39,442 nucleotides of DNA from a virus, in IMG/VR virus record IMGVR_UViG_3300022200_000136, positions 1-39,442 of that record. One strand, given 5' to 3'. Shown here one piece after another: positions 1-39,442 of the stretch. A model generated the notes under the pieces. That model did not search any database. It was given only the letters and a program-made list of their open reading frames with translations, and had not been told where the DNA came from. Every line of letters starts with the position of its first letter. Position 1 is the first letter of the stretch. Both the position numbers and the translations under genes were made by a program.

Positions 1-1
1 G

Positions 2-46
2 ATGACCCCACAACAGAAAAAGAGATACATAGAAGAAGGCAAATAA
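2..46 (+). CDS. 3' end of an upstream gene (partial)
   Basis: The first bases read in frame 2 as a short tail ending MTPQQKKRYIEEGK and a TAA. That stop overlaps the ATG of the next gene in a TAATG junction, the arrangement used by many gene pairs in this window. It is most likely the C-terminus of a gene that begins outside the window, because 14 residues are too few for a stand-alone gene with its own ATG at base 2. No function can be assigned. Confidence 0.45.
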   Translation: MTPQQKKRYIEEGK

Positions 47-330
47 TGATTAAAAACGTAATAAAAACCGAAACAGATGAAAAACTACAATATTCAATAG
101 ACGATACTGTTTTAGCAAAAAAAGCTTCTGGTAAGTTTTTCGTACTCATGAAGGGTGGCGGAATGATAGATCCAGACTATCACAGAAAATCCGTAATTGA
201 ATCAAACGGTAATAAACTAAAGCGTGTAACTGAGCCAGTTTTTGCCAGTTATGTAAAATATTTGGAAACCGGAGCGTATAGACACTTCGCAGTAGCTAGG
301 AGATGTATGAATGAGCAATCCCAAATCTGA
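46..330 (+). CDS. hypothetical phage protein, 94 aa
   Basis: I do not recognise this protein. It is small, hydrophilic and basic, with no signal peptide, membrane segment or cysteine cluster. Residues 25-65 alternate hydrophobic residues with a Gly-rich turn (KGGG) and look beta-rich. The start is supported by a purine-rich AAGAAGG just upstream and by the TAATG overlap with the preceding gene. Its end overlaps the next gene by 20 bases, so it belongs to the same co-translated early operon. Position ahead of the recombinase and helicase genes suggests an accessory early protein, but this is only inference. Confidence 0.6.
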   Translation: MIKNVIKTETDEKLQYSIDDTVLAKKASGKFFVLMKGGGMIDPDYHRKSVIESNGNKLKRVTEPVFASYVKYLETGAYRHFAVARRCMNEQSQI

Positions 331-664
331 AAGAAAAAGATTAAACAAAATTGAAACCTGTTATATTGATAACAATTTCGAAACAATGACCTGCTCGGAA
401 CTTGCAAGGGATTTAAAACTTCCGGTCGCTCTTGTCAGGTCTAGATATAATAAGATGGTTGAACAGAAAAAAAAGAGAGAGGAAGATATTAAAAAGGCAA
501 AACCAATAACTTCCGGCGACCTCTTAGCAAGAAAAGATAAAAGGGGCACCGTTACAATGACTCCTGAATCCGCAATGTTATCAGATGAAACCAGAAAGAC
601 GCACAATGCCAAGAAAAAAACAAGACTCGACCGACACATCCACAAAATCAACCCCGACAAGTAA
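311..664 (+). CDS. small basic protein with a predicted helix-turn-helix
   Basis: A 117-aa, strongly basic protein. Residues about 25-50 (TCSELARDLKLPVALVRSR) have the spacing of a helix-turn-helix: a polar helix, a short turn, then a second helix with exposed Arg. A charged Lys/Glu helix follows, then a Thr/Met-rich segment (TVTMTPESAML) and a Lys/Arg-rich tail. This suggests a DNA-binding regulator or nucleoid-type phage protein; the target is unknown. The start at 311 is supported by AGGAG about 8 bases upstream. The gene overlaps its neighbours at both ends. Confidence 0.6.
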   Translation: MSNPKSERKRLNKIETCYIDNNFETMTCSELARDLKLPVALVRSRYNKMVEQKKKREEDIKKAKPITSGDLLARKDKRGTVTMTPESAMLSDETRKTHNAKKKTRLDRHIHKINPDK

Positions 665-1055
665 AAGGCAGTACAAGTCAATTTTCAAAGAGGGGTACGT
701 AACAGCCGGTAATTATATTACGGAAGTTATCTTCGAGAAGAGGCACAATCACTTTAACTGCGGCAGGTTTCCCGAAAAATTCTGGACCGATAAAAAACAC
801 CAAGGTCCATATAAAGGTCAGGTTATACAGGCAAATAGACTTCTAAAGAAGTATCATCCTGATAGTATCATTAAGGCCATCAAGTCTCCAGAAGCTAAAT
901 TTATTTTTAAACTTCAAGATAAAAAATTGATTCCGATTATTGAGAAAATCGAGTCAAGGCGGGTTGAGACCGAGATAGAATATAGCAAGCCTCAAGAAAG
1001 CGGAACGCCAATGCCGTCATTCAGCAAACACAAAAACATATTGAGGGATTTATGA
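606..1055 (+). CDS. hypothetical phage protein, about 149 aa
   Basis: This is a basic cytoplasmic protein that I cannot name. The first 25 residues are low-complexity (Ser/Thr/Lys-rich). The rest holds a compact region with EKRHNHFNCGRFPEKFW and then predicted helices (ANRLLKKYHPDSIIKAIKS) ending in a charged tail. The reading frame is open from an ATG at 585, but neither that ATG nor the one at 606 has a strong ribosome-binding site. I prefer 606 because AGAAAG lies upstream and the overlap with the preceding gene is smaller. The stop overlaps the start of the recombinase gene (ATGA), so the two are probably translationally coupled. Confidence 0.55.
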   Translation: MPRKKQDSTDTSTKSTPTSKRQYKSIFKEGYVTAGNYITEVIFEKRHNHFNCGRFPEKFWTDKKHQGPYKGQVIQANRLLKKYHPDSIIKAIKSPEAKFIFKLQDKKLIPIIEKIESRRVETEIEYSKPQESGTPMPSFSKHKNILRDL

Positions 1056-2071
1056 GTAAAGATAAAAAGAGAAATCTAAGTAGCGAAAAAGATATAATAA
1101 AAGCTTTTGGCAAAATCATTTCAACCGGAAATGAACTCGTTAAAACAAAAGGTGATTTACAGTGCGTACCCTTTAGCCCATCTCTTGACTTGGCTTTGAA
1201 TGGAGGTCTTTTAGAGGGAACTTGGACGATAATTAGCGGCAATCCTAAAACCGGAAAAACGACAAGCTGTTTACAGGTATGTAAAAACGCACAGGATTGT
1301 GGTAGGCCGGTAATATACGTTGATGGCGAGAGTCGTTTAAAAAAGTATAACCTAGAGGGAACGCAGGGTTTAGATCTTGATAAAATTCAGATCATCCATT
1401 CGCCAGAAGACGGTGAACAGTTATCAGCAGAAGACTTCCTAGATGTATGTGAGTCCATGATACTAAAACCCGAAAACAAAGGTGCTATTTGCATTATAGA
1501 TTCGTGTTCAAGTCTAGTCCCAAGGGCGGAATTAGAATCACCCGCTTCAGCCTCACTAAGAGCATCATTGCCGAAGCTATTATCACACTGGGTTAAGAAA
1601 AACGCACAGAACGTTGTGAAAAACAAGATTGTAGTAATTATTATAACTCACTACATCACAAACACAAGCGGTTATGGAAAAGTTAAAATTCCAGACTGTG
1701 GCGTGATGGTTCAATATCAGGCTGATACAAGACTAGATATTGCCAGAATAGAAGATTGGCGAGAAGGTGGAGATAGTGGTAAAAAAATCGGTCAACTCGT
1801 ACACTGGAAGGTTGATTGCTCCGCTATGGGTGCTTCTGGAAATGAGTGCGTTAGCTATATCAGGTACGGCAAGGGTATAGATAAGGTACAAGAAATCATT
1901 GAATTAGCGGTTTCTTTTGGAATTATCGAAAAGGGCGGCTCATGGTACACTCTTTCTTTTCTTGAAGAACCCGTGAAAGTTCAGGGCATGAGCAATGTAT
2001 ACGACTTCTTATCAGAAAATCCAGAACAGATAAAAGTAGTTACTGAAAAAGTAATGGAAATGCTTTTATGA
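1052..2071 (+). CDS. RecA/UvsX-like ATP-dependent recombinase
   Basis: This 339-aa protein has the RecA core fold. A Walker A motif GNPKTGKTT sits at residues 63-71, after a segment (SPSLDLALNGGLLEG) typical of RecA/RadA/UvsX. Walker B (AICIID) ends at Asp150 and is followed by Ser-rich and Ala/Leu-rich stretches where the L1/L2 DNA-binding loops lie. A beta-strand IVVIIITH follows near residue 195. RecA-family proteins polymerise on single-stranded DNA and drive strand exchange, which in phages supports recombination-dependent replication and repair. The length matches UvsX and RecA (about 350 aa). The downstream genes (nuclease, candidate mediator, helicase, primase) fit that job. A closer relative could be the Sak4 group, but this protein is longer than typical Sak4. 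The start overlaps the preceding stop and follows GAGGG. Confidence 0.88.
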   Translation: MSKDKKRNLSSEKDIIKAFGKIISTGNELVKTKGDLQCVPFSPSLDLALNGGLLEGTWTIISGNPKTGKTTSCLQVCKNAQDCGRPVIYVDGESRLKKYNLEGTQGLDLDKIQIIHSPEDGEQLSAEDFLDVCESMILKPENKGAICIIDSCSSLVPRAELESPASASLRASLPKLLSHWVKKNAQNVVKNKIVVIIITHYITNTSGYGKVKIPDCGVMVQYQADTRLDIARIEDWREGGDSGKKIGQLVHWKVDCSAMGASGNECVSYIRYGKGIDKVQEIIELAVSFGIIEKGGSWYTLSFLEEPVKVQGMSNVYDFLSENPEQIKVVTEKVMEMLL

Positions 2072-2499
2072 CCGTTATTGGATTTGACGGCAAAGAACAT
2101 AAATTCAATTACTCAAAGTATAACTACAGAAAAAATAGGGGGAATAAATCCTCTCACCACAAAAGAGCGTACTCTGTTATAAAAGAGTTGTTCCCAAACC
2201 TATCCGTCTATGAGGAAGTAACCCTGCCCGGCTCCAAAAGGATTGGCAGAAAAACATTGCTGTATGCCGACTTCTTCATTCCAGACCTAATGCTTGTTAT
2301 TGAGGTTCATGGAAAGCAGCATTACAAATACATCCCATTCTTTCACGACACTAAGATGAATTTCATCAAAGCAAAACAAAGGGACTCCGACAAAAAAGAA
2401 TGGTGTGAAATGAACGATATTGATTTATTAGCACTACCACACTATGAGAAAGATGAAGAATGGAAACTGAAGATAATGAAGATAAGATCAAGGGATTAA
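2068..2499 (+). CDS. VSR-like PD-(D/E)XK endonuclease
   Basis: A 143-aa protein with the core of the VSR/DUF559 branch of PD-(D/E)XK nucleases: an Asp-bearing strand (YADFFIPDLMLVIEV), the active-site strand with E-V-H-G, a histidine pair (KQHYKY), and a later helix (RDSDKKEWCEMNDIDLLAL) that in this family packs against the core. The family includes mismatch nicking enzymes, phage resolvase-like nucleases and homing nucleases. Placement directly between the RecA-like gene and the candidate mediator suggests processing of recombination intermediates, possibly Holliday junctions, but substrate specificity cannot be read from sequence. It overlaps the recA-like stop by 4 bases and runs about 40 bases into the next gene. 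Confidence 0.72.
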   Translation: MTVIGFDGKEHKFNYSKYNYRKNRGNKSSHHKRAYSVIKELFPNLSVYEEVTLPGSKRIGRKTLLYADFFIPDLMLVIEVHGKQHYKYIPFFHDTKMNFIKAKQRDSDKKEWCEMNDIDLLALPHYEKDEEWKLKIMKIRSRD

Positions 2500-2945
2500 T
2501 AGAGTTCACTGAATGGGTTGATGCTTTCTGTGAAATGAATCATCTGCCAAATATTAACTACCAAGAAGAATATAAAGATGCCCTAAACTTAGGAGCGGAA
2601 GATATTACGATGATGTCTTCTGATGAATGTCTTCAAACTTCTATAGTTCTGATGAACTACGCCAGCTTTATACAAAAGCAAAAATCCCTTATTCAAGGAA
2701 AGCTTTTATGGTGCAATTCAGCAATTGATTATATCTGTAGTAGACAATGGACGAGCTACGATAAATATATGCCAGCAGACATCAAAAAGAAAGCAATAAT
2801 CTCTGAAAATAAATACGCTGAAGCTATTGAGAAGTGTCGTATCCGTTTAATGACCGCAAACAATACGCTTGAGGAAAACTATGTAGACTTAAAAAAAAGA
2901 GCATCTATTTTTGAATCGTTAGGAAGAAAGAGGAGTTTTGAATGA
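2460..2945 (+). CDS. candidate UvsY-like recombination mediator
   Basis: A 161-aa, mostly helical, soluble protein. The pattern resembles UvsY-type mediators: an acidic N-terminus, a helix with NYASFIQKQKSLIQGKLLWC, a short loop with Lys/Tyr, then long charged helices ending in basic residues (ESLGRKR). UvsY-class proteins load the UvsX/RecA recombinase on SSB-coated DNA, and their genes commonly sit near it. Here the gene is two positions after the RecA-like gene. The match is one of architecture and context rather than of a diagnostic motif, so the call is tentative. The next gene starts in its stop codon (ATGA) with AGGAG upstream. Confidence 0.45.
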   Translation: METEDNEDKIKGLIEFTEWVDAFCEMNHLPNINYQEEYKDALNLGAEDITMMSSDECLQTSIVLMNYASFIQKQKSLIQGKLLWCNSAIDYICSRQWTSYDKYMPADIKKKAIISENKYAEAIEKCRIRLMTANNTLEENYVDLKKRASIFESLGRKRSFE

Positions 2946-3457
2946 GCGTAATATCTGAAACAATGACAATTGTCGGCAAGTTAAATCAACTTATTGACGA
3001 ATTAGCCGCCGGAATAGAAGAGTCCGACTGGGAAAGAATACGTTATGTATACGAGGAAGTAACTGGAGAGGAAGCTCCAGAAGTAGAGAAGCAGCCGGTT
3101 TCTGAAATTGATAGTAGCGTAGTACAGGCACTTATCAAAAGAATAGAAAACCTTGAAAAACCAAAAAAGCCCACACGTAAACGAAAAACCACGGTAAAGA
3201 AAAAAGAGGAACCCAAAACCAACAGTAACAACAAGTTTGAAGAAATGCAGTTGAGTTTAGAGAGTGAGCTAACACCGGCTGAAAGAAAGCAACTGGAATC
3301 AATTAATGACGAGGTTCCGCCAACACCAAGAACAAGACCTGCTTTTAAAAAAGTTTCCGTAGAATGTCGTCTTTGTAATAAGACATACGAAGTGCATCCG
3401 TCACTAAAAAGAGAATCATATGTTTGTGATAAATGCGTATCAAGGAGAGCGAGATAA
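2942..3457 (+). CDS. zinc-ribbon protein with disordered charged middle
   Basis: A 171-aa protein in three parts. Residues 1-50 are a helical acidic segment. Residues 80-135 are a Lys/Pro/Glu-rich, probably disordered linker (KPKKPTRKRK). The C-terminal zinc ribbon has C142-x2-C145 and C162-x2-C165. Such ribbons bind nucleic acid or protein partners. Its place between the candidate mediator and the DnaB helicase hints at a replisome accessory such as a helicase loader or an adaptor, but that is inference from position only. The start is well supported by AGGAG and an ATGA overlap. Confidence 0.65.
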   Translation: MSVISETMTIVGKLNQLIDELAAGIEESDWERIRYVYEEVTGEEAPEVEKQPVSEIDSSVVQALIKRIENLEKPKKPTRKRKTTVKKKEEPKTNSNNKFEEMQLSLESELTPAERKQLESINDEVPPTPRTRPAFKKVSVECRLCNKTYEVHPSLKRESYVCDKCVSRRAR

Positions 3458-4960
3458 ATGAGTGAAGAAAAACTGAAGAACATAGCGTCTGAAAGGGCCG
3501 TATTAGCCGGTATTTGCCAGCATGGTAAAGACGCCTATGTTGATGTTCAGTCCTTAATCAGTGACCACACATTTACAGTTGACTATAATAAAATTCTATG
3601 GAAGTGCCTCTCTAGAGCTATTGAAAATGATAACCATATAGATTTTCCAGCGGTTTTATCTGCTGCTAAATCACTTGGTTTAGATGAATATATCGAGAAA
3701 AAGGAAGTTCTAAATCATATCAATGGCGTGATGAATACGCCGGTCCACTTAGAGAATGTATATACACATGCTAAGAAAATTAAGAGACTGGAATTTGCTA
3801 GAGAAGTTCAGAATTCATTGCGAGATATTTATCGTAGTATCAACGATATATCTGGCGACGAAAGCTTAAATTCGATCTTGTCTCTAGCGGAAGAACCGAT
3901 TCAGAGGATATGCCTTAAATATATCAAAGAGGACGAATCCAATCCAAAACTTATCAGCGAAAACATTGATGACTACATAGAGCACGTCAAAAACAATAAA
4001 TGTGAACAGGTAGGTATTTCGACCGGAAACCCAGCTTTTGATAAGGCAATTGGTGGTGGCTTAAGAAGAAAGTGTGTTGATGTTATTGGGGCACGCCCTA
4101 AAACCGGCAAGAGTGTATTTGCCGATAATACAGCACTTCACGTTGCATCAAATGGTATTCCGGTATTAATGCTTGATACCGAAATGAGCCAGCAGGATCA
4201 CTGGAATAGACTTCTAGCCAATATTAGTGAAATTGAAATCAATGATATCTCCACTGGTAAATTCTCAGACGATCCAGAGAATATTGTCAAAATAAACAAA
4301 GCACTTGACAAGATAAAGCAAATCCCATATTACTATATCAGTATTGCCGGTAAGCCATTTGAGGAAACACTATCAATAGCCAGAAGATGGCTTATTAAGA
4401 ATGTTGGATATGACGAAAATGGAAAGCTTAATGACTGCGTGATAATCTACGACTACCTCAAACTAATGACATCAACGAGTATTAGCAACAACTTAGCAGA
4501 GTTTCAGGTTCTTGGCTTTCAAATAACTTCTCTTCACAATTTCTGTGTTGAGCATGATTGTGCGTGCCTTTCCTTCGTCCAGTTAAATAGAGACGGCATA
4601 ACAAAAGAATCAACCGATGCTGTTTCTGGTTCTGACAGAATTATTTGGTTATGCACAAGCTTTTCCATCTTTAAAGCTAAAACCACCGAAGAAATGGCTA
4701 TGGACGGAATAACAAATGGAAATAGAAAGCTGATTCCAATTGTATCAAGGCATGGACCCGGTATTGATGATGAAGGATATATCTGCCTCAATATGATTGG
4801 AGAGCATTCAAAACTGATTGAAATAGGAACGATAAGAGAGATAAAAAGAAATGAGAAAAACGATGAAGCCGGAATCCCAGACAGAGAAGATATCGATCCT
4901 GAAGATGAAATTGATGACGACGATTTCAGAACTCTTGACAACCTTCGGAGTGACGAATAG
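3458..4960 (+). CDS. dnaB: DnaB-type replicative helicase
   Basis: A 500-aa protein with the DnaB layout: a helical N-terminal domain (residues 1-110) that begins SERAVLAGIC like DnaB, a linker, and a RecA-type ATPase domain. Walker A is GARPKTGKS (211-219), the catalytic Glu lies in LDTEMS (E242), and Walker B is VIIYDYLKLM with D332. A QLNRDG segment further on resembles DnaB motif H4. The C-terminus is a very acidic tail. DnaB hexamers unwind the replication fork 5' to 3' and recruit primase, which is encoded directly downstream and overlaps this gene. The start follows AAGGAG. Length is close to bacterial DnaB (about 470 aa). Confidence 0.92.
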   Translation: MSEEKLKNIASERAVLAGICQHGKDAYVDVQSLISDHTFTVDYNKILWKCLSRAIENDNHIDFPAVLSAAKSLGLDEYIEKKEVLNHINGVMNTPVHLENVYTHAKKIKRLEFAREVQNSLRDIYRSINDISGDESLNSILSLAEEPIQRICLKYIKEDESNPKLISENIDDYIEHVKNNKCEQVGISTGNPAFDKAIGGGLRRKCVDVIGARPKTGKSVFADNTALHVASNGIPVLMLDTEMSQQDHWNRLLANISEIEINDISTGKFSDDPENIVKINKALDKIKQIPYYYISIAGKPFEETLSIARRWLIKNVGYDENGKLNDCVIIYDYLKLMTSTSISNNLAEFQVLGFQITSLHNFCVEHDCACLSFVQLNRDGITKESTDAVSGSDRIIWLCTSFSIFKAKTTEEMAMDGITNGNRKLIPIVSRHGPGIDDEGYICLNMIGEHSKLIEIGTIREIKRNEKNDEAGIPDREDIDPEDEIDDDDFRTLDNLRSDE

Positions 4961-5912
4961 TTATCAGTGCGGCAGTCTATTGGTCTCAAATTGCCCAATC
5001 CATGATGGCGACAACATTTCCGCCTTTAATATAAATATAGATCCAGACAGCAATCACTACGGATCTTGGTTTTGTAACACCAAGGGGTGCCACCACAAGT
5101 ACGGTCAGGACGTTATTGCTCTTACTCATTGTTTTCTTGACAAGAAATATGACAAGACTCACTCATTTGTTGAAGTTATCAAATTCTGCGAAGAGTTTAC
5201 CAAAGGGGTCATTTCTATTAATGGGGACATTCCGGTTCGCCAAACAACTTTAGACGACATTCTTTTAAAAAATAAAAAAGTCGATAACCCAAACAAAGGC
5301 TACACTAGAGACGTTGTTAGAAGTAGACTTGTATTTCCGGCTACCTATTATTTGAATCGAGGGTTTTCTGAAACGGTTCTAAACGAGTTAGACATTGGAC
5401 TGTGCAATGATCCAAAGTCAGAAATGTATAACCGAATTGTCTTTCCCGTGTATGATGAAACTGACACATACATGGTTGGATGCGTTGGTAGATCAATAAA
5501 TGACGAAAATCCGAGAAGATGGGCCAATAAAAAAGGGTTCTCAAAGTCAAATTACCTCTATAATTACAATAAGGCGATAAAGCGGATTTCCCGTACAAGC
5601 TCTGTCATCGTTGTTGAAGGACAGGGGGATGTTATAAGACTATATGAGGCCGGAATAATCAATGCTGTTGGACTATTTGGTTCCGAGTTTCATGATCCGC
5701 AAGAATTCCTGCTGCAAAAGAGCGGTGCCTTAAATGTGGTTATCCTAACAGATAATGATGAGGCTGGTGAAAAGTGCAGGAAAGATATGAATGAAAAACT
5801 TAAATATTCATTTAACATAATAAATATTGTTCCAAACAAAAAAGACGTTGGGGACATGACAATTCAAGAAATAAACAAAGTTATTAAGCCACAAATACAA
5901 GGACTATATTAA
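4914..5912 (+). CDS. dnaG: DnaG-type DNA primase
   Basis: About 332 aa. A zinc-binding CHC2-like domain lies at the N-terminus (C27, H30, C54, C59 or H60), within NCPIHDGD and WFCNTKGCHH. A central RNA-polymerase domain follows, with the DnaG-like YYLNRGFSETVLNELDIG and a pair of strands (RIVFPVYDE, VGCVGRS). The TOPRIM fold has its Glu in VIVVEGQGD and the DxD in LTDNDEAG. DnaG makes RNA primers at the fork. No C-terminal helicase-binding domain is apparent, and the protein is shorter than bacterial DnaG (about 580 aa). The frame is open upstream to an ATG at 4851; I chose 4914 because family homology begins about there and 4851 would force a longer overlap with the helicase gene. Confidence 0.87.
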   Translation: MTTISELLTTFGVTNSYQCGSLLVSNCPIHDGDNISAFNINIDPDSNHYGSWFCNTKGCHHKYGQDVIALTHCFLDKKYDKTHSFVEVIKFCEEFTKGVISINGDIPVRQTTLDDILLKNKKVDNPNKGYTRDVVRSRLVFPATYYLNRGFSETVLNELDIGLCNDPKSEMYNRIVFPVYDETDTYMVGCVGRSINDENPRRWANKKGFSKSNYLYNYNKAIKRISRTSSVIVVEGQGDVIRLYEAGIINAVGLFGSEFHDPQEFLLQKSGALNVVILTDNDEAGEKCRKDMNEKLKYSFNIINIVPNKKDVGDMTIQEINKVIKPQIQGLY

Positions 5913-6862
5913 TGACAAAAATAGTTGCTCTGTGCGGTAAAAAACAAAGCGGAAAAACAACCTTATGTAATTACCTGCACGGTCACGAAATGAAGAGGCA
6001 TGACATCATTGAAAAATTCTTTATCTCACCAGAAGGACACTTGGTTGTCAATTCTGTATACTATGATGAAAATGGAAAAGAATTTGAGGAAATGGGAGTT
6101 CTTGACCTATTTCAGTTTACACCAGAATTCACCAATTTTGCAGGCCATAGAATTTGGCCATTAATTAAGGGTTATAGTTTTGCAGATGCACTTAAAGAAA
6201 TCTGTATTAACCTATTCGGCCTTTCTTACGAACAGTGCTATGGTTCTGATGCGGATAAGGAAACTCTTACCAAATTGAAGTGGGAGGATATGCCGGGAGT
6301 TATTTCTGCTTCAGATTTTGATCAGTTTATTAAAACAGTTAGAACGCCGTTACTTGGAGATACTAGCGAGCTAAGATACCCATTACTACTTGATCCGGCT
6401 GGACCAGATAGTGATGGGTGGTGGAATTCAACATTAAAAGAATATGGAATCCTTGTTCGCAGTACAGATAAAATGGGGTACATGACTGCCCGTCAAGTCA
6501 TGCAGTTTTTTGGTACTGATATAATGCGTAGGATGTATTCAAATATTTGGATTCAGAACTGCCTAACAAGAATCCAGTCTGATCAGTCACCAATAGCCGT
6601 TATTTGCGATTGCAGATATGTAAATGAAATAGAAGAGATTAAGAAAATTGGCGGCAAAGTTATAAGACTAACTAGATCACCGTTTGAATCAACACATCAA
6701 AGCGAAATTGATGCCGATAATTACACTGATTACGACGCAGTTATTGACAATCAAAACATGACAACGGAAGAGTCTCAACAGGAGTTTCTAAAAATCATGA
6801 TCGACATGGGAATTACTCAAAAAATTAGATTTGTAGGCAATAAAACCGCCTCAATTAAATAG
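5912..6862 (+). CDS. deoxynucleoside monophosphate kinase
   Basis: A 316-aa protein with a P-loop at the N-terminus (CGKKQSGKTT, residues 8-17). Blocks characteristic of T4 gp1-type dNMP kinases follow: SFADALKEIC, a central ARQVMQFFGTDIMRR, then AVICDCRYVNEIEEI and KVIRLTRSPF. The C-terminus resembles the family's D-x-VIxN end (AVIDNQNMT). These enzymes phosphorylate dNMPs to feed DNA synthesis, often including modified nucleotides. It is longer than T4 gp1 (241 aa) because of insertions around residues 35-80 and 105-165. The start sits next to the primase stop and is preceded by AAGGA. Confidence 0.85.
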   Translation: MTKIVALCGKKQSGKTTLCNYLHGHEMKRHDIIEKFFISPEGHLVVNSVYYDENGKEFEEMGVLDLFQFTPEFTNFAGHRIWPLIKGYSFADALKEICINLFGLSYEQCYGSDADKETLTKLKWEDMPGVISASDFDQFIKTVRTPLLGDTSELRYPLLLDPAGPDSDGWWNSTLKEYGILVRSTDKMGYMTARQVMQFFGTDIMRRMYSNIWIQNCLTRIQSDQSPIAVICDCRYVNEIEEIKKIGGKVIRLTRSPFESTHQSEIDADNYTDYDAVIDNQNMTTEESQQEFLKIMIDMGITQKIRFVGNKTASIK

Positions 6863-6874
6863 ATTGTTTAAATT

Positions 6875-7891
6875 ATGATCGTTTGTTACCACCGTTCGTC
6901 AAGTCTTGGAACCCTGTCGTTTTGTGAAATGCAATATTTTTTTCAATACGTTCTTGGGTTCAGAGGTAATACGAACAAAAAAGCATTAATGGGAACCATA
7001 GTGCATAGAGTCATGCAGGTTCTTGCCGATAAAAAAATAGCACAATCCAATAACGAAGAACTGTTAGTAAATGATGATATACAGAACTTGGAATTTGATG
7101 AATGTGATGATACGGATTTTGTTACAGAATTGTGCTTTCAGTATTATGACTCTCATGAACCGGAGGTTGGTCTTGATGAATCTGACCTAAAAACCTGTAA
7201 AAAATGGGTAAAAAAGGCTATTGCATATAATGACGGAATGTATGATCCAAGAAATCAAGAAGTTCATGTTACCGAACATTTCTTTGATATAGAAATTAAA
7301 AAACCTTGGGCTAAATTTTCATACGATGTTGATGGTAAGAAAATAGAAGGATATCTATCAATCAAGGGAACGGTTGACTTAATTATTAAAGAAGATACCG
7401 CGTATTTTCAGGTACTAGACTATAAAACTGGAAAAAGATTGAACTGGGCGACAGGTAAGGAAAAAACTCAGGAAGATCTTCAAAAAGACGTTCAATTGCT
7501 ACTTTATTATTATGCATTGAAAAACTTACATCCAGATTGGGAATTTTATGTATCAATCTATTATATAAATGATGGGGGTGTTTTTGATGTAGTATTTAGC
7601 GAAGATGATTATATCAAAGCCGAAAACATCCTGAAACAAAAGTTTGAGTACATAAGATCAGTAAAACAGCCAAAACAATTAAGTCATGATCAGACTCACT
7701 GGAAGTGTCAGCGTCTCTGTAAATTTTCCGAAATCCACGAAGAGTCTGGAAAAAGCGTTTGCAATCACTTCCACGACATGGTAAAATCAAAGGGAATAGA
7801 TAAAGTTACAGCAGATTATGCAAATTTAGATAAGTTGACAAAATACGGTTCTGGTGGCGGAAGAATAGCCGAAGACGAGAAAAAGGATTAA
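6875..7891 (+). CDS. RecB/Cas4-type PD-(D/E)XK exonuclease, possibly Fe-S
   Basis: A 338-aa nuclease of the RecB/AddB/Cas4 group. The N-terminal motif includes SLGTLSFCEMQYFFQY (C17) and an active-site helix with GTIVHRVMQ. The catalytic core has GTVDLI and VLDYKTGK (Asp, Asp and Lys). The region ends with QLLLYYYAL, the QxxxY motif of the group. Three C-terminal cysteines (WKCQRLCKF, SVCNHF) together with C17 could hold a 4Fe-4S cluster, as in AddB and Cas4. It probably resects DNA ends for recombination. Unlike its neighbours it has no clear Shine-Dalgarno before its ATG, but the conserved N-terminal motif starts right there, so the start is probably correct. Confidence 0.82.
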   Translation: MIVCYHRSSSLGTLSFCEMQYFFQYVLGFRGNTNKKALMGTIVHRVMQVLADKKIAQSNNEELLVNDDIQNLEFDECDDTDFVTELCFQYYDSHEPEVGLDESDLKTCKKWVKKAIAYNDGMYDPRNQEVHVTEHFFDIEIKKPWAKFSYDVDGKKIEGYLSIKGTVDLIIKEDTAYFQVLDYKTGKRLNWATGKEKTQEDLQKDVQLLLYYYALKNLHPDWEFYVSIYYINDGGVFDVVFSEDDYIKAENILKQKFEYIRSVKQPKQLSHDQTHWKCQRLCKFSEIHEESGKSVCNHFHDMVKSKGIDKVTADYANLDKLTKYGSGGGRIAEDEKKD

Positions 7892-7894
7892 TGA

Positions 7895-9193
7895 ATGTAC
7901 GTACCGCTGAGAAATCACTCACACTATTCTCTAACATTATCAACTTCCAGATGCAAGCAAATAACCACAAAATGTGAAGAGTACGGTTATCTATATGCCG
8001 GATTGACAGATATTGGAAGCGTGAGTGGATGTGTAAAATTTATCCAAGAATGCAAGAAAAAAGAAATAAAGCCAATCTTAGGTGCCGAACTAATCATAAA
8101 GGAATTCGGAAGAATCACTGTTCTTTGCAAGAACAAAACCGCTTGGACTCAACTTCTTTCCGTTATTTCCGTTTGCAACAATCCAGAAAACTACATTGAT
8201 GAACCATCGATTTCCATGAATGAATTAGTGGATTTAATCGACGGTTCTAATTTCGTTTGTATCGATGGCTACATCGGCAGCGGCCTGTTTAATTCTGTTT
8301 TTACTGATCATGAATGCATAATCCAAGCCGCTGATTTGGAAGAGTGTATGTCCTGTATTGACGAAGAGACTGTTGAAAGATCTTTGTCTTATATCGGAAA
8401 AATCAAGCAAGTTTTTAGTGATTATTTCTTAGAGATTGACAATATAGATAAATTGCCGGTAACTAGTGTAATGTCTGAGATTATTTACCGGATTGATCCA
8501 GACTTTGAGTTTACAATTCCGGAAAGTTCATCATTCTATCCCGATAGAAAAGATTCGCTTGATCATCGCCTTCTGTTGTGCGTTAAACTAAAAACCACAA
8601 TGAAGAAGCTTGAATCAAAAATTAATGACCTAAATGATTTCAATATGTTGAAATTCATAAGAAGTAGTAGTTACTATATCAAGTCGCCGGTAGAAATAGA
8701 AACCAGTTATAGAAGCCACGTAATCAGAAATGTTGGCGTAATCTTAGATATGATTGAAGATTTCAATATTCTGTCAAATCCTAAGCTGCCAGATTTCCAG
8801 TGTCCTGATGGCATGGAGCAAAATGATTATTTAAAGCACCTATGCAGACAGGGATGGAAAAAACTACTAAAAGACCTTCCGCCCGAAAAAATAAACACAT
8901 ATAAAGACAGAGTTCTAAAAGAGCTTGGTGTTATTGAAAAGGCCAATCTTGCCGGATATTTCTTAATTGTGCAAGATTACGTGAATCACTTCAGAGACCT
9001 TGGATATCTTATAGGTCCAGCACGCGGTTCCGGTGGTGGCTCTCTTGTTTGCTATCTGATTGGTATTACTCTAATCGATCCAATTCCCCATGATTTGATC
9101 TTTGAGCGGTTTTTCAATGTTGGAAGATATTCTTCGGATAATATAAGCTTTTCTGAGTTTTCTTATAAAGATTTTATATCTAACGGTGTATAA
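7895..9193 (+). CDS. dnaE: DNA polymerase III alpha, N-terminal fragment (PHP and palm entry)
   Basis: This 432-aa ORF is the first third of a DnaE-type polymerase. It opens with a PHP domain (LRNHSHYSL with H8/H10, then LTDIGSVSGCVKF and KPILGAEL). It runs into the palm with YFLIVQDYV and ARGSGGGSLV (R377-S379 region), the glycine/serine motif that contacts incoming dNTP. The polymerase-like sequence reaches FERFFNVGR and then diverges, ending about 25 residues later at a TAA. The catalytic aspartates are missing from this piece and lie in the ORF at 9883-10746. A strong AAGGA precedes the start. No intein N-terminal block is visible at the end. Confidence 0.87.
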   Translation: MYVPLRNHSHYSLTLSTSRCKQITTKCEEYGYLYAGLTDIGSVSGCVKFIQECKKKEIKPILGAELIIKEFGRITVLCKNKTAWTQLLSVISVCNNPENYIDEPSISMNELVDLIDGSNFVCIDGYIGSGLFNSVFTDHECIIQAADLEECMSCIDEETVERSLSYIGKIKQVFSDYFLEIDNIDKLPVTSVMSEIIYRIDPDFEFTIPESSSFYPDRKDSLDHRLLLCVKLKTTMKKLESKINDLNDFNMLKFIRSSSYYIKSPVEIETSYRSHVIRNVGVILDMIEDFNILSNPKLPDFQCPDGMEQNDYLKHLCRQGWKKLLKDLPPEKINTYKDRVLKELGVIEKANLAGYFLIVQDYVNHFRDLGYLIGPARGSGGGSLVCYLIGITLIDPIPHDLIFERFFNVGRYSSDNISFSEFSYKDFISNGV

Positions 9194-9236
9194 ATCTTCG
9201 AAAGAGTGTATACCTTACTCGTAATCGGAGATTATA

Positions 9237-9917
9237 ATGCCTAAATTAAAATGCTGTTACTGTTATGGAGAATTTATTAGACCCCCATCCAGAGGGGCGT
9301 TGTATTGTTCTTTTGAATGTTCTGTTCTTCATAAAAGAAAAAAACTAGCAGTCGATTTAAACAAAGAAACACCCGAACTATGTTATTGGATGGGTTTTTT
9401 ATTTGGTGATGGAAGCATAGATGTTAATAACAAACTCCAAATTTGCTTATCCTCAAAAGATATTGATATACTAACGCAGCTTTCTGTTTTCTTGTTTGGC
9501 AAAGACTGTGTTAATAGATATAATGACAGATGTCACCTACAATACTCCAGTCCTGAAATCCGAAAACCTTTAAGCAGATATGGTATAATACCAAACAAAA
9601 CCAAAAAATCTGTACTGACATTGCCAGAAAGATACAAATCAGATTTTATAAGAGGGTATTTTGATGCCGATGGTTGGTATTCTAATAAAAAATACAAGCA
9701 TAAAAACGGGAAATTTTATTCGAAATACGTTTGGGGAATTTGCTCCTATTTGCCAGAAAATTTAGAGGTAGTAAATCGAGAGCTACCAATACAGGGCAGA
9801 ATAACAAAAAAGAAAAAACAAGAACTGTACGAGTTAAGATTTCAATCAAAAAAAGATATTGAAGAAATAAGGAATTATCTGAATGGAACTCCAAACCTTA
9901 AAAGAAAATGGCTTTAA
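9237..9917 (+). CDS. LAGLIDADG homing endonuclease with N-terminal zinc finger
   Basis: A 226-aa protein inserted in the polymerase gene. Residues 5-28 hold a cysteine cluster (C6/C7, C9, C24, C28) resembling the short zinc fingers found on homing nucleases. Two LAGLIDADG helices follow: YWMGFLFGDGS with D58, and FIRGYFDADG with D145, the expected metal-binding acids. The enzyme would cut an uninterrupted dnaE allele and spread by repair. The ORF has its own ribosome-binding site (GGAG, 6 bases before the ATG) after a 43-base gap. Little non-coding sequence surrounds it, so it looks like a free-standing insertion rather than an intron-borne one. Its end overlaps the next polymerase piece by 35 bases. 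Confidence 0.88.
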   Translation: MPKLKCCYCYGEFIRPPSRGALYCSFECSVLHKRKKLAVDLNKETPELCYWMGFLFGDGSIDVNNKLQICLSSKDIDILTQLSVFLFGKDCVNRYNDRCHLQYSSPEIRKPLSRYGIIPNKTKKSVLTLPERYKSDFIRGYFDADGWYSNKKYKHKNGKFYSKYVWGICSYLPENLEVVNRELPIQGRITKKKKQELYELRFQSKKDIEEIRNYLNGTPNLKRKWL

Positions 9918-10746
9918 TCCAAATACGAAAAAGTTTGAGGAAGTAAAAGATTCCCCACATCTAACCAGAGAGTGGGAGATTATTAATGAAATGGAGCAGG
10001 GTATAGATTATTACAAGTATATTATTGATAATGTTGACATAAGCCACAACGCTAACAATAGCTTTGTTTTATGGGTTTGCGATAAGGTAAATGATATTAA
10101 TAAAAATAATCCGGTCAAATTCAATGCTGGTAACTACGCCCTTCCAGATATTGATGTTGACTTTCCGCCGTTTATACGTGATGACGTTATTTCGTACATC
10201 AAAGATAAATACGGTCATGATAAGGTTTGCCAGATGGTAACGTTTGGTAAGCTTGCTGGAAAGTCCATAATTAAAGAAGTTCTCAGAGCGAACGAGTCGT
10301 GCTCATTCGACCAGATGAATACCATTACGTCCAAACTTCCGAATGAATCTGCCATTTCAGACCTTCTTGAAGAAATGGATGAACCTTCCGTTATTCGTTG
10401 GACGCTAGAACACGACCCAGATTCCCTAATAGACTATTGCTGGCTAAATGAAGCGGGAGATTTAGAAGGGGATTATGCTAGGGAGTTTGAACAGGCTTTG
10501 AGAATGGAAGGAATTTTTAAAACACGCGGTAAACATGCTGCCGGTGTTGTCATTTCGTCTGAAACCCTAAATACCGTATGCCCAATGATTAAGCCCGCTC
10601 GTGGCGGTGAAAAAATTGCGGGAATGGAAATGGATGATCTGGAATCAATCGGCTGTGTTAAGTTTGATATTTTAGGTGTCAATCTTTTACAAAAAATTAT
10701 GGAATGTATTGGAGATATTGAGAATGGGGATAAAAGTAGCTTTTAA
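9883..10746 (+). CDS. dnaE: DNA polymerase III alpha, middle fragment with catalytic Asp residues
   Basis: A 287-aa ORF with the palm of DnaE. LPDIDVDF carries the two metal-binding Asp (D89, D91), and KFDILG near the end carries the third (D262). Between them are the conserved CQMVTFGKLAGKS and GKHAAGVVIS segments. The first 80 or so residues have no counterpart I recognise in DnaE. They may be a remnant of, or an adaptation to, the homing-endonuclease insertion. The start follows a TGA in frame and has AAGGA 9 bases upstream. The ORF ends soon after KFDILGVNLL, before the fingers domain, which continues in the ORF at 11567. Confidence 0.86.
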   Translation: MELQTLKENGFNPNTKKFEEVKDSPHLTREWEIINEMEQGIDYYKYIIDNVDISHNANNSFVLWVCDKVNDINKNNPVKFNAGNYALPDIDVDFPPFIRDDVISYIKDKYGHDKVCQMVTFGKLAGKSIIKEVLRANESCSFDQMNTITSKLPNESAISDLLEEMDEPSVIRWTLEHDPDSLIDYCWLNEAGDLEGDYAREFEQALRMEGIFKTRGKHAAGVVISSETLNTVCPMIKPARGGEKIAGMEMDDLESIGCVKFDILGVNLLQKIMECIGDIENGDKSSF

Positions 10747-10882
10747 TCTAGAGTTTCCAGAAATTGTAGACTTCAATAAGGTCAGGAAGGATATAGAAGA
10801 AGAGATAAGAACCCTTATTTCCAAAATAGAAGAAAATAACGTAAATTACAAAGTTGAACGACTTAACATTATTAAATACTGA
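10724..10882 (+). CDS. small ORF, 52 aa, in the second dnaE break
   Basis: A short ORF begins at an ATG preceded by GGAG (10711-10714) with 9-base spacing, and overlaps the end of the middle polymerase fragment by 23 bases. The protein is predicted to be helical and charged (RKDIEEEIRTLISKIEE), perhaps a short coiled coil. I do not recognise it. The good ribosome-binding site and tight packing against the exonuclease gene argue that it is translated. Confidence 0.5.
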   Translation: MGIKVAFNLEFPEIVDFNKVRKDIEEEIRTLISKIEENNVNYKVERLNIIKY

Positions 10883-10889
10883 GGACAAT

Positions 10890-11570
10890 ATGAACTATAG
10901 AGATTTTTGTGTTTTTGACTTTGAAACAACAAGTGCTAATCCAGATAGGACTCAGCCGGTCCAAATTGCCGCCGTGATGGTACACGGGCGTAAACTTGAG
11001 GTAAAGGCTGGATCTGAATTTGAATCGCTTATAAGGCCAGTATTCGACGAGGAAGAGTGTGTCAAGCTTGGTATAGATCCATTAGAAGACGGTGCTGTAG
11101 CAGTTCATGGTAAAACCAAAGCAATTCTAGAAAGTGCTCCACCTATTGATGCGGTATGGAAGAACTTCACAGAATACGTCAATCAGTATAACTACAAGGG
11201 TAGTAATTTCACCGCACCAATCGCTGTTGGTTACAACATTAGAAACTTTGACTTGCCCATAGTACAAAGATTGTGTTGTCAAGAACCGTACAACCTTGGT
11301 CCAGTAAACAAAAAGGGCAAGCCAGATATATTCAACTCAATACATATTATCGACATGCTGGACTTTATGTTCTCTGTATTCGAGAACAACAAAGAGGTTA
11401 ACTCTCTAAGTGCCGACAATCTAATCCGTGGCTATATGGGATACAAAGACACTGGTCAGGCACACGATGCTTTATCGGACGTTATTATGATTGCTGAACT
11501 TTTCTGTAAAATTCAAAAAATGATAAGATATACTGCTTCCAGAAAGAACTTTAAAAAGGCTTTTGCATGA
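10890..11570 (+). CDS. DnaQ-like DEDDh 3'-5' exonuclease (proofreading)
   Basis: A 226-aa exonuclease of the DnaQ/epsilon type. Exo I is VFDFETT (D10, E12), Exo II is GYNIRNFDLP, and Exo III is AHDALSDV, with the His of the DEDDh class. It should proofread for the phage DnaE, which like most bacterial alpha subunits has no exonuclease domain of its own. The gene lies inside the interrupted polymerase gene, between the palm and fingers fragments. I chose the ATG at 10890 (GAGGA just upstream, and the Exo I motif begins within ten residues) over a TTG at 10854 in the same frame. Its end overlaps the next polymerase fragment (ATGA). Confidence 0.9.
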   Translation: MNYRDFCVFDFETTSANPDRTQPVQIAAVMVHGRKLEVKAGSEFESLIRPVFDEEECVKLGIDPLEDGAVAVHGKTKAILESAPPIDAVWKNFTEYVNQYNYKGSNFTAPIAVGYNIRNFDLPIVQRLCCQEPYNLGPVNKKGKPDIFNSIHIIDMLDFMFSVFENNKEVNSLSADNLIRGYMGYKDTGQAHDALSDVIMIAELFCKIQKMIRYTASRKNFKKAFA

Positions 11571-13111
11571 TTGATATAACTAGCATATCGTTTGATGACG
11601 AAAAAGTTTGGGGAATGATAGGCGAAGGAAAAGTAAAGGGCTGCTTTCAGATAGAAAGCCATCTTGGTAAAACTTGGTGTAAAGCCCTTAGACCTGAAAA
11701 CCTTGGAGAACTTGCGGCACTAATCAGCGTAATCAGACCGGGATGCCTAAAAGCAAAGGGTGCTGACGGCAAATCAATGACACAACACTATGTTGATAGA
11801 AAGCATGGTGAAGAAGAGGTTGTTGAACTTTACCATAGCATAAACGACATTCTTGAAAAAACTTATGGCGTCATGGTTTTTCAGGAACAGGCTATGAAAA
11901 TAGCACAGAGAATGGCTGGATTTGACCTAAAAGAAGCCGACAATCTCCGAAAAGCTATTGGCAAGAAAAAAGCAGACCTCATGAATAAGGTGAGGATTGG
12001 ATTTATCGACGGTTGTGTTAAAAACGGTATTGATGAAGCAAAAGCTATTGAGGTTTTCGACATTATTGAAAAAAGTAATAGATACTCATTCAATGCATCC
12101 CATGCCGTTGCGTATGCTACGATGGCTTATTGGTCCGCGTGGCTAAAATACTACCATCCGATCAACTTCTATAAAATCTGGCTTAGGAATTCTAGCGAGA
12201 AAATTAAACCAGACCTTGAGAAGAAACAGTTGATTCTATCCGCAAAAGCGGAGGGTATCAACATTGCCGGTCCAAGTATTCTCAAACTAGAAGAAAAGTT
12301 CTTCTGGGATAGCGATAACGATTCGATTAGATTCGGTATTTGTGATGTGAAAAACGTTGGATCGGCCCATCTGTTACAACTCAGAAAATCACTTCAGGAT
12401 ATAGATAGAGAAAACTGGATCTCAATCCTGACAACCGCACTTCCATCAATTAACAAGCGTGCCATAGAAAATCTAATTTCTGTTGGTGCGTTCGCCTGTT
12501 GCGGTAAAAGTAGAACGTCAATGCTACATGAACTTTCATGTTTTCTTGAATTAACCAAGAAGGAAATGGAATTCTTCAAAGAGCATTTAGATCCTTCAGA
12601 AAATCTAGAATCACATCTTCGTAGATTAATAAGTCTTGGAACAAAGTCAGAAGGTGGTTTTATTTCCAGTAAAAATAGGATCAGTAAAGTTGAAAGTATA
12701 GTTAGTAGGCTCGCTAATCCCGGAAGATCTTTAGATGACAACCCGGCATCCTATGCCAAAATAGAGGAAAAGCTTTTGGGCTACAATGTCAATCACAATG
12801 AATTAGATTCTTGCAGCGATGCGTCTTATGCAGACTCAACATGTCATGACGTAAATAATGGTAAATTTAGCAAATCAGTTCTAGCTGTGATTATTAAAAA
12901 GTTCAGAGAGCATAAAACTAAAAATAAAGATATGATGGCATTTCTTTCAGTTGAGGATGAAAGCGGCGAATTAGAAAATGTTGTGGTTTTTCCTGAAATT
13001 TATGAACAGAGTAAGGATATAATGTACGAAGGAGCAACTGTTCTTATTACAGGTGAAATTACGGACAAAAAAAGAAAATCATTCATTGTAACAAACGTAT
13101 TTCAAATTTGA
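11567..13111 (+). CDS. dnaE: DNA polymerase III alpha, C-terminal fragment (fingers to OB fold)
   Basis: A 514-aa ORF that resumes DnaE just where the middle piece ends. It begins SISFDDEKVWGMI, followed by the fingers motif GCFQIES, then IRPG, YGVMVFQEQ, the nucleotide-binding ADNLRKAIGKKK, and FNASHAVAYA. Residues about 245-310 have helix-hairpin-helix character (GICDVKNVG, NKRAIENLISVG). The C-terminus (about 436-514) is an OB fold (MMAFLSVEDESGELENVVV). The three pieces sum to about 1230 aa, close to E. coli DnaE (1160). The start overlaps the exonuclease stop, so the ORF is probably translated by coupling. Confidence 0.9.
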   Translation: MIDITSISFDDEKVWGMIGEGKVKGCFQIESHLGKTWCKALRPENLGELAALISVIRPGCLKAKGADGKSMTQHYVDRKHGEEEVVELYHSINDILEKTYGVMVFQEQAMKIAQRMAGFDLKEADNLRKAIGKKKADLMNKVRIGFIDGCVKNGIDEAKAIEVFDIIEKSNRYSFNASHAVAYATMAYWSAWLKYYHPINFYKIWLRNSSEKIKPDLEKKQLILSAKAEGINIAGPSILKLEEKFFWDSDNDSIRFGICDVKNVGSAHLLQLRKSLQDIDRENWISILTTALPSINKRAIENLISVGAFACCGKSRTSMLHELSCFLELTKKEMEFFKEHLDPSENLESHLRRLISLGTKSEGGFISSKNRISKVESIVSRLANPGRSLDDNPASYAKIEEKLLGYNVNHNELDSCSDASYADSTCHDVNNGKFSKSVLAVIIKKFREHKTKNKDMMAFLSVEDESGELENVVVFPEIYEQSKDIMYEGATVLITGEITDKKRKSFIVTNVFQI

Positions 13112-13120
13112 GGAACTAAA

Positions 13121-13582
13121 ATGAACAAAGAACAGTTAATCAATGACAATATCGGACTAGTAAGAAAAGTTGCCCACGGACTGTATATCAACAACCACAT
13201 TTTTGATTTTGAAGACCTTGTTCAGATCGGGCTTCTTGCGGTGTTCAAGGGTTTAGATAAATTTGATGAATCAAGAGCCTCCCTTTCTACCTTTATAACA
13301 ATATGTGCTAGAAATGAAATGATTAAGTTTCTAAAAAAGCAGTTTAGGTTAAAGTCATATCCGTCTTCTGAAACTGAATATACTGAACAGGAATATTTTA
13401 GTGACATTGATGTGACTGAATTCATGGATGGATCATCACTTGATAATCTGGTAGCTAAGTTAAAAATGCAGGGGTTGTCAATGAGGGAAATATCGGAACG
13501 CACTGGATGTTCAATGAACATAGTTAAAAATAGTGTCTCCAAGATTAAAAAGCAAATAAGAAAGTGTCTTGACGATGAATAA
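13121..13582 (+). CDS. small sigma-70 family factor
   Basis: A 153-aa protein with sigma region 2 at residues 5-75 (LVRKVAHGLY, DFEDLVQIGLLAVFKGLDKFDESRASLSTFITICARNEMIKFLK). A short acidic linker leads to a region-4-like helix-turn-helix (GLSMREISERTGCSMNIVKNSVSKIKKQI). The acidic DLVQIG core binds the RNA polymerase beta' clamp, and the later aromatic/Arg residues recognise the -10 element. Phage factors of this size usually direct host RNA polymerase to late promoters, so the tail genes on the other strand are plausible targets. The promoter sequence it uses is not evident here. The start has GAGGA 6 bases upstream. Confidence 0.85.
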   Translation: MNKEQLINDNIGLVRKVAHGLYINNHIFDFEDLVQIGLLAVFKGLDKFDESRASLSTFITICARNEMIKFLKKQFRLKSYPSSETEYTEQEYFSDIDVTEFMDGSSLDNLVAKLKMQGLSMREISERTGCSMNIVKNSVSKIKKQIRKCLDDE

Positions 13583-15218
13583 AAAACGTGTCTTGTTTCT
13601 TACTGAGGCCACATACCTAAGCACGGGATATGCAACTTATTCAAAACAGGTTATGCAAAGACTTCATGATTCAGGTAAGTACAAAATTGCCGAATTGTCT
13701 GTTTATGGGTCTGAAAAAGACGAACGCAGAAAAACAATTCCTTGGAAGAATTACCCAAATCTACCAAATCCTGAAGATGCGGAACAAACCAAGTTATACA
13801 GTTCTGATCCCACGTGTCAGTTTGGTGCTTGGAGATTTGAAAGGGCTTGTTTAGATTTTAAGCCGGATGTTGTATTATCTATTCGTGACTTTTGGATGGA
13901 TTCATTCATTATGAAGTCACCGTTTAGAAGAATTTTCAATTGGTGCTGGATGCCCACGGTCGATGCCTCTCCACAGAATGAAGAGTGGATTCATTATTTC
14001 TCTCAGGCTGACTCAATTGTAACCTATTCTGATTGGGCGTCAAATGTAATCCTCTCACAATCTGGCGGATGTATCAACTTTGTTGGAACCGCCTCTCCAT
14101 CTGCAAGCGAAGAGTTTGTTCCTATGGATAAGGAATCACTTAGGAAAAAACTTAACATAGAGCCTGATGTTAAAATAATAGGAACGGTAATGCGTAACCA
14201 AAGACGTAAGCTGTTTCCGGTTTTATTTGAAGCGTTTGCAAAATATATCCATAATGGATGTCATGATAATACATATCTATACTGCCACACCAGCTATCCC
14301 GACGCCGGATGGGATTTAGGCCAACTACTACATACATACGGTATTTCCTCTAGGGTTTTATTTACCTACGTTTGCTCTGGCTGTAAATCCGTTGAGATAT
14401 GCAAATTTAATGATGCGAGAAAAGTTTGTGACTCATGCGGCAAATACGAAAGTAGGCCGGTAGGTGCCGGTAACGGGGTTAGTGATGCAGACTTAGCACA
14501 GATATACAATCTTTTCGATCTATATGTTCAGTGTGCCAACTCAGAAGGTTTTGGTCTTCCTCAAGTAGAAGCCGCTGCCTGTGGTATCCCAATAGCTTGT
14601 ACTAATTATTCTGCAATGGAAGACGTTATTAAAAAGCTAGACGCTTATCCTATACAGCTTGATGGAAAATACAAAGAACTTGAAACCGGCTGTGATAGAG
14701 CGGTTCCCAACGTTAACTCCATTGTTGATATATTTTACAAGTTTTTTAATGCTACAGAAGATTTTCGCAAAATGCGATCAAAGACCACAAGGTATAAATT
14801 TGAAAAGCATTATTCTTGGGATAAAACGTCAGAAGTTTGGATGAATGCAATTGACAACGCTCCATACGCAAACTGGTCACAGCCGCCAATAATCAAGGCT
14901 ATTGTGGACCCACCATATTCTGTCCCTACTAACAGGCAGTTTATTACAGAGTGTGTAAATTACTTCATGATAGATCCAACCATCCTGCATTCGCACGATA
15001 TTAGGTCTTTGCAAAGAGATCTTAACTTTGGAACATACAAAAGCACACCGGATGGTTTCTTCTATTCAGAGTTTTCCCCGTTTGGAAAAAGTCATCCAAA
15101 ACCTCTTGGTCGCGAAGACGTTGGTAAAATGTTTACAGAAAAACTAAAAGCAAACAATTACTGGGAAAGTGCAAGGGCTGGACTAGTACAGTTAAGGAAT
15201 GAATCATGGCTTCATTAG
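13575..15218 (+). CDS. GT-B glycosyltransferase (GT4-like) with inserted zinc ribbon
   Basis: About 547 aa. The N-terminal Rossmann domain starts VLFLTEATYLSTGYATYS. The C-terminal nucleotide-sugar site shows IIGTVMRNQRRK and EGFGLPQVEAAACGIP, the glycine- and glutamate-bearing block of GT4-type enzymes. An unusual insertion near residues 266-295 holds two CxxC pairs (CSGC and CDSC), a zinc ribbon between the two halves of the donor domain. A C-terminal extension of about 110 residues is unassigned. It should transfer a sugar from an activated donor; the acceptor could be a virion protein, DNA or a host glycan. The start overlaps the sigma stop. A TTG two codons earlier is in frame, but the ATG is preferred. 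Confidence 0.83.
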   Translation: MNKKRVLFLTEATYLSTGYATYSKQVMQRLHDSGKYKIAELSVYGSEKDERRKTIPWKNYPNLPNPEDAEQTKLYSSDPTCQFGAWRFERACLDFKPDVVLSIRDFWMDSFIMKSPFRRIFNWCWMPTVDASPQNEEWIHYFSQADSIVTYSDWASNVILSQSGGCINFVGTASPSASEEFVPMDKESLRKKLNIEPDVKIIGTVMRNQRRKLFPVLFEAFAKYIHNGCHDNTYLYCHTSYPDAGWDLGQLLHTYGISSRVLFTYVCSGCKSVEICKFNDARKVCDSCGKYESRPVGAGNGVSDADLAQIYNLFDLYVQCANSEGFGLPQVEAAACGIPIACTNYSAMEDVIKKLDAYPIQLDGKYKELETGCDRAVPNVNSIVDIFYKFFNATEDFRKMRSKTTRYKFEKHYSWDKTSEVWMNAIDNAPYANWSQPPIIKAIVDPPYSVPTNRQFITECVNYFMIDPTILHSHDIRSLQRDLNFGTYKSTPDGFFYSEFSPFGKSHPKPLGREDVGKMFTEKLKANNYWESARAGLVQLRNESWLH

Positions 15219-15949
15219 GAACTAATTGCGGCAAATGTCAGTTTTTTAAGGATGGGACGTGCAGTCTTGGAAAAATACAAGAGTTTGAGAATAATGGTGC
15301 AAATGTAGTCTATATTGACGGCATAGCAAATGTTGATAGGGTTTGCGTTTTTAGAAGAACCCACGACTGGGAACCCCTACTCTCATTTAATGAAAAAGTT
15401 TCAAAAGTGAATTCTGAAACTTATATCTGCGGTACGATAATTGTTATCATGAAAGATGACAATAAAGAAGAATTGATTAAGACTATAGAGGGATTGTCTC
15501 TATTAAACAACATACATAATTTTAAGATAGTTATCTCTTTTTCAAAAACCAATAAAATGAGTGAAATAGCTAAAATAGCTTCTTCAACAATTCATTATGG
15601 AATAGATTATACGTGTGTTCAAATCATTGAAGAGAGTGACCCTCTTTATATTGATGAAGCCTTTAGGCGTGCAAAGAATGGTTTTATTTTTGTTGTTCAG
15701 ACCGGATTTGATATCGATAAGGAAATGATCGATAAGGTTAACTCTGTTATTAACAAGAAAATGAAAAGGCTCGCATATGTCAGTTCCGGCCATTACTTCC
15801 ACGGAAACGTATATTCTGCGGTTGTTTATAACTTCTTAAAGGGCCACAAGGAAGTTCCGTTTGATAAAAAGTTTGAGTATGTTACTCAGAGTCAAGAGAT
15901 AAAAAATCTTAGCATGTCTTGGGAGGAAGTAAATGAATGTATCAATTAA
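15206..15949 (+). CDS. Cys-cluster head fused to a GT-A-like domain
   Basis: A 247-aa protein. Residues 1-50 hold cysteines (CGKCQFFKDGTC, then VCVFRR) that look like a small metal or Fe-S site. From about residue 72 the sequence has a GT-A feel: TIIVIMKDDNKEELIKTIEGL followed by FKIVISFSK, a later FVVQTGFDIDKEM and YVSSGHYF. No clear DxD is present, so it may be a non-catalytic or divergent glycosyltransferase. It overlaps the GT-B gene by 13 bases, with AAGGA in front, and belongs to the same cassette. Confidence 0.6.
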   Translation: MASLGTNCGKCQFFKDGTCSLGKIQEFENNGANVVYIDGIANVDRVCVFRRTHDWEPLLSFNEKVSKVNSETYICGTIIVIMKDDNKEELIKTIEGLSLLNNIHNFKIVISFSKTNKMSEIAKIASSTIHYGIDYTCVQIIEESDPLYIDEAFRRAKNGFIFVVQTGFDIDKEMIDKVNSVINKKMKRLAYVSSGHYFHGNVYSAVVYNFLKGHKEVPFDKKFEYVTQSQEIKNLSMSWEEVNECIN

Positions 15950-16517
15950 TATAACATCTTCTAATTTAGATACATTTAAAAGCACCTTTTCAAATGTTAT
16001 GTCGTTCTTCAAAAATACGACATCAATGTCCGATATTAATATATCAGTGAATGTTTTCGATTATTCTGGCAATGAGGAAATAATCAACCATATACAAAAT
16101 TTTCCATTTAACAACGAAGCCGATATTTCCGTAAACAGACATTCTTTTAGAAATGACGAGCTTTCAAACCATAAGCTTAATATAATAAAAACTCTTGCCT
16201 CTAAATATGACGCATTTGTTGAAATAAATTCCTCAGTTAAATTCACCGGAGATTGCGGGGATTTTATTGAGCCTTTGGAATACCTGTCAGATGAAAATAT
16301 TGGTTCTATATTTTTCGATTATTTTGATGAGAATGACAATTTGGTCTTTCTTAAATCTATGCCAATTACAAACGGAGTTATTCCAATGGTTGTAATGTCA
16401 CTGAAAAAGTATGCCGAAACATACGCCAATGAAAAAGAAAATACAGAGCTTGCATTAATATCAAAATACGTAAGCGTTCATGTCCCGCTTCCAGTATGTA
16501 AAATGGAAAAAAGATGA
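15933..16517 (+). CDS. small protein, possibly GT-A-like, 194 aa
   Basis: I do not recognise this protein with certainty. It alternates strands and helices (NVSINITSS, DINISVNVFDYSG, SKYDAFVEINSSVKF, NIGSIFFDYFDEN) in a way that recalls the N-terminal half of a GT-A fold, with acidic DYFDE where a metal-binding motif might be. Length is well under a full GT2 enzyme (about 250-300 aa). Position between two clear glycan genes supports a role with them, as a subunit or a degenerate copy. A strong GGAGG ribosome site precedes the ATG. Confidence 0.5.
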   Translation: MNVSINITSSNLDTFKSTFSNVMSFFKNTTSMSDINISVNVFDYSGNEEIINHIQNFPFNNEADISVNRHSFRNDELSNHKLNIIKTLASKYDAFVEINSSVKFTGDCGDFIEPLEYLSDENIGSIFFDYFDENDNLVFLKSMPITNGVIPMVVMSLKKYAETYANEKENTELALISKYVSVHVPLPVCKMEKR

Positions 16518-17206
16518 ATAGACATACCTATCCAATTAAAAACAAAAACTATCCGAACGCATACATATTACTGTGTGCTGGAAAAAACAGAAGTAGAAAA
16601 TACTCTAAACAGAATAACAGCCTGCTAGAGTTTGACAACAAGTCCTGCATTGAACACCAAATAGAAACAATCAGGAAGGTTGAAAAAAATCCCGAAATAA
16701 TAGTTGTTGGCGGATTCGATGCGAAAAAACTATTAAACCACGTATCTTTACAAAATGTAAGGTTTGTGGAGAATCCGGCGTTTGAGTCAACCACTTCTTT
16801 AGAAAGCTTTAGAATTGGAATAAACTCTTCAGTCCTTTGTAACCTATTTGTTATTCATGGGGACGTTTTGTTTAACGAAAACGCAATAAAAACAAAAGGT
16901 AATAAGCCGCTTGTTATGCTAAACAAATCCGTTCAAAGTTCAAAAAACGTTTGTGTTGCATATAACGGATCAGTTGTTAAAAACCTATCATACGGATTAG
17001 ATATTGATGAAAACGTAAGCGAGTGGGCGGAAATGTTCTTTATTCCTAGCGACCACTATCAACTAACAAAAAGCATAGCAAACGAATTTAAAAAATACCA
17101 TACAATATACGAGTTTATCAATTATCTAAATCAAGACGTTAATTTCTTAACGCATTGGGACAAAAAAATGAAAATTGAAAAAATATATGAAAAGGTTGAA
17201 TTATGA
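16514..17206 (+). CDS. LicC/GlmU-like nucleotidyltransferase
   Basis: A 230-aa sugar or choline nucleotidyltransferase-like protein. It begins with the diagnostic AYILLCAGKNRSRKYSK, where a glycine-rich loop plus basic residues binds the NTP. Next come LLEFDNKSCIEHQIETI, ENPAFESTTSLESF and VIHGDVLFNE, with the metal-binding Asp in GDV. This order matches LicC and related cytidylyl/uridylyl transferases, which make NDP-activated donors. It could supply a donor for the glycosyltransferases around it. The family's first-loop signature is altered here (AGKNRSRK rather than AGxGxRL), so substrate preference is open. The start overlaps the preceding stop. Confidence 0.72.
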   Translation: MNRHTYPIKNKNYPNAYILLCAGKNRSRKYSKQNNSLLEFDNKSCIEHQIETIRKVEKNPEIIVVGGFDAKKLLNHVSLQNVRFVENPAFESTTSLESFRIGINSSVLCNLFVIHGDVLFNENAIKTKGNKPLVMLNKSVQSSKNVCVAYNGSVVKNLSYGLDIDENVSEWAEMFFIPSDHYQLTKSIANEFKKYHTIYEFINYLNQDVNFLTHWDKKMKIEKIYEKVEL

Positions 17207-17943
17207 AAATACTTGTTAATCAAGTTCAGCCGGATTTTAGGATGCAGTTTCTAACCAATACGGCGACTGCTCTAGGCTTTACGGTTGGAACAATTACGAC
17301 AAAGGTCGAAGAGGACATTAGAAAATTTGATCCAGATGTTGTCATACATAACGATCCAGAGGAAAACGAATTTCCGTGCGTTGGCAAGAAATGTATAACT
17401 ATAGCAATCAATAACGGAGATGCGAAGTGTTGCTATTCTTTCACTGATGAAGACCATCCCGGATACATTAAACCGTTTGTAAACATACAAAATCCCGGAT
17501 CTTTCGACGAGAGGTATTCAAGCGACATTGCCTATATTGGCAACCCTTTTTCTTTTCTTGCAATACTCCCCAAAATTCCGTTTGACGTTCGAGTCTATAA
17601 CGATCAGCCATTGCAGTTTTCGCAGTATTTTGGCAGTATATCTTTTGATGAATACAGAAAAGTCTATGCCTCAATAAAAGCTTGTATCTTAGAACCCGGC
17701 AATAAATATCAGTTGTTAGATATTATTTTTTCCGATGGAACACCAGTATTCTTCTATAATGATGATCAGTTGCTATCGGACCTGAAAGATGTAATGGGCG
17801 GCAAAAAGGTTGATTACGATCTTGTTTCAAAATCCGATATAGTTAAAAATGATACCAATTTTGATAGACTGTCCGAAATTCTTAAAAAACAGGGCTTGAA
17901 CATTCAGGCATTTATTATGAATGAAAAAAGGAAACTGCTATGA
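17203..17943 (+). CDS. CgeB-like / GT-B glycosyltransferase half
   Basis: A 246-aa protein resembling the CgeB-type GT-B family. It has an N-terminal Rossmann segment (KILVNQVQPDF, FDPDVVIHNDPEE) and then a second half with DIAYIGNPF, VRVYNDQPLQ and YRKVYASIKACILEPG, ending in YQLLDIIFSDGTPVFFYND, which corresponds to the donor-binding helix and loop of CgeB-like enzymes. It is shorter than usual (CgeB is over 300 aa). Sugar donor and acceptor are unknown. AAGG precedes the ATG, and the gene overlaps the preceding stop. Confidence 0.62.
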   Translation: MKILVNQVQPDFRMQFLTNTATALGFTVGTITTKVEEDIRKFDPDVVIHNDPEENEFPCVGKKCITIAINNGDAKCCYSFTDEDHPGYIKPFVNIQNPGSFDERYSSDIAYIGNPFSFLAILPKIPFDVRVYNDQPLQFSQYFGSISFDEYRKVYASIKACILEPGNKYQLLDIIFSDGTPVFFYNDDQLLSDLKDVMGGKKVDYDLVSKSDIVKNDTNFDRLSEILKKQGLNIQAFIMNEKRKLL

Positions 17944-18398
17944 AGACTATGATAGTTACTGAACATCTTGGTTTTTCCGAACTTAACTATTCAATATTTA
18001 GTAATGTAAACAAAATTGTGTCATCTTCCTTAAAAGAAGTTTCAATAGTTCCAATGGACGTTTCTAACAAAATGATGCAGATTTTGACTGCGGTTATGAA
18101 TGTTAGTGAAATGAGTTCGTTTTCAGACGGGGTAGTTATAGCGGCAAATATTGATCATGCAAAAGAGATCGCCTCATTAGTAACAAATTCTAGAAAGTTG
18201 CTGTATTTATGGGACTTGGATTGGATGTATAAAAAAATGAGTTTCATAGAAGTATATGAAATTCTAAACAACCCCAAACTAGACATTATTGTTAGATCTA
18301 AAACGCACCAGAACGTTGTAGACAAGCTTCTTAAAAATAAGAAAACACTCGGGATCGTTAAAACTTTTGACTTGGAGAAAATATGGAATTTGCTATAA
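17940..18398 (+). CDS. small Rossmann-like protein, possible GT-B partner
   Basis: A 152-aa protein that I cannot name firmly. It shows strand-helix-strand alternation (VVIAANIDHAKEIASLV, KLLYLWDLDWM, LDIIVRSKTHQNVVDKLL), like one Rossmann half of a GT-B enzyme with the acceptor-side loops missing. It follows the CgeB-like gene with an ATGA overlap and AAAGGA upstream, so it may act with it as the other half of a two-chain transferase. Alternatively it is a decayed copy. There is no catalytic motif to decide. Confidence 0.5.
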   Translation: MKTMIVTEHLGFSELNYSIFSNVNKIVSSSLKEVSIVPMDVSNKMMQILTAVMNVSEMSSFSDGVVIAANIDHAKEIASLVTNSRKLLYLWDLDWMYKKMSFIEVYEILNNPKLDIIVRSKTHQNVVDKLLKNKKTLGIVKTFDLEKIWNLL

Positions 18399-19171
18399 AA
18401 AATAAAGAAGTGATATTGAGGATGTATAGAGACGGGTCTAGTAGTTACGAGATCGCCAAAGTCCTTAATACATATCCTAATAAGATTTTAAGATCACTAG
18501 CATATCTTGGTGAGGAAAAAAGAGACTACTCCGAGGCTCAAAAAATTGCTTTAGAGCAGGGCAGAAGTAAACACCCGACCGAAGGCAAAAAGCTTGATGA
18601 AAAACATAAGCTTAAAATTGGAAAGTCTAGATCTAAGTCGTGGAGTAAAATTAGTGATGAAGAAAGGGAGAGACTGTCAGAACAGAGTCGTCAGAATTGG
18701 GAAAGTCTACCTGAAAGCAAGAAAAATGAAATTAGGGATAAATCAATAGAGGCAATCAGGCGAGCAGGCAAGGAAGGCTCAAAAACGGAAAAGCATCTTA
18801 AAAAGAAACTAGAAGCCGCTGGATATCGCGTTGATTTCCATAAGACTAATCTAGTTATGAACTCTAATTTAGAGGTTGACCTGTTTCTTCCCGGATTAAA
18901 AACGGCTATTGAAATAGATGGTCCAAGCCACTTTTTTCCTATCTGGGGCGAAGAAAAGTTCCAAAAACAGGTTGCTGCGGATATAATAAAGCAGGGAATT
19001 TTACTCGATAACGGGTATGTTATATTGCGTGTAAAACAAATTTACAAGCACGTTTCTATTACGAGAATGAACGAATTGACTGCAAGAATTTTGCAAGAAA
19101 TAAAGAAAATAGAGGACAGTTTTCCAGAAGAAGGCAATAGACTAATAGAAATAGAGGTAGGAAATGAGTGA
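18383..19171 (+). CDS. VSR/DUF559-type nuclease with NUMOD3-like repeats (homing-type)
   Basis: A 262-aa protein with three parts. The N-terminus is a helix-turn-helix (RMYRDGSSSYEIAKVLNTYP). Residues about 65-125 are charged helical repeats with GKKLDEKHKLKIGKSRSKSW, similar to NUMOD3 DNA-binding modules of homing nucleases. The C-terminal catalytic core has LEVDLFLPGLKTAIEIDGPSHF (Asp, then Glu-x-Asp with His) and a terminal strand DNGYVILRVKQIY, the VSR/DUF559 layout. It likely cuts DNA at a defined site and may be a mobile homing gene inserted between the glycan cassette and the annealing-protein gene. TTGGAG precedes the start. Confidence 0.72.
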   Translation: MEFAIKNKEVILRMYRDGSSSYEIAKVLNTYPNKILRSLAYLGEEKRDYSEAQKIALEQGRSKHPTEGKKLDEKHKLKIGKSRSKSWSKISDEERERLSEQSRQNWESLPESKKNEIRDKSIEAIRRAGKEGSKTEKHLKKKLEAAGYRVDFHKTNLVMNSNLEVDLFLPGLKTAIEIDGPSHFFPIWGEEKFQKQVAADIIKQGILLDNGYVILRVKQIYKHVSITRMNELTARILQEIKKIEDSFPEEGNRLIEIEVGNE

Positions 19172-19856
19172 AAAAGAAGTTCCAGATCGTTTATCTCATG
19201 AGTGGCATGATTATGTTATGGAGCAGTTTTTTGAGGAAGAAATTTTTGAATCAGATGACGGCAAAAGATATCCAACTACTGCCGGTTTGAGACGTGTTGC
19301 AGAACTGCTGATAGGACAAATCACATTAAGTGCCCCTTCTCAGGTTTTTCCGGTAGAAGGAAATGAGCTTGGCAGGGCAACTGTTGTGTATGAAGTGGTT
19401 TTTGACGTTAATGGAACTCCGGTAAAATACGCAGACGTTGCAGATGTATGGCATGGAAATACAGACGATTTATTCCTAGTTCATGCAATAGCTACGGCCT
19501 GTACGAGAGCGGAAGGTAGAGCTTTAAGAAAGGCTTTGAAACTAAGAACTTTGGCGGCAGAAGAAGTTTGCCGAAAGAAGAATTCATCAAAAGTTGTAGC
19601 TGATAGCGGGTCCGTTAGTAGAATTAACGGCCATCAAATCAACTACATTAATTCAAAGTGCAAAAATCTAGACATAAACGTTGTTAAATTTATCAACTCT
19701 GGTTCAAAGCAGTACAGTGATGTATACGAGATCACAGAAGAAACTGCGGCAAAAATCATAACCAAAATAAAAGAGTTTGTTAATGATAAGGGGTCGATCC
19801 CAGAAGATGTTAAAAATTACAGTCCAGAATGGAGAACAGAATGGCCGAAGAAGTGA
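19164..19856 (+). CDS. candidate single-strand annealing protein (Rad52-like group)
   Basis: A 230-aa soluble protein. The first 135 residues contain the block LRRVAELLIGQI, a beta-rich stretch with ATVVYEVVF and YADVADVWHGNT, and the helix ACTRAEGRALRKALKLR, followed by EE. This order of strands and a basic RALRKAL helix recalls Rad52/Erf-type annealing proteins, where the helix lines the DNA groove. The C-terminus (residues about 150-215) is a small helical module (INGHQINYINSKC, TAAKIITKIKEF) of the sort appended to phage annealing proteins. It would pair complementary single strands during recombination. The family assignment is from memory of patterns and is moderate at best. Start has AGGTAGGAA. 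Confidence 0.5.
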   Translation: MSEKEVPDRLSHEWHDYVMEQFFEEEIFESDDGKRYPTTAGLRRVAELLIGQITLSAPSQVFPVEGNELGRATVVYEVVFDVNGTPVKYADVADVWHGNTDDLFLVHAIATACTRAEGRALRKALKLRTLAAEEVCRKKNSSKVVADSGSVSRINGHQINYINSKCKNLDINVVKFINSGSKQYSDVYEITEETAAKIITKIKEFVNDKGSIPEDVKNYSPEWRTEWPKK

Positions 19857-20278
19857 CAAAAATGAAAACTACGTGGAAGAATGGTAATGGCAATGTTGTT
19901 ATTGAGTTTGAATGCGATAACGTTGCCGAAATTGCACAGAAGATTGTGGCTTTCCAGCGTCTTGAACCCGTAATGCTTGGCAACGGCAAGGATACGGAAC
20001 TGTTTCAGGCATTGGCAGAGCTTGACAATACTGATGTACTTAAGGCCGAAAATTGCGGCAAGTGTGGTTCTAGTAATTTAGCTTTCGTTGTCCGAACTGA
20101 CGATGACGAAAACAAGTATTACGAATGGAGATGTTTAAACAAGGGGTGCTTTGCTAAACTGCCATTTGGATGCCACAAAAAGGGTGGTGGACTATTCGCT
20201 AAAAGACGCGATGATTCCGGCTACCGTGGTTCTAACGGATGGGTTAAGTTTAATAAAGAAAAGGGAGTTGAAGAGTAA
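19841..20278 (+). CDS. zinc-ribbon protein, about 145 aa
   Basis: A small protein with an N-terminal strand-rich part (VVIEFECDNVAEIAQKIVAF) and a central zinc ribbon: NCGKCGSSN, then RCLNKGCFAKLPFGC. The C-terminus is Gly/Lys/Arg-rich and likely binds nucleic acid. GGAG at 19831-19834, 6 bases before the ATG at 19841, fixes the start and makes an upstream ATG at 19829 unlikely. The gene overlaps the candidate annealing protein by 16 bases, so the two may work together on single-stranded DNA. It is the last gene of the plus-strand block. Confidence 0.65.
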   Translation: MAEEVTKMKTTWKNGNGNVVIEFECDNVAEIAQKIVAFQRLEPVMLGNGKDTELFQALAELDNTDVLKAENCGKCGSSNLAFVVRTDDDENKYYEWRCLNKGCFAKLPFGCHKKGGGLFAKRRDDSGYRGSNGWVKFNKEKGVEE

Positions 20279-20279
20279 A

Positions 20280-20675
20280 CTACCACTTGTTTATAGGGCA
20301 TGAGGATGACTTCCATTTTGTTTTCTTGCTTAAAAAGCAACCGCATTTGGAACATCTTTCAGAACCCTCAACAAAAAACGGACAATCTCTACAGATACTC
20401 ATACGTCTCTCCTGTTCTTCGGGGGAGACGTTTTTCATTCCATCTGCAACATGATCAACTGTAGCTGTTATAAAATTAACCGCCTGTTTACCTAATGACG
20501 GCATTTTTTTATTACAGGTTTTGCACGGTAACTTCTCTCCTTCTTTTTTACTGTCTTCAGTTAATTCATCCAGACCCCAAGATTTTCTATATGCATTTAT
20601 TTTGTAGAGAGGCAAATCTGCGGTTCCTTCACAAATATCTCTCATTCTACCATTTAAATGTTCACATTCTTTCAT
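20280..20675 (-). CDS. Cys-rich zinc-finger-type protein, 131 aa
   Basis: The last gene of the minus-strand block. Three cysteine groups are visible: CEHLNGRMRDIC at the start, CKTC near residue 51, and a C-terminal cluster with ICRDCPFF, RCSKCGCF and SSCPINKW. The pattern suggests two zinc sites. Such proteins occur among phage tail genes, but their function is unknown to me. The start is preceded by AAGGAT (read on the minus strand), and the end lies one base from the stop of the converging plus-strand gene. It could be a virion component or an assembly factor. Confidence 0.6.
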   Translation of the reverse strand: MKECEHLNGRMRDICEGTADLPLYKINAYRKSWGLDELTEDSKKEGEKLPCKTCNKKMPSLGKQAVNFITATVDHVADGMKNVSPEEQERRMSICRDCPFFVEGSERCSKCGCFLSKKTKWKSSSCPINKW

Positions 20676-22384
20676 TACTCTGTTATCCTTATATCAAATG
20701 TAGCACCCATTGTATCAGTACAACATCCGGCACCATAAATATTAAAAAGTAACTCAAACGGATCACAACCGGATTCCGTAATACTATACTGTCCACCATG
20801 AGTAAAACAGTCTGTTGTATCTAACGTCCAATCTGAACCGCCAGCATAACCACATCTAAGCGAAAAATCACAACCAGCGTGTGATCCTTCCCAACAGTCA
20901 CTACATCCGCCGGTAATAAGATCATCAACATTAGTGAACGTTATTGTTACTCCGCTTAATTCAGGACATCCAACAGTATTTTCAACAGTTCCGTATAAAA
21001 CCAACGGTATTGGGTTTTCACAACAGTCAGTATTACACCCTAAAGCACCCGGTGCTGGGCACGTTCCGTCACAATCTAAACATTCCGCCGTTATTGTTGC
21101 CGTTCCGCTTATTGCAACTCCGGTAACTGACCACTGAGCCTCTAATCTATCTGGACAAATAACTGACTGGCTTGCCGCACTAACCAATCCAATAGATCCA
21201 CTTGGTACAAGGGTTAGGTATGGACTTAGTGTTTGACAGCCAGAACAATCAAGTGTTATAATTCCGTTAAAATCTCCAGATGCAAACGAGACTTCCCATC
21301 TTCCAGATTCGCTGCAAACCCCAGTTGATTCGAGTGTATACGGCGGCGTATCATTGCTATATTTAAAACATAAGCACCTGCACCAGCAACTACAAGCTTC
21401 AGAACATGACCTTATATTATTCGTGTCTGTTTTTGACTGTCTTCCTATACGTCTTTCATCTCCGGTTATCTTAATTATTCCATTTTCATATCCCGATGTA
21501 AAAAAGGCAGTCGAATCAGAATTTTCCCATTTAGCTGCCATCTTTGGACAGAAACCAGCATCTTGAATAATGCCGCTACCTATATACGACTCAACTCTTA
21601 AAGAAACACCTGTTGGAGTTAATGAAGGAGGGGTGTTTGACGCTGGAGAATAATCGTTAAGAATAATGTTAACCCACTTATTAGGGTCGTCATTCATTTC
21701 CGTGAACCACCCAGAAGTTGATCCAGATACCGAAAAACATAACGTTTCTGAGTATATTCCCGGTTTTAGATTACCGCTATTATCAATACCAACAAATCCA
21801 GACTCGCTGACATATATGCACGCCTTATCCATAAAACATCCGGTTGGTGGATATAGTCCGGTCGCATTAACTGCATCAAAAGGTCTTAGTCTAAGAACTC
21901 CACTATCGCATGAAGCATCAAGTCCCGTCAGACTAATCGGGAAGTCGTACTCCATTAGTATACATCCGCTTTTCTTGGCCTCACCACTACCCATTAGTAT
22001 ACAATTGTCTTCTCCAGAATATCCAAGTGCGGTAGATTCTAAACAAATCTTACACCCGGTTCCAGACCCAGCGAACGAGATGCTATAATCTATTTGTTGT
22101 AGTGTGGCATCAATCAAAACGCCAGAATATGCATGATTACTTGGATCACACCAAGTCGATCTTGTTCCGGCAAAAATTACACCACTTTCCCAAAGGGTGT
22201 CACCACAATTATCTGCGGCTGTTGAATATGCCGTAACACACGCCGTTTTAGGAACACAAGAACAACATATTGGACAATCAGCCGCCGCAACTGAAGCTCC
22301 ATCTCTAGTATAACACTTTGGACAACAGCATCCTTTGTTGTTCAATGCGTTTATCGTAGAAATTCCAGTTATTTCAATAACCAT
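20675..22384 (-). CDS. extremely cysteine-rich virion-type protein, 569 aa
   Basis: A 569-aa protein with about 45 cysteines, close to 8 percent. The N-terminus carries dense clusters (GCCCPKC, then CPICCSC), and another lies near residues 322-338 (CSEACSCWCRCLC). The remaining sequence is Gly/Ser/Thr-rich and beta-rich, with recurrent segments such as GTATITAEC and GVTITFTN that look like Ig or beta-sandwich domains. There is no signal peptide or membrane segment. Position at the distal end of the tail block suggests a fibre, spike or adhesin stabilised by disulfides or metal. I recognise no enzyme motif. AAGGAT precedes the ATG. Confidence 0.65.
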   Translation of the reverse strand: MVIEITGISTINALNNKGCCCPKCYTRDGASVAAADCPICCSCVPKTACVTAYSTAADNCGDTLWESGVIFAGTRSTWCDPSNHAYSGVLIDATLQQIDYSISFAGSGTGCKICLESTALGYSGEDNCILMGSGEAKKSGCILMEYDFPISLTGLDASCDSGVLRLRPFDAVNATGLYPPTGCFMDKACIYVSESGFVGIDNSGNLKPGIYSETLCFSVSGSTSGWFTEMNDDPNKWVNIILNDYSPASNTPPSLTPTGVSLRVESYIGSGIIQDAGFCPKMAAKWENSDSTAFFTSGYENGIIKITGDERRIGRQSKTDTNNIRSCSEACSCWCRCLCFKYSNDTPPYTLESTGVCSESGRWEVSFASGDFNGIITLDCSGCQTLSPYLTLVPSGSIGLVSAASQSVICPDRLEAQWSVTGVAISGTATITAECLDCDGTCPAPGALGCNTDCCENPIPLVLYGTVENTVGCPELSGVTITFTNVDDLITGGCSDCWEGSHAGCDFSLRCGYAGGSDWTLDTTDCFTHGGQYSITESGCDPFELLFNIYGAGCCTDTMGATFDIRITE

Positions 22385-22396
22385 TTATTTTTATCC

Positions 22397-23446
22397 TTAT
22401 GTACTACAGTTTTGCTCTGAACAACACAGTGATGTGATTAACCAGTATCCGGTTCCATCGGCATTCATATCAAGACATGGACCGTCTTCTAATAGCTCAA
22501 AATATGTAGCAAAACCTTTAAGATTCGCAATTTCATCGTCTGGCTTATTTAGGTGGCACCCCATTTGATCCCACACAGTAATAAGGTATGGTGATGAGTC
22601 AGTTTCCAAACCCGGTAAACTCGACACATCTGTACCGTATGGTACTGAAATAATTCTCGCGGTAACACTACATGTTCCACAACCGTCTACAACTGCTGAT
22701 ATTTGAAACCCAACCGTGTATCCACCACCGCCAGTGCTTGGTGCAACCCACATTTTTTTATCGTCATTCCACCTAATATCCAGCGGTCCTGACTTCCAAA
22801 GACTGGGATCATTAAACGCATCAGCGTGAAATATTCCCGTACCTCCAGACGGAACTGGTTGTCCGCTCGTATCATATCCGGGACCAGTAATAACCACCGG
22901 AGCTTTAAGTCCAATAGATCTAACGTTATTTACTAGAGGACTTCTGGTTTCTGCCAAACCTTTATGTGGGGAAAGGTCTTGATTAGTTCCATATCCAACG
23001 CTTGTCAATCCATTGTAAATTTGAATATTATGACCGCTATCATAAAATACCTGCGGATCAACCGCTCCCGTTCTAGAACCACCGGTATAAATGTAGTTGG
23101 GGTTGTAAGGGTTTAGGTGATTCGCGGTAATCGTTCCCGATGCAAGCCCGGTTGACGGAGTTTCCCAATAAGGTAAATTGCTATGACCAGAAGCGGTTGT
23201 ATACGGACAAAAAACAGCGTCATAACTAACAAGACCTATGTCATCGTAGTTATCCGAGTTCATTGACCTTATAGCAGTTGGAATATCAGTGAAGACTATA
23301 TCTATAACACCAATATCTTTCTGTGCGTCTGAATTAATATACGCATCATCATTAAAGGTTTTACCAACAGATGCAATTGATATGCTCTGCGTTCTAGCAA
23401 TACCCATTATAACCGTGTGGTTGTTTGTTTCTCCCCTATTAGTCAT
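22397..23446 (-). CDS. tail-associated structural protein, 349 aa
   Basis: A Gly/Ser/Asp-rich, beta-rich protein with no signal peptide. A segment near residues 165-250 (GLKAPVVITGPGYDTSG, GPLDIRWNDDKKMWVA) is a type I associate with tail or fibre-associated phage proteins. The last 40 residues and the region near 250 are Cys-rich (CGTC, CCSEQNC), echoing the Cys-rich neighbour. It lies between a large baseplate-type protein and the Cys-rich protein, with 12 bases to the latter. It is probably part of the tail tip. GGGAAG precedes the start. Confidence 0.55.
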   Translation of the reverse strand: MTNRGETNNHTVIMGIARTQSISIASVGKTFNDDAYINSDAQKDIGVIDIVFTDIPTAIRSMNSDNYDDIGLVSYDAVFCPYTTASGHSNLPYWETPSTGLASGTITANHLNPYNPNYIYTGGSRTGAVDPQVFYDSGHNIQIYNGLTSVGYGTNQDLSPHKGLAETRSPLVNNVRSIGLKAPVVITGPGYDTSGQPVPSGGTGIFHADAFNDPSLWKSGPLDIRWNDDKKMWVAPSTGGGGYTVGFQISAVVDGCGTCSVTARIISVPYGTDVSSLPGLETDSSPYLITVWDQMGCHLNKPDDEIANLKGFATYFELLEDGPCLDMNADGTGYWLITSLCCSEQNCST

Positions 23447-26400
23447 TATTTACTTCCCTTTATTCTGTTCGACATTTTCCTAATTCTGTCCAAAGTCCAT
23501 TTATTTGTTCTTCCGAACTTAGGAGCAAATGTTGACATGTTATAGCTAGTTGATAATGACTGTGCAGATAGATTAACTGTCATATCAGAAACTAAAGGTC
23601 CATTCTCTACTAGAGACTGTGCTAGTGATGTAATTTGAGGTAGTCCCGGAATTTCAACGCTGCCACCTTCAGTAAATATGTAATTAAAACCATCAACTGT
23701 GTTTGCAATTAAGTTACCAGCGGCGTTAAGTCCTGTGTAACCAGACGCAATGTCTATACTTCCGCCATTAAGTGAGAACGATGTTGGAATGATAAAGTTT
23801 TCAGGAACAAGATCGGTTTGTTGAACGTATTCAATTTTTGCACCATATCTAGCCGTTATGTCAGTAACCCAAGGCCCATAAACATACCTGTTTGATTGTT
23901 GTGGAATTCCAACAGACCTTGGAGGAATAGCCATTGGATAAAAAGCACTCTTTTGTTCGCTTGCTCCTGCCGCCTCTTGATTCACCGTTGCATTGGTGCA
24001 TGACGCCCCAACGAAGGCAAGAAGTTGAGAAAGTGTAGGAGCCGCATCTTCTGGATAAGAGGCATTGTTCATAAATACCGGCTTAATTTTAATCAAGGCG
24101 AACGGAATCATTCCGGTTCCATTGTCCAAAATACCGGCAACATTTTTCAAGTAACTAATTGCCCCAATTGCTTCATTGGTTAGGTTGATCAGTGTTTTTC
24201 TTGTTATCTGAGTTGTGATCGTGTTATCACTTGATAGAGTAAAGAAATACTCAGTTGAGTTTCGCGGATGATAGTTTTCAAAATAAGCCGTAGGAATTAA
24301 CATGTAATCTTTTGTTAGTTCCGGCTGTACTGAAATCGTATCATTGGTTTCCGTAACGCTATGCATATAAACTTCATTGTAGTTATAGTTCCTGAAATCA
24401 AAGTAATTCTTTGTTCCGTTTAGATCTATAATGTAACTTCCAAGCGAACCGTACTCTTTATCCACAAACTCATAGCTAGTAAATCCGTGATCAAAGTTTG
24501 CGTATGGTTTTAGTCTGCCGTTGTTTACGAAGATATCGCTCTGAGGGGCTTCATATGCCCCGTAGTTGATCGGATCTAAATATCCGTCGTCTGAGATGTC
24601 CCAAGACTTGATGAAGCTATTAAGCGGTGCCTCGTCGTCCTGATCGGCCCTCACGGTATAAACTGGCATCTTAATAACAAAACTCTGTCCATAATGTTCA
24701 TCGCCAATGGATTTAATTTTCTCCCATATCGCTCTAAGCGTATTTTTAATTTTCGCTTCTAGCCCAAGAGATAAAAAGCCACTAATACTTCTTCCGCACA
24801 AAACGTTTGGTCCAGAAGCAACTGATCCAGATGATGTATTGTATGCGTAGACCGCACTAATGCTTCCATAAAGCAATGCACGACCATACTCCGTTAAGTT
24901 TCCGTTCGATTTGTAAATCGGGTTAAAAAGACTAGTATAAGCGTCACTATAATAATCAGATATTGCATTTAGTTTTCCAGCCTTCATTGTTTCTACATAA
25001 GCTATCCACGCTTCATAAGAATTCATAGCGGCTCTTAATTCCATGACGCTACATAGATAAACCCCGTCATAAACGGCACCATTGTGTCCAAGCGTTTCAT
25101 CAGCACCCATAGTCACGGAATCAAGAAAGTCTGAAAGGTCAATAGCAATTATGTCTAGGTGGGACAGAAGAACGTGTCCATCTAGGTAGGGTGTGATTAC
25201 CGGAATGTGTCGCGTCTCATTACCTATACTTTTCTTGAGAGTTCCCCAATAACACATAATATTTGATGCGTTGTCTACAATATTGGATGGTGTTGCCGTA
25301 CATGTTGTTCCGGCTATTTCTGGATCTGGATGCTCTGCAAGCAGTTTGGTTCTTGATGTAAAGTTGATTCTTGACTGGTATCCGCCAACAACATACTTTG
25401 CAAGTACGGCACCTTCATTCAAACTTACATTTAGGTTTGTGTTAATGTAGTTCGTTCCGGTTCCGGCAATAATGCTCTCTACTGGGAAATAGCCACCAAA
25501 AGGCGATGAAGCTACTGGTGGACCGTCTGGATGTACAAGTCCAGTCATACCAACATCAAGAGGAAGATCTCCAAGCTGACCGCTTGCACCTAACTTATCT
25601 GACGCTTCATTAACTATAACGCCAGATGATAACGGAAACTTCAATGAAGAGTAAACGTTTCTATTCTGTGTTATGATTTTGATTTGACCGCCATAAACCG
25701 TGTTATTGTGAGTTAATGTTGGGGTCTGTGTAGATTCATGCCCGGTGGTAAATGCCGGATCTCCAGAGCCAACTGGCTTTAGAAGATCGACATAGTATAC
25801 ATGGTTGGCTTGAGAGCAAAGATCATCAACTATTTCTAATAGGGTTCCAGATTTTATACGGTAATCACTTGGAATATATGATACAATTTGTGATAAAAAG
25901 TCATTAATATCGAAGTTATAAGCATAAGCGTTTTGATTTGAATAAGCATCGGACCCGTATATGATATTGCTGCCAAGTTGTGGAGTAAGGGATGTATTGC
26001 CGTTTGTAAGCTGATCGACCGCATAAGCTAGGAAATCAACCCTCATACCTTCTTCATTTACTGCCGACCTTCCAAAACCAGCCCCTGTTAATCCATACGT
26101 ATCGTTTTCATAAACAGCGTATGCATTTAGCACGTTAAAAATGCTTCCCGGATTTATGTTTGCGTGATTTGATCCAAAGTCTAAACACGCGGCTTGGTTT
26201 GGAGAGGTTGCTTCTAACGCACCACCATATCCAGCATATCCATCAGTAACAACATAACATGAATCAAGTAAAACCGTTGGTGATTGTAATGTTGCTGAAT
26301 ACGATTTTGATGACGATGAAACAGATCTTTGAACGTTTTTTAAAACCCCATAGAATCTAAATACAGGACTTCCACCAGTAGTTGATATTTCAAAATATTG

Positions 26401-26595
26401 AGGGGAACCAACTACGAAGTTATCAAGATATTGACCTTCTTCCGGGTCTTGTATTATGTTTATATTACACTCACCGCCCTGACCATCCCAGCTTGAGTTA
26501 CACGAAAAATCAACAACAGTTAGACCAAGGAACGTCTGTGTTCCAAGTTCTTCCGTTGCTATTCCGCTATTGCTACCAAATGGCTGTATACTCAT
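23446..26595 (-). CDS. large tail/baseplate structural protein, 1049 aa
   Basis: A 1049-aa protein with long beta-rich stretches and many Tyr/Asn/Ser residues, typical of tail hub or tip proteins. The first 130 residues (GLTVVDFSC, FRFYGVLKNVQRSVS, YSATLQSPTVLLDSCYV) resemble the N-terminal hub domain of phage baseplate/tip proteins that follow the tape measure gene. The middle is helical in places (AIWEKIKSIGDEHYG), and the C-terminus carries a basic patch (LDRIRKMSNRIKGSK). No enzymatic motif is clear. Order in the operon (tape measure, 514-aa protein, this one) supports a tail-tip role. It overlaps both neighbours by one base. Confidence 0.6.
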   Translation of the reverse strand: MSIQPFGSNSGIATEELGTQTFLGLTVVDFSCNSSWDGQGGECNINIIQDPEEGQYLDNFVVGSPQYFEISTTGGSPVFRFYGVLKNVQRSVSSSSKSYSATLQSPTVLLDSCYVVTDGYAGYGGALEATSPNQAACLDFGSNHANINPGSIFNVLNAYAVYENDTYGLTGAGFGRSAVNEEGMRVDFLAYAVDQLTNGNTSLTPQLGSNIIYGSDAYSNQNAYAYNFDINDFLSQIVSYIPSDYRIKSGTLLEIVDDLCSQANHVYYVDLLKPVGSGDPAFTTGHESTQTPTLTHNNTVYGGQIKIITQNRNVYSSLKFPLSSGVIVNEASDKLGASGQLGDLPLDVGMTGLVHPDGPPVASSPFGGYFPVESIIAGTGTNYINTNLNVSLNEGAVLAKYVVGGYQSRINFTSRTKLLAEHPDPEIAGTTCTATPSNIVDNASNIMCYWGTLKKSIGNETRHIPVITPYLDGHVLLSHLDIIAIDLSDFLDSVTMGADETLGHNGAVYDGVYLCSVMELRAAMNSYEAWIAYVETMKAGKLNAISDYYSDAYTSLFNPIYKSNGNLTEYGRALLYGSISAVYAYNTSSGSVASGPNVLCGRSISGFLSLGLEAKIKNTLRAIWEKIKSIGDEHYGQSFVIKMPVYTVRADQDDEAPLNSFIKSWDISDDGYLDPINYGAYEAPQSDIFVNNGRLKPYANFDHGFTSYEFVDKEYGSLGSYIIDLNGTKNYFDFRNYNYNEVYMHSVTETNDTISVQPELTKDYMLIPTAYFENYHPRNSTEYFFTLSSDNTITTQITRKTLINLTNEAIGAISYLKNVAGILDNGTGMIPFALIKIKPVFMNNASYPEDAAPTLSQLLAFVGASCTNATVNQEAAGASEQKSAFYPMAIPPRSVGIPQQSNRYVYGPWVTDITARYGAKIEYVQQTDLVPENFIIPTSFSLNGGSIDIASGYTGLNAAGNLIANTVDGFNYIFTEGGSVEIPGLPQITSLAQSLVENGPLVSDMTVNLSAQSLSTSYNMSTFAPKFGRTNKWTLDRIRKMSNRIKGSK

Positions 26596-28139
26596 TAAGC
26601 TCTCCTGTCAAATCCAGTACCCGCATTACTTCCCGGCCCCTTAAATGTCCACTCAATTGAATATGAGTAACTTCCAGTTCTAGGACTCCAATTTTCTTGC
26701 GGCGGTCCATAATATGTATACTCCCCTGTTGGAGCGTATGTTACAAAAATTCCTGAAAGATCAGCATCACTTGGTCTGTATGGAGATCCTGTTGATGGGT
26801 CCATATCCATAACGGCATTAATTGATAAAGCTCGCTTATATTCAGATCGTGAATTAACATACTGAATAACTGGCTGACTTCTACCAATTACCGGAACAAC
26901 GTTTATAATTTGACCGGGATAGGTATCATTAATTTGAATATCTTCAGTCAGTGAGTTTGTTAAGGTGTTGCTTGGCCTGTTATCATAAGAGTAATTGTAT
27001 GTAATAACACCGGCTTCAAGGTTCCTTCCAACACTACTACTTAGTGCCGTAGCATTAATAGAAGTACCAGATGGTGCGTAATCACTAACTCTATTATAAA
27101 TCAAACCCTCAACAACATCCCAGTAACCAGAGGCATTAACCCATTTGTTTACAGTGCTGCTTGTTGGACTATTCGTATTGAACCCGTTAATTGATCCATT
27201 GATCGAAACCCTTGTAAACGGACTCAAATCTTTTTCAACTGATATTTCAACGGTTTCTACTGCGGCTTGACCGGATTTAAATACGGTAAACTCTTCTTCA
27301 ATCCCGTAGCTTCCGGTCCACTTGTTTATGTTTTCAGTAACCTTGCGACCGTTAACTCCAAAGCCCTGATCAAGAAAAGTAGAAATCCCTAGATAAGACG
27401 GCAAATCAGTATTCGTCGTAAGCCCGATACCTATTACGTTATGAACATATCCACTGGCCTGTTCTACCGGCGTTAAGCCACTTGCAAAACCCCCATCAGA
27501 CTGAAATGCTCTCTGACCAACTGCCGATACACTATGAGAAATCGTGTACAGTTTGTTTTGCTCGTAAATGTTACCGGACGAGACCCCATAGCTATCATTT
27601 TCATTTATTGTCCAAGACTCATCGGCTTCTGATACGTAATACTGAAAATTGTCTTCTGACATATGATCCGGGAAAAGACCACTGTTTGCGGCTTCCGCAA
27701 AGTTTCTACAGCTTAATGTAATATTGTATCCGCAGCCAGTCGTCCATCTACTCTTGTCGTCAAATGATATACTTTCAATATCACAGTAGGCTTTTATGCC
27801 GCGAGAATCATCAAAACCAATAATCTCAAGATATGTTACGTTTTGATTACCGCTCGTTAATATGTTTCTCAGATACTCTTGTTTCTTCATTACCGTCTGC
27901 AACCAACCCGAAGGCTCAGAAGATAGCGAGGGTTCATCATCCGGCGAATACGTAGTGTAATAGCCGCTCTCGGAAAACCCTTCAGGTTCTGGATTTCCCT
28001 TCAGCGTCAATAGATCACCGGCCAAAGTAATACTATAATTAGCTCCAATAACACCGCTTGCAGGTGTAGTAACAAATGTTTTACCCATCGTTACAAGCGG
28101 TGCGGGAGTTATTGCGTTATTGTTTATTTTAACTGGCAT
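26595..28139 (-). CDS. tail structural protein downstream of tape measure, 514 aa
   Basis: A beta-rich 514-aa protein with repeated Ser/Gly/Thr/Asn-rich strands (NYSITLAGDLLTL, YLEIIGFDD, GYNITLSCRNF). The region after residue 110 (IESISFDDKSRWTTGCGY) looks like a domain of distal-tail or baseplate type. It directly follows the tape measure gene, the usual slot for a distal tail or baseplate component. No catalytic residues or membrane segments are seen. AGGAG stands upstream of the next gene's start at its end, and its own start has GGTGGA. Confidence 0.6.
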   Translation of the reverse strand: MPVKINNNAITPAPLVTMGKTFVTTPASGVIGANYSITLAGDLLTLKGNPEPEGFSESGYYTTYSPDDEPSLSSEPSGWLQTVMKKQEYLRNILTSGNQNVTYLEIIGFDDSRGIKAYCDIESISFDDKSRWTTGCGYNITLSCRNFAEAANSGLFPDHMSEDNFQYYVSEADESWTINENDSYGVSSGNIYEQNKLYTISHSVSAVGQRAFQSDGGFASGLTPVEQASGYVHNVIGIGLTTNTDLPSYLGISTFLDQGFGVNGRKVTENINKWTGSYGIEEEFTVFKSGQAAVETVEISVEKDLSPFTRVSINGSINGFNTNSPTSSTVNKWVNASGYWDVVEGLIYNRVSDYAPSGTSINATALSSSVGRNLEAGVITYNYSYDNRPSNTLTNSLTEDIQINDTYPGQIINVVPVIGRSQPVIQYVNSRSEYKRALSINAVMDMDPSTGSPYRPSDADLSGIFVTYAPTGEYTYYGPPQENWSPRTGSYSYSIEWTFKGPGSNAGTGFDRRA

Positions 28140-31100
28140 TAAAATCCACCCTTCTGAATCTGAGTAACCTTCTTCGCCAAGTCAGGCATCATACTCTGAA
28201 TCATTTCAGTAAATATTTTCTGCATTTCTGGCTGTAATGAATTCATAAAATCGGCACCAACAACACTCATAGTGACCTGAACCGGAGCAATGCTCATAGT
28301 AAAATCTCTTGGAAGTTCCGACAGTCTATCAATTGATCTATTAAATGAAGATACAAATTTGTCAAAACCGCTCATGTCAAAACCGCTTTGTCCTGACGAT
28401 ATGGAACCACCAGACTGTCTATAAACTGAACCACCCTTATTAAAGTATGGAGACCTTGATTTTCTTCCAACCTGCTCTCTTTGATTCATATTAAGTGCAG
28501 AATATCTTGAGAAAACTTTTCTAGTTATAGTATCTGGGTCTAAGACTGAATCTTTTGCTCTTTTTTGAACATTCTGTCTCGCTCTATATCTTTGCATCAT
28601 TGGTATACCTTCATAATTTGTCGGCATAGCGTCTTCAGCAGATGACCTAAATATCGCCCTCTGTCCATTCCTAGAAACAAACCTTCCTCCAAGTCTTTTT
28701 TGAAGTGCGGCTTCTTCTCGGTCTTTTTTAATTTTTTCTTGAATAGTTCTCGGATCATATGATGGAAATTGGTTTTGGTTTGCTTGACGTTGACCAAGTT
28801 CGCTACTTGGACCAAAATTACCGGAACCACTTCTTCTGTTTTGTAGTATTCTTTGTCTTGCTGAAACTCTTCTAGGCCGCTGGACATTGCCAGTTCTTGA
28901 TAGTGTTTGCTGTCTATCTCTGATTAGTGATAGTCTTGTTAGTCTTTGAATCATTGCCGCTCTAGCACGAGGAGAAACCCTTCTATTACCAAGTGACAGT
29001 TTTAGACTTTCTATCATATCATCTACAGAGCCACCAGAAGCCGCATAGATAGAACCGCTATTCATTGCGTAAAGATTATCAACACCTATTCTATCAACAG
29101 CTTCTTTTCTCATAACAAACTCGCCGGGACTAAGCATTGCTGGAACTGTATCGGTTCCGCGTGGCTTAAACATAGTTCCGGGAGCATTTATTAAGTCTCC
29201 ACTATCAGCATAAACAACGCCACCTGACGCTCTATACTGTGCGGCTGTTTGATTAACCAATGAATTTTTAATAGCAATCAACTCATTAAGCTGAGCCTGT
29301 TCTATTGGAACGCTTGCCTTGATAAGTTCATCAACTTTGTCTGGTGCAAAACCCGAAAGCAATAATGCCCTTTTTGTTTCTTGATCAATAATGTCTTGAC
29401 CAGTCAAACCGCCAACAATATTGGTCTCAGAAAACCTTTTCAAGAAAGAGAAAACATTACTACGTAGCTCTTCCGATAGATCCTGAGCACTTCCACCCCT
29501 TGCTAGATAATTAACGCCTTGGAAGGTTTGTGCCGTCTGCTGTCTTTGCTGTGCCCCACCAAAAGTAAGTTCTTCGGCAAACTGCTTTCTGGTCAGTATT
29601 TCTTGCTGCTTTTTCTGTGCAGCACCTAGCAATGATGACGTGTTTGTTAGCTCGTCAAATGCCTTACGTAGAATATTAGCTCTACCAGCAAGTTCATCGC
29701 TTTTAATAGCATCTGCCGGATCAATACTTGTTTCAAGATTTTTAAGCTGTGCAGTTATCGATATTAATTCATCTTTTAATTTTTTTGATCCTTCGGTAAT
29801 TGAAAGCCCACCAATATTAACACCGCCAGCTTGACTAAATACATTAGCATTCTGTTTTTGTTGTGCCGCAATATCTTCAAAAGACTGCGGAACTATTGAC
29901 AGTGAATTTGTGATATTTTGGAACTCAGTAAGTAATGCCGATTTTTGTGATGCTAAGTCAAGAACGAATTTTTGATATTGTGTAACTATTCTTCTTTCAG
30001 CCTGAGATCTTTCTTCCGCACTTTTTCTTATTTCTTCTATCGGTGTTAATAATTTAGAGCTTTCCTCTTTTAGATCTGCATTAACAGTTGAAATGAGTTT
30101 GGTAAAATCAATTAAGCTATTAACTCCTTCTTTTTCTGCGTCTTCAAGTAGTTTCTGACCCTTGCTTTCTGCCCCAATGCTTCTGTACGCATCCAAAACG
30201 GTTTTTTCTATAGCACTACGATCAACTAAACCGTCTTTAACTATATCTCTTCCGGTATCTTCAATGCTTTTTAAAAACGTCTTGTTTGCTTTGTCTAATT
30301 CTTTAGCTTTATTTATCTGCTCCTGAACTACCGGGCCATACTTATCCCCAATTAACTTCAATGTTTCTTGTACTTTAGCGGTATTTAATTGGGTTGGGTC
30401 AGAAACAGATGTTCCAAGACCGGTTCTATTTCCAGAAAAATTACCTGACAGGGCATCAGCAATAGAGGCTCTTTTATTTGCCAAATCTGTTGACGCACTA
30501 ATAGCATCGGTATTTGCAAGCAATGTTTGATTAAACGTTCTTTGAACGGCTATTCCTTTAAGGAATTCCGCAGCCTGTTCTCGAAGAACACCCTTTTGAA
30601 TCTCAGCAGATTGTAATAATGACTGTCTGAACTGATTGTCTGTATTAACAACGTCGTCAAAGCCTGTAACTACACTCGACAATTTGCCTGCTAGTAGGTC
30701 ATATGCCGCTTGCAGTTCAGTATTTGGTGCAAGACCTTTTTGAGCGGCCTCATTCAATTGATCATTTAAATTATCGTAAGTTTCTAGAAGATTTTTTCTA
30801 AGTAGCTCTGACTCTTGATTTGATCCACCAAGACTTGCTTGTTTGCTATTTTTAGCAAAATTCAAAAGACTCTTGCCTTGCTTTGCATAAACTGCCGCAA
30901 TCTCCAAAGATGATTTTCTAGTTTTTTTCAGCGTGTTTACTTGGGCCGAATACTGTTCGGTCATCTTGTTTAAATTATTAACATTAGCTTGAGAAGCCGC
31001 AGCTTCTGCTGCAACTCTTTTTTCTTCTTCAGAATTTGAAATTCCAAGCAGATCAGTAACTTTAGTCAAAACTCCCGTAAAACCAATAATCCCGCCAATA

Positions 31101-34100
31101 ACACCACCAACAGCAATTCCAAGAGGTCCAAATATAGAAAGGGCAGCGGCACCAGCAATAGCACCCTGCTTTCCAGCCGACGCTTTTTGTTCGTTAGAAA
31201 CTTTTTGTATAGTTTGATTATATGCTTCTGAGGCATTACCAGCACCTATAGCCTGCTGAGCAAATTCGTCAGCAGACTTAGCCGCTGCCTCAAAATTTGA
31301 AGCAAGTAACGTCGCACCTAAAGCTACAGCACCACCAGCTATGGCATTCTTATTATCTTTTACAAAATCTCGTGCTTTGTCAAGTAGTCTGCCTCCGCGA
31401 CCACCACCCGCCTGTGCCTCCAAAGCTTCTATCGCTGCTTTTTCAGCCTCTATTTTTTCTTCCGTTGTCTTTATGGATTCTTTTATTACATCATACTGTT
31501 GCACATTTGCTTCTCTGCCCTTTTTCATACTTTCATGAAAGGCGACAACGGCATTTTTTGTTGCTAGTAAACTTCCAGAATAACTCTCCTTAATTTTATT
31601 AAGTGCGGATAATTCTTCTGTTTGACCCTTATAAGCCTCAGTTACTTTGTTAATTTGTGCTTGTAGTTTTGCATCTTCAGCATAACCGGCAAATTTCCCG
31701 GATGGTTTTGGTTTGGAACCACTGTTTTCAGCAATCGTCAGATCTCCAGCTTTTTCCGCAGCTCCTACGGCCCCAAAATATTTCTTATCCCTCCCCGTTC
31801 CTTTCGTTCCCCCTATTTGACCTACAGACCTAACAAGCTCACTTTCTAGATTTACTAGTTCGTCTGCAAATCCATTCAAACCCTTTTTAGCCTCTTCTAT
31901 TGACTCGTTTAATGCTTTGTTTTTTTCTGCCTCTTCCTCTTTTTTCGCTTTTAGGGTTTCTGCAACTCCTGTTAACTTCTGGAATAGTGGAACAAGTAAT
32001 GCGAATTCAAAATATAGAGTTGATATATCTCCAATTCCAGACAATACTCCACCGCCTTCAGCAAACTTCTGAACTCCAACAGCACCGCCCTTGGCATAAC
32101 CAACAACGCCTTGCTTATTCATCTTATTTAGATTAGAGTAGCCAATTTTCTTAGCGGCTTTTTTATTGATTACATACTCGCCGGGCGTAAGCATAGCGGG
32201 AACGGTATCAGAACCTTCAACGTCTCCACCGCCAGCAAACTTTTGTGCATCAAGATATAGGCTTAGAGGTCTTTTCTGTGCCTTTATATGATCGGTCTTT
32301 GGCGTGAAAGATCTTCTTAATCCGCCAAATCTTTGATTCAATGTCTTTGTAAGTATTGTCTTATAAGCAGCACCCTTTAATTCCGGTGTGAATTTCTTAT
32401 CACTCTTTGCCTCACCGTTTGGAAAATCAAGGAATTCATTATTTCTGTTAAGTTTTAGTCCATACTTTCTCGCCACAATTTTCTCAAAAAGAAAACCGCG
32501 TTCATTCTCAGAAAGATTTTGATTCTTATATTTTTCAACCAAGCTCAATAATGACTGATTTTTGCTTCTGATTTTATTTACATCAACCGGAATAACATTA
32601 TAATCAAGAGAAAGTCCATCTTTAGATTGCCAGTTAGGAGTTGATCTTATATTTTTAATAAGTGTCTTTACGCCTTGTGATGACGTTTTTCTTAAATCGG
32701 AAGTTAATATCTCTCCACCAGCAGCTTTAAATACGAAGTCATCCTTTTTTAACTTACCGGTTTTTATGGCGGTTAAAATTTTGTTTCCAATAGAGTTAGT
32801 AGCACCAGTCAATGAGTCCGTTCCAAACGTTCTTTTGGCCTCAAGATATCTACCCTGAATATCGGTTCCGAACAACTGTGCCAGTCTTCCACTTGTTTCC
32901 TTATCCGGTGAAGAAAAGTCAAATGTCGCACCCTTTTCATTTAACTTTGCTCCAGTTGCGGTTGATATTAGTGCCTCAAATAAGAAACCCTCAATACTGT
33001 CAGTATCAATTGTTCTGATGGACTGACGTGCCTTTTTAGCGGCTTCTTTTTCGTCAAAATCGATAAGAGGGGCAATATCAAGCTGGGCCATAATGGATTC
33101 AGCAGAGAAGGCCATAGACTCTTCTAGCGAATTCTTAATTGAGTCAGTCATGATTTTGTTTGCTCTAGTATCTAATAAGTTAGCCTTGATATTAGCTTTA
33201 ACTTGACCTACTGAGTCAAATGCCGTAGAACCAAAGCTTTCTCCTTTATTTCTAACTATTTTTTTCGTTATTTCCTCGCTTCTGTCTTCTCCACGCTGCA
33301 TGAATAGACCGGTAACAATGCCGTCTTGTAGATAGGCTGTTTGAAGTGCGTTTTTATCATCAGACGATGGACTTGATTTATTAAAATCGTTTATTAACTC
33401 TTGTTTTTTTTCTGTATCAAGTGCGTTAAATGATTTCTCAATACTGCCTGCTGGCTCGACTGCTCCAGAATTTTTTATAAAGTCTTTAAACTCGCGAGTT
33501 GGTCTACCAGATGCACTTAAAGCACCGTAAAAAGCTCTTTCGCCAGAAACCGGTCCTCCACCCGCATATCCGTTCTGGTTCATTGCTGCCAGTGTTTCTG
33601 GGCCGATCTTATTAACGCTACTCTTACGAATAACAAACTCACCCGGAGTTAACATCGCTGGAACGGTATCTCTATTGCCTACTCCCGGAACGTATCCTCC
33701 ACGGGCAAACGCCTGAATCATTCCGCCATTGTGCTTGCCAGTAACTGTGCTAACTCCCTTGAAAGCACCGCCCAAGAATTTACCAAGCTTGAAACCGCCA
33801 ACAACTGCAAGAATTGGCAATAAAGGAGCGAAGCTATCAACTAGCTTGTTAATGCCTTCAGCAAACTGAATTGCGGCATCAGCACCTTTAAGGAAAATGT
33901 CGGCAAGAAGCTTAAAGCCCTGAGTGTTTGTGAACTCCGTAATAACGGCCTTGAATCTTATTTCAAGTTCTCTTAGTTTAAACGCTAGGGTTTCTTTTGC
34001 CTTAATTACGTCGGCGTCTGACTCTACAACTCCTTTGTTTGCAATATCAAGGGCTTCCTGTGCGTTCTTGAAGTTTGTAATCAACGGAATAACACGGGAG

Positions 34101-35101
34101 ATCTGTCTAATACCACCAAGCTGTTCAACAACCTGAGCGAATCTAATATCGCCCGCCGCAATTCCCGCTCTCTTCAAACCTTCGGAAATAAGCTGAATAG
34201 CTTTATAAGCACCAACGAATTTTCCATCAGCCGTTTCTAGCTCAATGCCTAACTGCTTGAAATATTCAAGGGTTCTAGGTCTCTGTAAACGACCAAAGAT
34301 TGTACGGAAACCAGTAGCGATGGTTTCAGCAGATTCACGGGAGAATGATCTAACAGAAGTGAATAGGGCGATCAATTCATTAATTTGACCACCGGCACTA
34401 GCGAATGCACCGCCCGTTCTCTTAATAGCATCAACGATATCGTCAGCTTCAACAGCATATCTTTTTGTAACGGAGTTGATAGCTTCTAACGAATCCGCCG
34501 CATCATCAATACTTAAACCGAAAGCACTCGTAGTAGCGATCAAAGATTCAGTAGTTGAATCTAAATCACTGAACGTGGCAAGTAATGAAGTTTTAGATAA
34601 TCTTTCGGCACCTTTAAGAGCGTCGTTAAACGAGAAACCTGCCTGTGCAAGAGTTCTAGTTAGTCTAGCAACTTCTGTTTGTGCTACGCCGAATTTCTTA
34701 CTAATACCAATAATCTGATTAGAATAACCCTTAATTTCAGCATTTGATTTATTCGTAACCTGAGCGATCTTAGCCAATTCTGACTCAAACTTAATAGCCT
34801 CCCTTGTAGCTATAGCCAACGTACTAGTAAGCTTGGCAACAGCCGCCGTAATAGCGGCGTATGCCAAATAGTCCTGAGTTCTTAATCTAATAGCCCTCTG
34901 AAAAGCAGACGCTTCCTTAGTGCCTCTCTTTTGAGACTCATTAAGTTTATCTACTTCATCTTTGACTTTTCTGATTTGAGAAACGTCTACTCTATAGTTA
35001 ATGCGATTTAGAGTTTTCTCTATATCACTTTTAACTTTTTGAATACTAGCGTTATTAGCTTGAATATTTAGGCTTGCAGTAAGATTAAAAGCTTGAGCCA
35101 T
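28139..35101 (-). CDS. tail tape measure protein, 2320 aa
   Basis: The longest gene here. Residues about 75-350 match the phage minor-tail/tape-measure domain (FESELAKIAQVT, YSNQIIGISKKFGV, TSAFGLSIDDAADSL, IFGRLQ). Several hydrophobic stretches follow (about 425-450, 1252-1275 and 1313-1345), plus long Gln/Glu/Lys coiled-coil regions. It sets tail length during assembly and is ejected at infection. Three copies of a DTVPAML[TS]PGE block occur near residues 470-500, 960-995 and 1984-2015. Two segments near residues 703-756 and 867-899 each carry an E...D...ExK pattern like a PD-(D/E)XK nuclease (listed separately). It follows the assembly genes and starts after AAGGG. Confidence 0.92.
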   Translation of the reverse strand: MAQAFNLTASLNIQANNASIQKVKSDIEKTLNRINYRVDVSQIRKVKDEVDKLNESQKRGTKEASAFQRAIRLRTQDYLAYAAITAAVAKLTSTLAIATREAIKFESELAKIAQVTNKSNAEIKGYSNQIIGISKKFGVAQTEVARLTRTLAQAGFSFNDALKGAERLSKTSLLATFSDLDSTTESLIATTSAFGLSIDDAADSLEAINSVTKRYAVEADDIVDAIKRTGGAFASAGGQINELIALFTSVRSFSRESAETIATGFRTIFGRLQRPRTLEYFKQLGIELETADGKFVGAYKAIQLISEGLKRAGIAAGDIRFAQVVEQLGGIRQISRVIPLITNFKNAQEALDIANKGVVESDADVIKAKETLAFKLRELEIRFKAVITEFTNTQGFKLLADIFLKGADAAIQFAEGINKLVDSFAPLLPILAVVGGFKLGKFLGGAFKGVSTVTGKHNGGMIQAFARGGYVPGVGNRDTVPAMLTPGEFVIRKSSVNKIGPETLAAMNQNGYAGGGPVSGERAFYGALSASGRPTREFKDFIKNSGAVEPAGSIEKSFNALDTEKKQELINDFNKSSPSSDDKNALQTAYLQDGIVTGLFMQRGEDRSEEITKKIVRNKGESFGSTAFDSVGQVKANIKANLLDTRANKIMTDSIKNSLEESMAFSAESIMAQLDIAPLIDFDEKEAAKKARQSIRTIDTDSIEGFLFEALISTATGAKLNEKGATFDFSSPDKETSGRLAQLFGTDIQGRYLEAKRTFGTDSLTGATNSIGNKILTAIKTGKLKKDDFVFKAAGGEILTSDLRKTSSQGVKTLIKNIRSTPNWQSKDGLSLDYNVIPVDVNKIRSKNQSLLSLVEKYKNQNLSENERGFLFEKIVARKYGLKLNRNNEFLDFPNGEAKSDKKFTPELKGAAYKTILTKTLNQRFGGLRRSFTPKTDHIKAQKRPLSLYLDAQKFAGGGDVEGSDTVPAMLTPGEYVINKKAAKKIGYSNLNKMNKQGVVGYAKGGAVGVQKFAEGGGVLSGIGDISTLYFEFALLVPLFQKLTGVAETLKAKKEEEAEKNKALNESIEEAKKGLNGFADELVNLESELVRSVGQIGGTKGTGRDKKYFGAVGAAEKAGDLTIAENSGSKPKPSGKFAGYAEDAKLQAQINKVTEAYKGQTEELSALNKIKESYSGSLLATKNAVVAFHESMKKGREANVQQYDVIKESIKTTEEKIEAEKAAIEALEAQAGGGRGGRLLDKARDFVKDNKNAIAGGAVALGATLLASNFEAAAKSADEFAQQAIGAGNASEAYNQTIQKVSNEQKASAGKQGAIAGAAALSIFGPLGIAVGGVIGGIIGFTGVLTKVTDLLGISNSEEEKRVAAEAAASQANVNNLNKMTEQYSAQVNTLKKTRKSSLEIAAVYAKQGKSLLNFAKNSKQASLGGSNQESELLRKNLLETYDNLNDQLNEAAQKGLAPNTELQAAYDLLAGKLSSVVTGFDDVVNTDNQFRQSLLQSAEIQKGVLREQAAEFLKGIAVQRTFNQTLLANTDAISASTDLANKRASIADALSGNFSGNRTGLGTSVSDPTQLNTAKVQETLKLIGDKYGPVVQEQINKAKELDKANKTFLKSIEDTGRDIVKDGLVDRSAIEKTVLDAYRSIGAESKGQKLLEDAEKEGVNSLIDFTKLISTVNADLKEESSKLLTPIEEIRKSAEERSQAERRIVTQYQKFVLDLASQKSALLTEFQNITNSLSIVPQSFEDIAAQQKQNANVFSQAGGVNIGGLSITEGSKKLKDELISITAQLKNLETSIDPADAIKSDELAGRANILRKAFDELTNTSSLLGAAQKKQQEILTRKQFAEELTFGGAQQRQQTAQTFQGVNYLARGGSAQDLSEELRSNVFSFLKRFSETNIVGGLTGQDIIDQETKRALLLSGFAPDKVDELIKASVPIEQAQLNELIAIKNSLVNQTAAQYRASGGVVYADSGDLINAPGTMFKPRGTDTVPAMLSPGEFVMRKEAVDRIGVDNLYAMNSGSIYAASGGSVDDMIESLKLSLGNRRVSPRARAAMIQRLTRLSLIRDRQQTLSRTGNVQRPRRVSARQRILQNRRSGSGNFGPSSELGQRQANQNQFPSYDPRTIQEKIKKDREEAALQKRLGGRFVSRNGQRAIFRSSAEDAMPTNYEGIPMMQRYRARQNVQKRAKDSVLDPDTITRKVFSRYSALNMNQREQVGRKSRSPYFNKGGSVYRQSGGSISSGQSGFDMSGFDKFVSSFNRSIDRLSELPRDFTMSIAPVQVTMSVVGADFMNSLQPEMQKIFTEMIQSMMPDLAKKVTQIQKGGF
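29050..29163 (-). repeat. tape measure repeat copy 3 (DTVPAMLSPGE block)
   Basis: Third copy near residue 1984: GTDTVPAMLSPGEFVMRKE, then AVDRIGVDNLYAMNSG. It differs from the others by Ser for Thr before PGE. It lies in the C-terminal third, far from the other two copies. Confidence 0.85.
32114..32233 (-). repeat. tape measure repeat copy 2 (DTVPAMLTPGE block)
   Basis: Second copy (about residues 957-996): GSDTVPAMLTPGEYVINKK, then AAKKIGYSNLNKMNK. It sits right after the second nuclease-like segment, whereas copy 1 sits before the first, so copies 1 and 2 bracket that inserted region. Confidence 0.85.
32387..32509 (-). other. PD-(D/E)XK-like segment 2 inside tape measure
   Basis: Residues about 865-905: RGFLFEKIVARKYGLKL (E873), FLDFPN (D892), GEAK (E897-A-K899). 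It shares the GFLFE start and the G-x-KL step with segment 1, which suggests duplication. The Asp and the ExK are closer together here than in segment 1. Confidence 0.45.
32777..33004 (-). other. PD-(D/E)XK-like segment 1 inside tape measure
   Basis: Residues about 700-775 of the tape measure protein: GFLFE (E709), then FDF with D728, then YLEAK with E754-A-K756. This order (helix Glu, Asp-bearing strand, E-x-K strand) is the active-site layout of PD-(D/E)XK nucleases. It is a pattern match only; no structural comparison could be run. Confidence 0.45.
33593..33694 (-). repeat. tape measure repeat copy 1 (DTVPAMLTPGE block)
   Basis: Within the tape measure protein (about residues 470-503): GNRDTVPAMLTPGEFVIRK followed by SSVNKIG and an AMNQNGYAGGG tail. 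It is one of three copies with the same order: a Gly-rich lead-in, DTVPAML, PGE, a basic helix and an MN-containing end. Such blocks recur in many phage tape measure proteins; their role is not known to me. Confidence 0.85.
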
Positions 35102-35112
35102 AATTTAAACCC

Positions 35113-35940
35113 TTATTTTGTGGTATTTCTCTTTCGTGTTTTTGGCTTTTCTTCTTCCTCTTTTTCTAGTCCTAATCCCAAATCGTCCTCAAACTCCAAG
35201 TCATCAATTACGGAGTCATCAATAAGAGGATTGTTATTAATATCAACGCGGTTTCCGTCTTTATCAATTCTTGACCCGAATGCATCAAGTAGGTTGCCCT
35301 CTAGATCAACCCTTTTTCCTTCAGCGTTTACTAGATAACCTTCTTCGTCTAGAAGTCCAAGTCTCTTTAGAATTCTGTTTTCAACTAGATGGTCTTCGTA
35401 ATCCTCATCAATTCCATACATGTGAGAAGCCAATTTCTCGGCACACTTAATTGCAAAATCGGTTTCCATTTTTTCTTCATAGTCTGACATGGAAGAGAAA
35501 ACCGGCTTTTTGGTCTCATAGTCATAAACGCACGCCGCAACAAAATAACTAAATCTGTCATTGTCGGCACGTCCATCAGCCGTAACACTATCCATTGAGT
35601 TACGAACTGACATTAGGGCCGAAATCTTATCACGGATTTTTTTAAGTTCTATTGACTTGTCTCTTAGCTCACTAGCCTTTGTGTATTCGCGGTTCTTAAT
35701 CTTGAACTCGATGTCGGCACTGAGTTTAATTAACTCCCTGTATTCTTCTTGCTTAGCATCATCCCACAGTCCCTGACGCCTCATATGGTCTTCCAAGCTC
35801 TTTTTTAGAATAGCACCATCCTCAATAGCCTGCTTGAATGATCTGGTATAAACCTTCTGTGCTTCAATGACCATCTTAGAATTCAACTTCTTAATGTATA
35901 AGCGACGACCATCAATTTCAAATACTTTTTCTTCTTGCAT
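35113..35940 (-). CDS. tail assembly chaperone-type protein with heptad Gly repeats
   Basis: A 275-aa acidic protein between the tube and tape measure genes. The N-terminal half (VFEIDGRRLYIKKL, YTRSFKQAIEDGAILKKSLE, GLWDDAKQEEYREL) resembles a family of tail-assembly proteins encoded just before tape measure genes. A helical charged middle follows, then FSYFVAACVYDYETKKPVFSS. Residues 201-242 contain tandem seven-residue units (GxxVDxx). The C-terminus is a Glu/Asp then Lys/Arg tail. The likely job is to chaperone the tape measure or tube during assembly. The start follows AAGGGAA. Confidence 0.6.
   Translation of the reverse strand: MQEEKVFEIDGRRLYIKKLNSKMVIEAQKVYTRSFKQAIEDGAILKKSLEDHMRRQGLWDDAKQEEYRELIKLSADIEFKIKNREYTKASELRDKSIELKKIRDKISALMSVRNSMDSVTADGRADNDRFSYFVAACVYDYETKKPVFSSMSDYEEKMETDFAIKCAEKLASHMYGIDEDYEDHLVENRILKRLGLLDEEGYLVNAEGKRVDLEGNLLDAFGSRIDKDGNRVDINNNPLIDDSVIDDLEFEDDLGLGLEKEEEEKPKTRKRNTTK
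35215..35340 (-). repeat. tandem 7-residue GxxVDxx repeats
   Basis: Codons for residues 201-242 of the 275-aa protein encode units GYLVNAE, GKRVDLE, GNLLDAF, GSRIDKD, GNRVDIN and a final variant NNPLIDD. The period is exactly 21 bases. Gly leads five of the six units and a hydrophobic-then-Asp/Asn pair recurs, as in a small beta solenoid or hairpin series. Confidence 0.8.
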
Positions 35941-35945
35941 TTCCC

Positions 35946-36245
35946 TTATCCTTTTTTAATTGGAATGTTAATATGATACTTGTTCCAAACAACATCATAA
36001 TTTGCTAGTTCGGCTTCTATAGCCCTAATTTGACTGTTACCTTTGTCTAAGATTTCAGATCTCAGCTCTTCATAAATACCTTTGATTATCAACTGCTCCC
36101 TTGTTGGGTCTTCGGAATCTATTCCCCATAGCGGTCCCAGATGATCCTCGATTGAAGCAAGTGCCCCAATCATTGTTGTTTCTATCCGCTTTTTGATTTC
36201 TTTTGAAAGCCTGTTTGCGGACCTCTCGCTGATAATTTTTTCCAT
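35946..36245 (-). CDS. small tail-assembly-region protein, 99 aa
   Basis: A 99-aa helical, charged protein (RSANRLSKEIKKRIETTM, DPTREQLIIKGIYEELRSEIL). It starts in the stop codon of the upstream gene (TAATG) and ends five bases before the next. Position between tube and tape measure suggests an assembly factor, but I recognise no family. Confidence 0.6.
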   Translation of the reverse strand: MEKIISERSANRLSKEIKKRIETTMIGALASIEDHLGPLWGIDSEDPTREQLIIKGIYEELRSEILDKGNSQIRAIEAELANYDVVWNKYHINIPIKKG

Positions 36246-37264
36246 TATCTTTTTCCTTTACTGTTTAGTTGATTGCATTGCATCTGTATAGTGTTTTTAA
36301 CGTGGGTCAAGTCCTTTTCCTTTACCCGACCCTCTTCCGTTAACTGCTTATGTTTTGATTTTAATATTGACTTTGCTTCCGGGTTGTTTAGCGATAGAAT
36401 GTCTTCTTTTTCTTTTTGGTTTCTAACCGGAATAAATAACTCATTTGCATTTCCCGCTGACTGTGGTATCATCTTCTCCGCATCCCGCTGTTTTTGTTCC
36501 TTCTCTCTTTCCCGCTGCTGTTGAATCGCCCAACCGTCCAGTGCTATATTATCTTCTATTATTTCTTGCCTTGGACATTCCATTGATTCATAAACGTTGT
36601 CATAAAACCTTGACCATGAAATCAAAGAAACCTGTTCACCAGTCAAATCATGTGTAGACGGGACGAACAGGTTTGATGAATTTTTAGATGATGCCCATAG
36701 CACTCTCCATTCATTGCTTTTGGCAACATTCCTAATTTTTTCATCCGGTAATAAGCCTTCAAAATATCTTTTTAGTAAGGCGTATACACTAACTTCCCCG
36801 TCCAACAGCGTCTCATTGTTTACATACGATGATTTTTCAAGAAGATAAGTAGTCCTAGCATAGTTCTTCAGTGACTCACACGTTTTGTCGAAAAAAAGAT
36901 TCTTCTCTTCATGAAGTTCGTTTATCAGCTTAACCTGATCATCAATGCTTCTTTTGATGAAGTTCCTTGTTGTTTCAGAGAAAAATTTCTTATAGTAATC
37001 GACCTTCATTTGATCAAGGTCTTCCTGTGATTTCTTTAGTTTGTCTTCCTTCTCTTCTGACCACCATCCATTTTGAGTGGCTAACTTAATCATGTCATCA
37101 TTTGTTAGGACTCCATCGAAAAATGCGTCCTCATACGCTTCTTGTGCTATTACGTCTGAAACCGTTTTGTCTATAACAGAAAACGGTCTAACAAAAATAT
37201 TAAACCGTTTAAACTTGACTATTATGATTCCAGACATTAAGCGATTGATATTATCGCGTTCCAT
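36245..37264 (-). CDS. putative tail assembly protein, 339 aa
   Basis: A 339-aa soluble protein. The N-terminus (SGIIIVKFKRFNIFVRPFSV) is beta-rich and like the start of tail-assembly proteins. A long helical charged middle follows, with WRVLWASSKN and a Gln/Glu/Arg-rich coil (QQQREREKEQKQRDAEK). The segment IPQSAGNANELFIPV is distinctive. It is the first gene after the tail tube and hairpin, in the position where tail assembly chaperones lie. No slippery sequence of the lambda G-GT type is obvious at its end. The start follows TTAGGAA. Confidence 0.6.
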   Translation of the reverse strand: MERDNINRLMSGIIIVKFKRFNIFVRPFSVIDKTVSDVIAQEAYEDAFFDGVLTNDDMIKLATQNGWWSEEKEDKLKKSQEDLDQMKVDYYKKFFSETTRNFIKRSIDDQVKLINELHEEKNLFFDKTCESLKNYARTTYLLEKSSYVNNETLLDGEVSVYALLKRYFEGLLPDEKIRNVAKSNEWRVLWASSKNSSNLFVPSTHDLTGEQVSLISWSRFYDNVYESMECPRQEIIEDNIALDGWAIQQQREREKEQKQRDAEKMIPQSAGNANELFIPVRNQKEKEDILSLNNPEAKSILKSKHKQLTEEGRVKEKDLTHVKNTIQMQCNQLNSKGKR

Positions 37265-37277
37265 TTCCTAATCCGAT

Positions 37278-37309
37278 AGACCAAGGGTCTCCGAAGAGAC
37301 CCGAGGTCT
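37278..37309 (-). terminator. cUUCGg-capped hairpin after the tail tube gene
   Basis: In the minus-strand transcript the sequence reads GGGTCTC-TTCG-GAGACCC: a perfect 7-bp stem closed by the exceptionally stable cUUCGg tetraloop. An outer 5-bp helix (AGACC/GGTCT) continues it across a small AA/GA internal loop. It lies in the 56-base gap 11 bases past the tube stop and before the next gene. No U-run follows, so it may be a processing or mRNA-stabilising element rather than a classical terminator. Abundant T4 transcripts carry similar cUUCGg hairpins between genes. Confidence 0.8.
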
Positions 37310-37320
37310 TCAAAAATTTC

Positions 37321-38526
37321 TTAGAACCAGTTTTTAAAGTAATTATCAGCGGTAAGATTGATAGGATCTCCAGAGTGCAAAACGACGAAATCGTTTGAGT
37401 TGCTCATGCTGTAACTAATTGTTGCGTTACCACCACCAGTATCACCACCACCCCAACTTACACTGTTAACCTTATTCTTGTTTCCGAGCTGGATTACAGT
37501 TGAGTCATCCAAAACAATCTGGATTGAGTGGTCGCTAACGTTTGATGCGTTAGATGAAAGTGCGTCAATGTTATCGCCACCAACAGCAGTTACTTCAAGT
37601 TCTGTACTTACTGAAACCGGGAATGATGGATATCTATTGTATGGAAGTCTGGTTCCCAACTCATTAATCTGCTCACGAGACAACTCTACACTAACGGAGA
37701 ATGAGTTAAGGTGAAGGGTTCCACCGGAAGTAATATAAGAACATAGTGTACTTAATCCAGTTCCTCCCGGTCCTTCAACTCCAGTAGCACCGGGACTTGC
37801 ACCTTCAATAAATGAAGGAACAACAGTTCTGAATACGGTTCCACCAAGAGTAATACCATCGCTACCAATAACAACGTTTTCACGTCTTAGAACGTTTGAG
37901 GTAGCAGTGACAGGAGCGTCATTACCGAAAACGTCTTCTGCAAAAGCATCGATAACCGTTCCGGCAGTTACTAATAGTCCGTCACCATCATTACCAGATA
38001 GCCACTCTTTATCGTTACCAACAAAAGTAACGGATTCAGTAAAGTTTCCATCAGTTGAAAGGTTGTAAGAAACTGAGTTTACGTACATACCTGAGCAGTA
38101 AAGCTCAGCAACACCTGAATTACCGGCCCTAACAGAAGTGTCCGTAGTTAAACCAACAGCCAATCTAACATCGGCCCTTGCATCTCCACGACCAGTAAGT
38201 GTTGGTGTAGACGCATCAACAGTACCTAAATGGTACAATAGGCTATAACCATCAAGAAGTCTTTCCATTGTTACTTCAATGTCTGGAACATCTTCTCTGT
38301 TGTTGTAAAGAGATAGCTGTCCAAGTTCGAAAATTTCTTCTAGGTTAAAGTTTGTGGTAATACCACAACTCTGTAAACCGTGAACGATCATAAGTAGCGT
38401 ATCGCCATTAAGAACGCTTTCTCCCGGTTCCCAGCTATCCACAACGCCTGTAGCACCTAAGTCGCCTACAGCTACGCCCTGCATAGCATAAAACACTCTC
38501 GTGTTTGTATTAGTTGCAAATGCCAT
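37321..38526 (-). CDS. tail tube protein
   Basis: A 401-aa beta-rich protein, Gly/Ser/Thr/Asn-rich with no signal peptide. It begins MAFATNTNTRVFYAMQGVAV and has LQSCGITTNFNLEEIFELGQ, IEVTMERLLDGYSLLYHLG, then YVNSVSYNLSTDGNFTESVTF. These are features I associate with tail tube proteins of large phages, which polymerise into the tail tube around the tape measure. A further beta-rich segment near residues 205-270 and a Gly-rich C-terminus (GGGDTGGGNATISY) suggest added surface domains. Gene order (tube, assembly proteins, tape measure) supports the call. GGAG stands 8 bases before the ATG. Confidence 0.72.
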   Translation of the reverse strand: MAFATNTNTRVFYAMQGVAVGDLGATGVVDSWEPGESVLNGDTLLMIVHGLQSCGITTNFNLEEIFELGQLSLYNNREDVPDIEVTMERLLDGYSLLYHLGTVDASTPTLTGRGDARADVRLAVGLTTDTSVRAGNSGVAELYCSGMYVNSVSYNLSTDGNFTESVTFVGNDKEWLSGNDGDGLLVTAGTVIDAFAEDVFGNDAPVTATSNVLRRENVVIGSDGITLGGTVFRTVVPSFIEGASPGATGVEGPGGTGLSTLCSYITSGGTLHLNSFSVSVELSREQINELGTRLPYNRYPSFPVSVSTELEVTAVGGDNIDALSSNASNVSDHSIQIVLDDSTVIQLGNKNKVNSVSWGGGDTGGGNATISYSMSNSNDFVVLHSGDPINLTADNYFKNWF

Positions 38527-38552
38527 AATTAAAACTCCATATTAAATTTTTA

Positions 38553-38566
38553 GAAAAAGCTTTTTC
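38553..38566. repeat. perfect 14-bp palindrome upstream of tube gene
   Basis: GAAAAAGCTTTTTC lies in the 48-base gap ahead of the tube gene and downstream of the preceding stop. As RNA it gives only a weak A/U stem with a tiny loop. It could be a protein-binding site or chance in AT-rich DNA. Confidence 0.4.
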
Positions 38567-38574
38567 ACAATTAT

Positions 38575-39442
38575 CTATACTCCAAACAAGATACATTCCG
38601 TGGTAACTTTTACAGTTCCAACATGTATGTCTGGAGTGAGAGAATACATAGAATCTATTCGTGAATTTACCAGTCTTATGTGTATTCCGGTATAGGTGCT
38701 AACTAGATCTGGATACCTTAAAGCTCCAGAAACAGGAACACCGCGATAATCCAATGGAAAAGCGTTGTTAGTTGCGACATCATTTAAATCAAAGGAATCA
38801 AAAACTTTCTGGTTTTGCAAACAAATTAGATCAACCAAAAAATCTCTGTCATACATATTATCCGCAACACAATGAAACAAGAAGTCAGTGAAAACAGTTT
38901 GACCGCCACCAAGTTGATAAGGCTCCATTCTTCTGATAGGTGAAACCTCAACACCAATCATTGGTAACTGCTGCCTATTTTCTGACAGAACGGCCCATTC
39001 GCCGCTATTACCAATAAAATTAGCGTCATCGGATCTCTCAGAATTTTTCTGTATCTGAGAAAACCACTGTAATCCATCAACTTTAACTACATTTATATAT
39101 TTATAACTATACTCACATTGAACGTCTGATGATGTTGAAATGGCAGAATCGAAAACAACTCTACCCATAGGATGGTTAATGTGATGTGCATAGGTTCCAG
39201 TTGTCGATACCGGATAAAATGTTCCGCCAACATATACGCCGGAAACTCCGGGATAAGCATTGTCCGTACTTGTTAAAGCACCAACCCCGCTCTCCCAAAC
39301 CCAATTCGCTCTTGCTGATTCCCAAACCTGCCCGTCAGTATATCTTGGATCACTAACTGGTCTCAGCTTATGATCTAATCCATCATAATAGCCCGAACTT
39401 GGAATCTCTACATTTTCAAAATTTGACTTCTCAATAAGCCCG
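38575..39442 (-). CDS. virion structural protein, 5' end outside the window (partial)
   Basis: The minus-strand frame is open from its TAG at 38575 to the window edge, giving at least 289 residues. An internal ATG at 39168 is the first Met in the window, but the reading frame continues upstream with protein-like sequence (GQVWESARANWVW, AYPGVSGVYVGGTFYPV), so 39168 is not the true start. The protein has Tyr/Val-rich strands and Cys residues. The segment around HPMGRVVFDSAIS followed by YSYKYINVVKVDG resembles virion proteins encoded next to tube genes, perhaps a neck or tail-completion component. Family identity is uncertain. Confidence 0.62.
   Translation of the reverse strand, partial: GLIEKSNFENVEIPSSGYYDGLDHKLRPVSDPRYTDGQVWESARANWVWESGVGALTSTDNAYPGVSGVYVGGTFYPVSTTGTYAHHINHPMGRVVFDSAISTSSDVQCEYSYKYINVVKVDGLQWFSQIQKNSERSDDANFIGNSGEWAVLSENRQQLPMIGVEVSPIRRMEPYQLGGGQTVFTDFLFHCVADNMYDRDFLVDLICLQNQKVFDSFDLNDVATNNAFPLDYRGVPVSGALRYPDLVSTYTGIHIRLVNSRIDSMYSLTPDIHVGTVKVTTECILFGV

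Follow-up and report, generated by a model that had tools for sequence, protein, structure and literature searches.

The locus analysed here raises the question of how a DnaE polymerase that is encoded in pieces could work, and of what broke its gene. In the window (the whole 39,442-nt stretch), three ORFs on the plus strand jointly cover a bacterial-type DNA polymerase III alpha subunit, and the polymerase is indeed coded as three chains, as the original prediction held (432, 287 and 514 aa). The N-piece (7895..9193) carries a PHP domain (Pfam, 6e-18) and the N-terminal palm half, whose GS motif reads ARGSGGGS (N-part of DNA_pol3_alpha, 8e-31). The second ORF (9883..10746) contains the remainder of DNA_pol3_alpha (3e-33), with the catalytic palm and thumb at 10141..10743 bearing the catalytic Asp motifs LPDIDVDF and KFDILG. 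The C-piece (11567..13111) harbors fingers (8e-45), HHH (1.5e-7) and a weak OB-fold match (PF01336, 6e-5), which at 23.3 bits falls below the curated Pfam cut-off of 27. PHP domain, GS motif, DxD and KFDxLG palm motifs, and fingers, as expected of a C-family polymerase, are present, and the catalytic motifs are invariant across the compared sequences. Each piece has a start codon with an upstream purine-rich site, and each is presumably translated.

Another replication gene had been reported as nested in the split dnaE, and this gene proved to encode a DnaQ-like 3'-5' exonuclease, DEDDh-type by motif (10890..11570, plus strand; PF00929, 1.3e-14; phrog_192, 2e-25), whose stop overlaps the C-piece ATG (ATGA). 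The 39,442-base record, which is possibly a fragment, contains no other PF07733 match and no intact dnaE elsewhere. No DNA-level relative was found among 50,697 phage records, and the closest protein match of the palm ORF is 30% identical. It should be noted that a replication module lies upstream (1052-7891), with a UvsX-like recombinase, DnaB helicase, primase, dNMP kinase and PD-(D/E)XK nuclease. A small ORF of about 52 aa (10724-10882), to which nothing in the fetched loci is significantly related, overlaps the palm stop in the palm/exonuclease interval, and a second endonuclease-like gene, of HNH or homing type, is found at 18383-19171 (phrog_559, 2e-11).

The breaks had been placed just before LPDIDVDF and just after KFDILG. 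Break 1 does fall immediately before the LPDIDVDF codons, between the GS-bearing half of the palm and the catalytic palm, but break 2 lies about 20 residues past KFDILG rather than directly after it. Likewise, the 287-aa palm piece has the palm motifs, but its first ~86 aa are not polymerase by sequence, and a LAGLIDADG gene between the first two pieces (9237-9917) had been overlooked. Instead of a single three-part split, our analysis identified two unrelated fractures, of which the second is normal for the group (31 palm clusters) and the first is mobile.

Break 2, between palm and fingers, was compared across relatives (L numbers below); a search with the palm piece yielded 76 related loci in viral contigs. 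In nearly all of them N-piece and palm form one open frame, while palm, exonuclease and fingers are separate genes. When palm clusters were defined at 93% palm identity, with both palm and fingers in view, 31 clusters (all loci fetched) had palm and fingers split and the exonuclease between them. Palm and fingers share a single frame only in the outgroups SPbeta YorL and L075/L076, and in L080. In the latter, an 816-aa frame with a GTG start (4151-6598 of that locus) covers both parts and no exonuclease lies between them. On the palm tree L080 is the sister of L069 (support 97/97, long branch) inside the split group, and its single frame is therefore probably a re-fusion. Since break 2 is near-universal in the group and single frames are confined to the outgroups and L080, break 2 is, by its distribution, an old lineage-wide fission ancestral to these phages.

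The LAGLIDADG gene at break 1 (9237..9917, plus strand; PF14528, 1.1e-8) encodes a 226-aa putative homing endonuclease with the motifs LFGDG and FDADG and a Cys-rich N-terminus, and its relatives at the same site are 40-52% identical. A predicted RNA hairpin (9185..9241, plus strand; z -3.1) covers its ribosome-binding site and start codon; hairpins at the endonuclease start are also predicted in L073 (z -4.3) and L091 (z -3.5), and not in L080. Most relatives have an empty break 1, with one open frame, and the site is occupied in the window, L073, L080, the L081 group (including L173, a copy in a MAG), L162, L163 and L164. These fall at seven separate places on the palm tree; parsimony gives seven changes, at least four of them forced by well-supported branches. 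Palm and endonuclease identities disagree: the window and L073 share 73% in the palm and 42% in the endonuclease, as against 47% and 52%, respectively, for the window and L080. Along the N gene, most 60-nt windows show 90-100% DNA identity between occupied L073 and empty L011; identity drops to 68% in the next-to-last window upstream of the insertion (the last being too gapped for a score) and returns to 93-100% for 480 nt from LPDID on. This dip looks like a co-conversion-like footprint of recent homing. A homing endonuclease ORF separates two parts of a gene that relatives have intact, and occupied and empty alleles exist in close relatives (L073 and L011) as well as across seven scattered lineages. 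Judged by these comparisons, break 1 is a separate, mobile fracture made by an endonuclease and absent from most relatives. Assembly error is unlikely, since both breaks recur in independent metagenomes, break 1 in seven palm lineages and break 2 in 31 palm clusters. As a separate observation, the DnaE of a distant phage has a related LAGLIDADG gene (33%) within its fingers region (L092, 2220-5487).

The element at break 1 comprises more than its endonuclease gene. The N-piece ends in an element-encoded C-terminal tail (FSEFSYKDFISNGV; 9149..9190, plus strand) that begins with the motif [SN]FxE in all eight loci where it was seen (the window, L073, L080, L081, L091, L162, L163 and L164), including L091, which has tail and endonuclease on a contig that ends before the palm. 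The motif is absent from uninterrupted relatives, and codon-position conservation in the tail is weakly biased (0.52/0.57/0.49). In turn, every palm piece in view at an occupied break 1 opens with an element-encoded N-terminal leader of 85-92 aa (~86 aa in the window; 9883..10140, plus strand), whose ORF has its own start codon inside or near the end of the endonuclease gene; in the window this codon lies within the 3' end of that gene and is preceded by AAGGA. The leader, known from seven lineages only, is 25-50% conserved as protein, with invariant E, YY, I, N, NS and W residues. In most of 21 pairs, conservation is strongest at codon position 2, weaker at position 1 and weakest at position 3, and L081 and L163 differ by dN 0.50 and dS 1.43. 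On this pattern, the leader is under selection as a protein. It has no significant match to known domains, so a docking role would be argued from its conservation and position, and two viral scans and one genome scan did not detect it outside break 1. Its model is all-helical (pLDDT 81).

We also considered whether the leader is a reduced version of the stretch of DnaE that precedes the palm strand. The top Foldseek PDB match of the model was Taq Pol III alpha (4iqj_C, E 8.7; VIA Z 4.4 over residues 306-460), and its one match in BFVD was a phage DNA polymerase (E 8.2). Neither polymerase match is significant, and in the profile comparison with the DnaE segment 118 of 150 column shuffles reached a score as high. 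The leader is perhaps a remnant of this kind, which we keep as a lead.

Tail and leader persist where the endonuclease does not. In L162 the endonuclease is reduced to a C-terminal remnant, and in L164 it is gone, leaving 78 nt between the N-piece stop and the leader start, with a short stretch that reads like the last endonuclease codons; both loci retain tail and leader. Within the L081 group, all members of which are split, variable codons comprise 54 synonymous and 6 nonsynonymous changes in the N-piece (pN/pS 0.03) and 30 and 1 in the palm (pN/pS 0.01), the leader alone offering 2 variable codons only. As this variation is almost wholly synonymous, the halves are not pseudogenes, and on these counts they are under strong purifying selection. 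In addition, the L164 halves and leader, read through as a single chain for modelling, were predicted to adopt the DnaE fold (mean pLDDT 74), aligning with the best-matching Pol III alpha chains over 502-510 residues of PHP, palm and thumb (Z 22-27). Alignment A13 was used for modelling; several multi-fragment alignments misplaced the leader or N-pieces and were left out. The L164 model has no confident tail-leader contact, which we attribute to its construction as one linked chain and to the pLDDT below 50 of tail and linker.

These data bear on whether the halves are rejoined at all. The original prediction allowed for trans-joining, yet break 1 bears no sign of an intein or intron, and the genuine split inteins of relatives lie at another site. 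If break 1 were a self-splicing intron of an undescribed type, with the LAGLIDADG gene inside it and the halves joined as RNA, this would fit the exactness with which a conserved catalytic motif is targeted and the homing mobility, both typical of group I introns, inside which LAGLIDADG genes are often found. Rfam searches, however, revealed no intron at gathering score in the window or in seven relatives, and none up to E 10 in 8900-11800, where a very divergent core would escape; moreover, the leader is conserved as a protein with its own start codons, and L164 has only 78 nt outside tail and leader. We consider the intron quite unlikely. The same searches gave a SAM-SAH riboswitch-like match (9949-9998; E 0.053; 22 bits, where the gathering score is 40), which we take as chance because it falls inside the leader coding frame. 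Protein trans-splicing, with tail and leader as a tiny split intein, has precedent in fractured genes in which an endonuclease occupies the gap of a split intein, and canonical split inteins do occur in the GS motif of five relatives, between GPGRG and SAAG (L048, 4656-6627; L049, 3860-6627; L060, 3623-6753; L067, 4414-6753; L162, 2148-3769). Those start with CFLPDT, CFLPDS or CFVPET and end in VHN before Ser. By comparison, position 1 of the break 1 element is Phe, not Cys or Ser; the last residue of the leader is Ala, Ser, Glu or Gln, and there is no His-Asn; residue +1 is Leu, Met or Tyr and not Cys, Ser or Thr; and the leader model is all-helical, whereas inteins have the all-beta Hint fold. 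A split intein at break 1 is thus highly improbable. Inteins were encountered elsewhere too: L049 and L060 have a separate nuclease-like ORF in the split-intein gap; the L162 split intein comes on top of the other breaks, leaving that polymerase in four pieces, and L162 also has an in-frame intein in the fingers (6860-8227; KSITKDSVVQ...ATSN/SHAVAYG); and in L163 (3-1730) and L173 (3-1844) an upstream PD-(D/E)XK nuclease gene contains an intein that ends PTHN/T and bears its own endonuclease-like domain.

The split polymerase might instead be decaying and unused, the phage relying on the host enzyme, and an endonuclease inserted into an active-site motif should be damaging. The purifying selection on both halves in split carriers (pN/pS as above), the invariant catalytic motifs and the retention of the split in seven lineages make this very unlikely. 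Another possibility is that the three chains do assemble but tail and leader are by-products of insertion, the tail a read-out to the next stop and the leader the consequence of a start codon supplied upstream, neither acting as an adaptor. The short tail, its weak codon signal and the lack of a predicted tail-leader contact agree with this account. Nevertheless, the leader keeps its 25-50% conservation and its invariant E, YY, NS and W across seven lineages and is retained after endonuclease loss, and all eight tails keep [SN]FxE, and we regard this explanation as unlikely.

The explanation that we favor, and consider probable, is that a non-splicing homing element splits DnaE and supplies the parts of an adaptor, with the chains assembling non-covalently and break 2 being an ancestral fission. 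The replicative polymerase would then be a C-family enzyme in which each of the three chains is translated on its own, alongside a separate exonuclease, whose gene the ancestral fission would have placed between palm and fingers throughout the phage group. The element, a LAGLIDADG gene flanked by the tail on the N-piece and the helical leader on the palm piece, would insert exactly before the codons of the LPDIDVDF palm catalytic strand, and the three parts would spread jointly by homing, provided that the endonuclease is active. It would never splice out. With a start and a stop belonging to each, the halves would assemble into a normal, presumably active DnaE fold, most likely aided by a docking role of tail and leader. 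Decay of the endonuclease would leave split, tail and leader in place.

Introns and inteins mask their cost by splicing; this element has entered the active site in the palm of a replicative polymerase again and again, and no splicing was found. The chances seem to us evenly balanced that it represents a third lifestyle in an essential gene, a homing cassette that is neither intron nor intein, splits an active site and brings its own adaptor pair, which becomes fixed after endonuclease loss. The relatives display the stages of such a history (empty site, recent invasion, endonuclease decay, and endonuclease loss with the split kept), and the several natural tail/leader pairs make reassembly of a split enzyme testable. 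The arrangement also suggests a route from single-chain to multi-subunit polymerases.

We know of no earlier DnaE split by a LAGLIDADG gene. The closest counterparts are the phage Aeh1 nrdA-a/mobE/nrdA-b genes and the T4-like gene 60 and 43A/43B, where, as here, the gene of an essential replication enzyme is interrupted at a critical site by that of a homing endonuclease and its halves are separate polypeptides, active where tested (PMC2988022). Specifically, the two parts of Aeh1 NrdA have full activity, and in phage 25 the 43A and 43B halves co-purify with polymerase activity (PMC2988022), precedents which indicate that an enzyme split in this way can function. In mobE and I-TevI the ribosome-binding site of the endonuclease gene is sequestered by a hairpin, as it may be by the predicted hairpin in the window, L073 and L091. 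Those systems differ in having HNH or Seg-type endonucleases and other host genes, rather than LAGLIDADG and DnaE. In the present case, moreover, the element takes a conserved tail and leader with it in several lineages, and both remain once the endonuclease is lost.

Group 2.2 jumbo phages have a minimal Pol III alpha split into NTP-binding and Mg/DNA-binding proteins (PMC7824862), a functional cut that corresponds roughly to break 1; however, the genes lie far apart, the minimal domains lack PHP, a family B polymerase is present alongside, and no endonuclease is reported between the halves. Cyanobacterial split DnaE and other fractured genes with split inteins share with this locus a DnaE in pieces and a possible endonuclease in the gap, but are joined by Hint-fold inteins, whose defining residues break 1 lacks. 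In Campsomeris, mitochondrial cox2 underwent a nuclease-associated insertional fission into two translated halves (PMC5374615), which resembles break 1 in that a conserved gene is split in two in association with a nuclease; unlike break 1, it concerns a single animal lineage and a 3-kb ORF cluster, with no recurrent mobile tail and leader reported. Endonuclease-made genes in pieces are thus already known from phage Aeh1 nrdA, and a LAGLIDADG-split DnaE with its own tail and leader is a new form of them.
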